A stretch of 64,000 bases of DNA, from NCBI GenBank assembly GCA_016793115.1, contig JAEUIN010000136.1:1-64000 (forward strand), given 5' to 3'. The DNA is from Planctomycetaceae bacterium (GTDB lineage Bacteria > Planctomycetota > Planctomycetia > Pirellulales > PNKZ01). Position 1 is the stretch's first letter. Each line of letters starts with the position of its first letter. Positions 1 to 64,000 of this stretch are shown one piece after another. The notes under the pieces were generated by a model that saw only the letters and a list, made by a program, of their open reading frames with translations, had not been told where the DNA came from and did not search any database. The translations under genes were made by a program, and so were the position numbers.

Positions 1-623
1 TCGCCGTCGTACCCGGCGTCGGCCAAGAGCGTCGTGATCGGCTTCCGACTCAGCGCGTCGTCGAGCACGCGGCGGAAGTGCGGGACGTCGGGCGACGGGC
101 CGCGGCTCGGCACGATCGAGAGAATCAGATGACTCCGGCAATCGCACAACACGCCGGCTTTCGGAAAGCGACGATACGTCGTATCTTGCCGCGTTTTCAG
201 CCCTTTCGCGCGGCGACTGACGAAGTACCGGCTCGCGTGTCGCGACTCCCAGCCGGTGCCGTCGAGCGCGGCCAACTCGCTCCGCGCGCCGAGCCGACCT
301 TGAAACCGCGCGAGCTCCAACGTGCCCGACAGCAACCGCTCGATCGCTGCGCAGTTCAGCAGTCGCTTGGCCGCTTTCTGAAACGTGGAATGGTCCGGCA
401 CCGTCTTCAGTTCGATCGCCGCGGCGAGTTCCGGCGCGTCGCGCAGAAACGCCTCGAGCTTGCGATAGTCGAGTTGCAGAAACTCCTTGAGCACCAAGCA
501 CGCGAACAACTGCGGCTGCGTGAACTTCTTCGGACTCGAGCGGTGGCTATAATCCGGCAGGCACGACCGGCCCGCCCGATGCGCGACGAGCAACACCCGC
601 CGCGGCGACTTCGTGGTCTTCAC
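1..623 (-). CDS. DDE transposase, IS5-like, 3' part cut by window edge
   Basis: Reading the minus strand gives an open frame that runs off the left edge. It has a helical N-terminal region (LFACLVLKEFLQLDYRKLE) followed by a DDE-type core: a first Asp in ALDGTGWESRHASRYF and a second in LLADAGYDGE, the GYDGE block being typical of IS5-group transposases. A TAG lies in frame at 651-653, and no ATG follows it, so GTG at 621-623 is the likely start. The third acidic residue is outside the window. Whether the element is intact cannot be judged; no terminal inverted repeat was identified, though a pyrimidine-rich repeat lies 70 bases upstream. Confidence 0.8.
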   Translation of the reverse strand, partial: MKTTKSPRRVLLVAHRAGRSCLPDYSHRSSPKKFTQPQLFACLVLKEFLQLDYRKLEAFLRDAPELAAAIELKTVPDHSTFQKAAKRLLNCAAIERLLSGTLELARFQGRLGARSELAALDGTGWESRHASRYFVSRRAKGLKTRQDTTYRRFPKAGVLCDCRSHLILSIVPSRGPSPDVPHFRRVLDDALSRKPITTLLADAGYDG

Positions 624-693
624 ATAACCATCGTTACCGCCGAACCGACGCTAGCTGGCAAGAAATCTCAGCCGTTTTCTACAGAGCAGACCT

Positions 694-728
694 GACCCCT
701 TTACCCTTTTGCCCCCTTTACCCTTTCC
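694..728. repeat. Tandem CCCCTTTACCCTTT repeat
   Basis: Two near-identical copies of CCCCTTTACCCTTT stand in tandem between the transposase start and the end of the SUKH-type gene. On the minus strand this reads as repeated AAAGGGTAAAGGGG. It may mark the outer end of the insertion element or be an independent intergenic repeat. Confidence 0.6.
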
Positions 729-736
729 AACGCTTG

Positions 737-1894
737 TTAGCTGTCTCTCGCGGTGGCGAACCGCCGGATGCACGCGGCGAAGTTGTCGGCATACGGCTCC
801 AGAAGATTGTACTCGTGTTTGAAGACGAAGACGGCGTACTCCTTCCGGCCCTTCTGAACGTCGAAGCAGAAGCAATCGCCGTGTTCCGTTGTCGCGAACG
901 TCAAGCCATTCACGGCCCGGGATTCCTCGTCTTCACAATCCTCAGCGAAGCCTCCGACACTGAGTTCCGTTGGCGGCAGAATTGAAGCGGTAAACGCCTC
1001 CTGCTCGTCGATGTTCTCGAAAGACGTTGGACCGACCGCCGTAACGAAATCGACGTAAGACTTCGGGAGCTTTGCGTTCACTCGCTTCTCCGCAGTCTTG
1101 ATGTCCCACTCTTGCTCCCCTTGGCGGGCATGGGTTTTAAGGAACTTACGAAACCACTTTGCGTCGTCGTCGGACAACGTACCGGCCGGGTGCGACGGGA
1201 CCCCGCTCTCGACGAGAAGTTGGAGCTTTTCTTTGATCCACGCGGACTCGTCCTTGTCGGGTGTGACGGGGGACTGGCAAGTGGCCTCGTAGAACCCCTT
1301 CGCCTTCATCTTTTTGAGCAGGTGAAGAAGGCGAACCGACGTGTAAAGATCGCGGGAAATCCACTGGTCCCATCCCCGCTCGGATGAACCCCAAGTGGCT
1401 GATTTCAAAACCTCGTGGTCGGAATGCGCCGTCCAGCCATCTCCGCGCGACTGGCTGCGCGGCGGCCTGCCGAAAAGCATCTCGCTCCACTGGGTGCCGG
1501 GGTGCGCGCAACGCGGCTCTCCGCATGTGCGACAGCGCGGGATTGACGGATCGACCCTGGCGGTAGCGACTTGATGATTGGGAACGGCAAGTAGCCAGGG
1601 AGTCTTCTCGGACGTACCTTTGTAGCAGGTGGGGAAATAGGTGCATTGACCGGGAGCCAGGAGGTCGAGCACCCGGCGCATTCGTTCCCGGATGAGAAAG
1701 TTGCCGTTCTCCGCGAGCGCTAGCTCGTTCGGCGACATGGTGCGGCTCTTGACGAGGAAGTACGGCTGTGGAACGAAATCAAGGTCCGGGAAACCGCACT
1801 CGGCGCACTTACGGGGAAGCGGGTTGATCGGGTCGGAAAACAGGTCGCGGCAGTCCATGCGATCGTCGGACCCGGTGATTTGGACGCATCGCAT
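737..1894 (-). CDS. SUKH (SMI1/KNR4)-domain protein with cysteine-rich N-terminus
   Basis: A 385-residue protein if ATG at 1892-1894 is used; a TTG 21 bases upstream is also possible. The N-terminal part has paired cysteines (C30/C33, C84/C90, and C121/C124/C129 in CRTCGEPRC) that look like a zinc-binding double-CXXC region. The C-terminal part from about residue 260 (KTAEKRVNAKLPKSYVDF) resembles the SUKH/SMI1-KNR4 fold, a family rich in immunity proteins of polymorphic toxin systems. No toxin gene lies beside it. The stop codon sits in GCTAACAAG, a context like an integron attC core. Function as an immunity protein is inference; the SUKH call rests on pattern recognition only. Confidence 0.6.
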   Translation of the reverse strand: MRCVQITGSDDRMDCRDLFSDPINPLPRKCAECGFPDLDFVPQPYFLVKSRTMSPNELALAENGNFLIRERMRRVLDLLAPGQCTYFPTCYKGTSEKTPWLLAVPNHQVATARVDPSIPRCRTCGEPRCAHPGTQWSEMLFGRPPRSQSRGDGWTAHSDHEVLKSATWGSSERGWDQWISRDLYTSVRLLHLLKKMKAKGFYEATCQSPVTPDKDESAWIKEKLQLLVESGVPSHPAGTLSDDDAKWFRKFLKTHARQGEQEWDIKTAEKRVNAKLPKSYVDFVTAVGPTSFENIDEQEAFTASILPPTELSVGGFAEDCEDEESRAVNGLTFATTEHGDCFCFDVQKGRKEYAVFVFKHEYNLLEPYADNFAACIRRFATARDS

Positions 1895-2027
1895 GACGAG
1901 AACCCCTGACCACAAACGCTGATGATCAGTTGCCCGCCCGAAGTGAGCGAGCCGTCACGGGATTGTAACGCGGCCGAAGTTGCGGATTCAAACTACCGGA
2001 AGGTTGGCGGGACAACTGCATCGAATT

Positions 2028-2034
2028 GTTAGGC
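2028..2034. other. attC-like core site GTTAGGC (overlaps gene stop)
   Basis: GTTAGGC on the plus strand (GCCTAAC on minus) overlaps the stop codon of the 104-residue orphan, within the context CGAATTGTTAGGC that is common at ends of integron attC sites. A mate, GCCTAAC at 2358-2364, lies just upstream of the same gene. Together they bracket one gene like a cassette. The far half of a full attC is not recognisable. Confidence 0.35.
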
Positions 2035-2343
2035 CTTCTCACCAAGTGATCCGACCGGCCACCGCGCCAGAGTCTGAGCAATAGCGTTCTTGACTTGCTC
2101 TACCGTAGGCGAGTCACACTCGAAGTACTCGCCAAACTTTCCAGCTAAAGCCGATACTTCGGCGGCAGTCAGCGCTGCTAATTGGGCTGGTGTCACGCTA
2201 TCACCGACAACCGCCCAAACCACTTCACAGCACTCGTGTGACGAGGCGTCGTCGAACGGGACTGGCGGGCTGACAAACTCGCCAAACGTCTCGCCCATTG
2301 CTTGCTCGAAGTCCGGTCGCCAGTTCTCGCTTGCGTTTGCCAT
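2029..2343 (-). CDS. Orphan 104-residue protein, possible gene cassette
   Basis: No family recognised. The protein is acidic, without signal peptide or membrane segment, and has the middle stretch TPAQLAALTAAEVSALAGKF that may form helices. It starts with ATG 20 bases inside a GCCTAAC core-like site (2358-2364) and its TAA stop is inside a second one (2028-2034), an arrangement typical of integron gene cassettes, whose products are usually small orphans. Codon use and lower GC than the neighbours also suggest transfer. No integrase gene is in the window. Confidence 0.6.
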   Translation of the reverse strand: MANASENWRPDFEQAMGETFGEFVSPPVPFDDASSHECCEVVWAVVGDSVTPAQLAALTAAEVSALAGKFGEYFECDSPTVEQVKNAIAQTLARWPVGSLGEKA

Positions 2344-2516
2344 CTATGCTTTTACCGGCCTAACTTGTTATTAACACGCGCCGGCGCGGGATATAAAAGT
2401 CCGCCCGATAGCCTTGCCGCCGCCGCTTAGTCGTTTTCCTTTAAGCACTTACTGCGATATTACCGTGCGCTAATCGCCCCAGCAATTCCTGCACGGCAGG
2501 AGTAGGGTCGGCCAAG

Positions 2517-2547
2517 AAAAAGGTGCCTGACATGCCTGACACCTTTC
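2517..2547. repeat. AGGTGCCTGACA palindrome, copy 1
   Basis: AAAAAGGTGCCTGACA is followed by TGCCTGACACCTTT, giving an inverted repeat around GGTG/CACC. The same motif recurs at 2774-2804. Such GGTGTCAGGCACC palindromes resemble REP sequences that go with Y1 (RAYT-type) transposases in this phylum, but no such transposase is nearby. Confidence 0.65.
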
Positions 2548-2699
2548 TCGTCCCTCAGCGGCTCCGTGCCGAGCAATCCGGCGAAGGTCAAAGTGACCGG
2601 CTTCGAATTCGGCGACCTAAGCTGACGACGAAGAGTTCGCGATCCAGTTTCGGCAGCCATGTTCTCGGCATCCCTCGGGGATGCCCGGTTAATTCTTCG

Positions 2700-2766
2700 T
2701 CGCGATCCGGCGGTGTCGGCCTGCGGCCGCAGCGACCGGCTACCGTCTGCGAACCCTCCGGGTTCC
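2700..2766. repeat. GTCTGCGAACCCTCCGGGTT element, single arm
   Basis: The stretch holds GGCGGTGTCGGCCTGCGGCC, then GACCGGCTACC, then GTCTGCGAACCCTCCGGGTT. The last two blocks recur in the full hairpin at 39893-40001, so this is a dispersed intergenic element rather than coding sequence. Confidence 0.65.
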
Positions 2767-2773
2767 TGGAATT

Positions 2774-2804
2774 AGGTGCCTGACACAGCGCCTGACACCT
2801 TTTG
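2774..2804. repeat. AGGTGCCTGACA palindrome, copy 2
   Basis: AGGTGCCTGACAC is followed by GCGCCTGACACCTTTT, the same palindrome as at 2517-2547. The two copies flank the GTCTGCGAACC element between them. Confidence 0.65.
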
Positions 2805-2906
2805 TTCCCCTTCAAACAAACCCGGGCTAGGCACCCGGCGGGGCGGCTAGGCACGTCCATCTCAATTGCACGCGCTGAAAAACGTTCCCGCCACTTCAGC
2901 TTTCGG

Positions 2907-3650
2907 TTACAGTGCGTCGACGTCGACCCATACCCCGAAGTGATCGCTGAGTCCTTTCAACTCGAACGCGGTATTCGGCCAGGCTCCTCTCCGAATCCCC
3001 GGCAACTCAGCAAATCGCGAGTCCAGACAAATGTGATCGATGTTGCGGCGGACATCGGCGGTTTGTTTTGCCACGGGATCGACTTCGTCGCCGGTCAGGC
3101 AATCGAGAGACAAATTCACTAACGCCTGTCGCAACGCCGTCCGTCCGAGTGCGGTACCGGCATACAGTCGTTGCCCGAGGTCTTGATTGAAGTCGCCGGC
3201 TAGGCAGAGCAAATCCTCGGGATACTTCCGCCGCAACCGTCGCCAGTCTTCTTCCTGGCCCTGGAGCGCCTGCTGAAACGCTGCGCCTCCTCGGTACGGA
3301 AACCAGCGTTGGTCCGTACGCCATGGCAGTACGGTGCCGTAAACGAGCATGGGACCGGACTGCTTTGTCGCCACGCGGACGCACACGGTGCGAATCGGAT
3401 CGGCCGTTGATTCCCGGCTGAGTACCGGCAGCCGCGACCAGATCATCGTCCACTGTTCGCCGGGGCTTTGCTTCCGATCCGAGCCGCTGGTCGCCGCTCC
3501 CGTGTAACCCTCGCCGGGGACCATCGATTCACGGGTTTCGCTCAACACCCAGACATCGGCGTCGATCGCTTGGATGTGGCGGCGCAAGGCCCGCCCACGT
3601 TCCGACGCGGGACTCCCCGGGCGGCGAAGATTCCAAGTGGCTATGCGCAT
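2907..3650 (-). CDS. Endonuclease/exonuclease/phosphatase (EEP) family protein
   Basis: A 247-residue protein starting at MRIATWNL; this ATG places the catalytic Asn motif at the very N-terminus as the family requires, so an upstream ATG at 3674 is less likely. Family motifs in order: ATWNL (N7), ETR (E38), GDFNQD in the middle, and SDHFGVW near the C-terminus, giving a complete metal-dependent active site. There is no signal peptide, so it should be cytoplasmic. It sits 42 bases downstream of the restriction endonuclease on the same strand, so it may be co-transcribed. The substrate (DNA, RNA or a phosphoester) is not evident. Confidence 0.85.
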   Translation of the reverse strand: MRIATWNLRRPGSPASERGRALRRHIQAIDADVWVLSETRESMVPGEGYTGAATSGSDRKQSPGEQWTMIWSRLPVLSRESTADPIRTVCVRVATKQSGPMLVYGTVLPWRTDQRWFPYRGGAAFQQALQGQEEDWRRLRRKYPEDLLCLAGDFNQDLGQRLYAGTALGRTALRQALVNLSLDCLTGDEVDPVAKQTADVRRNIDHICLDSRFAELPGIRRGAWPNTAFELKGLSDHFGVWVDVDAL

Positions 3651-3692
3651 GAAGGTGGCCGCACCAGGCGGCAATACAGCGGGTCACAAGGC

Positions 3693-4427
3693 TTAGTGCG
3701 TCTGGGCGTAGGCGATTGCGTGGGCCGAGAGGCCGGCGGCAAAGTTCTTAAATCCTAGCTCATCACTCGGGCTCTTAAATTTCCCTTTGCTGCCACCGTC
3801 CCTGGGTGTCAGCAGCAGGCACGCCCCATCGTACAATCGCTCGCGTAGCAGCTTAGTCAAGAAAATCTCGTAACGCTTGGCGTAGGATGCGTGCTTAAAT
3901 TCGGGAAATACTTTGAAGTGCGGTTCCTTGACTTTGACTGGGGCGTTGGACCGCTCGCAATCTTCGAGGATAAAGACATAGCCGAGCCACGGCCGGGCCG
4001 ACGGCTTAAATGCTCCCTCGCGATACGCGGCCCATAGATCGCTCGCGTTGCCGAGGGCCTCCTCGGTACGATTGTTGAAGTTGTTGCCAAACGATGGGCC
4101 GACTTGGGCCTTAAACTCGATGACGGCCAACAAGTGATCGTCGGCGACGACGATCAAATCCCAATTCTTCTCGGCTCGATAGTAGCCGGGCAATTCCTTG
4201 CGATCTTTCCAAAAGACGTGGGCCTCGGGCACGCCCGCTTTGATAAACAGGTCGCGACAGATGTCAGTAAAGCCGTCGAGATGCTTGCCGCCGGTGACGG
4301 CCGCTCGTAAGCCCGCGTCTTTGGTGCCGGTCTTGGAACCTTGGCTTTCGCTCTGCTTGTCACGGGTCGACCAAAACAGCTTGATCGCTTCGCCGACACG
4401 TTTTTCTACGGCACTACTCTTCGTCAT
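3693..4427 (-). CDS. Type II restriction endonuclease, XhoI/PaeR7I family
   Basis: A 244-residue protein, the usual length for PaeR7I. It matches my memory of that family closely through the block VIEFKAQVGPSFGNNFNNRT, followed by EEALGNASDLWAAYREGAF and the ...LGYVFILEDCERS and EPHFKVFPEF blocks. The catalytic PD-(D/E)xK-type residues are probably D in WDLIVV and E-x-K in EFKAQ. Known members cut CTCGAG. The ATG at 4425-4427 overlaps the end of the methyltransferase gene by 14 bases, a typical coupled restriction-modification pair. An in-frame upstream extension to 4550 is rejected because it lies inside the methyltransferase and lacks family similarity. Confidence 0.9.
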   Translation of the reverse strand: MTKSSAVEKRVGEAIKLFWSTRDKQSESQGSKTGTKDAGLRAAVTGGKHLDGFTDICRDLFIKAGVPEAHVFWKDRKELPGYYRAEKNWDLIVVADDHLLAVIEFKAQVGPSFGNNFNNRTEEALGNASDLWAAYREGAFKPSARPWLGYVFILEDCERSNAPVKVKEPHFKVFPEFKHASYAKRYEIFLTKLLRERLYDGACLLLTPRDGGSKGKFKSPSDELGFKNFAAGLSAHAIAYAQTH

Positions 4428-5394
4428 GAAGATTGACCTCCGTGACCATTTCGAGCGTCTTGGCGTCGTCAATGCGACGCTTAGCGGCTTTGGCGTAAGT
4501 CGCATCGACTTCGTAGCCGATGCTGTTGCGGCCGTGACGCATCGCCGCAATGCTCGTAGTACCGGATCCTAAGAACGGGTCCAGAACGGTGTCGCCCACA
4601 AAGCTAAACATGCGAATCAACCGCTCGGCAAGTTCAAGCGGATAGGGAGCCGGATGATTGCGAGTCGATGCTCCGGTGACGCCCGTCCAAATCTGTTGAA
4701 ACCATTCCTTATGGTTCGCGTCGCCGATGACGCTTAAAACCCGCGTGGCAACCGAGGGGCTACGGTAGCCGCCCGGTTTGCGCTGCATGAGGATATATTC
4801 AAGATCGTTCTTAATGACGGCATTCGGTTCGTAGGGCTTGCCCAAAAACGACGAGCCATTGCCCGCAACCTCATAGACGGCATTGGCGATCTTGTGCCAG
4901 ATGATCGGAGCTAGGTTGTCGTAGCCAATCTGACGGCAATGCTCTTGGATCGACGCATGGAGCGGGACAACGGTATGCCGTCCTTCGTTCTTACGACGAG
5001 ACAAGCAAACGTCGCCCACGACGCAAATCAATCGACCGCCGGGCACCAAGGCTCGGTAACATTGCTTCCAAACTTTATCGAGTTCCTTGAGGAACCCTTC
5101 GTAATCGGCAAAATGACCAAGCTGACCTTCACTATCGCGATACTCTTTCAACGTCCAGTAGGGCGGCGACGTCAAAACGAGGTGGACCGACTCAGACTCC
5201 AACCGCATTCGTCGCGAATCGCCGATGAACAAGTTATGCCGCGTCGGTACACGGCGGACGGCATTCTCGATCTCCGCGATCAGGCCCGAATCTTTGGCTA
5301 TCGCAGGTAAGGCCGTTTGGGCGTTTGCCAGCGACGGCAGACCATCCGGTAGATAGACGTCATGTACGACAGGTGGCCGTTGTAGCGTCGCCAT
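4414..5394 (-). CDS. Site-specific DNA methyltransferase, beta class
   Basis: A 326-residue protein. The catalytic motif TSPPYW (residues 75-80) comes before the AdoMet-binding motif DPFLGSGTT (about 270-278), the order of beta-class amino-methyltransferases; SPPY rather than DPPY favours N4-cytosine methylation. ATG at 5392-5394 is chosen over the adjacent TTG. It precedes the nuclease and overlaps it, so it should protect the host from the CTCGAG-type nuclease. This differs from the larger, N6-adenine M.PaeR7I that I recall as the usual partner, so the modified base is uncertain. Confidence 0.88.
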   Translation of the reverse strand: MATLQRPPVVHDVYLPDGLPSLANAQTALPAIAKDSGLIAEIENAVRRVPTRHNLFIGDSRRMRLESESVHLVLTSPPYWTLKEYRDSEGQLGHFADYEGFLKELDKVWKQCYRALVPGGRLICVVGDVCLSRRKNEGRHTVVPLHASIQEHCRQIGYDNLAPIIWHKIANAVYEVAGNGSSFLGKPYEPNAVIKNDLEYILMQRKPGGYRSPSVATRVLSVIGDANHKEWFQQIWTGVTGASTRNHPAPYPLELAERLIRMFSFVGDTVLDPFLGSGTTSIAAMRHGRNSIGYEVDATYAKAAKRRIDDAKTLEMVTEVNLHDEE

Positions 5395-5733
5395 CAAATC
5401 CCTCTAAACATAATACGGGAATTCTACTGGATTCCGTTCGGGCACGAAACCCGACGCCCGTATCAAGGCATTGATCATTCCGCAAATGGGCGCAGTGTGG
5501 GAGAACAGAAGGCGAATGAGAGAAATCTGTCAGGCACGCAAAGCATCACGTTAAGACGCAAATGATTTGGCGCGCAGCACGGTGCGGGGTTTATTGAGGA
5601 GCGTGTACGAGTTCGATCGGCGTTTACACGGGCGCGCGGTCAGCGCGGCCGGAGAGGCGCGGCTTCGGACGATTTTTCCTGCCGACGCAGGCCATGCTGC
5701 GAAGGTTGCTCGCTTTCTGATTTAAGCCGTCGG
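5395..5733. other. Gene-free stretch upstream of the restriction-modification operon
   Basis: I see no credible gene, repeat or RNA here. It should contain the promoter of the methyltransferase, but no convincing -35/-10 pair was found. Confidence 0.5.
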
Positions 5734-5787
5734 TTAGTGCCGCTCGAAGAATCGAATCTCGCGTTCGTGCTTTTCGGCTGCGGCATG
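5734..5787 (-). pseudogene. C-terminal remnant of the 49-residue small protein
   Basis: Minus-strand translation gives AAAEKHEREIRFFERH followed by TAA. The intact gene at 7746-7895 ends in AAAEKHEREIQYFKRH. An in-frame TGA lies just upstream and there is no start codon, so this is a truncated duplicate. It sits directly downstream of a membrane-protein gene, as the intact copy sits beside an outer-membrane-protein gene. Confidence 0.7.
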
Positions 5788-5804
5788 GCATCACCTCGGC
5801 AAGC

Positions 5805-6446
5805 TTAGTCGTGGGCTTGCGTCGCTCGTGTCGCAAGGCGGCCGATCGTATGTCCGACTAAGGCGTAGGGCGTCAGCGCGAAGATTGGAATCGCGACGGC
5901 GAGGCGGCGCGCGGCCGCGTCTTGTTCTTGCGGTCCGATGGGTCGCACCAGCGGCCCGCCGGGGACGAAGCACCAGAGCAGTGCAAGGCAAACGATCGTC
6001 GCCGTCGTCGCGAGGGCGAGCGTTCGCAGCCAAATGGAAAGCGTTTTGCGCACGGGGCTCAGTTCAAGCCACACGGCGTACATCGTCGTCGTCCATGTGA
6101 GACAACTCACGGCAAGCAGCCGCCACTCCGGCTCCAAAGTTGTCCGCGGATTGGTGCTGGGGGCGAAGTATTCGAAAAGCGGACCGCCGACGGGATGTCG
6201 ACGTACGACTTGGTAGCTGCCGTCGTTCGCAAAGAAGTCGTAGATCACTAAGCTCAGGACGAAACCGTAGAGCAACCCGAGGCCGAGCCGCTTCTTTGAC
6301 GGCCAGACCAAGGCCGGAAACAAACAAACGAGTGGGCCGTGAAAAACTTCCTGCGGGAGGAAGATAACCGCTCCGGACAGCGTCGCCGCGAGCCACGCCG
6401 CGAGCCAAGCTCGACTTTCTTCGCTTGGTCGATCGGGTTGCGGCAT
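5805..6446 (-). CDS. Membrane protein of unknown function
   Basis: A 213-residue protein with about five hydrophobic segments: around residues 13-32 (AWLAAWLAATLSGAVIFL), 38-50, 54-70 (LGLGLLYGFVLSLVIYDFF), 110-125, 140-165 (TLALATTATIVCLALLWCFV) and near 185-200. No known domain or motif recognised. The start is ATG in a short intergenic gap. It probably resides in the inner membrane. Its only neighbours on this strand are the outer-membrane protein upstream and the small-protein remnant downstream, which give no functional hint. Confidence 0.65.
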   Translation of the reverse strand: MPQPDRPSEESRAWLAAWLAATLSGAVIFLPQEVFHGPLVCLFPALVWPSKKRLGLGLLYGFVLSLVIYDFFANDGSYQVVRRHPVGGPLFEYFAPSTNPRTTLEPEWRLLAVSCLTWTTTMYAVWLELSPVRKTLSIWLRTLALATTATIVCLALLWCFVPGGPLVRPIGPQEQDAAARRLAVAIPIFALTPYALVGHTIGRLATRATQAHD

Positions 6447-6582
6447 GTCGCGCGCTCACGAATGTTCATCGGCCGGCGACTGGCTTAAGCCTGCCGACCC
6501 GTTCCTCTGTCATCGCTGCCGCGGCGCGGAGGGAAATAGGAAGTCGGAAAGAAGCGTCGGACGGGTGTGTGCACCGTCTTCT

Positions 6583-7437
6583 TCAAAACCGCCGGCCGAG
6601 GCCGAGGTTGGAGAAGGCGTTGGGGGCGTCGTGGGTGAGGCCCCAGCCGATGCGGACGCCGAGTTCGACGTTGGGGGCGATCAGGTAGTGCGTGCCCGTG
6701 CTGAAGAAAGCGCGGCAGTCGTCCGTCGCGCCGCCGTCGGTGTAGATGCCGAAGTATTCGGCGTGGACCTGCCAGCGCTCGGTGAGCGGCGCGCGGAGCA
6801 CGACCGACGGCATCCATTGATTGGCGACGTCGTGCTCGGCGTGGTCGGTGCCGTAGCGCATCGAGGAGTCGAGCCGCATCCGGTTCGGGAGTTCCCAGCC
6901 GAAGGCGTAGGCCCCGACCCAATCGGTCGCGGGCGATGCGCCGCTGGTGGGCGTGTAGCCTTGCAAGATCAGCGCGCTGCGCGGCAGCAGGCCGCGTTGC
7001 TCGGTGAGCTGTGCCTTGAGTCCGTAGAGCAATTCCGATTCGCGCTCCAGCGCACCGCCGGCGGACTCGTCGCCGCCCCCTTCGTTGCCGGAGACGACGT
7101 TGCCCGCGCCGCCGACTTCGTAGTTCCAGCCGAGCCGCAGCTCGATGTGGTCCGTGAGCCCGCGACGGACGAGGAGTTCGGGCAGGCTGTGGGTGTCTTT
7201 GACGTCGCGGTTGTCGATGAACGAGTACGACGTCTCAAGCACCGAGACGCGGCGGCGGACCGTGCCGGTGGCCGGCGTGAAGGCGTCGCGATCGGTCTCC
7301 AACTCCGGCGGCTCGGCCGACTCCGCACGCGCGTCGGCGCGGCGCGATTCGCCTTGCGCGCGAGCGACGTCGCCGCCCCAAGCTTGGAGCAGGGCGACGA
7401 CGAGCGCGAACCTGAGCGCGAGCAGGGACCGCCGCAT
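6583..7437 (-). CDS. Outer-membrane beta-barrel, phenol-MetA-type transporter family
   Basis: A 284-residue protein beginning MRRSLLALRFALVVALL, a clear signal peptide ending about AWGGDVARAQG. After an acidic linker comes PPELETDRDAFTPATGTV, then alternating aromatic strands and a C-terminal Phe (GLGRRF), features of porin-like barrels. ETDRDAFTP and the spacing of strands match the family annotated as 'putative MetA pathway of phenol degradation', in which most members have no proven substrate. ATG at 7437 is chosen because upstream residues are not signal-peptide-like. Confidence 0.75.
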   Translation of the reverse strand: MRRSLLALRFALVVALLQAWGGDVARAQGESRRADARAESAEPPELETDRDAFTPATGTVRRRVSVLETSYSFIDNRDVKDTHSLPELLVRRGLTDHIELRLGWNYEVGGAGNVVSGNEGGGDESAGGALERESELLYGLKAQLTEQRGLLPRSALILQGYTPTSGASPATDWVGAYAFGWELPNRMRLDSSMRYGTDHAEHDVANQWMPSVVLRAPLTERWQVHAEYFGIYTDGGATDDCRAFFSTGTHYLIAPNVELGVRIGWGLTHDAPNAFSNLGLGRRF

Positions 7438-7608
7438 TAAGATGGGCTCTGGAAAGACGTCGCCGGGGTTGGTCGGGTCGACCGGTCGCGCCGCCGAACG
7501 GCGCGCGAGGTCGCTGCGACTTCTATCGTCCAAACCGCGGCCGCTTCGCGAATTTGCGCCCTCGGCCGGGCCGCGGCGACGCGCCGAGCGACGGGTTATG
7601 CGGTCTGC

Positions 7609-7633
7609 GGGGAGTTGGCCGAGCGGCTAGTGC
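7609..7633 (+). other. tRNA 5'-end-like fragment next to a repeat
   Basis: GGGGAGTTGGCCGAGCGG followed by CTAG reads like the acceptor strand and D-arm start of a class II (Ser/Leu/Tyr) tRNA. The sequence then turns into an intergenic repeat, and no anticodon arm or T-arm follows. Chance resemblance is possible. Confidence 0.2.
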
Positions 7634-7748
7634 TTTGTCAGTCTTGATTTGATGACTGGGTGGCACTGGTGGCTTGCCCACCAGTGTTTAAGGCACGGGT
7701 GGACAAGCCACCCGTGGCACCCCTCATTTCACCCGCGACGAAGCCCTA
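7634..7748. repeat. TTGTCAGTC...GGGTGGCACTGGTGGC double hairpin, copy 1
   Basis: Two short hairpins in a row: CACTGGTGGCTTGCCCACCAGTG and CACGGGTGG...CCACCCGTG, flanked by TTGTCAGTC and GAAGCCCTA. A second copy in the opposite orientation is at 52829-52944. The right end supplies the TAG stop of the small gene at 7746-7895. Confidence 0.75.
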
Positions 7749-7895
7749 ATGCCGCTTGAAGTATTGGATCTCGCGTTCGTGCTTCTCGGCCGCGGCCCGC
7801 GTGGGGAAGGTGCCGAGGTTGCGGCGCTTCTTCGTCTTGGGGTTCACCTGGCGCGAATAGATTCGGTATTCGCCGCTCTTGAGTTTGCGGATCAT
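7746..7895 (-). CDS. Conserved 49-residue basic protein
   Basis: A short basic protein, MIRKLKSGEYRIYSRQVN to the C-terminal YFKRH, with the core KTKKRRNLGTFPTRAAAEKH. The pattern (short beta-strands, then a Lys/Arg loop, then a helix) resembles the small Arm/AP2-like DNA-binding domains of phage integrases, and similar stand-alone small proteins occur widely in bacteria; that link is inference. ATG at 7893-7895 was chosen since upstream codons show no similar pattern. The stop codon lies in an adjoining intergenic repeat. A truncated copy is at 5734-5787. Confidence 0.7.
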   Translation of the reverse strand: MIRKLKSGEYRIYSRQVNPKTKKRRNLGTFPTRAAAEKHEREIQYFKRH

Positions 7896-8029
7896 GGGAC
7901 TGTCGCCGGCGTGGTGAAATCGCTCCGGATGCCTAGCGAATTTTTGGCCGCGGCGAGCGAATAAGGGAGTGGAGCGCTCTGGGGGCCGGCCAAAGGCTGG
8001 TCTGGCATGGATCGGGGGTCGGAGTACAA

Positions 8030-8057
8030 TTGGGCTGCTCAAAACAAGTGCTATCAT
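8030..8057 (+). promoter_or_regulatory. Candidate promoter for DUF6677-like gene
   Basis: TTGGGC at 8030-8035 and TATCAT at 8052-8057 are 16 bases apart, 20 bases upstream of the GTG start at 8078. It is a sigma-70-like match judged by eye only. Confidence 0.35.
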
Positions 8058-8077
8058 CTTGTCTGAACGAGGTTTGC

Positions 8078-8752
8078 GTGGCTGCTACGTCCGTCGAAAC
8101 GCCCCCGAACGCGGCCCCCGTCGCCTTGCGCGATCCGGTGCTCGCCGGCATCTTCGCCTGGCTCATTCCCGGGGCCGGACACTTCTACCAAGGGCGACGG
8201 ACTAAGGCCCTGCTCTTCTTCCTCTGCATCGTCGCCACTTGGAGCTACGGTTTGTGGCTCGGCGACGGGCGCGTGGTGTACGCCGCCTGGGGACCGACCA
8301 GCGAAGAGAAACGCCTGCCGTACATTTGCCAGATCGGCGCGGGGGTCATGGCGCTGCCGGCCGTCCGCCAAGCACAGCTCTACGGCGACAAGAACTATCG
8401 CGCCGAGATGCAACGCAAGGAAGCGACGCCCAACGGGCGGACGTTTCTCGAGAAGTTCATGGCCCCGCCGGTACTTAACGTCGACCTGCCGACCGGCGGC
8501 CGGATGAAGGAACTCGACTATCTCAACTACCGGCTTAATCGCCGCTTCGAGCTGGGGACCGTCTACACGATGGTCGCCGGCTTGCTGAACTTGATCGTCG
8601 TGTTCGACGCGATCGGCGGGCCCGCCTACGGCAACGCGAGCGCGCGCCGGCGCAAGGAGTCGGAGGACGCGGAATCGGCCGCGGCGAAGTCGACGCAGGC
8701 GAGGTCGACGGAGCCGAAGGCGTCCGGGGAGCGGCCGGCTCCGGCCGGTTGA
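8078..8752 (+). CDS. DUF6677-like membrane protein
   Basis: A 224-residue protein. GTG at 8078 follows GAACGAGG at good spacing and is preferred over ATG at 8030, which overlaps the candidate promoter. Residues about 15-55 carry LAGIFAWLIPGAGHFYQG followed by a hydrophobic helix, resembling TM2-type membrane proteins and a family common in planctomycetes (DUF6677, from memory). A second hydrophobic stretch, TVYTMVAGLLNLIVVFDAIG, lies near residue 170. The charged Ala/Ser-rich tail is probably cytoplasmic. It starts a run of four plus-strand genes with short gaps. Confidence 0.7.
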   Translation: MAATSVETPPNAAPVALRDPVLAGIFAWLIPGAGHFYQGRRTKALLFFLCIVATWSYGLWLGDGRVVYAAWGPTSEEKRLPYICQIGAGVMALPAVRQAQLYGDKNYRAEMQRKEATPNGRTFLEKFMAPPVLNVDLPTGGRMKELDYLNYRLNRRFELGTVYTMVAGLLNLIVVFDAIGGPAYGNASARRRKESEDAESAAAKSTQARSTEPKASGERPAPAG

Positions 8753-8809
8753 GTTTGCTTCGCGCTCCCGTTGGTCGCTTCGTTCGCCTTCCCCTAACTT
8801 GACTCCGCC

Positions 8810-9022
8810 ATGTCGACTCTGCTTTTTCCGCTGTTCGCCGCGCGACTCAACGAGCTGTGGTACGCGCTGCCGCTGATCGTGTCGGTGAGCCTCGTCTACG
8901 CCGGCACGCGCTACGAGCACGCCGAGGATATTCTCATCGGCTCGTTTCGGTCGGCGATTTGGATCTTCACGTTCATGGCGGTGATCTTCGCCGCCTTGTG
9001 GCTCGCCGGCCTCATGATCTAG
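8810..9022 (+). CDS. Small two-helix membrane protein
   Basis: A 70-residue protein with two membrane helices (ELWYALPLIVSVSLVYAG and AIWIFTFMAVIFAALWLAGL) joined by the loop TRYEHAEDILIGSFRS. The gene lies 57 bases after the DUF6677-like gene and 11 bases before the YiiX-like gene, so they are probably co-transcribed. No family was recognised by name; small proteins of this type beside a DUF6677 gene appear to be planctomycete-specific. Confidence 0.65.
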   Translation: MSTLLFPLFAARLNELWYALPLIVSVSLVYAGTRYEHAEDILIGSFRSAIWIFTFMAVIFAALWLAGLMI

Positions 9023-9033
9023 GGGACCGGCCC

Positions 9034-11037
9034 GTGGAAAGAGCCTCGCTTCGCCGCGCCGGTCGTCGCTGGTCGTCGCCGGCCGTTTGGTCGTTGATCG
9101 CCTGCATGCTGCCGGCGGCGTGCGGCCCGCAAGCCGCGGCCGCTCCGCTCGACGATTTGGCCGAAGCCGTGCCGCGCACGGCCGAGCAGTTGCAAACGGT
9201 CGACGTCGCACGCTTGCAGAAGCTGGTGGGCGAAGTCGACGATTGGGTTTACGAAAACTCGCTGATCACCGCCGGGCGGCGCGGGCGGTCCCCGCTCGCG
9301 GCCGTGGCCGTGGCGCTGGAGTCGAAGTCGCGCGTCGACGCGCTGCTCGATGAAGTGCTCGCGCTGCGCAAGTCGATCACCTCGCTTCCGGCCGCGCCGC
9401 CGGACGACGCCGCGCGGCGCAATGCGGCCCGCGGCTTCTTGCGGACCGCGGCGGCGCTGATCGATCTGACCGGCCGGCTGCGCTATGGGCAGAACGACGT
9501 CGTCCGCAATGCCCGCACGCAATTGCAAGACGCCGCTTCGCGCGAGCAGTTGGTCGATCTGGGAGCCCGCTATCGCAGCACGGTCGTGGCCACGCAATCG
9601 GCCGAGGATCTGCTGGCGTTCGCGCGGCAACCGCGCTATCACGAAAAAATCCTGCGGCTGCTGGCGGCGACCGGGCAAACGGCCTCGCTGCCGAGCGTGC
9701 TGCGCTTCGTCGACGATGCACGGCAACCGGCGCCGATGCGGTTGTTCGCCGCCGAGATCGTGCCGCTGTTGGGCCTGCCGCAGCCACCGCGGCCGAACCC
9801 GGTCGAAACCAATCTGCCCGATCCGGTCATCCAGCCCGACGGGTTTTACAATCTCGTCGAAGCGCTGCCGAAAGATCAGCTCGACGACGAAGGGGCGAAG
9901 CGCCGCGACACGCTCTTGGCGTGGGCCGACGTGCGGCGCAAGAAAGGCGTGACCGACGATTTCTACCGTGTGGCCGGATTCGCGGTGGAGCCGGGCGATT
10001 GGCTGCTGATGCGCAACCCGTCGCCGTATAACCGGTTCACCGATCTCTCGCCGGGCCTGTTTACGCACGTGGGGATGGTGGCCGCGGAGACCGGCGCCGA
10101 CGGCATCCGCCGCTTCGTGATCGTCGACGTGCCGGAGCGCGGCGATCGCGTGCCGGCCGTGAACGTGGAAATCTATCTCGAGCGCACGCTCCACTATTGC
10201 TTCTTGCGCGACCCCGATCGGAAGGCCGCGGCGGCGATGGCCAAGGCCGCGGCCGAGGTGATCGACAACCCGTCGCTGTTCGATTTGAACTTCCGCAACG
10301 ATCGGGTGGAAGCCTTGGCGCATACGCCGCTCGACGGCAAGAAAATTCACACGTATTGCGCCGGCCTGCTGCTCCTGAGCGCGCTGCAAACGGAAATTCC
10401 CCGCGAGGAATACTTCCCGCTCGCCGAACGACAAGGGGGCGGGCACATGGTCGACAACGTCGCCAAGATGGGGCTCTCGCTCGGCAAAGGGTTTCTCTCG
10501 CCGAGCGGCGCGCTCTTCTCGCCGCGGATGAAGATCGTCGGCCTGCGGGAGCCGATGTACGACCCGAAGCGCGAGGTCGAAGAGGCGGTGTACGACGAAT
10601 TCGCGCGACTGTTGGAAGAGCGGCCGATGCAAGACCAGGGAGATTGGTTCAATGCGCTGCGCTTGAAGACGGCGGAAGCGGCGCGGGCGAATCCGCTCTT
10701 GGCGCAGGCCTTGGCGAGCGCCGCGGGAGTGAACGCGGAGACCGACCTCGTCGCGGCGGCGAAGGCGGCGGCCGTGGTCGAAACGCTCGACGAGATCGCG
10801 CTGGCCGCGAGCGCGAACTTCCAAGCGGCCCGCGACGCGCTCCGCGGCGCACCGCCGCCGGCCGACGCCACGCCGCTGGAACAAGCGCGCCGCACGAACG
10901 CGATCGCGGAAAACGGCATGATTATCCAAGCGGTCCGCCAAGGCCGGCTCTCGCCGCGCGCGGCCCGGCTGGCGCTCGTGCAAAACTACATCGAAGCCGG
11001 CCAAGCGGCGCTCCGCGAGCGATTCTTCGGAGAGTGA
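9034..11037 (+). CDS. Large secreted protein with YiiX-like (permuted papain) domain
   Basis: A 667-residue protein starting at GTG 9034 just after AGGGG. The N-terminus has Arg residues, a hydrophobic core (VWSLIACMLPAA) and Cys, so it is exported and possibly a lipoprotein. A helical region (about 30-300) precedes a domain with FTHVGMVA (His345) and HTYCAGLLLLSAL (Cys442). A His strand before a later Cys-helix is the circularly permuted order of YiiX/YaeF-type NlpC/P60 enzymes, which act on amide or ester bonds in lipids or peptidoglycan. The helical C-terminal half has no known domain. Its stop is one base before the next ATG. Confidence 0.6.
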   Translation: MERASLRRAGRRWSSPAVWSLIACMLPAACGPQAAAAPLDDLAEAVPRTAEQLQTVDVARLQKLVGEVDDWVYENSLITAGRRGRSPLAAVAVALESKSRVDALLDEVLALRKSITSLPAAPPDDAARRNAARGFLRTAAALIDLTGRLRYGQNDVVRNARTQLQDAASREQLVDLGARYRSTVVATQSAEDLLAFARQPRYHEKILRLLAATGQTASLPSVLRFVDDARQPAPMRLFAAEIVPLLGLPQPPRPNPVETNLPDPVIQPDGFYNLVEALPKDQLDDEGAKRRDTLLAWADVRRKKGVTDDFYRVAGFAVEPGDWLLMRNPSPYNRFTDLSPGLFTHVGMVAAETGADGIRRFVIVDVPERGDRVPAVNVEIYLERTLHYCFLRDPDRKAAAAMAKAAAEVIDNPSLFDLNFRNDRVEALAHTPLDGKKIHTYCAGLLLLSALQTEIPREEYFPLAERQGGGHMVDNVAKMGLSLGKGFLSPSGALFSPRMKIVGLREPMYDPKREVEEAVYDEFARLLEERPMQDQGDWFNALRLKTAEAARANPLLAQALASAAGVNAETDLVAAAKAAAVVETLDEIALAASANFQAARDALRGAPPPADATPLEQARRTNAIAENGMIIQAVRQGRLSPRAARLALVQNYIEAGQAALRERFFGE

Positions 11038-11038
11038 G

Positions 11039-11404
11039 ATGCCGGGTTTCGATTGTCATTTGTTCGTCTGCTGCAATCGCCGCGAGCCGGGGCACCCGCG
11101 CGGGTGTTGCGATCCCGAAGCGACCGGCGCGCTGAAGGCCGCGCTCAAAGAAGCGCTCAAGAAGGCGAAAGTGCCGGGCTTGGCCCGCGTGAACGAGGCC
11201 GGCTGCCTCGACCAGTGCGAATACGGCCCGACCGTGGTGATCTATCCGCAACAGATTTGGTACGGGCAGGTGACCTTGGCGGACGTGCCGCGAATCGTGG
11301 AAGAAACGATCGTGGGCGGGAAGATTTTGAGCGACCTGAAGATTCCCGACGAGTGTTTAAACACGAAGGGCAAAGTGCCCTGGCGGCGCGGCGACGCGAC
11401 CTAG
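11039..11404 (+). CDS. Thioredoxin-like [2Fe-2S] ferredoxin
   Basis: A 121-residue protein with the family pattern: HLFVCCNRREPGHPRGCC near residues 7-24, then AGCLDQCEYGPTVVIYP near 54-70 and WYGQV. Cysteines C11 or C12, C23 or C24, C56 and C60 are candidates for one [2Fe-2S] cluster in the thioredoxin-fold ferredoxin family. It is cytoplasmic by sequence, although the preceding gene encodes an exported protein. The start is one base after the stop of that gene, so translational coupling is likely. Its redox partner is unknown. Confidence 0.85.
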   Translation: MPGFDCHLFVCCNRREPGHPRGCCDPEATGALKAALKEALKKAKVPGLARVNEAGCLDQCEYGPTVVIYPQQIWYGQVTLADVPRIVEETIVGGKILSDLKIPDECLNTKGKVPWRRGDAT

Positions 11405-11525
11405 TTTCAGCGCTCCCGATCTCGTCCGGGTCGCGATTTCTTAATGCTTGTTTCGCGCCGGCGGGCACCTTCTAATAGGTGGAGCGAGGCATTCGAAGCA
11501 ATTCTTTAGGCGGAGCAGAGGCATC

Positions 11526-12299
11526 ATGCGGCGACAACTGGGGTTCGGTCGGCAGGCGGTGTTGGCGGCCGGCGCGCTTGTGTTGGGCGGACTGTTGTTC
11601 GACGGCGCAACGGCGTCGGCCCAGCAATTCAATCGGCAGCCGCAAGGGGCGAATCGCCAGGGCGCGAACCAGAACCGCGCGCCGGGCGGCCAGAACCGAC
11701 AAGGCCAAGGGGGCGGCAACCGCGACGAACAGGAAGAAGTGAAGCTCCCGGACGATCCGAAGCTGTTGGAACTGCACCGCAACTTCGTGCTCGCGGCCGA
11801 GAAGTTGGCCGGCGACTACGAGCGGTCCAACCAGATCGACAAGGCGATCGATTGCTATTCGGAAATCTTGCGGCTCGTGCCGACATATAGCCCGGCCGCC
11901 GACAAGCTCGGCAAGATCAAAGAGAAGGAAGCCACGGCCGAGAAAAAGCTGGTCGACGTGTTCGCCAACAAAGGTTGGCAAGACGCCGGCATCGCCGTGG
12001 CCGCCGGGAAGCCGCTGACGATCCGCGCCAACGGCCAGTGGACCTTGAAGATGACGTACAACCTCGAGGCCGACGGGCTCGAGATTCCCAAGGAGCTGCG
12101 CGACTTCCCGCTCGGAGCGATGATCGGCGTGATCGCCGCCACGCCCGACGCCGACGACGCGAAGCCGTTCCTCGTCGGCCGCGAATTGAAGCTGGAGCCC
12201 AAGCAAGACGGCCGGCTCTATCTGCGGATCTACGACAGCGACACGAACGACAACCTGGGACGCATCGCCGTGATGGTCGAAGGAACGTTTAAGAAGTAG
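11526..12299 (+). CDS. Secreted protein with TPR-like and LecA-like domains
   Basis: A 257-residue protein; ATG 11526 (after GCAGAGGC) opens a signal peptide with VLAAGALVLGGLLF and a cut near ASAQQF. A Gln/Asn/Gly-rich stretch follows, then a TPR-like helix pair (NQIDKAIDCYSEILRLVP). The last 110 residues (GWQDAGIAVAAGKPLTIRAN, GAMIGVIAAT, GRLYLRIYDSDTNDNLG) look like the galactose-binding LecA/PA-IL fold seen in many planctomycete exoproteins. Carbohydrate binding is inferred. The neighbouring secreted genes may work with it at the surface. Confidence 0.65.
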   Translation: MRRQLGFGRQAVLAAGALVLGGLLFDGATASAQQFNRQPQGANRQGANQNRAPGGQNRQGQGGGNRDEQEEVKLPDDPKLLELHRNFVLAAEKLAGDYERSNQIDKAIDCYSEILRLVPTYSPAADKLGKIKEKEATAEKKLVDVFANKGWQDAGIAVAAGKPLTIRANGQWTLKMTYNLEADGLEIPKELRDFPLGAMIGVIAATPDADDAKPFLVGRELKLEPKQDGRLYLRIYDSDTNDNLGRIAVMVEGTFKK

Positions 12300-12378
12300 G
12301 CGGCGTTTTGCTTCCGCACGCTCGCGCCCATCTGAAAATAGACGTCGTCGCGCCGTAGGTTTCGGAAGGAGTCGACCG

Positions 12379-13071
12379 ATGAAACGCTCGCTCGTGCCGG
12401 CGTGGGCCGGGTTGTTCGTCGCCGGAGTGATTCAAGCCGCGGAGCCGCGCGCGGCGACGCCCTCCCCCGCTCCGCCGCCGCAGGGCGATCCGGCGGCGAC
12501 CGTGAACGGGTTGCTGCGGGAAACCGCGCTGGCCTTGGAGTCGAAGTCGATCGAGCCGGCCGAACGGCCGAAATTCGTCGACTTGCTCAACGCGGCCGAG
12601 CAGTTGCGCGGCGACAAGAGGCTCGCGCCGAGCGAGCGCGACCGGCTGCGGGCCCTGGCTCGCGTGCGGCTGCGGCAAGCGGCCGAGGTGCTCAAGAAGC
12701 AGACGGCGCAAGAGGTGAACGTCGCGGCGAAGCAACCGGCGGCGGCTCCGGCGGCGTTGCAGATTCCGGCCGAGACGACCCTCGCTCAGCAGTTGCAATT
12801 TCAACTCCCCGGCGGAGTCGGCGGACAAGGTTTCCTCGCCGGAGCGAATCCGCAAGCGGCCGCTCCCGGCGCGGCGACGGGCGCGGCGGCCGAACTCGAA
12901 TCGGCCAAGCAACTGATGGACGTGATCACGTCGCACATTCAACCGGAGAGTTGGGAAGACGTCGGCGGCCGGGGCGTGATTCGCTATTGGACGCTCGGCC
13001 ACGCGCTGGTGATTCGCGCGACCAGCGACGTGCACGACGGCACGGCCGACTTGATCGAGCAATTGCGGTAG
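12379..13071 (+). CDS. Secreted protein of unknown function
   Basis: A 230-residue protein with signal peptide MKRSLVPAWAGLFVAG...AAEPRA. The middle is Ala/Pro-rich and low complexity. The last 55 residues (LMDVITSHIQPESWEDVG and VIRYWTLGHALVIRATSDV, ending in LIEQLR) match a block often found in planctomycete secreted proteins that ends in a similar 'HEQIADLLEQLR' helix; its role is unknown, perhaps related to secretin N-domains. The gene is 79 bases after the previous one on the same strand. Confidence 0.6.
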   Translation: MKRSLVPAWAGLFVAGVIQAAEPRAATPSPAPPPQGDPAATVNGLLRETALALESKSIEPAERPKFVDLLNAAEQLRGDKRLAPSERDRLRALARVRLRQAAEVLKKQTAQEVNVAAKQPAAAPAALQIPAETTLAQQLQFQLPGGVGGQGFLAGANPQAAAPGAATGAAAELESAKQLMDVITSHIQPESWEDVGGRGVIRYWTLGHALVIRATSDVHDGTADLIEQLR

Positions 13072-13082
13072 GGCTAGGCAGC

Positions 13083-13196
13083 CCGTCTTAGCCCCGGCTC
13101 TTGAAGCCGGGGGCAATGCGCGTCCGTTTCAATTGAACGAACATTCGCGACGCGACGTCGGTTGCCCCCGGCATGAAGTGCCGGGGGCTAAGACGC
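13083..13196. repeat. REP pair, TTGCCCCCGGC family, inverted
   Basis: Two arms face each other: CGTCTTAGCCCCGGC...CCGGGGGCAA (13083-13120) and TTGCCCCCGGC...CCGGGGGCTAAGACG (13160-13196). Each arm is itself a hairpin around TTGAAG or ATGAAG. Single arms recur at 20971-21007, 21785-21819 and 41553-41587. The right arm supplies the TAG stop of the APC permease. Confidence 0.85.
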
Positions 13197-14585
13197 GCCT
13201 CCGCCGCGGGCTTTGTCCCACATGGCGATCGCGAGGCCGGTCGCGAACGTCGCGACGACCCAGATCGTCGGGCCGCGCAGAGCGGGTCCTTCTTCGCTGA
13301 AGCGGCGCGCCACATAGGCGATGCTCTGATAGGTGAGAAACGCTCCCGCCAGGGCGACGACCAAGGGGGGCAACGGAAACAGCGGCAAGCGATAGTGATC
13401 TTCGCGGGCCCGTTCGCCTTCGCCGAGCCGCGCATCGCGCCGCCGAAACACGGCGAGCGCTCCGGCGCTGAGCATGAGAAAGATGTAGAACGGCGGCGTC
13501 ATGAAGATGACAAGTCGTTCGAACGCGCCGCCGGCGGCGTCGTCGGCCTTGAGCCCGCCGAACCCGATCAAGAGGCCGAGCGTCACCGCGGCCTGCACGG
13601 CGAGCGACACGATCGGCGTGCCGAATCGCGGGTGCCAAACGGCCAGCGGCGCAAACAACGGCCGGCGCTTTCCCATGGCGTAGTAGATCCGCGCGCCGGT
13701 GAAGATCATGCCGTTGGTCGAGCCGAGCGCCGAAATGCAAATCAGCAGGCTCAAACCGCGCTCGCCCCAGGGGCCGAGCGCGCGGACGGCGGCCGTCGCC
13801 GCAACGGCTTGCCCCTGCGACATGCCTGCGAGCCCGAGCAGCTTGAGACACGCGGCGTTGACGCCCAAGTAGACGACGGTGACGACGGCGGCGCCGATCA
13901 GCAGCGCGCGCAGAATGTTGCGTTGCGGATTGCGCACCTCGGCGGCGACGCAGCCCATTTCGTTCCAGCCGCTGTAGGCGAACAAGACGAAGATCATCGC
14001 CAAAGCGACGTCCCCCTCTCGACCGCGAGCCGCGACGACGACTTCGGCCGGTGCGCTCGGCCCGAACAACCCGGCGACGACCAGCACGCCGAGCCCGAGC
14101 ACCTTCGCCACGGTCAGCAGGTTTTGCGTCCGCGTCGATTGGCGCACGCCGAGCATGTTTAAGAGCGTGAGCACGGCGACCGAGCCGAGGGCATAAACGG
14201 CGAACGATTCCGGCCCGAAGGAATACAGCCGCGCGGCGTAGTTGCCGAACACGCAGGCCAGAGCGCCGATCGAGCCGGGGCGAATGATCCAGAGTTGCGT
14301 CCAGGCGAAGAGGAAGCCGACGCCGGGTCCGTAGGCCCGATTGAGGTAGATGAAGTCGCCGCCGTCTTCGGGGTAGCGGCCGGCAAGTTCGGCGTAGCAG
14401 AGCGAGCCGAGCAAGGCGAACAGGCCGCCGGCGATCCACAGGGCGGCGAGTTCGGCGACGCTCGCCGTCTGGGCGGCGACCGTGCCGAGCGATTGGTAGA
14501 TGCCCGAGCCGACGACGATGCCGACGACGATCGACGCACAATCAAAAGTGGACAGCCGTCGCTCGGGAGTGCCTGCGGCGTTCAA
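13188..14585 (-). CDS. APC-family amino acid permease
   Basis: A 465-residue protein with about twelve membrane helices. The first has FDCASIVVGIVVGSGIYQ, the APC-superfamily signature with the G-S/A-G-I-Y/F unwound helix, followed by PEDGGDFIYLNRAYG typical of the amino acid/polyamine branch. The substrate cannot be told from sequence. It lies in the inner membrane. The last two codons and the stop (GCG TCT TAG) fall inside a REP element, so the C-terminus appears to be set by that insertion. It points toward the secreted-protein operon and away from hflX. Confidence 0.85.
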   Translation of the reverse strand: MNAAGTPERRLSTFDCASIVVGIVVGSGIYQSLGTVAAQTASVAELAALWIAGGLFALLGSLCYAELAGRYPEDGGDFIYLNRAYGPGVGFLFAWTQLWIIRPGSIGALACVFGNYAARLYSFGPESFAVYALGSVAVLTLLNMLGVRQSTRTQNLLTVAKVLGLGVLVVAGLFGPSAPAEVVVAARGREGDVALAMIFVLFAYSGWNEMGCVAAEVRNPQRNILRALLIGAAVVTVVYLGVNAACLKLLGLAGMSQGQAVAATAAVRALGPWGERGLSLLICISALGSTNGMIFTGARIYYAMGKRRPLFAPLAVWHPRFGTPIVSLAVQAAVTLGLLIGFGGLKADDAAGGAFERLVIFMTPPFYIFLMLSAGALAVFRRRDARLGEGERAREDHYRLPLFPLPPLVVALAGAFLTYQSIAYVARRFSEEGPALRGPTIWVVATFATGLAIAMWDKARGGGAS

Positions 14586-14669
14586 ATCACTTCGCCTTTT
14601 GCGAGAACCTTTTGGCGGGGGAACCGTCTAACCAAGTAGCGGCTGATGTTTTTGCCCGGCATGTCGGCG

Positions 14670-14698
14670 TTTTCCCGTCTTGGTGGGGCAACTATAAT
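14670..14698 (+). promoter_or_regulatory. Candidate promoter for hflX
   Basis: A perfect TATAAT at 14693-14698 is preceded by a weak -35 (TTTTCC at 14670-14675) at 17 bases. It lies 112 bases before the hflX ATG. The -10 is convincing by itself; the -35 is not. Confidence 0.4.
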
Positions 14699-14810
14699 GC
14701 AACCGCAGGGGCTTTGGGCAGGGCGGGTTTTTCCGCACGGCACCAAGCTCTGATTTGGCGCGCCCCATGAAGCGGGCGTTTTTGTGTCCCCGGAGCGTCG
14801 CAACCACGTG

Positions 14811-16193
14811 ATGGAAATCAATCGCACAGCCGGTACCGCCGGCGAACGGGCTTTTCTCGTGAGCGTCTTGTTGGACGACCAAGGAAGCTATCACGACGAC
14901 CCGTTGGAAGAGTTGGCCGACCTGGCGGAGTCGGCGGGTGCGATTGTCGTGGGCCGACTGACGCAACGCCGCATCACGCCCGATAAGACCACTTACCTCG
15001 GCAGCGGCAAGGTCGAAGAGTTGAAGCTGCAGGCGCAGGCCGAAGAAGCCGACGTCGTCGTCTTCGACAACAACCTTAGCCCCGGCCAGATTCGCAATCT
15101 GGAAAAAGCGCTCGGCATCAAGGTGCTCGACCGCACGGAGCTGATTCTCGACATCTTCGCCGGTCGGGCCCGCACGCACGAAGCGCGGCTCGCCGTGGAA
15201 CTGGCGCAGCTCGAATACTCGTTGCCGCGCTTGAAGCGGATGTGGACCCACTTGTCGCGCATCAAGATGGGCATCGGCATGCGCGGGCCGGGCGAAAAGC
15301 AACTCGAAGTCGATAAGCGACTCGCCGAAAAGAAAATCTACGACTTGCGCCAAGAGCTGGCGAGCATCGAGCGCCGCAAAGAGCGGCAAGTCGCCACGCG
15401 CAGCGATCGCAAGACCGTGTCGCTCTGCGGCTACACCAATGCCGGCAAGAGCACGCTGATGAATAAGCTCACCGGCAGCGACGAGTATGCGAAAGATCAG
15501 CTCTTCGCGACGCTCGACACGCGGACCCGCCGCTGGCACTTGCCCGGCTGGGGGCCGGTGCTCTTGAGCGACACGGTGGGCTTCATTCGCGACTTGCCGC
15601 ACAGTTTGGTCGCCGGCTTCAAAGCGACGCTGGAAGAGACGCGCCAAGCGAACTTGTTGTTGCACGTGGCCGATGCCAGCAATCCGCACGCGCAGGAGCA
15701 GATTGCCGCGGTGTATAAGGTGCTCGAGGAACTCGGCATCCACGCCAAGGATACGCTCTTGGTGTTGAACAAGGTCGACGCCGTGCCCGACCGCGGCACG
15801 CTCGACAAGCTCTTGTCGCTCTATCCCAACGCGGTGCCGGTGAGCGCGCGGAGCGGCGCCGGCTTGCCGCAATTGGCCAAGGCGGTGAGCGACGCGCTGA
15901 GCCGCAACTTTCAAGACGTCGAGATCGAGGCCGACGTGGCCAACGGGAAGCTGCTGGCCTACTTGTCGGCGCACGGCGAAGTGTTGTCGCGGCAGTTTCA
16001 CGACGATCGCGTCGTCGTGCATTGCCGGCTCGCGCAAGAGCATCTCGGGCCGATCGAGGGGGACGCGAGCATCACGATTCGCCCCTACAAGCCGGCCGGT
16101 CAGGCAATTGCGCATGAGGGCGACGACGGGGACCGCGCGCAAGTGCTCGATTCGCGAGTGAACGCCGCGCTTCCGACGCCGGCCCGCGCATGA
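14811..16193 (+). CDS. hflX: GTPase HflX, ribosome-associated
   Basis: A 460-residue GTPase of the HflX/Obg class that splits stalled or heat-damaged 70S ribosomes. The N-terminal domain has LGSGKVEEL and the block RRITPDKTTYLGSGKVEEL; the linker has ...MRGPGEKQLEVDKR; the G domain has GYTNAGKST (G1), DTVGFIRDLP (G3) and LNKVD (G4). ATG 14811 is chosen over GTG 14784 because it opens MEINRTAG close to family starts. Its last four bases overlap the start of the next gene, so the SDR gene is probably co-transcribed. Confidence 0.95.
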   Translation: MEINRTAGTAGERAFLVSVLLDDQGSYHDDPLEELADLAESAGAIVVGRLTQRRITPDKTTYLGSGKVEELKLQAQAEEADVVVFDNNLSPGQIRNLEKALGIKVLDRTELILDIFAGRARTHEARLAVELAQLEYSLPRLKRMWTHLSRIKMGIGMRGPGEKQLEVDKRLAEKKIYDLRQELASIERRKERQVATRSDRKTVSLCGYTNAGKSTLMNKLTGSDEYAKDQLFATLDTRTRRWHLPGWGPVLLSDTVGFIRDLPHSLVAGFKATLEETRQANLLLHVADASNPHAQEQIAAVYKVLEELGIHAKDTLLVLNKVDAVPDRGTLDKLLSLYPNAVPVSARSGAGLPQLAKAVSDALSRNFQDVEIEADVANGKLLAYLSAHGEVLSRQFHDDRVVVHCRLAQEHLGPIEGDASITIRPYKPAGQAIAHEGDDGDRAQVLDSRVNAALPTPARA

Positions 16194-16987
16194 GCCTCTT
16201 TCGCCGACGCACGATCGCCGGGTCGCGCGTGGTCGTGACGGGGGCGTCGGCGGGCATCGGGTTGGCGCTGGCCGAAGAGTTCGGCCGGCGCGGCGCGAAG
16301 CTGGTGCTCAACGCCCGGCGGGAAGACGTCTTGCGCGGCATCGCCGAGAAGCTTGCGGCCGGCGGAACCGAAGTCGAGATCGTCGTCGGCGACGTCGCCG
16401 ATCCGGAAGTGCGCGCGAAATTGCTCGCCGCCGCGCAGGAGCGCTTCGGCGGGCTCGACACGCTCATCAATAACGCGGGCGTCGGCGTCTTCGGCCGCTT
16501 CGCCGACGCGCAGCCCGAGCAGCTGCGCCAGGTTTTCGAAGTCGACTTCTTCGCCGCGGCCGAACTGACGCGGAGCGCAATACCGCTGTTGCGACAAGGG
16601 CGCGACGCGCTGGTGATCAACATCGGCAGCATCCTGGGGCAGCGCGGCATTCCCTACTCCGCCGAGTATTGCGCCGCGAAGTTCGCGATGCGCGGCTTCA
16701 GCGAAGCGCTGCGGCCGGAACTGAAGAAGCTCGGAATCGGGCTGTTGCTCGTCAGCCCCGGCACGACCGACACCGGATTTTTCAACAACGTGCTGGCGAT
16801 GAACGTGAGCCTGCCGTGGCGGAAGAACAACCCGCGCGGAACTCCGCCGGCGGCGGTGGCGCGAGCGACGGCGAACGCGGCGGAGCGTGGCCGGCGCGAG
16901 ATCGTGCCGAGCCTGGGCGGCACCGCGATGTTGCTCTTAAATCGCTTCTTCCCGTGGCCGATCGATTGGTATTTGGATCGCGCGTGA
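16190..16987 (+). CDS. SDR-family NAD(P)-dependent oxidoreductase
   Basis: A 265-residue classical short-chain dehydrogenase: cofactor motif TGASAGIG near residue 18, NNAG near 93, catalytic Ser in NIGSILG and Tyr-Lys in YCAAK near 160. The C-terminus (LLNRFFPWPIDWYLDR) is hydrophobic and resembles SDRs that sit at membranes and act on lipids. The arginine after TGAS and the LNARRE block suggest NADP. It overlaps hflX by the ATGA motif. The substrate is unknown. Confidence 0.88.
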   Translation: MSLFRRRTIAGSRVVVTGASAGIGLALAEEFGRRGAKLVLNARREDVLRGIAEKLAAGGTEVEIVVGDVADPEVRAKLLAAAQERFGGLDTLINNAGVGVFGRFADAQPEQLRQVFEVDFFAAAELTRSAIPLLRQGRDALVINIGSILGQRGIPYSAEYCAAKFAMRGFSEALRPELKKLGIGLLLVSPGTTDTGFFNNVLAMNVSLPWRKNNPRGTPPAAVARATANAAERGRREIVPSLGGTAMLLLNRFFPWPIDWYLDRA

Positions 16988-17120
16988 CGGACGTCGCGAG
17001 TTGAATTCACTTCGGCGGAGCCGGCGGATCGCGACGACGCCGCCACTTTACCGGTCGCATGCGCCGGGTTGTAATGGGAGCTCCTCCCGCCTTCCCCATT
17101 GTCCCGCCGGATTGCTCGTC

Positions 17121-18434
17121 ATGTCGCGTTGTCGATTCGTCGCTACGGCGTTGGCCGCCGCATCACTTTTCTTTACGGGCGTCGCTTTCGCCGCCGATCT
17201 GCCTTGGCCGGAAAAGAACGGTCCCACGGCCGACGGGCATGTGCCGGCCGCCGAAGCCGCAGGCTTGCCCACCGTGTGGGACGAAGCTGCGGGCAAGAAC
17301 ATCGCTTGGAAGATTCCGCTGGAAGGCGAGGGACATTCCACGCCGGTCATCGGCGACGGCAAGCTCTGGTTCACGGCGGCGACGGAAGACGGCAAGCGGC
17401 AGTTCGTGTACGTCGTCGACGGCGAAACCGGCAAGGTGCTGCATCACAAACTGCTGTTCGAGAATCCGGAGCCGGAGCCGCTGGGCAACGCGGTGAACAG
17501 CTACGCGTCGCCGTCGTGCGTGCTGGAGGCGGAGGCCGTGTACGTGCATTTCGGCGAGTACGGCACCGCGCGGCTTAATCGGGCCACGGCCGAGGTCGAA
17601 TGGCAGCGACGCGATTTGAAATGCCGCCACTATCGCGGGCCCGGCTCGTCGCCGGTCGTGTTCGAGGATCTGTTGATTCTGACGTTCGACGGCATCTCGA
17701 AACAGTACGTGGTCGCGCTCGACAAGACCAACGGCCATACCGTGTGGGAAGCGCCGCGGACGCACGACTATCACGACTTGAACGAAGAGGGCAAACCGCG
17801 CGGCGACGGCGACTATCGCAAGGCGTTCGGCACGCCGACCCTCGCCACAGTCGACGGCCGACCGCAACTGATTTCAATCGCGTCGCGGGCCGCCTACGGA
17901 CTCGACCCGCACACCGGGAAGACGATCTGGTTGTTGGAGCACGAGAACTACAACGCCGCCGCGCGGCCGCTTGTGATGCCCGGCTTCGCGGTGCTCAACA
18001 TGGGCTCGGAGCGAGCGCATCTCTTCGGCTTGAAGCTCGATGCGAGCACGCAAGGGACGGTGACCGAATCGCATGTGGCTTGGCAGCGCAAAAAAGGGAA
18101 CTCCTCGCTTAGTTCGCCGATGCTCGTCGGCGGACGCGTTTATTCGATGACGAATCAAGGCGTGTTGTATTGCGTCGACGCCAAGACCGGCGAGGAAGTC
18201 TACGCGGAACGAATCGGCGGCAGCTTCGTTTCGTCGCCGATCGTCGTCGGCGACTTGATGTACTTCAGCGACGAAGCCGGCGTGACCACGGTCGTGCGGG
18301 CCGGGGCGGAGTTCCAAGAAGTCGCGAAGAACACGCTCGACGAAGGAATGCGCTCCAGCGCCGCCGTCGCCGACGGAGCGCTCTATCTGCGCACGTTCAA
18401 GCATCTCTATAAGATCGCAGGCGCTAGGCGCTAG
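17121..18434 (+). CDS. Secreted PQQ-like beta-propeller protein
   Basis: A 437-residue protein starting with signal peptide MSRCRFVATALAAASLFFTG. The rest has the repeated blades of PQQ-binding-like quinoprotein folds: GDGKLWFTA, VDGETGKVLHH, LDPHTGKTIW, CVDAKTGEEVYAERI. Planctomycetes have many such proteins, most with no enzymatic role shown; no PQQ ligand set is evident. ATG 17121 is chosen because upstream sequence carries no family similarity. The stop TAG lies inside a period-7 repeat, so the last residues (GARR) are repeat-derived. Confidence 0.82.
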   Translation: MSRCRFVATALAAASLFFTGVAFAADLPWPEKNGPTADGHVPAAEAAGLPTVWDEAAGKNIAWKIPLEGEGHSTPVIGDGKLWFTAATEDGKRQFVYVVDGETGKVLHHKLLFENPEPEPLGNAVNSYASPSCVLEAEAVYVHFGEYGTARLNRATAEVEWQRRDLKCRHYRGPGSSPVVFEDLLILTFDGISKQYVVALDKTNGHTVWEAPRTHDYHDLNEEGKPRGDGDYRKAFGTPTLATVDGRPQLISIASRAAYGLDPHTGKTIWLLEHENYNAAARPLVMPGFAVLNMGSERAHLFGLKLDASTQGTVTESHVAWQRKKGNSSLSSPMLVGGRVYSMTNQGVLYCVDAKTGEEVYAERIGGSFVSSPIVVGDLMYFSDEAGVTTVVRAGAEFQEVAKNTLDEGMRSSAAVADGALYLRTFKHLYKIAGARR

Positions 18435-18459
18435 TTGCTAGGCGCTAGGCGCTAGGGCG
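18419..18459. repeat. Period-7 GCTAGGC repeat, copy 1
   Basis: Repeats of GCGCTAG about every 7 bases, with one interruption (TTGCTAG). It contains the stop codon of the propeller gene at 18432-18434. Other copies are at 23484-23561, 35228-35328 and 42549-42681. Confidence 0.8.
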
Positions 18460-18655
18460 TGAGTCGGCCGCTGACGGCGGGCCGTCCTCGCCAAATCTCA
18501 CGGGAGCCCTCACGGCCCCGGCTTGTCGATGTGAACGCAAATCCTGTTGGCGTAGCATGTTACGACATTCCGGGGATTTCTTTGTACGGAATAGGTCGCG
18601 GCCCGCCACTAATAACCTTTAGATACACACCCAACTCGTTCGCCGGAAGTTTGCC

Positions 18656-20956
18656 ATGCGCCTCACACTTCGCGTTTTGCTCGCCTATCTCGACAACATT
18701 CTGGAACCGGCCGATGCGAAGATCGTCGAAGCGAAGATCGCCGAGAGCGAAAACGTTTCGACTCTCGTGCATCACATTCGCGAGATCACGAAGCGAATGC
18801 GGATCGGCGCGCCCGAGGTGCTCGGCAAAGGGCTCGGGCTCGATCCCAATACCGTGGCCGAGTATCTCGACTACGGGCTTTCCGACGACGGCGTGCGCGA
18901 TTTCGAAAACATCTGCATGACGAGCGACGTGCACATGGCCGAGGTCGCGGCCTGCCATGAGATTCTGTCGCTCGTGTTGGTGAAGCCGGCGGAGATCGAT
19001 CCGGCCGCACGGCAACGCATGTACGGCTTGCTGCATGAGCCGCAGAGTGCGCCGCTCACCGCCGAACCGGTCGGGCAGGCGGCGTCGGCCGTAACCGCGG
19101 CCGCGGCCGCCGCCGCCGCGCAACGCGCGGCCGCAGCGCCGACCACGGCCCCGGCCGAACCGCGCCGCAAAGCGGAAGTGCCCGACTATCTCCGCCAGCC
19201 GGAAGAAGTGCCCGCGAAAGCCGGTCCGAACTATGTGACGGCGGCGGTGTTGTTGTTGCTGGTCACCGCGGCGGCGCTGGGCGCTGTGTTGTATCTGACC
19301 CCCTACGAAAGCCTGCCGGGCTTCTTGCAACCGGTGGCGGCGACGATCTTTCCGAACAACAAGCCGGCGGCCGAAAACGTCGCGATCGTGGCCAATACGG
19401 AGGAGAACAAGACGCCGGTCTTGAGTCCGCTGCCGCCGGCGGCGAGCGTGAGCGCGACGACACTTGCGCCCAGCGCGACCGCCGCGTCGACGGCGGCAGC
19501 CGCTCCGGCGGCGGCGCCCACGGTCGTTGCGACGGCGGTAACCCCGCCGGCCGTGTCGACGACCGACGCATCGACGGCCGGCTTGCGCCAACCGGCTTCG
19601 GCGATGGTCGCCGCGGCCGCGACGACGACCGCGTCGTCGACGGGCTCGGCCGCGCCGCCGTTGCCCAATCCGCCGGCCGCACCGGCCACAGGCACCTCGG
19701 GCGGCAGCACCTCGGGCGTCGGCACCACCGTCGCGGCGCCGAGCATGGCCGCGGCGGGTACGACGACCGGGGTCGCCGCGACCGGCGCAGCCGTCACGCC
19801 GACCCCGGCGGTGAGCGGGCAGCCGGCGAAAGTCGAAGCGGTCGGGCGCGTGAGTTCCGATCTGACGCAGATTCTTTTACGATTTGATCCGAAACTCGGC
19901 TGGGTCCGGTTGCAGCAGCGCGACTCCGTCTCGGTCGGCGATCGGTTGTTGGCGCTGCCGGCTTACCGGCCGCAGTTGATGTTGGCCAACGGCCTGACCG
20001 TGAATCTCGTCGGCGGAACGGCGATCGAACTGTTGCCGCTCGACCCCGCCGGCACGCCGGGCCTGCGGTTCCTGCGCGGGCGATTGCTGCTGTTCACCGT
20101 CGGCGGGCCGAGCGCGAAGATCGTCGTCGAAGACGGCGCGAAGCGGGCCACGCTCACGCTCAGCGGTGCGGAAGTGGCGCTGGAGCATTTCTTCCGTCGC
20201 TACCCGGGTTCCGATCCGATCGCGCAAGCCGCGAATTGGTCGCTCGTCGTCACGGCCAAGAGCGGCGGCGTCGTTTGGAGCGAAGCGGCCGGCGACGGAC
20301 TCTCGCTCGCCTCGCCGGGCCAGTGGGTGATTACCGACACGGCGACCATCTCGCCGCTGCCGGGCGGCGAAGTGCCGCTCTGGGTGACGACCGACGATCG
20401 CGACCTGATCGAGCGGCAAGCGGCCGACTACATCGAAACGGCGCTGCGCAGCGGCAACAAAGCTGTGAGCGTGGCGCTGGAGGAGATCGTCGGCGATCGG
20501 CGAATCGAGAATCAGCAGCTCGCGCTGAAGTGCCTCGCGCAACTCGGCGACTTCGACGACATTCCGCCGATCTTGAACGATCCGACGCAGCGCTACGCCG
20601 TGTGGGATAAGCATCTCGAGCAACTCGTCGCGGCGCTGGATTGGGGACCGTTCTACGCCGAGCGAATTCGCGGCGCGTGCGTGAAGCAGTTTGGGCCCGA
20701 AAAGGGCGCCGCGTTTTATCAACTGCTGTGGGGCTACGACGATCAGCAGCTTCAGGCGGGCGCCGCGAAGCTGCTGGTGGAAACGCTCGACGCCGAAGAT
20801 TTAGCGTTTCGAGTCGGCGCTTATTGGATGCTCACGCGGATCACCGGGCTGAACATCTCGTATGCCCCGCAAGACCCGCCGCTGAAGCGCCGGCAGAACA
20901 TCCCGAAGTGGGTGCAAAAGCTCGAAGCGGGGCAGATCGTGCATAAGAAGATTTGA
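18656..20956 (+). CDS. Membrane-anchored anti-sigma/FecR-like protein
   Basis: A 766-residue protein. The cytoplasmic N-terminus (1-130) has YLDNILEPADAKIVEAKI and a DVHMAEVAACHE motif like HxxxCxxC-type anti-sigma domains. After an Ala-rich linker comes one membrane helix (192-214, VTAAVLLLLVTAAALGAVLYL). A Thr/Ala/Pro-rich stretch leads to a FecR-like region (LTVNLVGGTAIELLP, LRFLRGRLLLFTVG) and a C-terminal helical part of HEAT-like character. The layout suggests transmembrane signalling, but no ECF sigma factor gene is next to it. The start fits a clear ATG; the upstream 220 bases hold only the repeat. Confidence 0.6.
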   Translation: MRLTLRVLLAYLDNILEPADAKIVEAKIAESENVSTLVHHIREITKRMRIGAPEVLGKGLGLDPNTVAEYLDYGLSDDGVRDFENICMTSDVHMAEVAACHEILSLVLVKPAEIDPAARQRMYGLLHEPQSAPLTAEPVGQAASAVTAAAAAAAAQRAAAAPTTAPAEPRRKAEVPDYLRQPEEVPAKAGPNYVTAAVLLLLVTAAALGAVLYLTPYESLPGFLQPVAATIFPNNKPAAENVAIVANTEENKTPVLSPLPPAASVSATTLAPSATAASTAAAAPAAAPTVVATAVTPPAVSTTDASTAGLRQPASAMVAAAATTTASSTGSAAPPLPNPPAAPATGTSGGSTSGVGTTVAAPSMAAAGTTTGVAATGAAVTPTPAVSGQPAKVEAVGRVSSDLTQILLRFDPKLGWVRLQQRDSVSVGDRLLALPAYRPQLMLANGLTVNLVGGTAIELLPLDPAGTPGLRFLRGRLLLFTVGGPSAKIVVEDGAKRATLTLSGAEVALEHFFRRYPGSDPIAQAANWSLVVTAKSGGVVWSEAAGDGLSLASPGQWVITDTATISPLPGGEVPLWVTTDDRDLIERQAADYIETALRSGNKAVSVALEEIVGDRRIENQQLALKCLAQLGDFDDIPPILNDPTQRYAVWDKHLEQLVAALDWGPFYAERIRGACVKQFGPEKGAAFYQLLWGYDDQQLQAGAAKLLVETLDAEDLAFRVGAYWMLTRITGLNISYAPQDPPLKRRQNIPKWVQKLEAGQIVHKKI

Positions 20957-20970
20957 CGGCGGCACGCGCT

Positions 20971-21007
20971 CCGTCTTAGGCCCCGGCACTTCATGCCGGG
21001 GGCAATG
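20971..21007. repeat. REP arm, TTGCCCCCGGC family
   Basis: CGTCTTAGGCCCCGGC followed by ATGCCGGGGGCAA, a single arm of the REP family at 13083-13196. A degraded partner, TGCCGGGTCTAAAACG, lies at about 21067-21082, so an inverted pair may once have stood here. Confidence 0.75.
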
Positions 21008-21150
21008 GACGCGCCCCTAAGTACATCTCGCTACCGTGAAGAGCGCACACTACTCGCGGTGTAGAGTGCCGGGTCTAAAACGAAGCGCCCCAGCCAATGA
21101 CTCACTTGCAAGCGGGATGGAGATCCGTATTCCTTTCTTAGGATTTTTTG

Positions 21151-21714
21151 ATGAACCGCAGATTAACCGTGCCCTACTTATTCGTCCTGATCGCACTCGC
21201 GATCTGGGGATCGGCGACGGCGCAAGAAGCCACGACGTCGAATAACGCCTCCGCAGATTCGAAAGTAAAAGCCGGCGACGCAAAGCCTTCGAAACATTTG
21301 TCGACGAGTACCGTCGATCTGCCGGTAAAATACAAACTCGATTCGCAAAACGGTTTGGCGATTAAAGTGAAAGAGGGCGACCAAGGTGTCGACGTACTCT
21401 TTCTGTTCTACGGCTATCGCCATTTCTCCGGAGCCATGAAGCTCACGCGAATTCTGATGCATTTTCCTCGGGGCAAGAACGTACTGAACGTTGCGGATTG
21501 CAAAAAAGTGCTCTACGAAAAACAGGTTCTCGATTGCCTTAGTGGTTATCTTGTCCTTGATCGAACGGCGAAGAAGATCGAACTCGACATCGTCGTGTTT
21601 GACGACGACGATTGGCGCCGTTTTGGTTGGAATGGGGTTTGGGACTACGAAGAAATCCCTGATCTCGACATTGAAGAAATTCGAATTAACATGGGGCACG
21701 AAAAGAATCCGTAG
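21151..21714 (+). CDS. Secreted orphan protein, AT-richer than neighbours
   Basis: A 187-residue protein with signal peptide RLTVPYLFVLIALAIWG...ATAQEA. The mature part is a likely beta-sandwich (GVDVLFLFYGYRHFSG, YLVLDRTAKKIELDIVVFDD) with the acidic tail DIEEIRINMG. No known family. The base composition is markedly AT-richer than flanking genes, and REP elements stand on both sides, so it may have been acquired with them. ATG 21151 is used because the preceding TTG has no better ribosome-binding site. The gene is monocistronic by spacing. Confidence 0.6.
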   Translation: MNRRLTVPYLFVLIALAIWGSATAQEATTSNNASADSKVKAGDAKPSKHLSTSTVDLPVKYKLDSQNGLAIKVKEGDQGVDVLFLFYGYRHFSGAMKLTRILMHFPRGKNVLNVADCKKVLYEKQVLDCLSGYLVLDRTAKKIELDIVVFDDDDWRRFGWNGVWDYEEIPDLDIEEIRINMGHEKNP

Positions 21715-21784
21715 CGGCTGATCCATTTCTCGCATTCGGCGGTGAGTGGGCCTTTGGCCTTCCTGTCGTACATGAAGGGCGCAC

Positions 21785-21819
21785 ATTGCCCCCGGTGTGA
21801 AGAACCGGGGGCTAAGACG
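21785..21819. repeat. REP arm, TTGCCCCCGGC family
   Basis: ATTGCCCCCGGTGTGAAG is followed by AACCGGGGGCTAAGACG, one hairpin arm of the family at 13083-13196. It lies between the AT-rich orphan and the Nramp-like gene. Confidence 0.8.
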
Positions 21820-21941
21820 TACTCCAGGGCTAAGACAAGCGCCAGCGGCGAAGATCGAGAAGTGGCGCTTGCTTTTGGTCGCGCGTCGCACTATCACGGC
21901 AAGTCTTCGCACGCCCCCGCCCTTCGCCGAGCCTGTTGCCG

Positions 21942-23477
21942 ATGTCTTCCGATTCTTCCGCCGCGCGCTCCGGCGCGGCCGCCGACGATTTGATTGTGCC
22001 TGCCGACGTGCTCCCGCGTGGCGCGCTTGCGCCGCTGCGCTATCGTGAGCTGCCGCCGCCCGTGCCGCTGCGCAAGATGGTCGGGCCGAGCATCATGCTC
22101 GCCGGCTTGGCGCTCGGCAGCGGCGAGTTTGTTCTTTGGCCGTACATCACGTTCAAAAGCGGGTTCACGTTCTTTTGGGCGTGCGCGGTCGGCGTCGTCA
22201 CGCAGTTCTTCGTGAATATGGAGATCACGCGTTGGGCGCTGGCCACCGGCGAGAGCGCCGTCACCGGCTTCTCGCGGCTGAGCAAGCATTGGGCCGGCCT
22301 GTTTCTCTTCATGAACATCATCCCCTGGATGATCCCGGCCTGGGCGATGGGAACGTCGGAGATGCTCAGTTGGCTCTGCTTCGAGCCGACGATGGAAGCC
22401 GACGGTTCGATTCACGCGCCGTACATCGCGCCGATCACGGTCGCGACGTTGCTGCTCTGCGGCATCGCGCTCACGGCCGGCCCGGTCGTCTACGAGACGG
22501 TCGAGCGGATTCAGATGTTCCTGGTGTCGTTCATCATGATCCTCGTGGTCGTGCTCGGCTGCGTGCTGATTCGGGGCGACGCGATCACGGCGCTCGGCCG
22601 CGGCCTGACGTCGTTTCAGATTCCCGATTTGAACGAAACCGGGCTGACCGCGGCTACGCTCTTGGGAGCCATCGCTTTCGCCGGCGCGGGAGGCACGATG
22701 AATCTCGGTCAGAGCAACTACGTAAAAGAAAAAGGCTACGGTATGGGAGCCTACATCGGCCGAATGACGAGCCCTATCACCGGCAAAGAAGAGGCGGTGT
22801 CGGAAGTGGGCTACCACTTCCCGCACACGACGGAGAATCTGGCACGGTGGCGCGTCTGGTGGCGGCGGGCCAACGTGGAGCATTTCCTGTCGTTTCTCTG
22901 CACGTGCCTCATTTGCCTGTTTTTGCTCGCGCTGATCTCCTACAGTATCTTCCACGACGCCGACGGCGCGCGCCGTGCCGAAGCCGGCGGCTACACGAAA
23001 GACATGGCGTTTCTCTTCGGCGAGGCGGAAGCGATCGAGGCCAGGCTGGGCGGAGCGATGCGAGCGCTCTTCTTGGTGATGGGGGCGGCGATTCTGTTTA
23101 CGACCGAGATCGGCGTGCTCGACGCGGCGAGCCGCATCTCGACCGACATCGTGAAGGTGAATTGGTTGGCCGAGAGCCCGAAATGGACCGAAGGCCGGCT
23201 CTACTTTCTGTTTCTGTGGGGCACGATCGGCTCGGCCGCGCTCGTCGCGATCGTGGGGCCGGGCGTCGTGCAAGATAAGCTCGGCTTCTTCAAGCTCACC
23301 GCTTCGCTGAACGGCGCGGTGATGTTTCTCTACTCGGCGTTGCTGCTGTATCTGAACTTTTTCAAGTTCCCGCGCTCGATCCGTGCGAGCATTCCTCGCG
23401 CCGTCATGCTGGCATGGTCGGTGCTGTTCTTCGGCTTCTTCGCCGGCTGGACGGCGAAAGACGTGCTGAAGCTCTGA
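21942..23477 (+). CDS. Nramp-like transporter lacking DPGN and MPH motifs
   Basis: A 511-residue inner-membrane protein with about eleven helices (Nramp-like length). TM1 reads GPSIMLAGLALGSGEFVLW, in which the family's metal-binding DPGN is replaced by GSGEF; TM6 reads GAGGTMNLGQSNYVKEKG, where MPH is replaced by MNL. The fold is Nramp/APC-like, but the metal ligands are missing, so transport of Mn or Fe is doubtful. ATG 21942 is preferred over TTG 21936. The substrate is unknown; such proteins seem to be common in planctomycetes. Confidence 0.72.
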   Translation: MSSDSSAARSGAAADDLIVPADVLPRGALAPLRYRELPPPVPLRKMVGPSIMLAGLALGSGEFVLWPYITFKSGFTFFWACAVGVVTQFFVNMEITRWALATGESAVTGFSRLSKHWAGLFLFMNIIPWMIPAWAMGTSEMLSWLCFEPTMEADGSIHAPYIAPITVATLLLCGIALTAGPVVYETVERIQMFLVSFIMILVVVLGCVLIRGDAITALGRGLTSFQIPDLNETGLTAATLLGAIAFAGAGGTMNLGQSNYVKEKGYGMGAYIGRMTSPITGKEEAVSEVGYHFPHTTENLARWRVWWRRANVEHFLSFLCTCLICLFLLALISYSIFHDADGARRAEAGGYTKDMAFLFGEAEAIEARLGGAMRALFLVMGAAILFTTEIGVLDAASRISTDIVKVNWLAESPKWTEGRLYFLFLWGTIGSAALVAIVGPGVVQDKLGFFKLTASLNGAVMFLYSALLLYLNFFKFPRSIRASIPRAVMLAWSVLFFGFFAGWTAKDVLKL

Positions 23478-23483
23478 GAAAGG

Positions 23484-23561
23484 CGGGCGCTAGGCGTTAG
23501 GCGACGGGCGCCGGAGGAGAAATCCATTCCGGTGCCGGCGTCTAGCGCCTAACGCCCGGCG
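23484..23561. repeat. Period-7 GCTAGGC repeat, inverted pair, copy 2
   Basis: An inverted pair: GGGCGCTAGGCGTTAGGCG at the left and CGTCTAGCGCCTAACGCC at the right, with a GGAGAAATCC spacer. Same family as 18419-18459. It begins seven bases after the Nramp-like stop and could work as a hairpin terminator, although no T-run follows. Confidence 0.75.
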
Positions 23562-23624
23562 ACTATTCAACTAAGTCTTTTGAGCTCACGGCTTTGCGAG
23601 CGTCGCGGCGGTTTCCAAGCTGCC

Positions 23625-23653
23625 TTGCCGCGTTTTCGGAGCGCACTTATAAT
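23625..23653 (+). promoter_or_regulatory. Candidate promoter for lptD-like gene
   Basis: TTGCCG at 23625-23630 and a perfect TATAAT at 23648-23653 are 17 bases apart, an ideal sigma-70-type spacing. It lies about 155 bases upstream of the lptD-like ATG, leaving a long leader. Confidence 0.55.
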
Positions 23654-23809
23654 CCGCCGCCGTTTTTCTCAGGCGGCGTCACTTCCGTAACTGGGTCGCT
23701 CACTTCGTTTTACAACTGCGGTTCGCGCGCACTCCTCCCTTCCCCTCGCGCTCGGGCCGAAGTTCGCCTCAAGGATCACGCTTTGCCGACCGCACGCTGC
23801 GAGCATGGA

Positions 23810-26800
23810 ATGCTCCGCGGATTCGCTGCGCGAATCGTGCGCCGCTGCGCGCTCGTCGTCGGCATGGTCGCAGCGTTTCTGATGTGTGAGTTCGACGATC
23901 CGCGCGCGGCGCGCGCGCAGTCCGACTTCAACTTCCCGCCGCCGGCGGCGCACGAAGCCGTGATGTTCGGCGGCGACCAAGCGCAGCGCTGGACGAGGGG
24001 CGCGTACGACGTGTGGGTGTTGCGCGGTCGTTGCTATGTGCAGCAAGGCGCCGTCGCTCACGAAGCGCAAGAAGCCGTGCTGTGGGTCCGCCGCATGCCG
24101 GCCGACGCCGTGGCCGCCGCGCCGGAGCAAACGCACGTCATCGCGTATCTCGAAGGAGACGTGAAGATCGCGGATGCTCGCAGCGGCGGTTCATATCAGC
24201 TGCGCGATCGCACCTGGCTCGGCGAGTTTCTTTCGACGGCCGAACCGCAAGTGCGCACGCCGCCGCCGACCGGCGAACCGAGCGTGCCGCCGCAAGTGTT
24301 CGTGAACGCGCAGGCCCGCCGCGATGCGCTGCTCGCGCCGCTCCGGGCGCAGGCAGGAGCGGCGGCGGGCGTCGCTCCGGTTCAGTATCAACAACCGCTC
24401 GGCGGGACGACAAATCCTGCCGCGGCGCCGATTGTGGAGTTGCCGGCGACGACGCTGCCTTCGGCAACCTCGCCTTGGACAAGCGAGACGACGTCGTCGC
24501 CTTTGGCCGGGCCGACCGGGTTGCCCGGCCAGTTCGCCGGCCCAACGCCGGGAATCGCACCGGCTGCGCCGTCGCAGCCTTACTCGGTGATGCAACCGGG
24601 CATGCCGGCTCCCGCGTACACGAATCCTGCGCGGCCGAACCTCGGCGAAAACGTCGCGGTTCATCCGGACGCGCCGACCGGACGTCGATTGCGGGCCTTC
24701 TCGCGGTCGAGCGTGAAGGTGCAAGTGAAATGGATTCCCAATCCGAACAATCCGCAAGAATGGGTCGGCGTGATTTCGCCGGGTGTGAACCTGATCATCG
24801 ACGGTCTGCCGGGCGGGGTCAGCCAGCTCGACATTTCGACCGACCGAATGGTGATTTGGACCAGCGGCGCGCAAGAGCCCGATCTCTCGGGTGCGAAGAC
24901 ACAAGGGCTCGATCGCCCGCTCGAGATCTACATGGAAGGCAACATCGTCTTCCGTGAAGGGGATCGCGTGATCTACGCCGATCGGATGTATTACAACGTC
25001 AATTCGCGCGTCGGCACGATTCTCAACGCCGAGCTGCTCGCGCCGATTCCGGAATCGGGCCAGCTCGCGCGTTTGAAGGCCGATGCGATTCGTCAGCTCG
25101 GTGAAACGAGGTTTCTCGCGAACAACGCGACGCTCACGACCAGCCGCATGACGAATCCGCGTTACAGCTTGAAGTCGAACGAGTTGTATTTTGAAGACGT
25201 GCAGCGACCGTTGACGGAGCCGTTCAGCGGCGCGCCGGTCGTCGACCCGCTCACCGGCGAACAGGAAATCGCTCACGATCGCCTGGCGACGAGCACCGGT
25301 AACACGGTTTGGATCGGTCCGGTGCCGGTGTTCTATTGGCCGCGGCTGGCCACGGATCTGCAGAACCCGAACTTCTACGTGCGGAAAGTGCGGGTGAAGA
25401 GCGACAGCATTTTCGGCCAGGGCGTGCAGACCGATTTCGACATGTTTCAGATCTTGGGCATCAAGAATAAGCCGAAGGGGCACGACTGGCTGCTGAGCGC
25501 CGACTACTTCAGCGAACGCGGTCCGGCGGCCGGCACGACCTACGCCTACTCGGGCAAGAACTTCCTCGGTTTCGGCGGCGGCCGCTACCAGGGCATTCTC
25601 GACATCTACGGCATTCAAGACGACGGCCTCGATATTCTCGGCAGCGATCGGCGCGACTTGGAGCCGGAGAAGCACTTCCGCCATCGGATTTTCGGCCAGC
25701 ATCGCCAAGAGTTGCCCGACAACTTTCAACTTACGGCCGAAGTCGGCTGGATCAGCGATCGCAATTTCGAAGAGCAGTATTTCGAAAAAGACTACGAGAC
25801 GCTCAAAGACCGGGCGACCGGGTTCGAATTGAAGCGGCTCGTCGACAATACGTCGATTTCGCTGTCGGCCGATTATCGGCTCAACAAGTTCTTCGCCGAG
25901 ACGAATCAGTTGCCGCGGCTCGACCACTACCAACTCGGCGAAAGCCTGCTGGGCGACACGCTCACGTGGTATCAGCATTCCTCGGCCGAATACGCCCAAC
26001 TCCGCACGGCGTCGTTTCCGCGCAATCCGCAAGAACAGGCGAAGTTCCGGTACCTGCCTTGGGAAGTGACGTCGAGCGGCGAGCGGCTCGTGACCGCGCA
26101 AGAAATCGACATGCCGTTCGATCTCGGACCGATTCGCATGACCCCTTACGCCCTCGGCCAAGCCGGACATTGGGGCGAAGTGCTCGACGGCGACGATCAG
26201 CAGCGGCTCTACGGCCAGACGGGCGTGCGGGCCGCGCTCCCCTTCTGGTCGGTGAATCCCGACATCCGCAGCGAGCTGTTCAACGTGAACGGCATCGCGC
26301 ACAAAGTGGTGTTCGACGTCGACGCCAGTTTCGCGCAGGCCAATCGCGACTTGAGCGAGTTTCCGCTCTATGATCAGCTCGACGACAACTCCCAAGAACA
26401 GTTCCGCCGGCGCTTCGCCTTCAACACCTTCGGCACGGGCTTCGTGCCGCCGCAGTTCGACGAACGTTCCTACGCCCTGCGCAGCGGCTTGGCGGGCGAC
26501 GTGAGCAATCCCTCGGCGGAAATCGCCGACGATCTCTCGGCCGTGCGGATGGGAGTGCGTCAGCGCTGGCAGACCAAACGCGGGCCGCCGGATAAGCTGC
26601 GGATCATGGACTGGGTCGTCTTCGACACGGAGGCCGTGTTTTTCCCGCGGGCCGACCGTGATAACTTCGGGCAGAATTTCGGCTTGGTCCGCTACGATTT
26701 CCGCTGGCACGTCGGCGATCGACTCACGCTGTTGAGCGACGGCGGTTTCGATTTCTTCGATCAAGGACAGCAGACCGTGTCGGTCGGGGCGAAGCTTACG

Positions 26801-27139
26801 CGACCGACCAACGGCGAGTTTTACATCGGCTACCGTTCGCTCGAAGGTCCGTTCTCGCAACAGATGCTCATCACCTCGGCCGCCTATCGGTTGAGCCCGA
26901 AGTGGTTCACGTCGGCGGCGTTGAGCTACGACTTCAGCGGCACCGGCACGGTCGGCAACAGCTTCTCCTTGGTCCGCATCGGCGAATCGTTCTTGGTCGG
27001 ATTCAACTTCGCCTACGACGCTTATAAAGACAACTTCTCGGGCATGTTCGTCGTCGAGCCTCGTTTTCTCGCCGGGATGAAGGGGACGACGGCGGCCGGG
27101 GCGTTTATTCCCCCGACCGGACTGTACGGCTTGGAATAA
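23810..27139 (+). CDS. lptD: LptD-like (OstA) LPS-assembly outer-membrane protein
   Basis: An 1109-residue protein. ATG 23810 opens a signal peptide with the core CALVVGMVAAFLMC and a cut near ARAQSD. A Pro/Ala-rich N-terminal region follows, then an OstA-type beta-jellyroll (GDRVIYADRMYYNVNSRVG, FLANNATLTTSRMTNPRYS), then a long run of amphipathic strands with many aromatic residues, consistent with a large outer-membrane barrel. It should translocate lipopolysaccharide to the outer leaflet. It is longer than enterobacterial LptD (about 780), and the extra length is the linker region. dgkA follows after 12 bases, so an envelope-lipid operon is likely. Confidence 0.78.
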   Translation: MLRGFAARIVRRCALVVGMVAAFLMCEFDDPRAARAQSDFNFPPPAAHEAVMFGGDQAQRWTRGAYDVWVLRGRCYVQQGAVAHEAQEAVLWVRRMPADAVAAAPEQTHVIAYLEGDVKIADARSGGSYQLRDRTWLGEFLSTAEPQVRTPPPTGEPSVPPQVFVNAQARRDALLAPLRAQAGAAAGVAPVQYQQPLGGTTNPAAAPIVELPATTLPSATSPWTSETTSSPLAGPTGLPGQFAGPTPGIAPAAPSQPYSVMQPGMPAPAYTNPARPNLGENVAVHPDAPTGRRLRAFSRSSVKVQVKWIPNPNNPQEWVGVISPGVNLIIDGLPGGVSQLDISTDRMVIWTSGAQEPDLSGAKTQGLDRPLEIYMEGNIVFREGDRVIYADRMYYNVNSRVGTILNAELLAPIPESGQLARLKADAIRQLGETRFLANNATLTTSRMTNPRYSLKSNELYFEDVQRPLTEPFSGAPVVDPLTGEQEIAHDRLATSTGNTVWIGPVPVFYWPRLATDLQNPNFYVRKVRVKSDSIFGQGVQTDFDMFQILGIKNKPKGHDWLLSADYFSERGPAAGTTYAYSGKNFLGFGGGRYQGILDIYGIQDDGLDILGSDRRDLEPEKHFRHRIFGQHRQELPDNFQLTAEVGWISDRNFEEQYFEKDYETLKDRATGFELKRLVDNTSISLSADYRLNKFFAETNQLPRLDHYQLGESLLGDTLTWYQHSSAEYAQLRTASFPRNPQEQAKFRYLPWEVTSSGERLVTAQEIDMPFDLGPIRMTPYALGQAGHWGEVLDGDDQQRLYGQTGVRAALPFWSVNPDIRSELFNVNGIAHKVVFDVDASFAQANRDLSEFPLYDQLDDNSQEQFRRRFAFNTFGTGFVPPQFDERSYALRSGLAGDVSNPSAEIADDLSAVRMGVRQRWQTKRGPPDKLRIMDWVVFDTEAVFFPRADRDNFGQNFGLVRYDFRWHVGDRLTLLSDGGFDFFDQGQQTVSVGAKLTRPTNGEFYIGYRSLEGPFSQQMLITSAAYRLSPKWFTSAALSYDFSGTGTVGNSFSLVRIGESFLVGFNFAYDAYKDNFSGMFVVEPRFLAGMKGTTAAGAFIPPTGLYGLE

Positions 27140-27151
27140 GGAGCCGCTGCG

Positions 27152-27541
27152 ATGAGCGTCGACGAACGGCTGAGCCCGAACACCTGGGGCCGTAAGTTTC
27201 GCTGCGCGTTTCGCGGCCTCAAGCGCGGCTTTCGCGGCGAGAGCAGCTTCTTCGCGCACTTGTTCGCCACGGCCGCGGTCGCGACGGCCGCCGCCGCGCT
27301 CGGGGCCGATCGGACGGAGTGGTGCTTGCTCTGGTTGTGCGTGACGCTGGTGCTGACGGCCGAAATGTTGAACAGCTCGATCGAGCGGCTGGCCCGCGCC
27401 GTCGACGAGCGGTTCAATCCGCAGCTTCGCGACGCGCTCGACATCGCCGGCGGAGCCGTGCTGACCGCGGCGCTCGGGGCGACGGTCGTCGGCACGATCG
27501 TGCTCGGCCGCTTGATTCTCGTCACGCTCGGTTGGGCGTAG
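27152..27541 (+). CDS. dgkA: Diacylglycerol kinase DgkA
   Basis: A 129-residue integral-membrane kinase with three helices. The family pattern is there: an N-terminal amphipathic helix with RCAFRGLKRGFRGES, the catalytic stretch TAEMLNSSIERLARAVDE and the block ALDIAGGAVLT. It recycles diacylglycerol (or phosphorylates undecaprenol) at the inner membrane. It sits 12 bases after the lptD-like gene. Prokaryotic DgkA is usually about 120 residues, so this is full length. The Asn and two Glu in the signature are present. Confidence 0.9.
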   Translation: MSVDERLSPNTWGRKFRCAFRGLKRGFRGESSFFAHLFATAAVATAAAALGADRTEWCLLWLCVTLVLTAEMLNSSIERLARAVDERFNPQLRDALDIAGGAVLTAALGATVVGTIVLGRLILVTLGWA

Positions 27542-27545
27542 TGCG

Positions 27546-27559
27546 AAGCGGCGCCGCTT
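27546..27559. other. Perfect palindrome between convergent genes
   Basis: AAGCGGCGCCGCTT, a perfect 14-base palindrome between the convergent dgkA and the lipoyl-domain gene. It could be part of a bidirectional terminator hairpin but has no T-run. Confidence 0.3.
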
Positions 27560-27568
27560 GCGACGGCG

Positions 27569-27811
27569 TTACGCCTCCGTGTCGATCGTCGCCAGCTTCA
27601 TGCCGGGCCGGAGGCGGTCGTCCTCATACACAAACAGCGTGCGCAGTTTGCCGGCCGTCGGGGCGGGCAAATCGACGGTCACGCCGTCGGCCGCGATTTC
27701 GAGCAACCGGTCGCCTTCCAAAAAGGAACTGCCGACCTCGACCAACCAGAGGCTGACCGCGACCGGCTCGTCGCCGAGGTCGAGATCGGGCATGGTGAAG
27801 TCGACGAGCAT
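27569..27811 (-). CDS. Lipoyl/biotinyl-domain protein lacking the modified lysine
   Basis: An 80-residue protein that is just one lipoyl/biotinyl beta-barrel. It matches E2-type lipoyl domains: MLVDFTMPDLDLG, VEVGSSFLEGDRLLEIAADG, VTVDLPAPTAGKL. In active domains the block is EIETDKA-TVEVPAP; here residue 43 (the K) is Gly, so lipoate cannot be attached at the normal site. It therefore looks like a fold reused for another purpose. ATG 27811 aligns with the domain start; the earlier ATG at 27874 lies within the small-membrane-protein gene. It ends the ten-gene minus-strand run. Confidence 0.75.
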   Translation of the reverse strand: MLVDFTMPDLDLGDEPVAVSLWLVEVGSSFLEGDRLLEIAADGVTVDLPAPTAGKLRTLFVYEDDRLRPGMKLATIDTEA

Positions 27812-27834
27812 CGGCCGCGTCTCGCGGGGGAACG

Positions 27835-27930
27835 TCAGTAGCGGTAGGCCGTGACGGCGAGAAACACGAGCCAAGCGGCCATCGCCGCGGCGGCGAGGTA
27901 GAACAAGCGGCGAGCGCGCTGGGGATTCAT
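27835..27930 (-). CDS. 31-residue single-helix membrane peptide
   Basis: Translation gives MNPQRARRLFYLAAAAMA, then AWLVFLAVTAYRY and TGA. A basic N-terminus precedes one hydrophobic helix, a simple membrane microprotein. The frame lies in the gap between the Minf_1886-like gene (16 bases upstream) and the lipoyl-fold gene (24 bases downstream), all on the minus strand, which supports it being real. No family recognised. The start is the ATG at 27928-27930. Confidence 0.55.
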   Translation of the reverse strand: MNPQRARRLFYLAAAAMAAWLVFLAVTAYRY

Positions 27931-27946
27931 CGTCGGAGCGCTCTCG

Positions 27947-28396
27947 TTAGTTGCCGCGCGGCGGATCGATGACGTAGTCGCGGCGAAACGCCGTTTCGAA
28001 ATCGTAGACGCCGTTGAAGTCTTCGCGCTTGTCGTGCTTCGTCTTGCTCATCTCGCCGATGTCGATGAGGTTGAACACGATGTTGCCGAAATCGTCGGTC
28101 GTCCGCACTCCCCAACTCGCCAAGACCGTGTGGGCCATGTAGCCGAATTGCTCGTGCGCGTAGCGACGAATGGCTTCGCAGAGCTCGCGGCCGGTGAGGT
28201 GCCGTTGTCCGCTGGGGCCTTGTTCGGCCGCGGCGCGGTCGTCGGGCGCTTGCTCAAGATGTTCGATCGGCGTGTCGGTGCCCAAGCCGAGCGTATCGTG
28301 AGCGTAGCGCAGAGCTTCGAACACGAATCCATAGGCCTCGCGCTTGTAGCGCGGGTCGGCGGCGAGCAATTCGGGAAAACTCTGCGGCTTCGGCAT
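27947..28396 (-). CDS. Minf_1886-family protein
   Basis: A 149-residue cytoplasmic protein. The pattern (YKREAYGFVFEALRYAHDTL, HLTGRELCEAIRRYAHEQFG, ASWGVRTTDDFGNIVFNLI) matches a family found in planctomycetes and verrucomicrobia under the name Minf_1886; its function is not known. ATG 28394-28396 is chosen since everything upstream in frame lies antisense to the ricT tail region or is low complexity. It follows ricT after 32 bases and precedes the 31-residue peptide, so all three are probably co-transcribed. Confidence 0.8.
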   Translation of the reverse strand: MPKPQSFPELLAADPRYKREAYGFVFEALRYAHDTLGLGTDTPIEHLEQAPDDRAAAEQGPSGQRHLTGRELCEAIRRYAHEQFGYMAHTVLASWGVRTTDDFGNIVFNLIDIGEMSKTKHDKREDFNGVYDFETAFRRDYVIDPPRGN

Positions 28397-28428
28397 GGCG
28401 GCGATGACTGCGATCAGCAAAGAAAGTC

Positions 28429-29505
28429 CTAAGTTTGCGACGACGGCGGGGCGTCGTCGATTCGTTCCGGCGAAGGAGCGCGCGCTTCCGCATCGGCCGG
28501 CGATTCGTTCGCCGGGCCCGCCGGAGCAGCGTCGGCGGTCGGCTGCTCGCCGCCGCGTTGTTCCGGTCGGCCGTGTTGTTCGGCCGGAAGGTCGCCGGCG
28601 CGACCGGCTTCGCGCGGCGGGCGATTGCGCCGTGCGTCTCCCCGTCCTTCCCCGCGCGGCTCGCCGCGCTCGTCGTTCTGCGGCGGGCGGCGGGTTCCCG
28701 GCACGACGCTGAGCACGTCGGCGGCCGCGATCAGAATCCGGCGCCGATCTTCCGTCTCGACGAGCAATTGGCCGGCGAGGATTTCTTGGGCCAGCACGCG
28801 CACTTTGCCGTCGCGGGTCAGCACGTCGGCCCCGAGCGGCGGCATCTCCCGCTGCAATTCGTCGTAGGTGTCGTACTCGTAGCGCAGGCAACACTTCAAG
28901 CGGCCGCAACGCCCGGAGATTTTCGTCGGGTCGAGCGTGGCCTTCTGCAGCTTGGCCATCTTCATCGAGACCGGCGGCATCTCGGAGAGATGCGTGTTGC
29001 AGCAGACCGGTTTGCCGCAGTCGCCGTAGTCGGCGAGCAGCTTCGCCTCGTCGCGGACGCCGATCTGGCGCATTTCGATTCGGGTCTGGAAATCGTTGGC
29101 CAGAATTTTGACCAATTCGCGGAAATCGACCCGGTCTTCCGACAAGTAGTAGACGACCACGCGCTCGCCGCCGAACACTTGCTCGACGTCGACCAGTTCC
29201 ATCGGCAGCTTCAGAGCTTGGATATGCTGTTTGCAGACGTCGAAATGTCGCTTCTGCTGTTCGACCAGACGCTTCGATTCGCGCTCGTCGTCGGGCGACA
29301 TGACGCGCAGCACTTGGCCGCGTCGCGGGTCCGACATTCGCTCGATCACGGCGTCGCCGGCTTCCATCAGCACTTCGCCGACCTCGAGCCCCCGCTCGGT
29401 GCGCGCGATCACCCGATTGCCGCGGACGAGCGTTTCGCCGCGGCTGTTGGTGAACACGCCCAGCGAGCGCATCACGCCGTATCGGACGACGTATCGGTTC
29501 GACAT
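28429..29505 (-). CDS. ricT: RicT (YaaT/PSP1) iron-sulfur regulatory subunit
   Basis: A 358-residue PSP1-domain protein. The conserved Cys set is there: C163, C168 and C169 (DCGKPVCCNTH) and C200, C205 and C206 (GRCGRLKCCLRYEYD), which in the Bacillus Ric complex hold Fe-S clusters. RicT with RicA and RicF tunes RNase Y and mRNA maturation; no ricA or ricF is in this window. The last 80 residues are a Pro/Arg/Glu-rich tail not part of the family core. The start is ATG at 29503-29505. It lies downstream of the CPFC-2 gene in the long minus-strand run, 88 bases apart. Confidence 0.88.
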   Translation of the reverse strand: MSNRYVVRYGVMRSLGVFTNSRGETLVRGNRVIARTERGLEVGEVLMEAGDAVIERMSDPRRGQVLRVMSPDDERESKRLVEQQKRHFDVCKQHIQALKLPMELVDVEQVFGGERVVVYYLSEDRVDFRELVKILANDFQTRIEMRQIGVRDEAKLLADYGDCGKPVCCNTHLSEMPPVSMKMAKLQKATLDPTKISGRCGRLKCCLRYEYDTYDELQREMPPLGADVLTRDGKVRVLAQEILAGQLLVETEDRRRILIAAADVLSVVPGTRRPPQNDERGEPRGEGRGDARRNRPPREAGRAGDLPAEQHGRPEQRGGEQPTADAAPAGPANESPADAEARAPSPERIDDAPPSSQT

Positions 29506-29593
29506 CGAGAGCAGCCTGCCGGCGAGGGTGGGAAAAGTCGAGAATTCTCAGTATAGCCGCGTCGGCTCGGAGCGAAAAGGCGGCGACCGGGCG

Positions 29594-30718
29594 TCACTCG
29601 CGGACGCCGAGCACCGCGCCGCGCCGCAACGCGTCTTGCATCCGCTCCGGTTCCGCTTGCTTGAGGCGGCGCAAAGCCGCGGCCGCGTCGGCTTGCGGCG
29701 ACAACAGCAGATAATTGGCCGCCGCGCGATCCAGCGCCGGGTCGTCGCCGGACGATTGAAGGAACAACCGCTCGGCCTGTTCCGCATAGCTCCACGCTTT
29801 GCGGCGCGTCAGATCGGCGAGCGCTTCGGCCGCCGTGCCGGGCCGGGAGAGCAAGCGGGCCACGCTGCGGATCAAGCGCGCTTCGGGAATCGCGCGGCCG
29901 TATTGCATGTAGAATCGCAAAGCGCGCTGCACGTGCCGCACGTCTCCTTCCGCGGCGTCCGCGTTGTCGAGGTATCGCGCGTCGATCAAGTCGAGCGCCG
30001 TTTCCCCTTCGGCCCAGAGCAACCCGCCGAGAATACCGTCGAAGCCGGCGCGGAAGTCCGTCGTCTCCGCGGTGACCAACTTGCGCAGCAGCGCGACGTT
30101 CGCCGCCCGCTGTGCGGGGTCGGTCGCTAAGCCGAGCGCGAGCCCATAAAACCCCTTGCGCTCGTCGAGCACGGCGGGATCGACGAGCAAACGGCGAAAC
30201 GATTCGTAGGGAAAACCTGCGGCGACGGCGACGACCGCATCGAACGGGGCTCGCCCGTATTCGCGAAACGCGTCGTCCGCAATCGCCGGAGCGGGATGTT
30301 CGAGAAACTTCGTGAAGTACGGCAGCCGCTCGGCGGCGGGGAGTTGAGCGTCGGGCGTGCGAACGAAATAAGCGAGCGACGTTTCGTCGACCGGAGTCAC
30401 GTCCCACGAGGCTTCGCCGCGGCGTAGCAACAGCGCGAGGCCCGCGGACTCGACGAGATCGGCCGCTTGGACGTTCGTCGTCGCGCCGAGCGCGCCGCCG
30501 CCTTTCAGCGCTTGCCGGATCAAGTACCGCCGCAGCTTCCTTGTGGTGTCGACTTCCTCCGTCGCTTCGGCGATCACGACGACGTCGCTTTCCGCGCGCC
30601 GCTCGGCGAACGCCGGCTCGACGACGTTGCAGAAGGGGCAGGCTTGGAGAAAGGCCGAAGCTTGAAGGCCGAAGGCTGAAAAGAAGATCGCGACGACGGC
30701 GGCACGGCGGATCGACAT
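29594..30718 (-). CDS. Secreted CPFC-motif protein 2
   Basis: A 374-residue protein with signal peptide MSIRRAAVVAIFFSAFGLQA and a mature N-terminus QACPFCNVVEPAFAER. The CPFC (CXXC) right after the cleavage site is shared with the paralogue at 32524-33777. The body holds HEAT-like helical repeats (for example RFYMQYGRAIPEARLIRSVARLLSR). The overall likeness of the pair is structural: signal, CPFC, acidic beta region, then helical repeats. Role unknown; the CXXC may bind metal or be redox-active. It is 14 bases downstream of a DUF3299 gene. Confidence 0.65.
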   Translation of the reverse strand: MSIRRAAVVAIFFSAFGLQASAFLQACPFCNVVEPAFAERRAESDVVVIAEATEEVDTTRKLRRYLIRQALKGGGALGATTNVQAADLVESAGLALLLRRGEASWDVTPVDETSLAYFVRTPDAQLPAAERLPYFTKFLEHPAPAIADDAFREYGRAPFDAVVAVAAGFPYESFRRLLVDPAVLDERKGFYGLALGLATDPAQRAANVALLRKLVTAETTDFRAGFDGILGGLLWAEGETALDLIDARYLDNADAAEGDVRHVQRALRFYMQYGRAIPEARLIRSVARLLSRPGTAAEALADLTRRKAWSYAEQAERLFLQSSGDDPALDRAAANYLLLSPQADAAAALRRLKQAEPERMQDALRRGAVLGVRE

Positions 30719-30732
30719 GGCCGGCGCTCGCG

Positions 30733-31497
30733 CTATTCCACGCTTTCGGCGTCGAGATGGAAGATGGCTTCGTGCCGTCCGTTGCGATCTTTGTATTCGC
30801 GGAAGGTGAGAATTCCTTCCACGGCCACCGGGCGCGTGCTGAACTTCGTCGTCTTGCCGGGCACCATGTCGACGATGATGCAATCGTAGAGCAGCGCACC
30901 GGGTCCGAAACAGCAGCCTTGATCGTCGCGCACGAGAATGAAATTCTTCACGCCCGTCTCGAAGGGGCAACTCGGGTGGATGAAGCCGCGGATTTTGACG
31001 CGCTTGTTGAACAGCGCACGAACCGCGTCGGTGAGCAACGACTCGGAGAACGGGTCGTCTTTCTCCATCGGGAACATCAGATTGTCGAACGTGATGCCGA
31101 GCACGCCTCCCGAGGTCGAGGGCGCTTCGAGCACGCGCGTTCGCGGCGGCGGGGCGCTGCCGGCCGTTTTGCGAATCGGCGAGCGCGAAGAACGAACCTC
31201 GGCGGTGGCCGAAGGAAGGGCGCGCTGCATCGCGGGGCGGACGTATTTATCGGCCGTGGGCGCCGCGGAGGCGGCAGGCTTCACGGCGGACGCCGTAGCG
31301 CTCGGCGAGCCGCTCGCTTTCGCGGCGGCGATCGGCGCGGTACTCGCCGGCTGCGCGGCGCTTCCCGATGCGGTGGCGGTGGGCTTGAGGCGTGCTTGGG
31401 CGTCGCCCGTCGGATTGGCGCGATAGCAGCCGAGCGTCGCCGCGGAAACGGCGGCGCAGCCCCAAGCGACGACGAGAATTCGAGGAGCGATTGGCAT
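30733..31497 (-). CDS. DUF3299-domain exported protein, lipoprotein-like
   Basis: A 254-residue protein. The N-terminus (MPIAPRILVVAWGCAAVS, then AATLGCYR) is a signal with a possible lipobox Cys24. A Ser/Ala/Pro-rich linker spans about 35-115. The C-terminal domain carries the DUF3299 pattern: VKIRGFIHPSCPFE, VKNFILVRDDQGCCFGPGA, LYDCIIVDMVPG and PVAVEGILT. DUF3299 proteins occur beside ABC transporters in other bacteria, including (from memory) the Vibrio zrg zinc-uptake locus. The CC pair and neighbouring residues may bind metal. It is second of two DUF3299 genes here. Confidence 0.82.
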   Translation of the reverse strand: MPIAPRILVVAWGCAAVSAATLGCYRANPTGDAQARLKPTATASGSAAQPASTAPIAAAKASGSPSATASAVKPAASAAPTADKYVRPAMQRALPSATAEVRSSRSPIRKTAGSAPPPRTRVLEAPSTSGGVLGITFDNLMFPMEKDDPFSESLLTDAVRALFNKRVKIRGFIHPSCPFETGVKNFILVRDDQGCCFGPGALLYDCIIVDMVPGKTTKFSTRPVAVEGILTFREYKDRNGRHEAIFHLDAESVE

Positions 31498-31620
31498 GGG
31501 CAGGCTCAGACGGAGTGAAAGCTAGGACCGAGCGCAAGCGAGCGGATGGCCGGTACGCCGGCCGCGACGGTGTTCGACGGCGTCGGCTGCGAGGCGGGAA
31601 GACGAGCGGCCGGGTACGAT

Positions 31621-32340
31621 CTACTTAATGTAATCGGCATCGAGCCGATAAAGAACGTCTTTATTCACGTCCTTCGAGTGCGATCCGGCCACATGGAACG
31701 TGCCGGCAACGTGCCGCAGCTTGCGGTCGTAGTGGGTATCGAGGCCGGGAACTAGGTCGACGAAGATCATGTCGCTCGCCGGCGGCTGGCCGCCGAAGCA
31801 GCAATCGCCGTTGTCGCGGCAGAGCACGAACTTGGTGACCCCCTTCTCATGCGGCGGGGGAAACATAAACCCCTTGATGAAGATCCGCTTCCCTTCCAAC
31901 GCCAGCGCCGCGGGCGAAGCGGAATTGCGCAGCGCCTCGTCGGGGTGCTTCAAGGTTTCGTAGCTGATGCGTTCGTAACCGGGCGGAACTTCCGTCGCGT
32001 ACGTGTAGATCGAGAGACTCGAGCCGACGACCAAGAACGCCAAGGAGAGAGCGAGGCCTAGTTTCGCCGCCTTCATCCCGGTGAGTTCGTCGGACTGCCG
32101 GCGGATGCGCACGATCGCGGCGATCGCCAAAACCAGGCCGAGCGCCGGCAGGACTTTGAGAACCCAGAAGTCGAGCAGCGCGACGACGGACACCACGCCC
32201 AAGATCAAGCTGACGACGGCCGCGCCGCTCAAGGAGCGATAGTGCTCGTAGCCGGACGCTTCGCCGACCTGCGCCGCCGGACGATCGAACAACGAGCGCG
32301 AGCCGGCGGCCGGATCGGATTCGACGGAACTGCTCGACAT
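31621..32340 (-). CDS. Membrane-anchored DUF3299-domain protein
   Basis: A 239-residue protein. Two or three membrane helices near the N-terminus (VVSLILGVVSVVALLDFW, LPALGLVLAIAAIV and KLGLALSLAFLVVGSSLSIY) resemble DUF4190. The C-terminal half is DUF3299: IFIKGFMFPPPHEKGV, VTKFVLCRDNGDCCFGGQ, MIFVDLVPG and KLRHVAGTFHVAG. It shares the CCFG motif with the next gene downstream. ATG 32338-32340 starts a sensible cytoplasmic tail (MSSSSVESDP); an upstream ATG at 32418 is not needed. The gap of 123 bases to the lipoprotein-like gene holds no obvious signal. Confidence 0.82.
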   Translation of the reverse strand: MSSSSVESDPAAGSRSLFDRPAAQVGEASGYEHYRSLSGAAVVSLILGVVSVVALLDFWVLKVLPALGLVLAIAAIVRIRRQSDELTGMKAAKLGLALSLAFLVVGSSLSIYTYATEVPPGYERISYETLKHPDEALRNSASPAALALEGKRIFIKGFMFPPPHEKGVTKFVLCRDNGDCCFGGQPPASDMIFVDLVPGLDTHYDRKLRHVAGTFHVAGSHSKDVNKDVLYRLDADYIK

Positions 32341-32523
32341 GGCTTCGTTCGGAGAGCGACTCGCAGCTACATGCTGGTTGCGTACGAGAAATTCTATCCG
32401 TCCGGAGCCGCGCGACATTGTAAGTTTTTCGTTCGAGCTGCGCCGCAGCGGCGTGTTGTCAGGGCTAAGGGGCGAGCCGAACCGCCGCCTTCCCGATCGG
32501 TGCGAGCGGGAATCAGGTTTATT

Positions 32524-33777
32524 CTACGGATTCGACGGCGCCGGGGTGGTCGGCGCTGCGGGAGTTTCCGGCTTGGCGACCCCTTCCGGCGGGGTCGGCT
32601 CCGTGCCCGGGGCCGTCGGATAGTAATTCATCGCTCGTTTCACGACTTCCGGATCGAGCTTGGCCAATTCCTCCAAGTGGACTTTGGCTTCCGGCAGCGG
32701 GCAGGCCCGCAGGTAGTTCACGACCGGAAGCTTGACCCAGGAACTGTCTTCCTTGGCTTCCTTGAACAGCTTCACGAGCCGATCCATCACGGTCCAATCT
32801 TGCCAGCGGGTCAGGTCGGGGATGATCAGATCGGCGAGCGACGGCCGATCGAGCATGTGTCGCATCCCTTCCTTGAGACGATCGCGCGAAATCGCGTCGG
32901 TCTCTTGGCCGATGAAGCGCAAGGCCATGATGGCCGAGTAGGTGTCGGTGTATTCGGCATCGGCGTTCTTGAGAAACAGGCTTTCGATCAGCGGCATTCC
33001 TTCCGGGCCTTTCAGCGTCAGGTAACTGCCGATCATCGCGTCGAGCGCCGTCCGGATTTGCCGGTCTTCATTCTTGATCATCCCCTCGAGAAACTCGATG
33101 TCGCTCGGCTTGCCGCAGACGCTGAGCATGCAGAGATACAGACGACGTCGGCTCGTGCTCACGGCCGGGTCTTTAATCCAGGCCAAGAGCTTGTCGTGCT
33201 CCATTCGCTCGTTCAAAGCTTTCAGATCGGAATACGGCGCTTTGGCGAATTCGTCGTAGCTGTCGGCGGCGAGCAGCGAATCGGTGTCTTCAAAATACCG
33301 TTGGAAGAAGGCGAGGCGATCGGCCCCGGTTTCGGGCAACGACGGCAGTTTGCTGACGTATTCGATGGCCCGCTCGCTCATCGTGGTGGGCGTGCCCCAG
33401 GCGAGATTCGAGGGGTCGATGCCGAACGCCAGGAACTTGGTGCCGATCGGCTGTTCGCCGAAGTAGAGAATCTTGATCGTCGCCGGCTTCCCCTCGGGCG
33501 CGGCCGGGAGATGTTCGCCCCCTTTGATCGCCTTCACGACTTCAAACGTGCATTGGCTGGCTTCGGCCGGAGCGTCGGCCGGTTGCTCCGGCGGACGTTC
33601 GACGAGCTTGCAGATCACCGCGACGTCGTTCGACTTGATGTCTTCCGAAAGCGTGGTCTGAGCCGCGCTGCAGAATGGACAGGCGGCCGCTGGGCGCATG
33701 AGCGACGACGGCCCGACCAGGCCGGAGGCGACGACTGCGAAGCTTGCGACGACGACGGCGAAACGTGATTTCAACAT
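32524..33777 (-). CDS. Secreted CPFC-motif protein 1
   Basis: A 417-residue protein with signal peptide (MLKSRFAVVVASFAVVASG) and a mature N-terminus AAACPFCSAAQTTLSED. The middle has TFEVVKAIKGGEHLPAAPEG and TKFLAFGIDPSN, then HEAT-like helical repeats; the C-terminus is Pro-rich (TPPEGVAKPETPAAPTTPAP). It is a paralogue, by layout, of the gene at 29594-30718. It sits 32 bases after the permease gene (33810) and is probably co-transcribed with it. ATG 33775-33777 is favoured over 33795 because it gives a normal signal peptide. Confidence 0.68.
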   Translation of the reverse strand: MLKSRFAVVVASFAVVASGLVGPSSLMRPAAACPFCSAAQTTLSEDIKSNDVAVICKLVERPPEQPADAPAEASQCTFEVVKAIKGGEHLPAAPEGKPATIKILYFGEQPIGTKFLAFGIDPSNLAWGTPTTMSERAIEYVSKLPSLPETGADRLAFFQRYFEDTDSLLAADSYDEFAKAPYSDLKALNERMEHDKLLAWIKDPAVSTSRRRLYLCMLSVCGKPSDIEFLEGMIKNEDRQIRTALDAMIGSYLTLKGPEGMPLIESLFLKNADAEYTDTYSAIMALRFIGQETDAISRDRLKEGMRHMLDRPSLADLIIPDLTRWQDWTVMDRLVKLFKEAKEDSSWVKLPVVNYLRACPLPEAKVHLEELAKLDPEVVKRAMNYYPTAPGTEPTPPEGVAKPETPAAPTTPAPSNP

Positions 33778-33809
33778 CGGGACGATTCCCTGCATGAATG
33801 CGTGTGAGA

Positions 33810-35219
33810 CTAGGCCGAACTGCTCAGGGCTCGCGACACGTCGGTCTTATAGGCCGCGCGGGCCGGGAAGTAGCCGACCAAGCCGGCCAGCAGCACGAGG
33901 CCCGGCAGCAGTATTAATTCTATCGGCACGACCAAGACCCCTTCCATAAAGGGTATCTCGGCCATGGGGAACTGCAACACGCCGATTTCCACGCCGGTTT
34001 GATCAAATACATAAGGCCCGGCCGCTCCAATGAGCAAATGCCCGAGAATAAAGCCTGCCGCTCCGCCGCACAGTGCCAGCAGCAGCGATTCCAGCATCAC
34101 CACAGATAGCACCTTCGACCGGCTTGCGCCGAGCGAACGCATGATGGCGATTTCGCGGCGGCGCTCGTTCATGGAGTTGTAGATGCCCACGACGATTCCC
34201 ACGCCCGCGACCACGACGATCAGCACGGCGATCACCAAAAGAATCGTGGCGATCGGCCTCACGAACGTGTCCATCAAGATGCTGATTTCGCGCAGCGGAT
34301 AGGCGGCCTGCGCTTCGAGGCCTTCGTTGACCTCGCGGGCGATCCGATCGGCGGCGAACGGATTTTCGGGGTCGACTTTCACCAGCACGGCCGACACTTC
34401 GCGCTGCTCGACCGGGAGCGGACCGTTGACGTGGTGTTCGCCGTCTTTGGAGTGTCCTTCCATCAAGAGGAAGCCTTCGACGTTGACGAACAAGGCTTGG
34501 TCGTTCGGCGTGCCGGTCGGCTTCAAGACGCCGACGATCTTGAACGGGTCGTGCTTGTGGCCGTCGCCCGATTCGCTCACTCCGTGCGTCGGCTCGAACG
34601 AATCGCCGACCTTGAGGCCGAGTTCCCGCGCGACACGCGCGCCGATCACCGCTTCCAGGTAATACGGATTGATCTTGTGATCGTGATGCCCTTCGGCGTG
34701 GCGACGTTCGGCCTCGGCCTCTTCTTCCTCGGTCATGATCTTCGTCGGCTCGCGCTTCCAGACGCCCGCCTTCTTCGCCGCCTCTTCGCCGAAGTTGCGG
34801 CCGGAGGCGAACTCATACGGCTTCTCGTAGGCGTACTCGATCTTCTCGAACAGCTCGGGCGAAGTGCCGATGACGCGGAAGCCTTCGTAACTGTCGCCGA
34901 GGCAGATCGGAATCGCGGCTTCGACGCCGTCGCCCCACTCGCCTCCCGGCTGGAACTGTTGATAAAAGGTCCACGGAATCGGCTCGCCGGGCGTGCCGAT
35001 GTGGTAGACGGTGCTGAGCACCAGCTGCAGCGCGCTCCCCTTCTTGCCGACGATCAGGCTATAGCCCTGCGCGCCGCGGCGGAACGAATCGTCGACGACG
35101 CCGCGCAGCGTCAGCACGGCGACGATCAGCGCGACCCCGAGCGCCATCGAAAGAATGGTGAGCGTCGAGCCGAGCCCGCGCTGTTGGATGCTGCGCCAAG
35201 CGATTTTGGAGAGATGCAT
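33810..35219 (-). CDS. FtsX/MacB-type ABC permease with histidine-rich loops
   Basis: A 469-residue permease of the MacB/LolCE type: one N-terminal helix (LTILSMALGVALIVAVLTL), a large periplasmic domain, then three helices in the FtsX domain (PIATILLVIAVLIVVVAGVG, SVVMLESLLLALCGGAAGFILGH and VVPIELILLPGLVLLAGLV). The periplasmic part has His-rich loops absent in LolE: H174, H178, H179, H181 (RRHAEGHHDHK), H212, H221, H223 (GDGHKHD) and H256, H262, H263 (EGHSKDGEHHV). That points to metal binding. Its ATPase partner is encoded just upstream; the gap between them holds a period-7 repeat. Confidence 0.85.
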   Translation of the reverse strand: MHLSKIAWRSIQQRGLGSTLTILSMALGVALIVAVLTLRGVVDDSFRRGAQGYSLIVGKKGSALQLVLSTVYHIGTPGEPIPWTFYQQFQPGGEWGDGVEAAIPICLGDSYEGFRVIGTSPELFEKIEYAYEKPYEFASGRNFGEEAAKKAGVWKREPTKIMTEEEEAEAERRHAEGHHDHKINPYYLEAVIGARVARELGLKVGDSFEPTHGVSESGDGHKHDPFKIVGVLKPTGTPNDQALFVNVEGFLLMEGHSKDGEHHVNGPLPVEQREVSAVLVKVDPENPFAADRIAREVNEGLEAQAAYPLREISILMDTFVRPIATILLVIAVLIVVVAGVGIVVGIYNSMNERRREIAIMRSLGASRSKVLSVVMLESLLLALCGGAAGFILGHLLIGAAGPYVFDQTGVEIGVLQFPMAEIPFMEGVLVVPIELILLPGLVLLAGLVGYFPARAAYKTDVSRALSSSA

Positions 35220-35227
35220 GGGGAGGG

Positions 35228-35328
35228 CAGGCGCTAGGCGTTAGGCGCTAGGCGCTATTAAAGAGTTTTGGAGTTGCTTCGTTTGTCCGACTAGCGCCAA
35301 GCGCCTAACGCCTAGCGCCTAGCCGGCG
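35228..35328. repeat. Period-7 GCTAGGC repeat, inverted pair, copy 3
   Basis: Left arm GGCGCTAGGCGTTAGGCGCT (35230-35258), right arm CTAGCGCCAAGCGCCTAACG and CCTAGCGCC (35291-35323), forming a large hairpin between the ABC ATPase and permease genes. It contains the TAG stop of the ATPase gene (35319-35321), so its C-terminus appears to be set by the repeat. Confidence 0.8.
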
Positions 35329-35987
35329 GCCACCATGTTGAGTTCTTCCAGCCGTTCCACACGCTCAAACTGCTCCGCGACCTGCGGCGAGTGAGTGACC
35401 ATCAAGAGCGCGACGTTTTCTTCGCGGCACGTTTGGCGGATCAGGTCGAGAACTTGTTGCTGATTACGCGAGTCGATGCTCGCCGTCGGTTCGTCGGCCA
35501 ACAGCAACTTCGGCTTGTTGGCCAGCGCGCGGGCCACGGCCGTGCGCTGCTGCTCGCCGACGGAGAGCGTCGTCGGCTTGTGATCGAACCGCTTCCCGAG
35601 CCCGACGCGCTCCAGCAGGTGCTTCGCTCGCGCTTCGTCCGGCTTGCGGCCGCAAAAGCTCATTCCCAACAGCACGTTTTCCAAAGCCGAGAAGCCGGCG
35701 AGGAGATTAAACGTTTGAAAAATGTAGCCGATGTTGTTGGCGCGAAACAAATCGCGGCCGGCCTCGGCGAGCTTCGTGATGTCGGTGCCGTCGATCCGCA
35801 CGCTGCCGGCGTCGGGCCGCGTGATTCCCGCAATGACGTGCAGGAGCGTCGTCTTGCCGCTGCCGCTCTGTCCGCTGAGTACGAGCTGCTCGCCGGCGGC
35901 GACTTCAAAACGGGGCACATTGAGAATATCGAGCGTCGACCCGTCGGGGAGCCGGAACGACTTGCGAACGTTTTCCACCAGCAGCAT
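35319..35987 (-). CDS. ABC transporter ATP-binding protein, LolD/MacB type
   Basis: A 222-residue ATPase: Walker A GQSGSGKTT near residue 40, Q-loop in YIFQTFNLL, signature LSVGEQQRTAVARAL, Walker B LLLADEPTAS and the H-loop LMVTHS. It belongs to the class that drives MacB/LolCE-type permeases, in which ATP use moves the periplasmic domain. The partner is the permease at 33810-35219. It is the first gene of the run and its start is ATG at 35985-35987. The stop TAG is in a repeat; the last residues are NMVAAG. Confidence 0.9.
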   Translation of the reverse strand: MLLVENVRKSFRLPDGSTLDILNVPRFEVAAGEQLVLSGQSGSGKTTLLHVIAGITRPDAGSVRIDGTDITKLAEAGRDLFRANNIGYIFQTFNLLAGFSALENVLLGMSFCGRKPDEARAKHLLERVGLGKRFDHKPTTLSVGEQQRTAVARALANKPKLLLADEPTASIDSRNQQQVLDLIRQTCREENVALLMVTHSPQVAEQFERVERLEELNMVAAG

Positions 35988-36303
35988 CGGAACGACTCAT
36001 CACCGGGGCGCGATTCGAGCAAGAAACGAGCCCGGCATTTTCGCCGATTTGCAACACGATTGCAAGAACGCCGGCATGCGCTCGGGCCCGTTATTCATCC
36101 GGAGAAGGGGGATAAGGGGATGCGGGGGATACTTTTAGTTTCTAGTTTTTGGATTTTGGAGATGCCCAGGCTCTGGATGTGGCTTTCAAAGATCGCGTCG
36201 GACTACGACGCCAAAAACTGAAAACCAACTCCTTATCTCCCTCATCCCCTCCTATCCCCTTATTCCCCTTCTTGGGATTTCGAATCGACATGGCGACGAG
36301 CGG
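35988..36303. other. Gene-free stretch with a long inverted repeat
   Basis: No gene. It lies between the ABC ATPase start and the end of the ADH gene on the same strand, so it should contain the promoter of the ABC operon, but no clear site was found. Most of it is the inverted repeat at 36100-36275. Confidence 0.55.
36100..36275. repeat. Long inverted repeat, GGGGATAAGGGGAT family
   Basis: The left arm has GAGAAGGGGGATAAGGGGAT and TTTTTGGATTTTGG; the right arm has the complement, CCAAAAACTGAAAACC, CATCCCCTCCTATCCCC and TTATTCCCCTTCTT. The arms match imperfectly over about 60 bases with a 40-base loop. Purine-rich G runs give the left arm strong strand asymmetry. Confidence 0.65.
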
Positions 36304-37314
36304 TCAGAAGTCGGCGTCGAGCACGATGCGATAGCGGGCCTTGCCCGCTTCGAGCCGCTCGAAGGCTTCGTTGATCTTGCTCATCGGCATGTGCTCGGTT
36401 TGCGGCGTGATGTTGTGGCGCGCGGCGAATGTGAGCATGTCGGCGATATCGACCGGCGAGCCGGTCGGCGAGCCGGAGACGCTCCGCTGCGCGAAGATCA
36501 ATGACATCGCGCCGACGGGAATCGGCTCCAGCACCGCGCCGACGACGTGCAACCGGCCGTTCGGGGCGAGCGTGCCGATCAACGCGGCCCAATCCAGCGC
36601 GACGTTCACCGTGACGACGAGCAAGTCGATTCGGCCCGCCAGTTTCTTGATCGCCGCCGAGTCGCGGCTCGAGACGACGTTGTGCGCCCCGAAGCCGCGG
36701 GCCTCGTCGAACTTGCTTTCGCTCGACGTAAACGCGGTGACTTCGCAGCCGTAGGCCGCGGCGAACTTGACCCCCATGTGCCCCAGCCCGCCGATGCCGA
36801 CGATCCCTACTCGACTTGTCGGCTTGGCGTACATGGCGATCGGGTTGAACACCGTGATGCCGCCGCAAAGCAGCGGCCCCGCTTCGGCGTAGGCGAGCTT
36901 CTCCGGCAGCGGAATCGTCCATGCCCAATGCGCACGCACGCGCTGGGCGAATCCGCCGCGATGGCCGACGATCGTCGGGACGGCTCGCGAGCACAAATGT
37001 TGATCGCCCGACAAGCACGGTCGGCAGGCCATGCAACTCGCCGAAGTCCAGCCGATGCCGACGCGCTGCCCCGGCTTGACGCCGCGCGCCGCCGGGCCGA
37101 CTTCCACCACCCGCCCGATCACTTCGTGCCCCAGCACGGCCGGAAAACGCGAGAAGCCCCATTCGTTGTTGAGCACCGAGACGTCGGAATGGCAGAGCCC
37201 GCAATTTTCGACTTCGACTTCCACGTCTTCGGCCGCGAGCGGCCCGAGATCGATCGCTTGCCGCTCGAACTTTTGCTTGGCCCCGGCGGCGACCCACGCT
37301 TCGATAGTCGACAT
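36304..37314 (-). CDS. Zinc-dependent NAD(P) alcohol dehydrogenase
   Basis: A 336-residue medium-chain dehydrogenase. The catalytic zinc site is in ENCGLCHSDVSVLNNE and LGHEVIGRVVEVG; the structural zinc has four Cys (CMACRPCLSGDQHLC); the Rossmann motif is GIGGLGHMG, followed by ITTFTSSESK-like AFTSSESKFDEARGFGA. It is closest in pattern to the YahK/AdhC (CAD-like) aldehyde reductases that use NADPH. ATG 37312-37314 gives MSTIEAWVAAG; further upstream is not conserved. It is divergent from the dehydrogenase at 37458. Confidence 0.9.
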   Translation of the reverse strand: MSTIEAWVAAGAKQKFERQAIDLGPLAAEDVEVEVENCGLCHSDVSVLNNEWGFSRFPAVLGHEVIGRVVEVGPAARGVKPGQRVGIGWTSASCMACRPCLSGDQHLCSRAVPTIVGHRGGFAQRVRAHWAWTIPLPEKLAYAEAGPLLCGGITVFNPIAMYAKPTSRVGIVGIGGLGHMGVKFAAAYGCEVTAFTSSESKFDEARGFGAHNVVSSRDSAAIKKLAGRIDLLVVTVNVALDWAALIGTLAPNGRLHVVGAVLEPIPVGAMSLIFAQRSVSGSPTGSPVDIADMLTFAARHNITPQTEHMPMSKINEAFERLEAGKARYRIVLDADF

Positions 37315-37457
37315 GGCAAAATCTCCTCGTCTCTTTTCTGAGTCTGTAGACCTGCGGATCGGCTCGTTATATCGTAGCGCGCCACCGGAAAGCACCAACC
37401 TCTTGCGGGACTCGCAACGTCGTTCCGCGCCAAGCTCGTTTCTCTTGAAACTTACCG

Positions 37458-38516
37458 ATGAAGACCTACAAGATCGCTCTCTATCCCGGCGACGGGATCG
37501 GACCCGAAGTCGTCGACCAAGCGGTGCGCGTGCTCGACGCCGTGCAGGCCGGCGGCGGCTTTCAGCTTGCCTACACGCGGCTGCCGTGGGGCTACGAATA
37601 TTGGCGCAAGCACGGCCGAGTCGTGCCCGACGACTTTCTCGACGTACTCCGCCCGTTCGACGCGATCTTGCTCGGCGCGGTCGGCTGGCCTGCGGAAGTG
37701 CCCGACCATGTAACGCTCGCGCCTCTCGTGAAGATCCGGCAAACGTTCGATCAATACGCCTGCATTCGTCCCTCGAAGCTCTTACCCGGCGTGAACAGCG
37801 TGCTCGCCGGCAAAGGGCCGGCCGAGATCGATTTCGTCGTGCTCCGCGAAAACTCCGAAGGGGAATACGTCGATTCCGGTTCGCGGTTCCACCAAGGCCG
37901 CGACGACGAGTTCGCCCTGCAAACGGCCATTCACACGCGCCGCGGGGTCGAACGCATTCTCCGGTTCGGCTTCGAGATGGCCCGCAAGCGCCGCAAGCGG
38001 CTGACGATGATCACCAAGAGCAACGCCCAGCGGTTCGCCTACACGCTCTGGGACGACTTGCTCGAGGCGGTGCGCGGCGACTATCCCGACGTCGCGGCCG
38101 ATAAGCTCCATTGCGACGCCGCGGCGATGGACATGGTCCGCCGGCCCCAGCGGTTCGACGTCGTCGTCGCCTCCAACTTATTCGGCGACCTGCTCACGGA
38201 CTTAGGCGGCGTGATCGGCGGCGGGCTGGGGCTCGCCCCGAGCACCAATACGAACCCCGAGCGGCGGTATCCCTCGATGTTCGAGCCGGTCCACGGGTCG
38301 GCGCCCGACATCGCCGGGCGCGGCGTCGCCAATCCGATCGCCGCGGTGCTTAGCGCCGCAATGATGCTGGAGTGGCTCGGCGAAGATGCCGCCGCCGCGC
38401 TCGTCCGCAAGGCGGTCGAAACGGCGCTCGCCGGCGGCGCGAAAACGCCCGACCTCGGCGGCTCGCTTACCACGAGCCAAATGGGCGACGCCCTGCTCCG
38501 CGCCTTGGAAAACTAG
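37458..38516 (+). CDS. ttuC: Tartrate / D-malate dehydrogenase (isopropylmalate dehydrogenase family)
   Basis: A 352-residue beta-decarboxylating dehydrogenase. The family motifs are PGDGIGPEVV, GAVGWPAEVPDHVTL, IRQTFDQYACIRP, VLRENSEGEY and NLFGDLLTDLGGVIGGGLGL, with LFGDILSD-type metal ligands. The block YEYWRKHGRVVPDDFLDVL fits tartrate dehydrogenase/D-malate dehydrogenase (TtuC/DmlA) better than LeuB. It probably oxidises D-malate or tartrate with NAD and divalent metal. Substrate assignment between these is uncertain. It is followed after 52 bases by an SDR gene on the same strand. Confidence 0.85.
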   Translation: MKTYKIALYPGDGIGPEVVDQAVRVLDAVQAGGGFQLAYTRLPWGYEYWRKHGRVVPDDFLDVLRPFDAILLGAVGWPAEVPDHVTLAPLVKIRQTFDQYACIRPSKLLPGVNSVLAGKGPAEIDFVVLRENSEGEYVDSGSRFHQGRDDEFALQTAIHTRRGVERILRFGFEMARKRRKRLTMITKSNAQRFAYTLWDDLLEAVRGDYPDVAADKLHCDAAAMDMVRRPQRFDVVVASNLFGDLLTDLGGVIGGGLGLAPSTNTNPERRYPSMFEPVHGSAPDIAGRGVANPIAAVLSAAMMLEWLGEDAAAALVRKAVETALAGGAKTPDLGGSLTTSQMGDALLRALEN

Positions 38517-38568
38517 GCTCGCCGGCGTAATCTTTCGGTCTTCCCTTCGTCCTCGCGAATCGCATTCT

Positions 38569-39333
38569 ATGCGCCTGAAAAACAAATCCGCCGTCGTCAC
38601 GGGAGCCTCGAGCGGCATCGGCCGCGCCATTGCCGAGTTGTTCGCCCGCGAAGGAGCGGCCGTCGTCGTCGCCGATTTGAACGAAGCAGGCGGGCAGGAA
38701 GTCGTCGCCGCGATCCGCTCCGCCGGCGGCCGCGCCGAGTTCGTCCGTTGCGACGTCGCCAACGAGGCCGAATGCCGTGCGGCTTGCGACGCCGCGGTGC
38801 GCGCGTTCGGCGGGCTCAACGTCGTCGTCAACAACGCCGCCGCCTTCATCTACGGCTCCGTCGAGGAAACCACTTACGACCAGTGGCAAAAGGTCTGGAA
38901 CGTCAACGTCGTCGGGCAGGCCCAAATGGTGAAGAGCGCGCTCCCCGCTCTGCGCAAAGCCGGCGGCGGGGCGGTCGTCAACATCGCGTCGCAGAGCAGC
39001 TTCATCGCGCAGGCCAACTACGTGCCGTACAACTCGTCGAAGGCCGGCATCCTGCAGCTCACGCGCTGCCTCGCGCTGGACCTCGCGAAAGACAACGTCC
39101 GCGTCAACGCCGTCTCGCCCGGCACGATCAAGACTCCGGCCGTGGATCATTGCATCCATGTGCAAGGGATGACGCTCGAAGAAGGCTACAAGCGGTTCGG
39201 CGAAGACGCCGTGCTCAAGCGGCTCGGCGAGCCGATCGAGATCGCCAATGCCGTGCTGTTCCTCGCCTCCGACGAAGCGAGCTACATCACCGGCGCGAAC
39301 CTGGTCGTCGACGGCGGGGCGACGATCGACTAG
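38569..39333 (+). CDS. SDR-family oxidoreductase
   Basis: A 254-residue classical short-chain dehydrogenase: TGASSGIG near residue 12, NNAA near 88, catalytic Ser in NIASQSSF, Tyr-Lys in YNSSKAG, and the C-terminal VVDGGATID typical of the FabG-like group. The VVVADLNEAG stretch after the nucleotide loop favours NAD. It may act together with the preceding dehydrogenase on sugar acids or hydroxy acids, which is inference from position. ATG 38569 is chosen because the upstream frame lies inside the preceding gene. Confidence 0.88.
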   Translation: MRLKNKSAVVTGASSGIGRAIAELFAREGAAVVVADLNEAGGQEVVAAIRSAGGRAEFVRCDVANEAECRAACDAAVRAFGGLNVVVNNAAAFIYGSVEETTYDQWQKVWNVNVVGQAQMVKSALPALRKAGGGAVVNIASQSSFIAQANYVPYNSSKAGILQLTRCLALDLAKDNVRVNAVSPGTIKTPAVDHCIHVQGMTLEEGYKRFGEDAVLKRLGEPIEIANAVLFLASDEASYITGANLVVDGGATID

Positions 39334-40028
39334 CTCCGCCCGCCTTCCGCTCCTGCGGCCCTGCCCGCCCCCTGCGCCCTCGGCCGGCCGGTTCGATCGG
39401 AGCCTCTACGCGAGCGCGCACTCCGAGCGAGCCGACGGCGCGGCCGTGTTTTGCGCGCAACCTTGCAACGTACGCCTGCGGCGGCCGGTGCGTCGATCCT
39501 CGTTTTTGGCCGGCCTGCGATTCGTCCGCGAAAGAGCCGCTTCGCCGCGCGGAATCTCTCGTCGGCAGCTCGATTTCGCCCCTCCGCCTACGCGCCGGCT
39601 CCGCCCTCCGCCGCTCCTAGGCGGGCCGCGTTCGTTCGTGCACCGTCCTCCGAGCGAGAGCCGGTCGCCGCCGGCCAAATCCGGTGTGGTAACATCACGG
39701 CTCGTCGTGGGCGTCGCGACGACGGCCCGCCGCCGCCCCGCCCACGGCAAGCCGCGGCTCTGCGGACGGCCCGCTGTTTCCTCAACACGCGTCTCTCCTC
39801 ACCGCTCGACTTCTCCTCATGGGAACGACGACGATGTCGCAGATCGCCTGCCGCCGGTTCGCGTTACGCCCTACGCGTCGCGGCGCAAGGAAGGAACCCG
39901 GAGGGTTCCGAGAGAGTAGCCGGTGGTCGAGGCCGAGCGGGCGACGAAGTCGCGGCCGGCCGAACACCACCGGTAAGTCCGTCTGCGAACCCTCCGGGTT
40001 CTATTTACTCAGTTCGATCATCGACGAA
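39334..40028. other. Long gene-free stretch with one repeat hairpin
   Basis: About 700 bases of GC-rich DNA between the SDR gene and the HNH gene. I see no frame with family likeness, no RNA gene and no clear promoter. The hairpin at 39893-40001 is the only structured element. Confidence 0.55.
39893..40001. repeat. GTCTGCGAACCCTCCGGGTT element, full hairpin
   Basis: Left arm GAACCCGGAGGGTTCCG, then GTAGCCGGTGGTCG; right arm CGAACACCACCGG, then GTCTGCGAACCCTCCGGGTT. The arms are inverted copies with a GC-rich middle. The right arm matches the element at 2700-2766, so this is a dispersed family whose full form is a hairpin. Confidence 0.75.
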
Positions 40029-40574
40029 TTAAGTGACCTTAAGTCGTAGTTGTTCCGCAAGTCGATCGGCTTCCTTCATCAGTTCAAAGATCGAATTTCT
40101 TATCTCGACGTATCGTCGCCAGTCTTTAGGGCGCGCGCGGTTCGCCGCCGACAGATCGACCGGCTTGGCATACTTCGCGAGGTATCGCTTGATCCTCGAT
40201 TCCAGCTTGGTGCGCCGCGTTGCATCGGGAATCGCTTTGCGGATAAACGCTTTCCAATCCTGATTTCCCTTCTTCGAGTTGCAAGGTTTGCAGCAAGGGA
40301 CAAGATTGCCGACTTGGTGGCCATACCCGTTCAGTTGTGAAGCTTTTACGAGACCGACCAAATGGTCCCACGTTTGAGCCTCAGCGCCGCAGTAGGTGCA
40401 GCGCAGATCATCGACGTTCGTTTGGCCAAGCGTTTTCATTGCTTTAGCAAGCCGCGTCATCTCAAATGAATCGCACGGCGCCAAGGCCGATGCGAAGGCA
40501 TGATTGATCGTCGTCTTTCGGCGCTGCACGATTGAGTAAGGCCGGAGATGATTCTTGATGCTTGCTAGTCGCAT
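40029..40574 (-). CDS. HNH endonuclease
   Basis: A 181-residue protein with an HNH core: C59 and C62 (CTYCG), the DH pair at 70-71 (TWDHLVGLVKAS), N90 (HQVGNLVP) and C94, C95, C98 (PCCKPCNSKKGN). The zinc and catalytic His/Asn residues are complete. The C-terminal part is basic and helical. It is lower in GC than the metabolic neighbours, which suggests recent arrival, but no phage or mobile gene is beside it. Its DNA target is unknown; it could be a stand-alone mobile or restriction nuclease. Confidence 0.82.
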   Translation of the reverse strand: MRLASIKNHLRPYSIVQRRKTTINHAFASALAPCDSFEMTRLAKAMKTLGQTNVDDLRCTYCGAEAQTWDHLVGLVKASQLNGYGHQVGNLVPCCKPCNSKKGNQDWKAFIRKAIPDATRRTKLESRIKRYLAKYAKPVDLSAANRARPKDWRRYVEIRNSIFELMKEADRLAEQLRLKVT

Positions 40575-40874
40575 TACTGTTTCGTCATGTCCGGGTGAAT
40601 TGATCGCCGATTGTCTAACTCACAGTCTACGTAGAAAGAATAGGACGCACGAGAACGTCGAATCGCAGTCGCCAGCTTGAATCGCCAAGGTGCCACAACC
40701 AAACTAAAACGGCGCGTTCGCAGCCCAAGTTTTTAAGTCGCCCGCGGGGATGGCACGAACAATTTTCCGTGCGCCGGAGGAGTTCTCTTGTCGCTGCGCT
40801 TACCCGATAATCAGTGGTCGTGCCTATCCGCCGCCTACCTGAACTGTTGTTTTACGTACCGGAGGAATTCGGCG
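40575..40874. other. Gene-free stretch between HNH and zinc-ribbon genes
   Basis: Divergent intergenic region of 300 bases with lower GC. It should hold promoters for both flanking genes, but I found no convincing -35/-10 pair and no repeat. Confidence 0.45.
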
Positions 40875-41432
40875 ATGTCGTGGTTCAGTCGCAAAATCAA
40901 TTTGACGCTCGTTGATGATGCCACAGGGAGCGTGTTCGTGTCGTCGATGATGCCGCCGGGCGAACTTCCCGACTCGTTCCGGATCAACACGACATTGCAT
41001 CTCGGCGACGACGATTGGTCGGTCGTTCAAGCCGAGCCGGAGACGAAAGCGGAGTTCACCAAGTCCGGTAAATTGGTGCTTCGGCTTCGAAAAGTCGAAA
41101 CGGTGTCGCCCAAGTCATTGTCTTTCACTCAATTGGATATTACTGAACGATTTGACGACAACCAGCGCCTTGGTGTGGACGATTGGATTACTACACAACC
41201 ATTGAACGCGACGATTGAAAACCCAAAGGCATCCGGGCTTCCGCAATGCGATGACGATTCGGAAGAAGTCTATCGGATTGCGTCCACTCTATCTGAATTG
41301 CGAGAATCAATTCCGATTCCCAATGACGGCGTGTACTGTCCGATTTGCCATATCGCCAATGTTGATCTTGGAAAACTACGGACGCCCTGTCCCAAGTGCG
41401 GTCGCGGACTGCTGAAGTTTGGATGGACCTGA
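40875..41432 (+). CDS. Unknown protein with C-terminal zinc ribbon
   Basis: A 185-residue protein. ATG 40875 is placed by a strong ribosome-binding site, GGAGG at 40861-40865, nine bases ahead; the longer frame from 40788 would overlap it. The N-terminal part (SWFSRKINLTLVDDATG, then DWSVVQAEPETKAEF) is a likely small beta domain. The C-terminal CPICHIANVDLGKLRTPCPKCG is a four-Cys zinc ribbon, usually for protein or nucleic-acid binding. No family recognised. Composition is AT-richer than nearby genes, like the HNH gene. Confidence 0.62.
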   Translation: MSWFSRKINLTLVDDATGSVFVSSMMPPGELPDSFRINTTLHLGDDDWSVVQAEPETKAEFTKSGKLVLRLRKVETVSPKSLSFTQLDITERFDDNQRLGVDDWITTQPLNATIENPKASGLPQCDDDSEEVYRIASTLSELRESIPIPNDGVYCPICHIANVDLGKLRTPCPKCGRGLLKFGWT

Positions 41433-41552
41433 AAGCGCCATACAAGGCAGTCGACACAAGCCGTGGCTCGGGAGAACTCGAGATCAAAGGTTCTTGTTCG
41501 CCGGGCCACCTTAGGCGGATCGCGAGTTGATGACGGCCGCTCCAACGATGCG

Positions 41553-41587
41553 GCGTCCCCCGGTTTGAAGAACCGGGGGCTAAGACG
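41553..41587. repeat. REP arm, TTGCCCCCGGC family
   Basis: CGTCCCCCGGTTTGAAG followed by AACCGGGGGCTAAGACG, the single-arm form of the family at 13083-13196. Confidence 0.8.
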
Positions 41588-41672
41588 GGGTGGCGCGGCT
41601 CGGTGCGCTTGAACTGCGGTTGGGAACTACTCACACTAAGAACGTGTGTTCCCGTTCGATTCCGCGAGTTGA

Positions 41673-41752
41673 CGGGAGGGCGAGGCTCCGGCCGAGCCGT
41701 CTTGAGTGTTTGTCGTCGAGAAGCGGCTCGGCGGGAGCCTCGCCCTCCCAGG
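41673..41752. repeat. Inverted repeat, GGGAGGGCGAGGCTCC family
   Basis: Left arm GGGAGGGCGAGGCTCC, then GGCCGAGCC (41675-41699); right arm GGCTCGGC, then GGGAGCCTCGCCCTCCC (41725-41750). The match is nearly complete over about 25 bases with a short loop. This motif is frequent between planctomycete genes as I recall. Confidence 0.8.
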
Positions 41753-41808
41753 GAACGACACTCACAAGAACCCACTCCGCATTCCTCTCTCTTGAACTCG
41801 GCATCGCT

Positions 41809-42558
41809 ATGAAATCGTTTTCCGTCGTCGCATGGTCGTTGTTGGTGTCGAGCGTCGCTTTCGCCGCCGAGTTGCCCACCGTGCCGGCGGAGTCGATCGC
41901 TGAGAAAGGCGAGGTGCTTTTCTCCGACGACTTCGCCGGTTCCGTGCGCCCCAAGGAGTGGCATCGGGTGGTGCCGACGTTTGAGTTCGTCGACGGGGCG
42001 CTCAAGGGGACGCAGACCCGCGACGTCACTATTCCCGCGCAAAACGGCAAACCGGAGCAGCGGGCTCATGCGGCCGTGCACGGGCTCGAAGTGCCGACCT
42101 CGGATTCCGTCGTCGAGTGTCGGATCAAATTCGACGGGGCGACGATGATCGACGTCGAGTTCACCGATCGCAAGTACGCCGGCTCGCACTACGGGCACAT
42201 CTGCCGCGCGCAGGTGCGGCCCGACAAGGTGACGCTGATCGACGAGCGCGACGGCAACATGAAGAGCGAGATCTACGCGATCAAGAACGATCCGGCCCGC
42301 AAGGCCGAGGTCGCGAAACTGTTGGTCGGCCGCAGCGCGACGTTCCCGTTGAAGACCAAGCTCGAAACCGACCGCTGGTACGACTTGGTCGTCGAAACGG
42401 TCGGCGACGAAATGCGCGTGGTGCTCGACGGCAAGCCGGTCGGGTACTTGAAATCGTCGGGGATCGCCCACGCGACGAAGTCGAAGATCGAACTCGGAGT
42501 GGCCGGGAAGTCGGGCTGGATTGATGACGTGAGGGTGTCCGCGGCGCGCAGGCGCTAG
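41809..42558 (+). CDS. Secreted DUF1080/LamG-like protein
   Basis: A 249-residue protein with signal peptide MKSFSVVAWSLLVSSVAFAA. The fold is a concanavalin-like beta-sandwich: VLFSDDFAGSVRPKEWHRV, VVECRIKFDGATMIDVEF, and late LETDRWYDLVVETVGDEM with RVVLDGKPVGYLKSSGI. This resembles DUF1080 (3-keto-glucosyl hydrolase-like) domains abundant in planctomycetes. No catalytic residue is assigned. ATG 41809 starts the signal; the upstream frame contains the repeat. The TAG stop and last residues (AARRR) come from a period-7 repeat. Confidence 0.72.
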   Translation: MKSFSVVAWSLLVSSVAFAAELPTVPAESIAEKGEVLFSDDFAGSVRPKEWHRVVPTFEFVDGALKGTQTRDVTIPAQNGKPEQRAHAAVHGLEVPTSDSVVECRIKFDGATMIDVEFTDRKYAGSHYGHICRAQVRPDKVTLIDERDGNMKSEIYAIKNDPARKAEVAKLLVGRSATFPLKTKLETDRWYDLVVETVGDEMRVVLDGKPVGYLKSSGIAHATKSKIELGVAGKSGWIDDVRVSAARRR

Positions 42559-42681
42559 GCGTTGGGCGTTAGGCGCTAGGGAGAGGCGCTAGAGGAGAGG
42601 CGCCGGTTGCCAGGCGCCAGGGAAGACGGCGACTGAGCAGTCTGAAGCTAGCGCCTGGCGGCCGGCGCCTAGCGCCTGCCG
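42549..42681. repeat. Period-7 GCTAGGC repeat, inverted pair, copy 4
   Basis: Left side AGGCGCTAGGCGTTGGGCGT and TAGGCGCTAGG; right side GCTAGCGCCTGGCG and GGCGCCTAGCGCCTG, with diverged units such as GCCAGGCGCCAGG between. It contains the stop codon of the secreted gene (42556-42558). Confidence 0.8.
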
Positions 42682-42687
42682 GTGTCG

Positions 42688-42747
42688 CCCCCTCATCCGC
42701 CTCGGGGTACCGAGGCACCTTCTCCCCGTCGGGGAGAAGGGCAGGCG
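42688..42747. repeat. CCTCATCCGCC / CTTCTCCCC repeat
   Basis: CCCTCATCCGCCTCGG, GTACCGAGGC, then CCTTCTCCCC and GGGGAGAAGG, giving two small hairpins in a row. It sits between two other repeat families with no gene in between. Confidence 0.65.
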
Positions 42748-42772
42748 GATTCTGGTCCCAGTCGTCTGGTCA

Positions 42773-42876
42773 CTGTAGGGAACGCCCTCTGTGGCGTTCC
42801 GGGATGCTGGTACCCGTCGCGCGGAACGCCGCGGAGGGCGTTCCCTACAGAGATCGACGGAGGGCGTTCCCTACAG
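42773..42876. repeat. CTGTAGGGAACGCCC inverted repeat
   Basis: Left arm CTGTAGGGAACGCCCTC and GGCGTTCCG (42773-42801); right arm CGGAACGCCGCGGAGGGCG and TTCCCTACAG (42822-42850); a third half copy GGAGGGCGTTCCCTACAG (42859-42876). The last one contains the TAG stop (42871-42873) of the Tm-1-like gene. Confidence 0.8.
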
Positions 42877-44079
42877 GGCGGATCCGGCGGCGGCTAGGCG
42901 GTTGTATTCTGCGACGAGGGCGGCGCTGAAGTCCGGGTCGTTCACGTGTAGCGGCAGGCGGACGATGCGGCGCTCGGGCGACGTCTGCAACGTCGCTTCC
43001 AGTTCGGCGAAGAGCGCGGCGTCGGCCGTGGGATCGTGGAACGGCAGGCCGGGGGCGTCGAGCGCCGAGAGGCCGCGCTCGGGGATCACGAGCGTCCACG
43101 GCGCGGTCGCGGTATTGAGCTTCGCGGCGATCCAGCGGGCGATGCGGCGACACTCGTCGGCCGTCGTGCGCAACAGCGTCACTTGTGCGTTGTGCACGTG
43201 GAGCAAGCGACCGGCGAACTGCGGCGGCACGGTGTCCCGCGCGCCGAAGTTCACCATGTCGAGCGCTCCCAAGCTCCACACGTACGGCACGCGGGCCGCG
43301 AGAATCGCATCGAACCGCGTCGGGCCGCAGCGCAACACGCCGCCGACGACTTCATCGGCCACGGCGGTCGTCGTGGCGTCGATCACGCCGTCGACGAGGC
43401 CGGAGCGGACGAGGTTTTCCATCGCGCGATCGCCGGAGCCGGTCGCATGGAAGACGAGACACTCGTGCCCGCCGGCGGCGAGCGTTTGCCGCACGCGATC
43501 GACGCAGGGAGTGGTGACGCCGAACATGGTCATGGCGACGGTCGGGCCGGAAGCTTGCGACTCGGCCTCCGCCGTTTCGAAGCGGACCATGCCGGCCATG
43601 GCGTGCGCGGCGTTGCTCAAGATGCGGCGCGACACGCGATTGAGCCCGGCGACGTCGACGACGGAGTAGAGCATTGCGATGTCGGACGAGCCGACGTACG
43701 GCGCGCAGTTGCCGGCCGCCATGGTCGACACCATGAGCTTGGGCAGGCCGACGGGCAAGGCCTGCATGGCGGGCGTGACGAGCGCGGTGCCGCCGCCGCC
43801 GCCGAGCCCGAGCACGCCGGCGACGCGGCCGGCCGCGTGCAGCTCAAGGAGAAACGCCGAGAGCGCGGCCGACAAGGCCGTGACCGCGGCGCCGCGATCG
43901 TCGCCGAGTTCGGGCGGGGCGAACGACTCGCGCGGGATGTCGGGCACGACCGCCGGCGGAGCGTGCGTGCCGACGTCGACGAGCAGGGCCGACGCGCCGC
44001 ACGCGCGGAGCCGCTCGACGACGAATTGCGCTTCCGCGCCTTTGGTGTCGAGCGTGGCGACGACGTAGATCGATTTCAT
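42871..44079 (-). CDS. Tm-1-like ATP-binding protein (UPF0261)
   Basis: A 402-residue protein of the UPF0261/Tm-1 N-terminal family: start MKSIYVVATLDTKGAEAQF, the nucleotide-binding stretch GVLGLGGGGGTALVT, the block MVSTMAAGNCAPYVGSSDIA and the C-terminal LPLHVNDPDFSAA. In plants the same domain is fused to a PEP-hydrolase-like TIM barrel in the tomato Tm-1 protein; here the barrel is the next gene upstream on the same strand. Members bind ATP, but the cellular reaction is not known. The stop codon lies in a repeat, leaving the tail AAAGSAL. Confidence 0.9.
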   Translation of the reverse strand: MKSIYVVATLDTKGAEAQFVVERLRACGASALLVDVGTHAPPAVVPDIPRESFAPPELGDDRGAAVTALSAALSAFLLELHAAGRVAGVLGLGGGGGTALVTPAMQALPVGLPKLMVSTMAAGNCAPYVGSSDIAMLYSVVDVAGLNRVSRRILSNAAHAMAGMVRFETAEAESQASGPTVAMTMFGVTTPCVDRVRQTLAAGGHECLVFHATGSGDRAMENLVRSGLVDGVIDATTTAVADEVVGGVLRCGPTRFDAILAARVPYVWSLGALDMVNFGARDTVPPQFAGRLLHVHNAQVTLLRTTADECRRIARWIAAKLNTATAPWTLVIPERGLSALDAPGLPFHDPTADAALFAELEATLQTSPERRIVRLPLHVNDPDFSAALVAEYNRLAAAGSAL

Positions 44080-44092
44080 AATGCGCTACTCG

Positions 44093-44299
44093 GATTCACA
44101 ACGGAGGCCCCGGAGTGCCCGGAGGGAGGAAGGGAGTGAGAGTGTCTCTGGGCGAGCGGCGGGGTTTAACCCCGCCGTCTGCTTCCGGTTGGCGTTTCTC
44201 AGACGGCGGGGATAAACCCCGCCGCTCGCTGTCGTCATTGGAAATCCGCTCTGCTTGCTCACGCTTCTCTCCGGGATCTCCGGGGTCTCCGTTGTGAAT
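44093..44299. repeat. Two nested inverted repeats between Tm-1-like and PEP-hydrolase-like genes
   Basis: Outer arms: ATTCACAACGGAGGCCCCGG (44093-44121) and CCGGGGTCTCCGTTGTGAAT (44271-44299). Inner arms: GAGCGGCGGGGTTTAACCCC (44153-44181) and GGGGATAAACCCCGCCGCTC (44200-44228). The stop of the upstream gene ends two bases outside the outer arm. Confidence 0.8.
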
Positions 44300-44301
44300 C
44301 T

Positions 44302-45159
44302 CTAAGTGCGGATCGCTTTGAACTTTTGCGTGATTTCGACGAGCGGCTGCTCGACGGCCATCCGCTCGAGGCTCGATGCGCCGACGAAGCCGACGCAGTT
44401 TGTGCGGCGGATCACTTCCGCGGCGTCGGCCGGCGCGGCGATCGGGCCGCCGTGGCAGAGGAAGAAGATGTCGTCGCGGACGGCGCTCGCCGCGTCGATC
44501 ACCGCCGCCGTCTTCGCCACCGCGTCGTCCATTGAGCAAGCCGCGCCGGTCACGCCGATCGAGCCGCCGACCGTGGTGCCGACGTGCGCGATGATCGCGT
44601 CGGCCCCGGCCTCGGCCATCGCCTTGGCCTCCTCCGGCGTGGCCACATACGTGATCGTGAACAGGTCCATTTTGCGCGCGAGCGCGACCATTTCGAATTC
44701 CTTCGCGACGCTCATCCCGGTCTCTTCCAGGATTTGCCGGAAGTTGCCGTCGACGATTGCGTGCGTCGGAAAGTTGTTCACGCCGCTGAAGCCCATCTCT
44801 TTGACCTTCAACAGCCAATGCCACATCCGCCGGCGCGGGTCGGTGGCATGCACGCCGCAGATGACGGGGACTTCCTGCACGACGGGCAACACTTCGAACT
44901 CGCCGATCTCCATGGCCACGGCGTTGGCGTCGCCGTACGACATGAGGCCGGCCGTGGAGCCGTGGCCGGCCATGCGGTAGCGGCCGGAGTTGTAGACGAT
45001 GATCAGGTCGGCCCCGCCGCGCTCGATGAACTTGGCCGAGATGCCGGTGCCCGCCCCGGCGGCGAGGAGCGGCTCGCCGCGGTCGAGGGCCGCTTGCAGC
45101 CGGTCGCGCACTTCTTGGCGGGTGTAGGGATTGCCTCGGCCGGTCCAGGGATTGGGCAT
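44302..45159 (-). CDS. PEP-hydrolase-like TIM-barrel protein (Tm-1 C-terminal domain)
   Basis: A 285-residue TIM barrel of the phosphoenolpyruvate hydrolase-like family: SAKFIERGGADLIIVYNSGR near residue 45, VPVICGVHATDP, FSGVNNFPTHAIVDGNFR, ADAIIAHVGTTVGGSIG and late GFVGASSLERMAVE. The family is related to PEP mutase-type enzymes and forms the second half of Tm-1-like proteins in plants and fungi. ATG 45157-45159 (MPNPWTGRGNPYTRQEV) is chosen since upstream sequence overlaps direct repeats and is not conserved. It is paired with the Tm-1-like gene, with a repeat-filled gap of 222 bases between. Confidence 0.88.
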   Translation of the reverse strand: MPNPWTGRGNPYTRQEVRDRLQAALDRGEPLLAAGAGTGISAKFIERGGADLIIVYNSGRYRMAGHGSTAGLMSYGDANAVAMEIGEFEVLPVVQEVPVICGVHATDPRRRMWHWLLKVKEMGFSGVNNFPTHAIVDGNFRQILEETGMSVAKEFEMVALARKMDLFTITYVATPEEAKAMAEAGADAIIAHVGTTVGGSIGVTGAACSMDDAVAKTAAVIDAASAVRDDIFFLCHGGPIAAPADAAEVIRRTNCVGFVGASSLERMAVEQPLVEITQKFKAIRT

Positions 45160-45312
45160 GGGCGGTTCTGGGTTCAGGGTTGGCGGTTCAGGGTTCACGG
45201 TTGGCGGTTTAGCCACCCGTTCCACGGCGTGCAATCGTCGTGGGGCCAGGATAATATGACGCCGCTTGCCGAGCGATCTCTTCTCCGCACATCTCGCCGA
45301 GGTTCGTCGACC

Positions 45313-46215
45313 ATGACCTGCCGTCTCGCCGCCGCGTTGTCGTCTCTCGTGTTCTTGTACGGCGTCGCCGTCGCCGCGGCCGACGAGCCGAAGGGCCCGC
45401 AAAAGCCGATCGCGCTCTGGAGCGGCGCGGCTCCGGGCGACCAAGGGAACCTGCCGCCGGAAGCTCCGCAGCCGGCCAAGCCGAACGATACGACGATCCG
45501 GATCGGCAACGTCTCGCAGCCGACGCTTTCGGTGTTTCGCCCGGCGGAAGGAAAGGCGAACGGGGCGGCGGTCGTCGTCTGCCCCGGCGGCGGCTACAAC
45601 ATTCTGGCCTTCAATAAGGAAGGGACCGAGGTCGCCGAGTGGCTCAACTCGGTCGGCGTGACCGCGTTTGTGTTGAAGTATCGGGTGCCGAAGCGGCCGG
45701 ATCGCGAGCGCCATGAGGCCCCGCTGCAGGACGTGCAGCGGGCCTTGGGGCTGGTGCGGCACCGGGCGAGCGAGTGGAATCTCGACCCGCAACGGATCGG
45801 CGTGCTCGGCTTTTCGGCCGGCGGTCACTTAGCGGCGTGCGCGTCGACAAACTACGGCAAGCGGACCTATCCGGCCGTGGATGCGGCCGACGAAGCGAGC
45901 TGCCGGCCGGACTTCGCCGTGCTGATCTATCCGGCGTATCTGGTGGATAAAGACAACAAGCTCGCGGCCGAACTGCCGGTCACCGGGGACACGCCGCCGA
46001 CGTTTATCGCGATGACCGAAGACGACGGGGTGCGCGTGGAGTGCGGACTCTTCTATTACCTGGCGCTAAAACAGGCGAAGGTGAAGGCCGAGATGCACCT
46101 CTACCCGACGGGCGGGCACGGCTACGGGCTGCGGCCGAGCGAGCACCTGGTGTCGACCTGGCCGGCCCGCGCGGCCGACTGGCTGGGCTCGATCGGGGCG
46201 TTGAAAGCGAAGTAA
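45313..46215 (+). CDS. Secreted alpha/beta hydrolase (acetyl-xylan/BD-FAE-type esterase)
   Basis: A 300-residue protein with signal peptide MTCRLAAALSSLVFLYGVAV. The hydrolase core has the oxyanion block VVVCPGGGYNILAFNKEG, the nucleophile elbow GVLGFSAGGHLAAC, an Asp in TEDDGV and a His in GGHGYGLRP. This layout matches esterases that remove acetyl or feruloyl groups from plant or algal polysaccharides. A GATAAT at about 45250 may be its -10 box. It is divergent from the TIM-barrel gene. The true substrate is not shown. Confidence 0.86.
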   Translation: MTCRLAAALSSLVFLYGVAVAAADEPKGPQKPIALWSGAAPGDQGNLPPEAPQPAKPNDTTIRIGNVSQPTLSVFRPAEGKANGAAVVVCPGGGYNILAFNKEGTEVAEWLNSVGVTAFVLKYRVPKRPDRERHEAPLQDVQRALGLVRHRASEWNLDPQRIGVLGFSAGGHLAACASTNYGKRTYPAVDAADEASCRPDFAVLIYPAYLVDKDNKLAAELPVTGDTPPTFIAMTEDDGVRVECGLFYYLALKQAKVKAEMHLYPTGGHGYGLRPSEHLVSTWPARAADWLGSIGALKAK

Positions 46216-46600
46216 AGCCTTTCTCATTAAAGGTTTGCGATCGGTGTGGCGGGCGGCGTCGGGGCCTGCCGGTAGGCCGAAAAGGGGGCGGTTGGACGGG
46301 GTTCGCCCGCGCAGACGGGCCGGCAAGCCGCTGATAGAATATGGTCTTTGCCCGATCGGTTCGGGGCCGAGCGTATGCCACGCGCGGCCGGCGATTCGAC
46401 GAGATGTTGCAACATCGAATCTTTTGCGAGCTGTCCCCAACAGGGCTGTTTGCACATGACCACGGTGGGCCGCTGCCAAAGAGCCCATCGCCACTCAGAG
46501 CGGTTCGTCTCCAGTAGCGCGGCGGGATTCTCCCGACGCGGTTTCCCCGTCGGCTTTCGCCGTGTGTTTGCGCGAAGCCAAGGTATGAATTTTTCCTAAT
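46216..46600. other. Gene-free stretch upstream of the phosphatase-accD pair
   Basis: 385 bases with no credible gene or repeat. TAGAAT at 46335-46340 could be a -10 box but has no -35 at the right distance. Confidence 0.5.
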
Positions 46601-47314
46601 ATGTCGCAAGTTGTTCTGATTCTGCCCGGCGCTACGGATTACGAGCTGCAAGGACGCATTCAAGGCGATCTCGACATCCCGTTGTGCGAAGAAGGTCGCG
46701 TAGAAGTCCAACGCGTCGCCCGCGAGTTGCAAGACTTGGGGCTCGACGTCGTTTACAGTTCCTGCTGCTCGTCGGCCGCTCAGACGGCCGAGGGCATCGC
46801 CAAGGCACTGGGCATTAAGACGAAAAAGCTCGACAACCTCGAAAACCTCGACCACGGACTGTGGCAGGGGCTGTTGATCGACGAAGTCCGGCAGAAACAG
46901 CCGAAAGTCTATCGCCAATGGCAGGAGCACCCCGAAAGCTGCTGCCCTCCGGAGGGTGAGACCATCGAGCATGCCCGCGGCCGTGTCGAGGGGGCGCTCG
47001 CGAAGCTGCTGAAGAAGCACAAAGACGGCGTGTTCGGGCTCGTGGTGCCGGAGCCGTTGGCCAGCGTGGTGCGCGAATACTTGGGTGAGTCCGAGTTGGG
47101 CGACCTTTGGGAAGCCACCTGCGAACATGGCCGCTGGAGCCTGATTTCGGTCGATGCGGCCGCTCCCGGAAGCGGCCGAGCAATCGCCAAGTCGCCCGAC
47201 GCGGCGGCCGACGAGCGCGGCGCGAACGATCATTCGGGCGCTCTGCAAGCCGAGGTCGGCGGCGTATACTCGGACGTTGCGGCCGCAGCCGCTCCTCAGA
47301 AGCTCGCCCAATAA
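46601..47314 (+). CDS. Histidine-phosphatase-fold protein without catalytic residues
   Basis: A 237-residue protein with the phosphoglycerate-mutase-like fold: GRIQGDLDIPLCEEGRVEVQ, VYSSCCSSAAQTAEGIAKAL and LDHGLWQGLLIDEV correspond to family blocks. The active site is gone: the RHG motif (LVRHGET) reads LILPGAT, the second Arg (SPLRRA) is replaced in SSCCSSAA, and the second His region reads LVVPEPLASVV. It should not be a phosphatase and may be a binding or regulatory protein. The tail is Ala-rich. It ends 15 bases before accD, so both are probably one operon. Confidence 0.78.
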   Translation: MSQVVLILPGATDYELQGRIQGDLDIPLCEEGRVEVQRVARELQDLGLDVVYSSCCSSAAQTAEGIAKALGIKTKKLDNLENLDHGLWQGLLIDEVRQKQPKVYRQWQEHPESCCPPEGETIEHARGRVEGALAKLLKKHKDGVFGLVVPEPLASVVREYLGESELGDLWEATCEHGRWSLISVDAAAPGSGRAIAKSPDAAADERGANDHSGALQAEVGGVYSDVAAAAAPQKLAQ

Positions 47315-47329
47315 GGAACCTGCCGAGAG

Positions 47330-48184
47330 ATGTCGACCGGGAACGAAGCCGAAACCGTCGCCGCCGAATCCACGAAGCCCCAAGCCAAGCGGGGCGTACC
47401 GGAAGGGTTGTGGAAGCGCTGTCCCGGCTGCAAGCAAACGATCTTTCGTAAGCAGGCCGAGCAGATGCTCGGAGTCTGCCCGGAATGCGACTACCACTGG
47501 ACCGTGGGCGCTCGCGAACGCCTGAATCAATTGCTCGACGAAGGGACGTTCGAAGAGATCGACGCGAACCTGGTGTCGGGCGACCCGTTGGGCTTCTTCG
47601 ACAGCAAGCCGTACGTCGATCGCATTAAATCGGAACAAGCGCGGACCGGCCTGCGCGACGCGGCGCTGACCGGCACCGGGATGATTCGCGCGCGGCGCGT
47701 GGCCGTGGGCGTGACCGACAGCGCGTTTATCATGGGGAGCATGGGTTCGGTCGTCGGCGAAAAGCTGACGCGGCTCTGCGAGAAAGCCACCGAACAGAAG
47801 TTGCCGCTGATCATCGTGAGCGGCTCGGGCGGCGGCGCTCGCATGCACGAAGGCATCCTCTCGCTGATGCAGATGGCGAAGGTGTCGTCGGCCTTGGCCC
47901 GCTACGATCAGGCGGGCGGGTTATTTATTTCCGTACTGACGAACCCGACGATGGGGGGCGTGGCCGCGAGCTTCGCATCGCTGGGCGACTTCGTGATCGC
48001 CGAACCGAAAGCGCTGATCGGATTCGCGGGCCCGCGCACGATTTCGGCGACGATCCGCATTGAATTGCCGAAGGGTTTTCAGACGAGCGAGTTTCTGCTC
48101 GAGCACGGGTTCATCGACCGAATCGTGAGCCGGCGGAATCTGAAGACCGAGATCGCGCAGATTATCGACTACTGCGGCAAGTAG
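47330..48184 (+). CDS. accD: Acetyl-CoA carboxylase carboxyltransferase subunit beta
   Basis: A 284-residue subunit. The N-terminal zinc ribbon has C31, C34, C50 and C53 ([17 protein letters not shown]), and the carboxyltransferase domain has [12 protein letters not shown]-like [31 protein letters not shown] and GFAGPRTI. With accA it transfers carboxyl from biotin to acetyl-CoA for malonyl-CoA in fatty acid synthesis; accA is not in the window. The stop is TAG at the end of IIDYCGK. It is coupled to the inactive phosphatase-fold gene. Confidence 0.96.
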
Positions 48185-48322
48185 TTCGCGCCGCGAGCGC
48201 AAACGTGCCGTCCGCGTCCGTTTCCCGCCGGCTGGCACCCGCCTAGCCTCCCTCCGCCGTCGCGCTCGGGGCCGATCGTTCGGCCGTGACGCGCTCCCGC
48301 CGTCGAACAACACGAGGACTTC

Positions 48323-49966
48323 ATGCAACGCCGACATTTTCTCGGTGCGCTCGCCGCGGTTCCCGGTGCGCTGTCCGCCGCCGCCTCGCAGGCCGCTCGG
48401 GGAGGCGTGCCCGACGCCGAGTTGGAGAATCCCTACGCCGACGTCGACTGGGATCGTTGCGCGTTCGTCCCCTCGATGTCGCATCAGCATCAAGGGCAGA
48501 CCGACGCCTCGCGCGACGTGTTCTACGAGATGGGATACCGGCACTTCGCGTTCAGCAATTACTACCCTTCGAGTCCGACGCCGCTTCCCGACGACTATCG
48601 CGCGCGGCATCCCGACGTCGCGACGGCCCCGAACGCGGAGCAGCATTCGTTTACCGACGCCGGGCTGCATTTCAACGGCCTCGGCAGCTTGTTGGCGACC
48701 GGCTACGGTAAGTCGCTCGGTGCGCGCGACTATGCCGCGACGCCGCTCGTCCACCGTTTTGAGAAGCTCAACGTGTTCAGCGCCGCGCGGCCGGCCGAGG
48801 GCGTTTATCGCTTAGACGTCTACCTCAAGAACGTCGCCGGCGACGGCAAGACGCCGGGGCCCGCCCTGCTCACCGTCGAGGGCGCGACCGAATGTGCGCA
48901 CCGTGAGCGGTTCGCCGATCGCGGGCCGATCGAGAATCGTCCTTTCACGGCAGGAAAGCACGCGATCTACCTGCGCACGTCGGCGCCGACGTTGGCGACG
49001 AAACTTGTCTACGATCCAAAGCAGATCGCGGTGACCGGCTTCCGCCTGATGCAAGGGACCAATCGTCCGTGGCGCGAGATGTTTCGCGCGGCTCTCGACG
49101 GCGAAACGATCGACGGGCGACAAGTCGGCGGATTGCTCTACCAAGACGGCGGCGGCATCACGCTCAATCATCCCGGCGCGGCCGCCGACGAATACCTGCC
49201 GATGCTCGACTTCGACCCGCGCGTGCTCGGCATCGAGGTTTGGAATCAGCATTTCGGCTTCGGCGCGGGAAGCGAGCGGGCGGGCGACGTCAATCTGCAC
49301 TACTATCGCCTGTGGGACGATCTGTTGCGAGCCGGGCGGCGCTGCTGGGGCTTCTTCGTGAAAGACCACCTGACGTACGGTCGCGGGCGCAACGTGCTCT
49401 TGTTGCCGCCGGCGTCGAGCGCGAGCGCCGCCGAGCACGACGCCGCCGCGCTGCGCGCCTATCGCCGCGGCGCGTTTTTCGGCGCGGTCTCGTCGATCGC
49501 CGTGAACGACGACGGCGAAGCCGCGCCGCCCCATGATCGCAGCGCGTTTCGTTTCCGGCGGATCGCCGTTCGTCGCGACGAAGCGGGCCGAGCCGCGGCG
49601 ATCGAGGTCGCCGTCGCAGGTCACGACGCCGCGCTGCGGCCGAACGTGCAGATCCGTTTCGTCACCGATCAAGGGACGGCCGCCGTCGTCGACGCCGAGC
49701 GCGGCGAGTTCGTTCTTCCGCGCCACGACGACGGCCGGCTCATTCCGCAGTTCGTGCGGATCGAAGCATTTGCTTATCCGCGCACGCACCAGCGCGGCGT
49801 GGCGCTCACGGCCGCCGAGGTCGGAAAAATGAGCGTCCACGAAATCTCGCAGTTGCACGACCACCGCACGAAGCTCGGCCCGGCCAACTACGGCGGCACC
49901 GACGATCCGGCTCCGCCGATCCCGATCGCCGATCTCATCTTTTCGCAACCGCTCCGCCGCGTCTGA
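48323..49966 (+). CDS. PHP-domain-like secreted protein with Tat signal
   Basis: A 547-residue protein. The N-terminus MQRRHFLGALAAVPGALS is a twin-arginine signal, so it is folded before export. It then has SMSHQHQGQTD and YEMGYRHFAFSNYYPSSPTP, like the first metal motif of PHP (polymerase/histidinol phosphatase) domains, with HxH replaced by HQH. The centre (about 160-260) resembles an inserted beta domain. Towards the C-terminus are VEVWNQHFGFG and GRRCWGFFVKDHLTYGRG. The metal-binding set seems partial. A hydrolytic role on phosphoesters is possible; not certain. Confidence 0.58.
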   Translation: MQRRHFLGALAAVPGALSAAASQAARGGVPDAELENPYADVDWDRCAFVPSMSHQHQGQTDASRDVFYEMGYRHFAFSNYYPSSPTPLPDDYRARHPDVATAPNAEQHSFTDAGLHFNGLGSLLATGYGKSLGARDYAATPLVHRFEKLNVFSAARPAEGVYRLDVYLKNVAGDGKTPGPALLTVEGATECAHRERFADRGPIENRPFTAGKHAIYLRTSAPTLATKLVYDPKQIAVTGFRLMQGTNRPWREMFRAALDGETIDGRQVGGLLYQDGGGITLNHPGAAADEYLPMLDFDPRVLGIEVWNQHFGFGAGSERAGDVNLHYYRLWDDLLRAGRRCWGFFVKDHLTYGRGRNVLLLPPASSASAAEHDAAALRAYRRGAFFGAVSSIAVNDDGEAAPPHDRSAFRFRRIAVRRDEAGRAAAIEVAVAGHDAALRPNVQIRFVTDQGTAAVVDAERGEFVLPRHDDGRLIPQFVRIEAFAYPRTHQRGVALTAAEVGKMSVHEISQLHDHRTKLGPANYGGTDDPAPPIPIADLIFSQPLRRV

Positions 49967-49981
49967 TCCGATGCTCGGCGG

Positions 49982-51259
49982 TTACGACTTCAACCGACCT
50001 TCGTAGGCCCACAGGCCCAGGGCCGGGTTGCCGATGAAGTAGAACGGCGAGCCGTCGGCGTCGGTGTGCCAGCCGTCGGTGAGTTTCGTGTGGTCGTAGC
50101 GGGCCGACATTTCGGCCAAGTCGGCATATTGATAACCGACCCCCTCCACTTCCTCGCGCGTCAGCCCGCCGGGGCAATAGGTGACGTCGAACCGTCCTTC
50201 CGACGAGCCGTGGATGAGGTGCGCCGCCGCCGAGAGATTGCCTTGCAAGTCGGCGTTGTCGCGCATGAAGCCCATGATTTCCGGCGTCGTGCGATAGCCG
50301 TACTTGCGGATCAATACGTCGATCTGCGGGTCTTCGCCGAACGTCTTCACGCCCGGCGCGAGCACGATGAGCTGCCCGCGATCGGCGATCGCCATCCGGG
50401 TGCGATAGATCGACTTGTTGCCGAGCCACGTGCTGTGGAACTCTTCTTCGTCGAGATAGACGACGACCTTCGGCAACTCCTGCGTGAGGATCGAGAAGTT
50501 CACCTTGATCGACAGCGCAGCCGCTTGCTCGTAGCAGTCGTGATCGTCGCCGATGAAGAGGCCGCGGGTCACGAGTTCGCGGCGCTCGTTCGTGCCGACG
50601 ACGGTGAGCACGTACAGCAGCGGCAGGTGCCGGCAGAAATGTTCTTGCGCGTAGTTAAGGATGCGGCGGAGCGGCGTATCGGCGCGCCCCATCATCCGCT
50701 CCATGCCGTAGGCCGCGCCGATGAAGTGGCTTTCGTTGATCCCTTCGGAGCCGCCGGTGCCGACGAAGATGTTTTTGTTGTAGTTGGCCATCCCCATGAC
50801 TTCGTGCGGGACGACCTGGCCGATCGAGAGAATGAGATCGTGGCCCCCTTGCCAGAGCAGCTTGTTGAGCTGCGCCGGCCAGGGCTTGGTCCAGATGCCT
50901 TCGGTCGCGCGGCCGACGAACTCGGCCGGCACCGTGCCGATGGTGACGACGTCGTCGCGCCAGCGATGCGGCCGAAACAACTCATGCGGCACGCCGGGAA
51001 ACATCTTGTCCAACTGCCAGGCGGGCATCGGAAAGTGCGTGCCGAGCGCCGGCATGACGTCGACGAGCCGGTCGCCGTAGTAGTCGTGCGTCTGACAGGT
51101 GAGCAGCCCGGCGCGGCTGTTGAAGCGCGTGAAGTCGGGCGGCACGGCGAGCACGCGGTTGCGCTCGCCGAGCTTGCGAAAGGTGCCGTGGAGCGCGTCG
51201 CGCAGATCGTCGGCCGAGAGTTCCGTCGTCGGCGAACCGACGGCGTAGTAAGTCGTCAT
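49982..51259 (-). CDS. LarA-like nickel-pincer racemase
   Basis: A 425-residue protein of the LarA (DUF2088) family. Residue spacing compared with lactate racemase: GTHFP (H75) for H108, PHEVMG (H152) for H174, K162 for the cofactor lysine K184, and H178 (NESHFIG) for the Ni ligand H200; the intervals of 10 and 16 residues match. The residue equal to C176 is Val. So the nickel-pincer enzyme chemistry is plausible, but no larB, larC or larE is nearby. The substrate, perhaps a hydroxy acid, is unknown. The gap to the ceramidase gene is 35 bases. Confidence 0.8.
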   Translation of the reverse strand: MTTYYAVGSPTTELSADDLRDALHGTFRKLGERNRVLAVPPDFTRFNSRAGLLTCQTHDYYGDRLVDVMPALGTHFPMPAWQLDKMFPGVPHELFRPHRWRDDVVTIGTVPAEFVGRATEGIWTKPWPAQLNKLLWQGGHDLILSIGQVVPHEVMGMANYNKNIFVGTGGSEGINESHFIGAAYGMERMMGRADTPLRRILNYAQEHFCRHLPLLYVLTVVGTNERRELVTRGLFIGDDHDCYEQAAALSIKVNFSILTQELPKVVVYLDEEEFHSTWLGNKSIYRTRMAIADRGQLIVLAPGVKTFGEDPQIDVLIRKYGYRTTPEIMGFMRDNADLQGNLSAAAHLIHGSSEGRFDVTYCPGGLTREEVEGVGYQYADLAEMSARYDHTKLTDGWHTDADGSPFYFIGNPALGLWAYEGRLKS

Positions 51260-51294
51260 GAGAATCGATCGAAGAAGAGGTGGTTAAGCTCCCC

Positions 51295-52743
51295 TTATTG
51301 TTTCATCTCTCCGGCCAGTTCGACAACCGCATCGAGCAATTTCACCGAAGCCTGCGGCTCCAGCCGATTTGTGCCGAGCCAGGTTTCATAGCCGCCGAGT
51401 TTGTGATGGCGGGGCGTCGGCAAATAGCCGTAGTAGCCGTGCGCGAGCGACACCATGAACGCCGGCTTCAGCGGCGAGCGGCTGCGGAATTCGATGCCGA
51501 TCTCGCAAAACACTTCGCACGGCAGCGTGCCGATGCAGACGTCGCCGATGCGCAAGGCCTGCACAGGCATCGGGCCGGCTTCCGGATGCTCGTTCATCTT
51601 CATCGCGCGCTGCGCGTAGATCCGCGGCAGATTCGCCTTCGCCGCCGGTTCCTCTGGTTCCGCCAGCTTTTGCTGCGCCCACGAGAGCTGCTCCGGCGTG
51701 GGATGGCGAAACTTGATCATCGGCTCGGCGTAGCGAGCGTCGAGTGTGAGGTCGCTCTTATACTTGAGGTCTTTCATCGCGCCCGCGACTTTCGCTGCGA
51801 CGTCTTGGCCGACGTAGCGCATTTGTTCGTACGGCTTGCGACGTTCCTTCGGCGGATTGCGAAAGTTGATGTTGTTGATGTCGCCGCTCGTGCCGTTGGC
51901 CATCATCGCCACAAACGGCGGGTCTTGCCGCTCGGGCGTGAGCAGTTCTTTCATCGTCTCGGAGAACACGGCGAAGTAGTCGGCCGAGATGTCGGCCCCG
52001 CCGACGCCCCCCACGTAGTGCAGCGAGTAAGCCGCGAACAGCCCGATCGGCTTGCCGCCGCCGGCTTCGCGGACCGCGAGGAACGACACGGTCGGATCGA
52101 TCGGGCCGGCCGGCTCGACGAGATTCGGATTGCCCGCTCCGGGGTTCATCTTCACCAGGTCCAGCTGCCCGAACGGATTCTCCGGCATCGAGCCCGGCCG
52201 CAAGAACCAGCGGCGATTGTGCACATGCTCGGGGACGTCGACCGTGCCGAAAGCCAGTTCGGCCGGGCGGAGCGTGTTGACGCACCGCGCGACGCCGTCG
52301 GCGATGCGCTGCGCGACGAACTTCTGATAATCGTCGATCACCGGTTTCGGGTTGTAGCGATCTTCGCCGAGCGCGCTAGAGGCCGAGTGCGTATGCGTGC
52401 CGGAGATCAGCACATGCGACTTCGGAATGCCCAGTCGCTCCGTGATCAGCCGGCGGGCTTCGTCGCTGACGAGCTTATGGACGCCGAGCAAATCGCACAC
52501 GACCAGCGCCAGCTTCGTCTTGCCGTCGTCGAGCACGAGGCAGCGGGCATGCAGTTCGTCGTGAATATGCTTCGACGGCGCGGGACTGAACCCGCCGATG
52601 ATCGGCCGACCGATTTCCGGCGTGATGTTGCTCGTTGCCGCTCCGGCGCGCAGCTCGGCCGAAGCGTCGCGGCCGGCAAGCGCCGCGAGAGAAAGAACGA
52701 CGAGGGCCGACAAGCGGCGGACGACGACGGTGCGCTGAAACAT
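51295..52743 (-). CDS. Neutral/alkaline ceramidase N-domain protein, secreted
   Basis: A 482-residue protein. Signal peptide: VVVRRLSALVVLSLAALAG. The ceramidase N-terminal domain follows: RAGAATSNITPEIGRPIIGG, LALVVCDLLGV, VLISGTHTHSASSAL with the zinc HTH, and GTSGDINNINF. This family includes ceramidases and many planctomycete proteins of unknown activity that share the fold; the C-terminal half lacks the standard ceramidase C-terminal domain. ATG 52741-52743. It is followed by the LarA-like gene on the same strand and both may be co-transcribed. Confidence 0.85.
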   Translation of the reverse strand: MFQRTVVVRRLSALVVLSLAALAGRDASAELRAGAATSNITPEIGRPIIGGFSPAPSKHIHDELHARCLVLDDGKTKLALVVCDLLGVHKLVSDEARRLITERLGIPKSHVLISGTHTHSASSALGEDRYNPKPVIDDYQKFVAQRIADGVARCVNTLRPAELAFGTVDVPEHVHNRRWFLRPGSMPENPFGQLDLVKMNPGAGNPNLVEPAGPIDPTVSFLAVREAGGGKPIGLFAAYSLHYVGGVGGADISADYFAVFSETMKELLTPERQDPPFVAMMANGTSGDINNINFRNPPKERRKPYEQMRYVGQDVAAKVAGAMKDLKYKSDLTLDARYAEPMIKFRHPTPEQLSWAQQKLAEPEEPAAKANLPRIYAQRAMKMNEHPEAGPMPVQALRIGDVCIGTLPCEVFCEIGIEFRSRSPLKPAFMVSLAHGYYGYLPTPRHHKLGGYETWLGTNRLEPQASVKLLDAVVELAGEMKQ

Positions 52744-52828
52744 GGTGTGAGTCCGGCGGGGGAAGGAGGCGGGAGAGCCGGCGAAGGATCGCCGGCGAGA
52801 CGGTTCACAGTGTGGCGCGCCGTAGCGC

Positions 52829-52944
52829 GTTGTCAGTCACGAATGACCGGGTGCCACGGGTGGCTTGTCCACCCGTGCTTGCAACACTGGTGGGCAAGCC
52901 GCGAGTGCCACCCTGTCAGCAAATCACAGATGACAAGGCCCTAG
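52829..52944. repeat. TTGTCAGTC...GGGTGCCACGGGTGGC double hairpin, copy 2
   Basis: GTGCCACGGGTGGCTTG, ACCCGTGC, then CACTGGTGGGCAAGCC, with TTGTCAGTC at the left and GACAAGGCCCTAG at the right. It is the inverse-orientation copy of 7634-7748. Confidence 0.75.
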
Positions 52945-52983
52945 TGTGGCGCGCCTCGGCGTCGCTGTCCAGCAAGCCGCGGT

Positions 52984-54039
52984 TCAAACGGCGACGGGCG
53001 TCAACGTCCGCGCCAGATCGTCGCAGAGGGCTTCGACCAGCGCCGCATAGTGCGCGTTGCGATCGACGTGTTCGATCGCTTCCAGCGCCCGCTCGACGGC
53101 CGCGGCCACGGCTTCGGCATCAAACGTCGTCGGCCGGCCGGCTTTCGCGGCCGCATCGGCCAACGGCCGATCGGCGGAGAGGGGCGCTCCGGAGAGAACG
53201 CGGAGCAACTCTCTATAGAATTCGACCAAGAAGCCGATCGACCAGCGGAGCCGCTCGCGTCGCGCGCCGGCATCTTTTCCGGCCCCTTCGGCGAACCCGA
53301 GCAGGAGCTTCGCGAGCCCCTGCGAGTTGAGTGCGCCGGCGGCGAGTTGCCCATAGAGTTCGGTCCGCAGCGCGCTGAGTTCCGGATCGGCCAGTCGGCG
53401 GGCGCGCTCCAAACTCCCCTCCGCGGCCCCGGCGACCGCGGCCGCCTTCGGCGCGTCGACGAGGCCTTGCGCGACGAGCAGCGTTTCGATGTCGGCGGCC
53501 GCGAGCGGCGCGAAGCGAATCATTTGCGAGCGGCTGCGGATCGTCGGCAGTTGCCGATCGGCGCTCGTGCCGATGAGGATCAGCACCGACTTCGGCGGCG
53601 GTTCCTCGAGCGTCTTGAGCAGCGCGTTGGCCCCTTCTTCGTTCAATTCGTCGGCGTCGTCGATCACGGCGATCCGCCGGCCGCCGCGAAACGGCTTCAT
53701 GCCGATCTCATGGCAGAGCCCTTCCCGCATCCGGTTTTCCGGCGGCCCGATGAGCAAGCTCAGCGGAATCTCGCTCTTATCCGCCGGCTTGGCCACGGTG
53801 AGGAAATCGGGATGGGTGCCGGCGGCCATGAGCGTGCAGTCTTCACAATGCCCGCAGGGGTCGAGTTCGCGGCGGCTGCCCGCTTGGCAGAGCAGCGTTT
53901 GGGCGAGCTTCTGCGCGAAGAGCCGCTTCCCCACTCCGGCCGGTCCGACGAAGAGAAACGTGCCGTTGACCCGCCCCGCGGCCAGGCGGCGGCGAAATTG
54001 CTCGACGACGTCGTCGTGTCCGAGGATGCCCTGCCACAT
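52984..54039 (-). CDS. holB: DNA polymerase III delta-prime subunit
   Basis: A 351-residue clamp-loader subunit. It has GHDDVVEQFRRRLAAGRV, Walker A GPAGVGKRLFAQKLA, the four-Cys zinc module CQAG...DPCGHCEDC, Walker-B-like RIAVIDDADELNEEGANALL and the sensor stretch LKTLEEPPPKSVLILIG. It holds the clamp-loader complex with delta and tau/gamma. The ATG at 54037-54039 gives the usual N-terminus. It lies convergent with nothing on its 3' side except the repeat at 52829. Its promoter should lie in the 400-base divergent gap. Confidence 0.93.
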   Translation of the reverse strand: MWQGILGHDDVVEQFRRRLAAGRVNGTFLFVGPAGVGKRLFAQKLAQTLLCQAGSRRELDPCGHCEDCTLMAAGTHPDFLTVAKPADKSEIPLSLLIGPPENRMREGLCHEIGMKPFRGGRRIAVIDDADELNEEGANALLKTLEEPPPKSVLILIGTSADRQLPTIRSRSQMIRFAPLAAADIETLLVAQGLVDAPKAAAVAGAAEGSLERARRLADPELSALRTELYGQLAAGALNSQGLAKLLLGFAEGAGKDAGARRERLRWSIGFLVEFYRELLRVLSGAPLSADRPLADAAAKAGRPTTFDAEAVAAAVERALEAIEHVDRNAHYAALVEALCDDLARTLTPVAV

Positions 54040-54437
54040 CGGCGCTCAAGTCGCTCCGCGCTGCGCGGTTTTTGCCGCAATGTTGAAAAAACTGCAAACT
54101 CTTCGCTCAGGCCGGCCAACGGCTTGCCGGCAATTCTACCGGGCAGGCGACGCGTTTCCGTGGCAAATCCCGGCTTTTTGCCGCTTGCGTGTCGGCCGAC
54201 GACGGAAAGTCGACGGCGGACACGGAGCCGCCAATTTGTCGTTTGTTGGTTGGCACTCGGTTTGCCTTTGGTCAAAGTGGTGGCGCGGTTCAAACTACCC
54301 AATTGGCAAATCAGATAATTCCAATCGCGGTTCGCAACCTACGCCCGACTCGTGTGCGATATAGGAACTACACGGGTCAGGGATTCGACACGTGAGTTTC
54401 GAATAGCCGCGGCTATAGAACTGAGAGGGTACCAGGG
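54040..54437. other. Divergent intergenic region, no clear gene
   Basis: About 400 bases between holB (minus) and the DUF1571 gene (plus). It must contain promoters for both. AT-rich patches near 54290-54330 and GATATAGGAAC near 54358 are possible -10 regions, but no pair is convincing. Confidence 0.45.
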
Positions 54438-55289
54438 ATGAAGTGGACTCGGATTCGTCGCTCCGTCGCGGCCGGCTGCGTGATCGCCCTGGCGGCCGGC
54501 TCCTACGGCTTCACTCAACAGCTCGCTCCCGAGCAGGCGGCCGTGCAAACGGCCCGTGTCGACGCTCCTGCGATCGGGAACCTCAACGAGCATCCCCTGA
54601 CGCGCCCGGTCGAGCTGGCGAAGCAATCGCTCGATAAAGCCAAGCAGTTGCAAGACTGCAGCTTCATCATGGTGAAGCGCGAGCTGATCAACGGCAAGCT
54701 GAATCCGCACGACGCCGTGTTGATGAAGATTCGCTGCCGGCCGTTCGCCGTGTACGTGCAAACGCTGGGGCCGGTGCAACCGAAAGGCCGTGAAGCGATC
54801 TACGCCGAAGGGCGCAACAACGGCAAGGCCTTGGTCCACGTGACCGGGTTTCAGCACAAGCTGGTCGGCATGCTGCAACTGGACCCGACCGGCCCGGAGA
54901 TGATGGACGGCCAGCGCTACCCGATGACGCTTGCCGGCTACGAGAACTTCCTTGCCGGCACGCTGCAGCTTTACCAGGCGGAGGCCCAAGGCCCCGCCCA
55001 AGAGAATAAGGTGCAAATCTACGTCGGTGCCAAGGTCGACGGTCGGCCTTGCACCTGCGTTGAGAATTCGCACCCGGTGAAGCGCGACAACTATCCGTTT
55101 CAGATGACGCGGATCTTTTACGACGACGAGCACGGCTTGCCGATTCGCTGGGAAGCCTATGCTTGGCCGTCGCGGCCGGGCGAGCAGCCGCAGTTGCTGG
55201 AAGAATACACTTACCGCAACCTGCGGTTGAACGTCGGCCTGACCGACGCGGACTTCGACGCCAACAACCCGGCTTACGCTTTCAAGTAG
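54438..55289 (+). CDS. DUF1571 secreted protein
   Basis: A 283-residue protein with signal region RRSVAAGCVIALAAGSYGF. The DUF1571 pattern is there: LDKAKQLQDCSFIMVKRELING, VLMKIRCRPFAVYVQTLGP, GREAIYAEGRNNGKALVHV and TRIFYDDEHGLPIRWEAYAW, ending NVGLTDADFDANNPAYAFK. This domain is common in planctomycetes and looks related to LolA/LolB-like lipoprotein-carrier folds (inference). ATG 54438 follows AGGG. A strong intrinsic terminator lies 60 bases after the stop, so it ends a unit. Confidence 0.88.
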   Translation: MKWTRIRRSVAAGCVIALAAGSYGFTQQLAPEQAAVQTARVDAPAIGNLNEHPLTRPVELAKQSLDKAKQLQDCSFIMVKRELINGKLNPHDAVLMKIRCRPFAVYVQTLGPVQPKGREAIYAEGRNNGKALVHVTGFQHKLVGMLQLDPTGPEMMDGQRYPMTLAGYENFLAGTLQLYQAEAQGPAQENKVQIYVGAKVDGRPCTCVENSHPVKRDNYPFQMTRIFYDDEHGLPIRWEAYAWPSRPGEQPQLLEEYTYRNLRLNVGLTDADFDANNPAYAFK

Positions 55290-55350
55290 TTGTCCTGTTA
55301 CGACCGACGACGATTCGCCCGCTCCGTGTGTTCGACGCTCGATTCTCGGT

Positions 55351-55386
55351 AACGCCCGGCCTCTCGCAGGCCGGGCGTTTCTTTTT
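55351..55386 (+). terminator. Intrinsic terminator after DUF1571 gene
   Basis: AACGCCCGGCC, loop TCTCGCA, GGCCGGGCGTT, then TCTTTTT. A strong GC stem with a T-run 60 bases after the DUF1571 stop. Confidence 0.88.
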
Positions 55387-55528
55387 GGGGCCGGTCGGTG
55401 CGAGCCGCTCGGTCGGCCGGCCGGTAGCTCACCCCCGCCCGGTTTGCTATGCTGCGGGCATCGCCAAACGCTTTCCAAGACGCGGTTTTCGCGTCGCGGA
55501 TCACGGCTCCGATTGAGGACCCTCGGCC

Positions 55529-56581
55529 ATGACCAGCCCGCTCCAATCTCTGATCGCCGCCGGCACCAAGCTCTGGCTCGACTCGATCGATCCGGAGCTC
55601 GTCGCGCGGAACCGGGCCTTGGGAGCGACGGGGGCGACGAGCAATCCGATCATCATCGCCGACTTGCTGAAGACCGGACGTTTCGACGATCAGATCGTCG
55701 GCCTGGCGAAGCAAGGGCTCGACGACACGGCGATCGCTTGGAAGATGACGGACGACCTGGTGCGCCGCGCGCAAGAAGTGTTTGCCGGCGTGCATCGCGA
55801 CACGCACGGCGACGACGGCTACGTAAGCTTCGAGCTCGACCCGTTGCTGGAAGATTTGCAGCTCGGGCCGGCGCATGCGGCCCGCGTGGCGCGATACGTC
55901 GAAATGGGTAAGGAATACGCGGCGGGGCACGCGAACCGGATGATCAAGGTTCCGGCGACGCCGGCCGGGTTGGAGTCGCTGGAGGAATTGGCGGCGGCCG
56001 GGGTGACGCTCAACGTCACGCTGATTTTCTCGATGCGGCAATATGAAGCGGCCCGCGACGCGGTGTGGCGCGGGGCCAAGCGACGCAAGACCCTCGACGG
56101 ATTCAAGAGCGTGTACAGCATTTTCGTGTCGCGGCTCGACGTCTACACGGAGAAGGCCGTGCCGCAACTTTCGCCGGCCGCGCAAGGGCAAGTGGGCATC
56201 GTCAACGCCAAGCGCATCTGGCAAGCGAACAACGAATTCTGGTCGCGCAACAAGACGCCGCTCAAGCAAGAGATGATCTTCGCGAGCACCGGCACGAAGA
56301 AGCCGGAAGATGCACCTTGGAAGTATGTGGAAGCGTTCGCCGGGAGCGACATCGAAACCAATCCGCCGGCGACGAACGACGCCGTCGAGAAAAGCGGCCG
56401 CACGTTCACGCGGCAAGTCGACAAGCTGCCGCCGGCCGAAGTGCTCGCCGAGATCGACAAGCTCGTCGATATGCAACAGCTCGAAGAGACGCTGATGAGC
56501 GAAGGGCTCGCGAAGTTCGCCGATCCGTTCAAGACGCTGCTCAAGCTCATCGCCGACAAGCGAAAGGCCCTGGCCGCGTAG
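55529..56581 (+). CDS. tal: Transaldolase
   Basis: A 350-residue transaldolase-family enzyme: [42 protein letters not shown], the Schiff-base lysine in [24 protein letters not shown] and [13 protein letters not shown]. It would exchange dihydroxyacetone units between sugar phosphates in the pentose phosphate pathway. The start is ATG 55529; the preceding 140 bases hold a terminator and probably its own promoter (TATGCT near 55448 is weak). An intrinsic terminator follows. The C-terminal extension ([20 protein letters not shown]) is longer than in E. coli TalB. Confidence 0.9.
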
Positions 56582-56613
56582 ACCGCGCGGCTTTCCTAAA
56601 TCAATTTTGTTCG

Positions 56614-56645
56614 CCGCTGCCGGCTTGTCCGGCAGCGTTTGTTTT
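56614..56645 (+). terminator. Intrinsic terminator after transaldolase
   Basis: CGCTGCCGG, loop CTTGT, CCGGCAGCG, then TTTGTTTT. It lies 33 bases after the transaldolase stop. Confidence 0.85.
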
Positions 56646-56745
56646 CAGACACGTGTTTGTTTTCAGACCTCGATTGTTTTCCGGATCATCGCCGTCGTCG
56701 CCGGTTCGCCGGCACGGTTTCAACATCCCTCGCCCCACCTGAATC

Positions 56746-58893
56746 ATGGCCAAAGACATCGACCCGTACGCCTACTGTCCTTGCGGCTCCGGCAAGAAAA
56801 TGAAGTTTTGCTGCGCCGACATGAGCGCGGAAATCGAGCGCATCCAAGAAATGCTCGAAGGAGGGCAGCGGGCCGCGGCGCTGGAATTCATCGAGACGGC
56901 CGAAAAGAAGTTTCCGGACCGCGCCTACTTGGTGACGACCAAAGCGCTGCTGCAATCGATTCTCGGCTCCGACGACAAAGCCGCGGCCACGCTGGAAGAC
57001 TTCCTGAGCCGGCACCCGAAACATCCGGTGGCGCTGGCCGAGATGGCCGTCGTGACGGCGGCGCGGCACGGTTCGTTGGCCGGCATCCAGCCGCTGCAAA
57101 AGGCGATGGAAGCGAGCGAGGAGTCGATCTCCGGTCGCGTCGTCGCGAGCGTCAGCCGCTTGGGCGAAATGCTGCTCATGGAAGGACGCGTCGCCGCGGC
57201 GCGCGGCCACTTCATGCTGGCCTACAGCATGAACCCGAACGACGAGGTGTCGCTGCAGTTGCTCTCGCGGTTCTTCCAATCGCCGAACATCCCGCTCGTG
57301 TTGAAGAACGAGCAGACGCTCGTGCCCGCTCCGGCCGGCGTGCCGTGGCAAGCGGAGTTCGACGCGGCCGTGACCGAGGCGCGGCGCGGCCTCTGGTGGC
57401 GCGCGGCGGATAAGCTCAAGAATCTCACCGCGCAGGCCGGCGAGTCGCCCGAACTGTGGCGCAATTTGGCCGTGCTCCGCTCCTGGCTGGCCGACATGCC
57501 GGGCTCGATCGCGGCGCTCCGCAAATTGGCGTCGCTCAAGATTCCGCTCGACGACGCCGTCGAAGCCGAAGCGCTCGCGCAGATCTACGACGGCGGCGCC
57601 GATCAAGACGTCGTCGACGAACTGCGCACGGCCGTGGATCTGAAGAATCTCGACGCCGCGGTGGAGACGTTCGCTTCGACGAAGCGCTTGGCCCCCTTCA
57701 ATTGGGAATCGCTCGGCATCGACTTCGGCGACCAGCCGCCGCCGCGGGCCGGCTACTTCCTGCTCGATCGCGAACTGCCGGCCACCGGCGTCGGCATCGC
57801 CCGCACCGACGTGCCGAAGATCATCGCGCGGCTGCTGGTGTTCGGCCGACAGACGGATCGCGAAGCGCACGTCGACGTTTACTGCCGCCGGCCCGATCTC
57901 GAGGCGGCGAAGCAGGCGCTCGGCGCGGTGCTGCCGGCCGACGCGCTCGGCTCCTGGGGCGAATCGGAAAAGATCGACGACGTGCCGGTCGCCGAGGCTT
58001 CGCTCAGCTGGAGTTGGCGTTTGCCCGACGACACGCCGCCGGCGCACATTCGCGAACTCGTCGAAGAGCAGCGCCGCGACGCGGTGCTCAACATTTGGAC
58101 CAACACGCCGGCGCAGCGCTTCGGCGGCAAGACGCCGGCGGAAGCGGCGGGCGATGCGCAATATCGCCTCTCGCTGGCCGCGGCCGTGCTGTTGATCGAG
58201 CTCTCCTTCTCGCAGGCCTCGACGACCGCGGTGTTCGACGAACTGCGCTCGAAGCTCGGAATCGCGCCGCCGGAAACGCCCGAGCCGGCGAAGTTCGGCC
58301 CGCTCGGCGTGCCGTATACGCGGCTGCATCGGCTCGACGCCGCGAAGCTTTCCGACGACGAACTCGCGATGAACTTCCAGCGCGCGCTGCAAGTGATCGC
58401 GCGGCAGGCGGTGCGCAAGCTCGGGCTCGAACTCGTCGGCCGGCCGAGCGTGAAGGACAAGCTCGACGTCGCCGGCGTTTACGGCCACTTGGCCGACATC
58501 GAAGAGGCGAGCGACGAAGCGATTCGCTTCATCGACCTGGCGCGCAAGGCGGCGGAAGAGAAGAAGCAATCGACCGCGCCGTGGGACTTGGAGGAATTGG
58601 AACTCCGGCTGCGCCGCGGCGAGCCGCAAGAGTTCGGTCGCCTGGTCGAACACATTCAATCGCAGCACTTGCGCGAGCCGGGCGTGGCCCAGGCGCTGAT
58701 GCAGATTCTGTATCAGGCCGGTATCATCGGCCCCGACGGTCGTCCACGCGGCTTGCCGCCCGGCATGGGCGCGGCCGCGCCGGCCGCCGAAAGCAACAAG
58801 CTGTGGACGCCCGACGCCGGACCGGCCGCGGCCGCCGCTCCCGCCGCCGGCGGCGCGACGAAGTCGGGCCTCTGGGTTCCGGGAATGGATTAA
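56746..58893 (+). CDS. SEC-C zinc-motif protein with TPR-like repeats
   Basis: A 715-residue protein. The SEC-C zinc motif is at the very N-terminus (YCPCGSGKKMKFCC, residues 10-23), unlike SecA where it ends the protein. Helical TPR-like repeats follow (about 30-300: AALEFIETAEKKFPDRA, GRVAAARGHFMLAYSMNPND, ELWRNLAVLRSWLADMPGS). The middle and C-terminal regions are Ala-rich helices with no known domain, ending in a low-complexity tail with SNKLWTPDAG and KSGLWVPGMD. No enzymatic motif. ribD follows after 12 bases. Role unknown; protein or ribosome binding is possible. Confidence 0.78.
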   Translation: MAKDIDPYAYCPCGSGKKMKFCCADMSAEIERIQEMLEGGQRAAALEFIETAEKKFPDRAYLVTTKALLQSILGSDDKAAATLEDFLSRHPKHPVALAEMAVVTAARHGSLAGIQPLQKAMEASEESISGRVVASVSRLGEMLLMEGRVAAARGHFMLAYSMNPNDEVSLQLLSRFFQSPNIPLVLKNEQTLVPAPAGVPWQAEFDAAVTEARRGLWWRAADKLKNLTAQAGESPELWRNLAVLRSWLADMPGSIAALRKLASLKIPLDDAVEAEALAQIYDGGADQDVVDELRTAVDLKNLDAAVETFASTKRLAPFNWESLGIDFGDQPPPRAGYFLLDRELPATGVGIARTDVPKIIARLLVFGRQTDREAHVDVYCRRPDLEAAKQALGAVLPADALGSWGESEKIDDVPVAEASLSWSWRLPDDTPPAHIRELVEEQRRDAVLNIWTNTPAQRFGGKTPAEAAGDAQYRLSLAAAVLLIELSFSQASTTAVFDELRSKLGIAPPETPEPAKFGPLGVPYTRLHRLDAAKLSDDELAMNFQRALQVIARQAVRKLGLELVGRPSVKDKLDVAGVYGHLADIEEASDEAIRFIDLARKAAEEKKQSTAPWDLEELELRLRRGEPQEFGRLVEHIQSQHLREPGVAQALMQILYQAGIIGPDGRPRGLPPGMGAAAPAAESNKLWTPDAGPAAAAAPAAGGATKSGLWVPGMD

Positions 58894-58905
58894 GCTCGCC
58901 TCAAT

Positions 58906-60045
58906 ATGAAGCCTTCGCAATCGTCGGCCGCCGATCAGCCGGAGATCGACTCCTGGCACATGCGCCGCGCGCTCGATCTGGCGGCGCAAGGGCGCGGCCG
59001 CGTCGAGCCCAATCCGATGGTCGGCTGCGTCGTGGCCCGCGGCGCGGAGATCGTCGGCGAAGGGTATCACACCCGCTACGGCGCGCCGCATGCCGAAGTC
59101 GAAGCGCTCCGCGTGGCCGGCAAGCGGGCCGCGGGAGCGACCGCGTATGTGACGCTCGAGCCGTGTTGTCATCACGGCAAGACGCCTCCCTGCACCGACG
59201 CGCTGCTTGCGGCCGGCGTCGCGCGGGTCGTCTATGCGCTCGACGATCCGTTTCCGCTCGTGGCCGGCGGCGGTGCGGCGCAGCTTCGCGCGGCGGGCGT
59301 GGAAATCGAAAGCGGCGTGCATGCCGACGAAGCCCGCCGACTCAACGCGCCGTATTTGAAGCTGCTCACGAAGAAGCGGCCGTGGGTCGTCGCCAAATGG
59401 GCGATGACGCTCGACGGCAAGCTCGCCGCCGCAAGCGGCGACAGTCGCTGGATCTCCGGCGAAGCGGCGCGGAGCGTGGTCCACGCGCTGCGCGGACGTT
59501 GCGACGCCGTCGTCGTCGGCGCAGGCACGGCGGCGGCCGACGACCCGCTGCTGACCGTGCGTTTGCCGCAAGGGGCGTCGCCGGCGCGGACGCCGCTGCG
59601 GATCGTCGTCGACGACCGCGCGACGCTGCGGCTCGATTCGCAACTCGCGCGGACCGCGCACGACGTGCCGGTGCTCATCGCCGTGGCCGCCGCTGCGCCG
59701 ACCGAACAGGTCGCCGCGCTCCGCGCCGCCGGTTGCGAAGTCGTCGAACTCTCGGGCACGTCGCGGGCCGAACGCTTGGCGCAACTGCTCGACGAGCTCG
59801 GCCGTCGTCGATTCACGAACGTCCTCGTCGAAGGAGGGGGCACGCTGCTCGGCGCGCTGTTCGACTTAGGCGAAGTCGACGAGGTGCATGCGTTCATCGC
59901 GCCGAAGCTGATCGGCGGCGCGCAGGCGACGACGCCGCTCGCCGGCGCGGGGCTTGCCAAGATGGCCGAGGCGCGGGCGCTCGACGACGTGGAGATCCGC
60001 CAACTCGGCGGCGACGTTTATCTGAGCGGCCGCGTTCGCAAGTAG
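58906..60045 (+). CDS. ribD: Bifunctional riboflavin biosynthesis deaminase/reductase RibD
   Basis: A 379-residue enzyme with both domains. The deaminase zinc site is H62, C87, C96 (PHAEVEAL, EPCCHHGKTPPCTDALL); the reductase follows from about residue 150 (RPWVVAKWAMTLDGKLAA, SRWISGEAARSVVHALR, FTNVLVEGGGTLLGALF). It converts the GTP-cyclohydrolase product to the ribitylamino-uracil precursor. No FMN riboswitch precedes it. It overlaps operon-wise with the SEC-C gene (12-base gap). The length matches typical RibD. Confidence 0.95.
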   Translation: MKPSQSSAADQPEIDSWHMRRALDLAAQGRGRVEPNPMVGCVVARGAEIVGEGYHTRYGAPHAEVEALRVAGKRAAGATAYVTLEPCCHHGKTPPCTDALLAAGVARVVYALDDPFPLVAGGGAAQLRAAGVEIESGVHADEARRLNAPYLKLLTKKRPWVVAKWAMTLDGKLAAASGDSRWISGEAARSVVHALRGRCDAVVVGAGTAAADDPLLTVRLPQGASPARTPLRIVVDDRATLRLDSQLARTAHDVPVLIAVAAAAPTEQVAALRAAGCEVVELSGTSRAERLAQLLDELGRRRFTNVLVEGGGTLLGALFDLGEVDEVHAFIAPKLIGGAQATTPLAGAGLAKMAEARALDDVEIRQLGGDVYLSGRVRK

Positions 60046-60077
60046 TCGTTGCGGCGCTGCGACGACGCCCTGCCGAC

Positions 60078-60884
60078 TCACTCGGGCACGAACGCGATGA
60101 TCCGCAGCGGGCCGCCGCTGCCGCCGGCGATTTTCATCGGCAGCGCAACGACCGTGGCCCCCTCATCGGGCAAGCCGGCGAGATCGGCGACGTTTTCGAA
60201 GATCGGGCAGTTGTGCTTGCAGAGCGCGACGTGCGTTTCGAAGAGCGTCGAGCGGCCGTAGTCGATGCTCGCGGTGTCGATGCCGACTGCTTTTACGGCG
60301 CGATGCTCCATGAGCCAGCGCGCCGCCTCGGGCGCGAGGCCGGGGAAGCGGAGCTTCAACACCGCGTCGGCTCCGCGCTCGCTCGTGCCGAGATAACGCT
60401 CGCGATCCGGCCAGCGCTTGCTCCAGCCGGTGCGGAGCAGCACGACGACGTCGACGAGTTGCCGCCGCCGGCGAACTTCCCAGGCCCGCAAGTCGGCGAC
60501 GCCGATCTGGTAGTCGGGGTCGTGCGCGCAGGCCGCGGTCACGTCGACGACCGCGGCTTCGCCGACCAAGCGTTCGAGCGGCAGTTGATCGGCCGTTTGC
60601 CCGGCGGCGGCGAAGTGAATCGGCGCATCGAGATGCGTGCCGCCGTGCTCGGCCGACGTGAAACGATTGGCGGCGTAGTAGTAGCCTTTCGGGGTGACGC
60701 CGTTGTTGCCGCGCTGAAACTGAAAGCCGTTCTCGGTCGGCCAGTAGATCGTTTGGGCGTCGAAGGAATGCGAGAGATCGACGATTTTGCCGGCGGGCGG
60801 CATAGGCTCGGCCGCGATTGCGGAGCGCACCGCGACGGCCGCGTACATAAGCAGGCAACCAGCGAGCAACTTGCGGCGGGCCAT
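60078..60884 (-). CDS. Secreted cyclase-family (kynurenine formamidase-like) hydrolase
   Basis: A 268-residue protein. The signal peptide is RKLLAGCLLMYAAVAVRSAIAA. The cyclase motif HGGTHLDAPIHFAAAG holds the metal ligands, with IVDLSHSFDAQTIYW upstream and VGIDTASIDYGRSTLFETHVAL later. The family includes kynurenine formamidase and related amide hydrolases; being exported, this one probably has another substrate. It is convergent with ribD (33-base gap) and divergent from the purine permease, so promoters of both lie at 60885-61044. Confidence 0.88.
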   Translation of the reverse strand: MARRKLLAGCLLMYAAVAVRSAIAAEPMPPAGKIVDLSHSFDAQTIYWPTENGFQFQRGNNGVTPKGYYYAANRFTSAEHGGTHLDAPIHFAAAGQTADQLPLERLVGEAAVVDVTAACAHDPDYQIGVADLRAWEVRRRRQLVDVVVLLRTGWSKRWPDRERYLGTSERGADAVLKLRFPGLAPEAARWLMEHRAVKAVGIDTASIDYGRSTLFETHVALCKHNCPIFENVADLAGLPDEGATVVALPMKIAGGSGGPLRIIAFVPE

Positions 60885-61044
60885 CGTCGTCGTCCTTCAA
60901 TGAGTTTGGTAAAACCGCCGAGAATCGTAGCATGAGTCGCCGAATCGCGTGAAGCTGGGCTCCGCCGTCGTCGGCGCAAACGGCATAATGTCGGCCGCCC
61001 GCCGGCGAAACGGCCGGGCCGGCCCGCACCAAGGATCGTGAACG

Positions 61045-62469
61045 ATGCTCGACCGCTGGTTTCGTTTGACCGAGAACCGCACGACGGTGCGCACGGAGCT
61101 CACGGCGGGCTGCGTGACGTTTCTCACGATGGCGTACATCATCGTCGTGCAACCGGCGGTGCTTTCCGGACGGATGTTCGGCTTCGACACCGGCATGGAC
61201 TTCGGCGCGGTGACGACGGCGACCTGCCTCGCGGCCGCGCTGGCCACGGCCGTGATGGGGCTCTACGCGCGCTACCCGATCGCGCAGGCCCCGGGCATGG
61301 GCGAAAACTTCTTCTTCGTGTTGACGACGATCCCCGCGGCCGGCGCGGCGGCCGCGGCGCAAGGCGTCGCCCCCTGGCAAACGGCGCTCGGCGTCGTGTT
61401 CTACTCCGGCGTGCTCTTCCTGTTGATCACGTTGACGGGCGTGCGCGAACGGATTCTCGACACGCTGAGCCCGAGCCTCAAAAGCGCGATCGCCGCCGGC
61501 ATCGGCTTGTTCGTGGCGTTCATCGGCTTGCAAAACGCGGGCGTGATCGTCAAGCATCCGGGCACCGCGGTCGCGCTCAATCCGCACTTCAATTCCCCCG
61601 ACCTCGCGGTGTTCTTCTTCGGATTGCTCGTCGCCGCGGGGCTGCATGCCCGCCGCGTGCCGGGCTCGATTCTGTGGGGCATCGTCGCGGCGACGCTCGC
61701 GGCCGCGGCGCTGCGCGCCGCGCTGCCTCATATTCCGGGCGCGGCCGAAGCGCGGATCGTGAAAGAGTCGTTGCTGATGACGCGTTTCGCACCGGCGACG
61801 TCGCTCGTGTCGCCGCCCCCTTCGCTCGCACCGGTCGCCTTGCGAATGGACCTGCGCGGGGCGCTCGACGCGACGATGTGGCCCTATATTCTGATCTTCT
61901 TGTTCATGGTGTTGTTCGACACCGTGGGAACTTTGGTCGGCGTCGGTCGGCAGGCCGGCTTCCTGCGCGACAACAAATTGCCGCGCGCCGATCGAGCGAT
62001 GTTGTCCGACGCCGTCGGCACGGTCGCCGGCGCCTGCTTGGGAACGAGCACGGTGACGAGCTTCATCGAGAGCGCCGCCGGCGTCGAGCAAGGCGGCCGC
62101 ACCGGGCTGACCGCGCTGACGACCGCGGCCTTGTTTCTCGCCGCGCCGTTGTTCAGCCCGCTGATTGCGATGATCGGCAGCTATCCGCCGATCGCGGCCC
62201 CGGCCTTGGTCTTGGTCGGGGCGATGATGATGGGCTGCGTGACCGAAATCGCCTGGGACGACGCGTCGGAAGCCATTCCGGCGTTTCTCACGATGATCGC
62301 GATTCCGCTCTCATACTCGATCGCCGACGGCCTCGGGCTCGGCCTCATCAGCTATCCGCTGGTGAAGCTGTTGAGCGGCCGTCGCCGGGAAGTGAGCCCG
62401 CTCGCGTTCGCCTTGGCGGCGTTGCTGCTGGCGTACTTCGTCGTGCTGCGCTCCAACTTCGGCGGGTAG
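61045..62469 (+). CDS. NCS2-family purine permease (AzgA-like)
   Basis: A 474-residue permease with about thirteen helices. The family blocks are TELTAGCVTFLTMAYIIVVQP, APGMGENFFF, KSAIAAGIGLFVAFIGLQNAG, LFDTVGTLVGVG and GTSTVTSFIESAAGVEQGG. AzgA-type members bring in adenine, guanine or hypoxanthine with protons. This one has the SAAGVEQGGRTGLTAL stretch of that subgroup. Specificity is not resolvable. It is convergent with the cytochrome c peroxidase-like gene. Confidence 0.9.
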   Translation: MLDRWFRLTENRTTVRTELTAGCVTFLTMAYIIVVQPAVLSGRMFGFDTGMDFGAVTTATCLAAALATAVMGLYARYPIAQAPGMGENFFFVLTTIPAAGAAAAAQGVAPWQTALGVVFYSGVLFLLITLTGVRERILDTLSPSLKSAIAAGIGLFVAFIGLQNAGVIVKHPGTAVALNPHFNSPDLAVFFFGLLVAAGLHARRVPGSILWGIVAATLAAAALRAALPHIPGAAEARIVKESLLMTRFAPATSLVSPPPSLAPVALRMDLRGALDATMWPYILIFLFMVLFDTVGTLVGVGRQAGFLRDNKLPRADRAMLSDAVGTVAGACLGTSTVTSFIESAAGVEQGGRTGLTALTTAALFLAAPLFSPLIAMIGSYPPIAAPALVLVGAMMMGCVTEIAWDDASEAIPAFLTMIAIPLSYSIADGLGLGLISYPLVKLLSGRRREVSPLAFALAALLLAYFVVLRSNFGG

Positions 62470-62497
62470 CGGGCGTGAGGCCCCTACCCCACGCCCG
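62470..62497. terminator. Hairpin between convergent permease and cytochrome genes
   Basis: CGGGCGTG, loop AGGCCCCTACCC, CACGCCCG. It begins at the permease stop and no T-run follows; a second small hairpin GCGGCTAAGCCGC is at 62502-62514. It may end transcription from both sides. Confidence 0.35.
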
Positions 62498-62515
62498 ACT
62501 GCGCGGCTAAGCCGC

Positions 62516-64000
62516 TTACAGTTGCCGCATAAACGCGACGAGGTCTTTTTTCTCGTCGGCGGTCAGCGAAAGCTGAAGCACGAGATTGAAGAACTCAACC
62601 GTATCTTCCAGCGTCAGGCAACGGCCGTCGTGCAAATACGGCGGCGAATCCTTGATGCCGCGCAGCGTGAACGACTTGATCGGTCCCAACGGCGGCTCGT
62701 CGAGAAACCGCTCGACCTTCAGATCGTGCATCTGATGATCGAGATAGAACGGCGCCGGATGGCACTCCGCGCAGCGCGCCTTGCCGAAGAAGAGCGCTTC
62801 GCCGCGCAATTCACTCTCGGTCGCCGCGCTCTTGATCAAGCGCCCGTCGGTGCCGAGCTTGGGCGCGGGCGGGAAATCGAGCATGTTTTGCAGTTGGGCC
62901 ATGTGGCTCACTTGCACTCGGTCGAGAATCATGAAGCCTTTCTTCATCGCATGCACCGGATCGCCGTTGAAGTACGCGGTGCGCTGCTCGAACTCCGTGA
63001 AGTCCTCGATCGAACGCAGGCTGCGCTTCGAGCCGTGGATCTGCTGCTGATTCACGCCGCGCAGACTCGTCGTGTCGAGCCGAAAGCGACGCTGCTGCGG
63101 TCGGTCGTCGGGGTTGAGATGAAACTGAGCGGTCGTGTGACCGTTGACGTGGCAATCGAAGCACGTCACCCCGAGGCTCGGTGCGGCGCTCTTGCGATCG
63201 TCCGTCGGGTTGAATTCTTCTTGCGGAAACGGCGTGAGCAGCAAGCGGAGGCCGTCGAGTTGGACGGGCGTCAGGATATCTTTGAACAACGCGTAGTAAT
63301 TGTTGATCGAGACGACCTGCCCGCGCGAAACGTCGCCCAATTCCGGACGGTTTTGCAGAAAGATCGCCGGCGGAAACTCCGGCAAGAAGGCTTCCGGGAG
63401 ATCGAAATCGACGTCGAAGCGCCGGAGCCGCGGGAACATTTCAATCTGCATCGGCGGAAACACTTGCCCGCCGGTCACGTGCTTCGGGTGCGGCAGCGAG
63501 GGATAGGGAAACGTGCCGGCTTGGCGCATTTCGTCCGCCGACGTTTTCGCCAGTTGCTCCCAGGTCACGCCGTCGCGCAGGCGAGCCGTGGGACCGACCG
63601 CGAGCGGCTTGCCACGACTCATCTTCGCCTCCGGATCGAGGCGCGGTTCGAGATCGTAGCGGGCCTTCAACAGCGCGAGGTGATCGGCCATCACTTTTTG
63701 TTTGGCCGCGACGTCTTCCTTCATCGCCTCGGCGAACGTCATCATCGGCTGCTTGGCGTTCAGCGGGTCGCGATAAAAATCGAAGCCTTTGATCTGTCCG
63801 GCGTCGGGTTGGGCGTTGAGCGCCGACGACGACGGCGGCGCTTTCGTCGCCGCGAAGACGTCGCTCTTGTCGTGCTCCGTGGCTTGCTGCTCGACGCGCC
63901 GCGGCTCGCCGGGCTGAGAGCTTTGCGCGGCCTCAATCGCATCCGCCGAACGAGCATTGCCGCCCGGCGGAGGATTCGCGGGCGACGCGGCCGCCGGGGC
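62516..64000 (-). CDS. Dihaem cytochrome c peroxidase-like protein, 5' end cut
   Basis: The frame runs beyond the right edge; at least 494 residues are visible. The N-terminal part visible is Ala/Pro/Ser-rich (linker), followed by KGFDFYRDPLNAKQPM. Two haem c motifs are present: CFDCH (in GVTCFDCHVNGHTTA) and CAECH (in KARCAECHPAPFYLDHQMH). The late blocks FTLRGIKDSPPYLHDGRCLTLEDTVEFF and DLVAFMRQL are standard for the MauG/cytochrome c peroxidase family in planctomycetes. It should be periplasmic and reduce peroxide or oxidise a substrate. Confidence 0.85.
   Translation of the reverse strand, partial: APAAASPANPPPGGNARSADAIEAAQSSQPGEPRRVEQQATEHDKSDVFAATKAPPSSSALNAQPDAGQIKGFDFYRDPLNAKQPMMTFAEAMKEDVAAKQKVMADHLALLKARYDLEPRLDPEAKMSRGKPLAVGPTARLRDGVTWEQLAKTSADEMRQAGTFPYPSLPHPKHVTGGQVFPPMQIEMFPRLRRFDVDFDLPEAFLPEFPPAIFLQNRPELGDVSRGQVVSINNYYALFKDILTPVQLDGLRLLLTPFPQEEFNPTDDRKSAAPSLGVTCFDCHVNGHTTAQFHLNPDDRPQQRRFRLDTTSLRGVNQQQIHGSKRSLRSIEDFTEFEQRTAYFNGDPVHAMKKGFMILDRVQVSHMAQLQNMLDFPPAPKLGTDGRLIKSAATESELRGEALFFGKARCAECHPAPFYLDHQMHDLKVERFLDEPPLGPIKSFTLRGIKDSPPYLHDGRCLTLEDTVEFFNLVLQLSLTADEKKDLVAFMRQL

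Follow-up and report, generated by a model that had tools for sequence, protein, structure and literature searches.

What does a protein with the fold of a histidine phosphatase, apparently stripped of the residues needed for catalysis, do directly upstream of accD? The question is raised by the plus-strand gene at 46601-47314 of the window (the whole stretch of 64,000 nucleotides analysed), which codes for a pseudo-histidine-phosphatase of 237 aa, here called HP. The frame opens with ATG and its stop codon ends at 47314, and the ATG of accD lies at 47330, leaving an intergenic gap of 15 bases. The product of accD (47330-48184, plus strand, 284 aa), the carboxyltransferase subunit beta of acetyl-CoA carboxylase, matches TIGR00515 with 371.6 bits (E 2.6e-111), above the cut-off of 317. 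An earlier note on this DNA had pointed out the 15-base spacing and had described a histidine-phosphatase fold that is kept while RHG reads LPG and the second arginine and second histidine are gone, and our analysis bears out these readings.

HP matches Pfam His_Phos_1 (PF00300) over residues 10-186 with E 8.2e-34 and 117.4 bits, against a gathering score of 21.7. The AlphaFold2 model, built from 81 aligned sequences, has a mean pLDDT of 87.6 and a pTM of 0.77; block pLDDT is 93-99 for residues 1-180 and confidence is low from about residue 190 onward. The C-terminal tail (47168-47311, plus strand; block pLDDT 43-80 from residue 181) lies outside the conserved domain. PspA ranked first when the model was compared with solved structures (Foldseek, VIA-align 2; Z 24.9, rmsd 2.1 A, 186 residues), Z values against PspA, PhoE and PGM were 20-25, and the nearest solved relatives are PspA and PhoE/YhfR. 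By both profile and predicted fold, HP belongs to branch 1 of the histidine phosphatase superfamily. Since a confident predicted domain is combined with PspA as the top structural match, the fold, as modelled, is ordinary and the active site is not. Pro9, within LPG at codons 8-10 (46622-46630), aligns with the phospho-acceptor His9 of PspA (4ij5, wild type), and Leu8 stands where most relatives have Arg (RPG). In family alignments, SSCCSSAA at codons 53-60 (46757-46780) occupies the region of the second catalytic Arg, and VVPEPL at codons 148-153 (47042-47059) the site of the second catalytic His. The general-acid Glu is replaced by Asn at codon 82 (46844-46846), a further loss that the earlier note had not reported; all these sites are on the plus strand, and the last two also appear in our conservation table. 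Judged from these alignments, the domain is of the PspA/PhoE type with its catalytic set gone. HP thus lacks the phospho-acceptor His, the second His, the second Arg and the acid Glu that the superfamily uses in catalysis, so that annotation as a phosphatase or phosphoglycerate mutase is unwarranted despite superfamily membership. No NCBIfam equivalog scored over its cut-off against the protein: NF045917 (PspA phosphoserine phosphatase) gave 101.6 bits against an equivalog cut-off of 350, and TIGR01258 (2,3-BPG-dependent phosphoglycerate mutase) 22.9 bits against 81.7.

Loss of the catalytic residues is widely shared. Genome searches covered the phylum, with one additional scan of named genomes that gave 80 loci, the best of 350 related ones (labels below are G for genome, L for locus and f for family; G000 is the source genome of 46601-47314). 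A strong match to HP (E 1e-43 or better) was found in 39 of 40 related genomes, the source genome counted, and the fortieth, G032, has weak matches only, the best of them RHG-bearing. At 35 of the 39 strong-match loci accD is present, the other four (L009, L011, L025, L026) having no accD within reach. A class sample of 198 genomes yielded 142 matches at E 1e-20 or better, 131 of them reaching 1.4e-43 or better and the other 11 no better than 1.1e-28; among the weaker ones, G095 and G111 have a divergent HP still beside accD. In the order of the source organism, 46 of the 49 genomes of this sample fall in the strong group, the exceptions being G093, G134 and G198. The earlier note had asked whether the pair is conserved among planctomycete genomes, and of the 80 named loci (the best of 350) 75 have accD in the same orientation; across these 80, the RHG-His position is Pro in 72, Thr in 8 and His in none, and Asn replaces the acid Glu in 79. 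Pooling 216 loci gave 189 distinct HP sequences, of which 161 lie beside accD, while the remaining 28 either lie elsewhere or have accD out of reach. Homologues retaining RHG next to accD were named in that note as evidence that would speak against it; the RHG His occurs in 0 of 160 readable distinct accD-linked sequences, the remaining one being cut off at that position. The other 28 carry His in 17 and Pro in 11, and these 11 fit the dead group (those without this His) by score and motifs. Most Planctomycetia genomes examined keep the dead HP gene. As a separate observation, L080 (4001-4585) is a typical planctomycete HP-accD locus on a contig titled Candidatus Nealsonbacteria, probably a mislabelled contig or mixed bin.

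A tree built from 68 rows that we chose by hand among the available loci places a single branch between the 51 dead and the 17 His-bearing rows with support of 100/98.5, and the same division is recovered with the catalytic columns removed (99/97.2), where the bootstrap had not fully settled. L195 forms a long branch, and L025 and L196 are among the 51 dead rows, yet do not adjoin accD. Because the root was not inferred, one loss is the simplest reading of this tree and is unproven. Eight dead rows come from the outer families f27, f28, f42, f58, f72 and f81, and of 9 dead sequences from such families 89% keep the acid Glu; six outer loci (L202, L203, L205, L207, L208, L211) are accD-linked, with both His lost and the acid Glu mostly kept. 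The pattern of residues suggests that both His were lost before the acid Glu and that the outer families may represent an intermediate.

The pair does not stand alone, and its full context is the operon gap-pgk-rpe-HP-accD, which links sugar metabolism with the enzyme that opens fatty-acid synthesis. We located rpe by tblastn with the frame from L306, which we take from its sequence to code for ribulose-phosphate 3-epimerase; gap and pgk were named on the same basis. The median gap from rpe to HP is 15 nt (172 loci) and from HP to accD 91 nt (181 loci), and the order rpe-HP-accD occurs in 72 of the 75 named loci with accD. Among 42 further loci of the class, rpe is found in 37, gap in 21 and pgk in 14, while among 6 outer loci rpe is found in 4 and the whole operon in 3. 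After removal of 20 duplicates and of 25 loci that carry the His or cannot be read, 171 distinct dead copies remained: 144 have both rpe and accD, 14 accD only, 9 rpe only (all 9 with sequence enough to show accD) and none neither, and the other 4 lie at a contig end, 2 with rpe and 2 with accD. With the upstream side readable, rpe is present in 155 of 169 copies. The upstream rpe rules out accD as the sole conserved neighbour of HP. The coupling to accD proposed in the earlier note therefore stands as far as conservation of the pair goes, and has to be qualified in that rpe is nearer, that HP and accD are parts of a longer operon and that HP is not universal.

The locus at 46601-47314 lacks the rpe neighbour, its genus being among the 14 copies with accD only. 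In G000, the sole rpe match lies at G000:C293 (L319 / L329), away from HP. The rpe genes of the genus, this one included, resemble the operon type less (identity 45-50%, against 60-65% in G004 and G005), which gives the impression of a gene that has moved or been substituted. Arg8 is changed to Leu in the source genus, and 9 of 10 other rpe-less copies keep Arg, so the change and the absence of rpe are not tightly tied. Also in the window are a UPF0261 protein adjoining a phosphoenolpyruvate-hydrolase-like protein (PF09370) at 42871-45168 on the minus strand, and, past accD, two long open frames (48323-49966, plus strand; 49982-51259, minus strand) that had no Pfam match at E 1e-3. The source genome has two accA matches over cut-off (L320 and L321, G000:C295 and C358), one of which may be foreign, since this genome is listed with 7.9% contamination.

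Outside this distribution, the genomes tried from f23, f25 and f26 have no HP next to accD, nor have G077, G217, G093, G134 and G198, and in 6 of 11 f23 accD loci pgk lies upstream of accD in its place. The existence of accD without HP in several lineages indicates that the HP gene is dispensable in some of them. Among 80 further accD loci from the rest of the phylum, searched with a broad profile, L224 has the sole HP upstream of accD; in the other 79 it is absent, and rpe is present in 55 of the 80 and gap, pgk and rpe together in 30. HP-less gap-pgk-rpe-accD arrangements elsewhere in the phylum imply that the operon already stood when HP entered it or dropped out of it.

A gene that has lost its catalytic residues might simply be decaying, or its sequence might be in error, but loss of these residues is all that speaks for this reading, which we hold to be hardly conceivable: the frames of relatives are open and retention is wide. 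The 162 class-level dead sequences have N82 in 99%, P152 in 100%, E151 in 85% with D in a further 9%, and P9 in 88%, whereas position 82 is E or D in 17 of 17 His-bearing homologues and position 15 is D in 86% of the dead sequences and N in 94% of the His-bearing set; the two sets were sorted by residue 9, so their contrast is by construction there and not at other positions. Ratios of dN/dS were 0.072-0.190 (8 pairs from 8 HP sequences), and are rough because dS was at or above 1. Decay is ruled out by these ratios together with the near-invariant new residues. Catalytic residues lost across a clade and purifying selection, the marks of a pseudoenzyme, are both found in HP, and, since near-invariant new residues occupy the lost positions and dN/dS is low, HP is by its sequence a repurposed pseudoenzyme and not a decaying gene. 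That it is an active phosphatase or mutase misread in the earlier note is very improbable: the family match is strong, but neither His, the second Arg nor the Glu is there, and an RHG-bearing paralogue (L041, G000:C189) is present at another place in the genome. A re-invented enzyme, which would perform another reaction with the new N82 and E/D151 and the retained R19 and E120, is decidedly unlikely. The nearly invariant new residues of the old active site and the retention of R8 in 85% of class-level dead sequences are what such an enzyme would predict, but the old catalytic positions hold no conserved Cys, Ser or His nucleophile, the acceptor position is Pro, and R19, E120 and R128 are common in His-bearing homologues too. 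Because the gene is kept by most Planctomycetia examined despite loss of the catalytic residues, HP probably works through binding and not catalysis, and the refilling of old active-site positions with fixed new residues suggests a pocket that probably binds something without turning it over.

If HP is a binding protein, its partner has to be sought among its neighbours, unless it is a functionally independent passenger unrelated to them. That other families of the phylum have gap-pgk-rpe-accD and no HP is consistent with a passenger, but a free passenger would be expected to drift off more often, and not one of the 171 distinct copies (4 at a contig end) is known to lack both rpe and accD as neighbours, which makes this reading quite improbable. 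Partnership with Rpe, or with the gap-pgk-rpe part, with accD there only because it comes next in an old operon, is unlikely, although rpe is the closest neighbour, accompanies most copies and is found without accD in 9. Against it, accD stays where rpe is gone, the source genus included, with its more diverged rpe elsewhere, and co-divergence with HP is stronger for AccD. Distance partial correlation over the 139 loci with all three genes was 0.527 for HP-AccD given Rpe (bootstrap 5-95% 0.465-0.589) and 0.377 for HP-Rpe given AccD (0.262-0.459), with ranges that do not overlap; co-divergence is weak evidence and no proof of contact, because rates and ancestry also shape distances. The 14 copies with accD only count in favour of AccD, and the 9 with rpe only, the shorter distance to rpe and the lineages with accD and no HP count against it. 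In a co-fold of HP and AccD (AlphaFold2, read-through of both genes, 25 rows) pTM was 0.44, the AccD part was poorly modelled and no interface was supported.

Positions of AccD that would track HP loss were considered and rejected. Eight columns with conservation of 90% or more across 158 HP-bearing sequences change in at least 5 of 14 HP-less ones, with changes nearly all common to f23/f26 (and G093/G198, one genus), and four HP-less genomes (G134, G044, G077, G217) show no change at any of the eight; the changes are clade signatures, and no AccD surface is tied to HP. Pro235 of AccD (window numbering) is present in 100% of the 158 HP-bearing sequences and 97% of 79 outer AccDs, and residue 235 is Lys or Arg in the f23/f26 loci tried (L302, L303, L307, L308, L310, L312, L317, L318).

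Based on gene order and co-divergence, our guess is that AccD is the likeliest partner of HP, and the same two pointers lead us to guess at sensing or regulation of acetyl-CoA carboxylase. That HP is a pseudoenzyme of the PspA/PhoE type acting by binding on acetyl-CoA carboxylase via AccD is, in our estimation, evenly balanced between true and false. The phospho-acceptor His, the second His and the second Arg would have been lost once, early at the HP locus, and the exchange of the acid Glu for Asn would have come later. HP would be made from a carbon-flow operon, gap-pgk-rpe-HP-accD, into which it would have been recruited once, and its remodelled pocket would hold a metabolite or a loop of a protein and not turn it over. 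Through AccD it would act on the carboxyltransferase half, whose activity or assembly it would adjust to the state of sugar phosphates or lipids. The more specific proposal, that HP is a dedicated pseudo-phosphatase subunit in most Planctomycetia whose pocket reads a sugar-phosphate or lipid-precursor signal and sets carboxyltransferase activity, so that malonyl-CoA would be tied to glycolysis and the pentose-phosphate path inside a single operon, is speculative and we consider it somewhat unlikely.

The family name alone would mislabel HP as a phosphatase or phosphoglycerate mutase, an error to which its seat by gap and pgk in many genomes tempts. How acetyl-CoA carboxylase is adjusted is poorly known in many bacteria, and HP offers a testable candidate control. 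HP also shows a metabolic phosphatase fold that seems to have become a binding protein, a change for which the outer families offer a possible intermediate. A search of titles and abstract openings found no literature on the HP gene, subscription papers and preprints being largely outside its coverage.

Among characterised proteins, PspA of Hydrogenobacter thermophilus (4ij5/4ij6) is closest to HP in both sequence and fold among solved structures (phmmer E 7e-25 to 1e-24, Z 24-25, rmsd 2.1 A, about 28-30% identity), but PspA has His9 (4ij6 being the H9A mutant), and HP has lost that His along with the second His, the second Arg and the Glu. A parallel in function may be found among accessory proteins of the carboxylase. 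In plants, heteromeric acetyl-CoA carboxylase is regulated by the BADC proteins, which are inactive relatives of one of its parts, the biotin carrier subunit, whereas the relative of HP is a phosphatase. In Bacillus subtilis, the gene yqhY adjoins accBC. Its product, a conserved protein of the Asp23 family, is proposed to control acetyl-CoA carboxylase activity, and suppressors in acc genes are described for yqhY (PMC5437119). YqhY is unrelated to HP, whose neighbour is accD, but by analogy HP may work like accessory regulators of acetyl-CoA carboxylase of the YqhY type.
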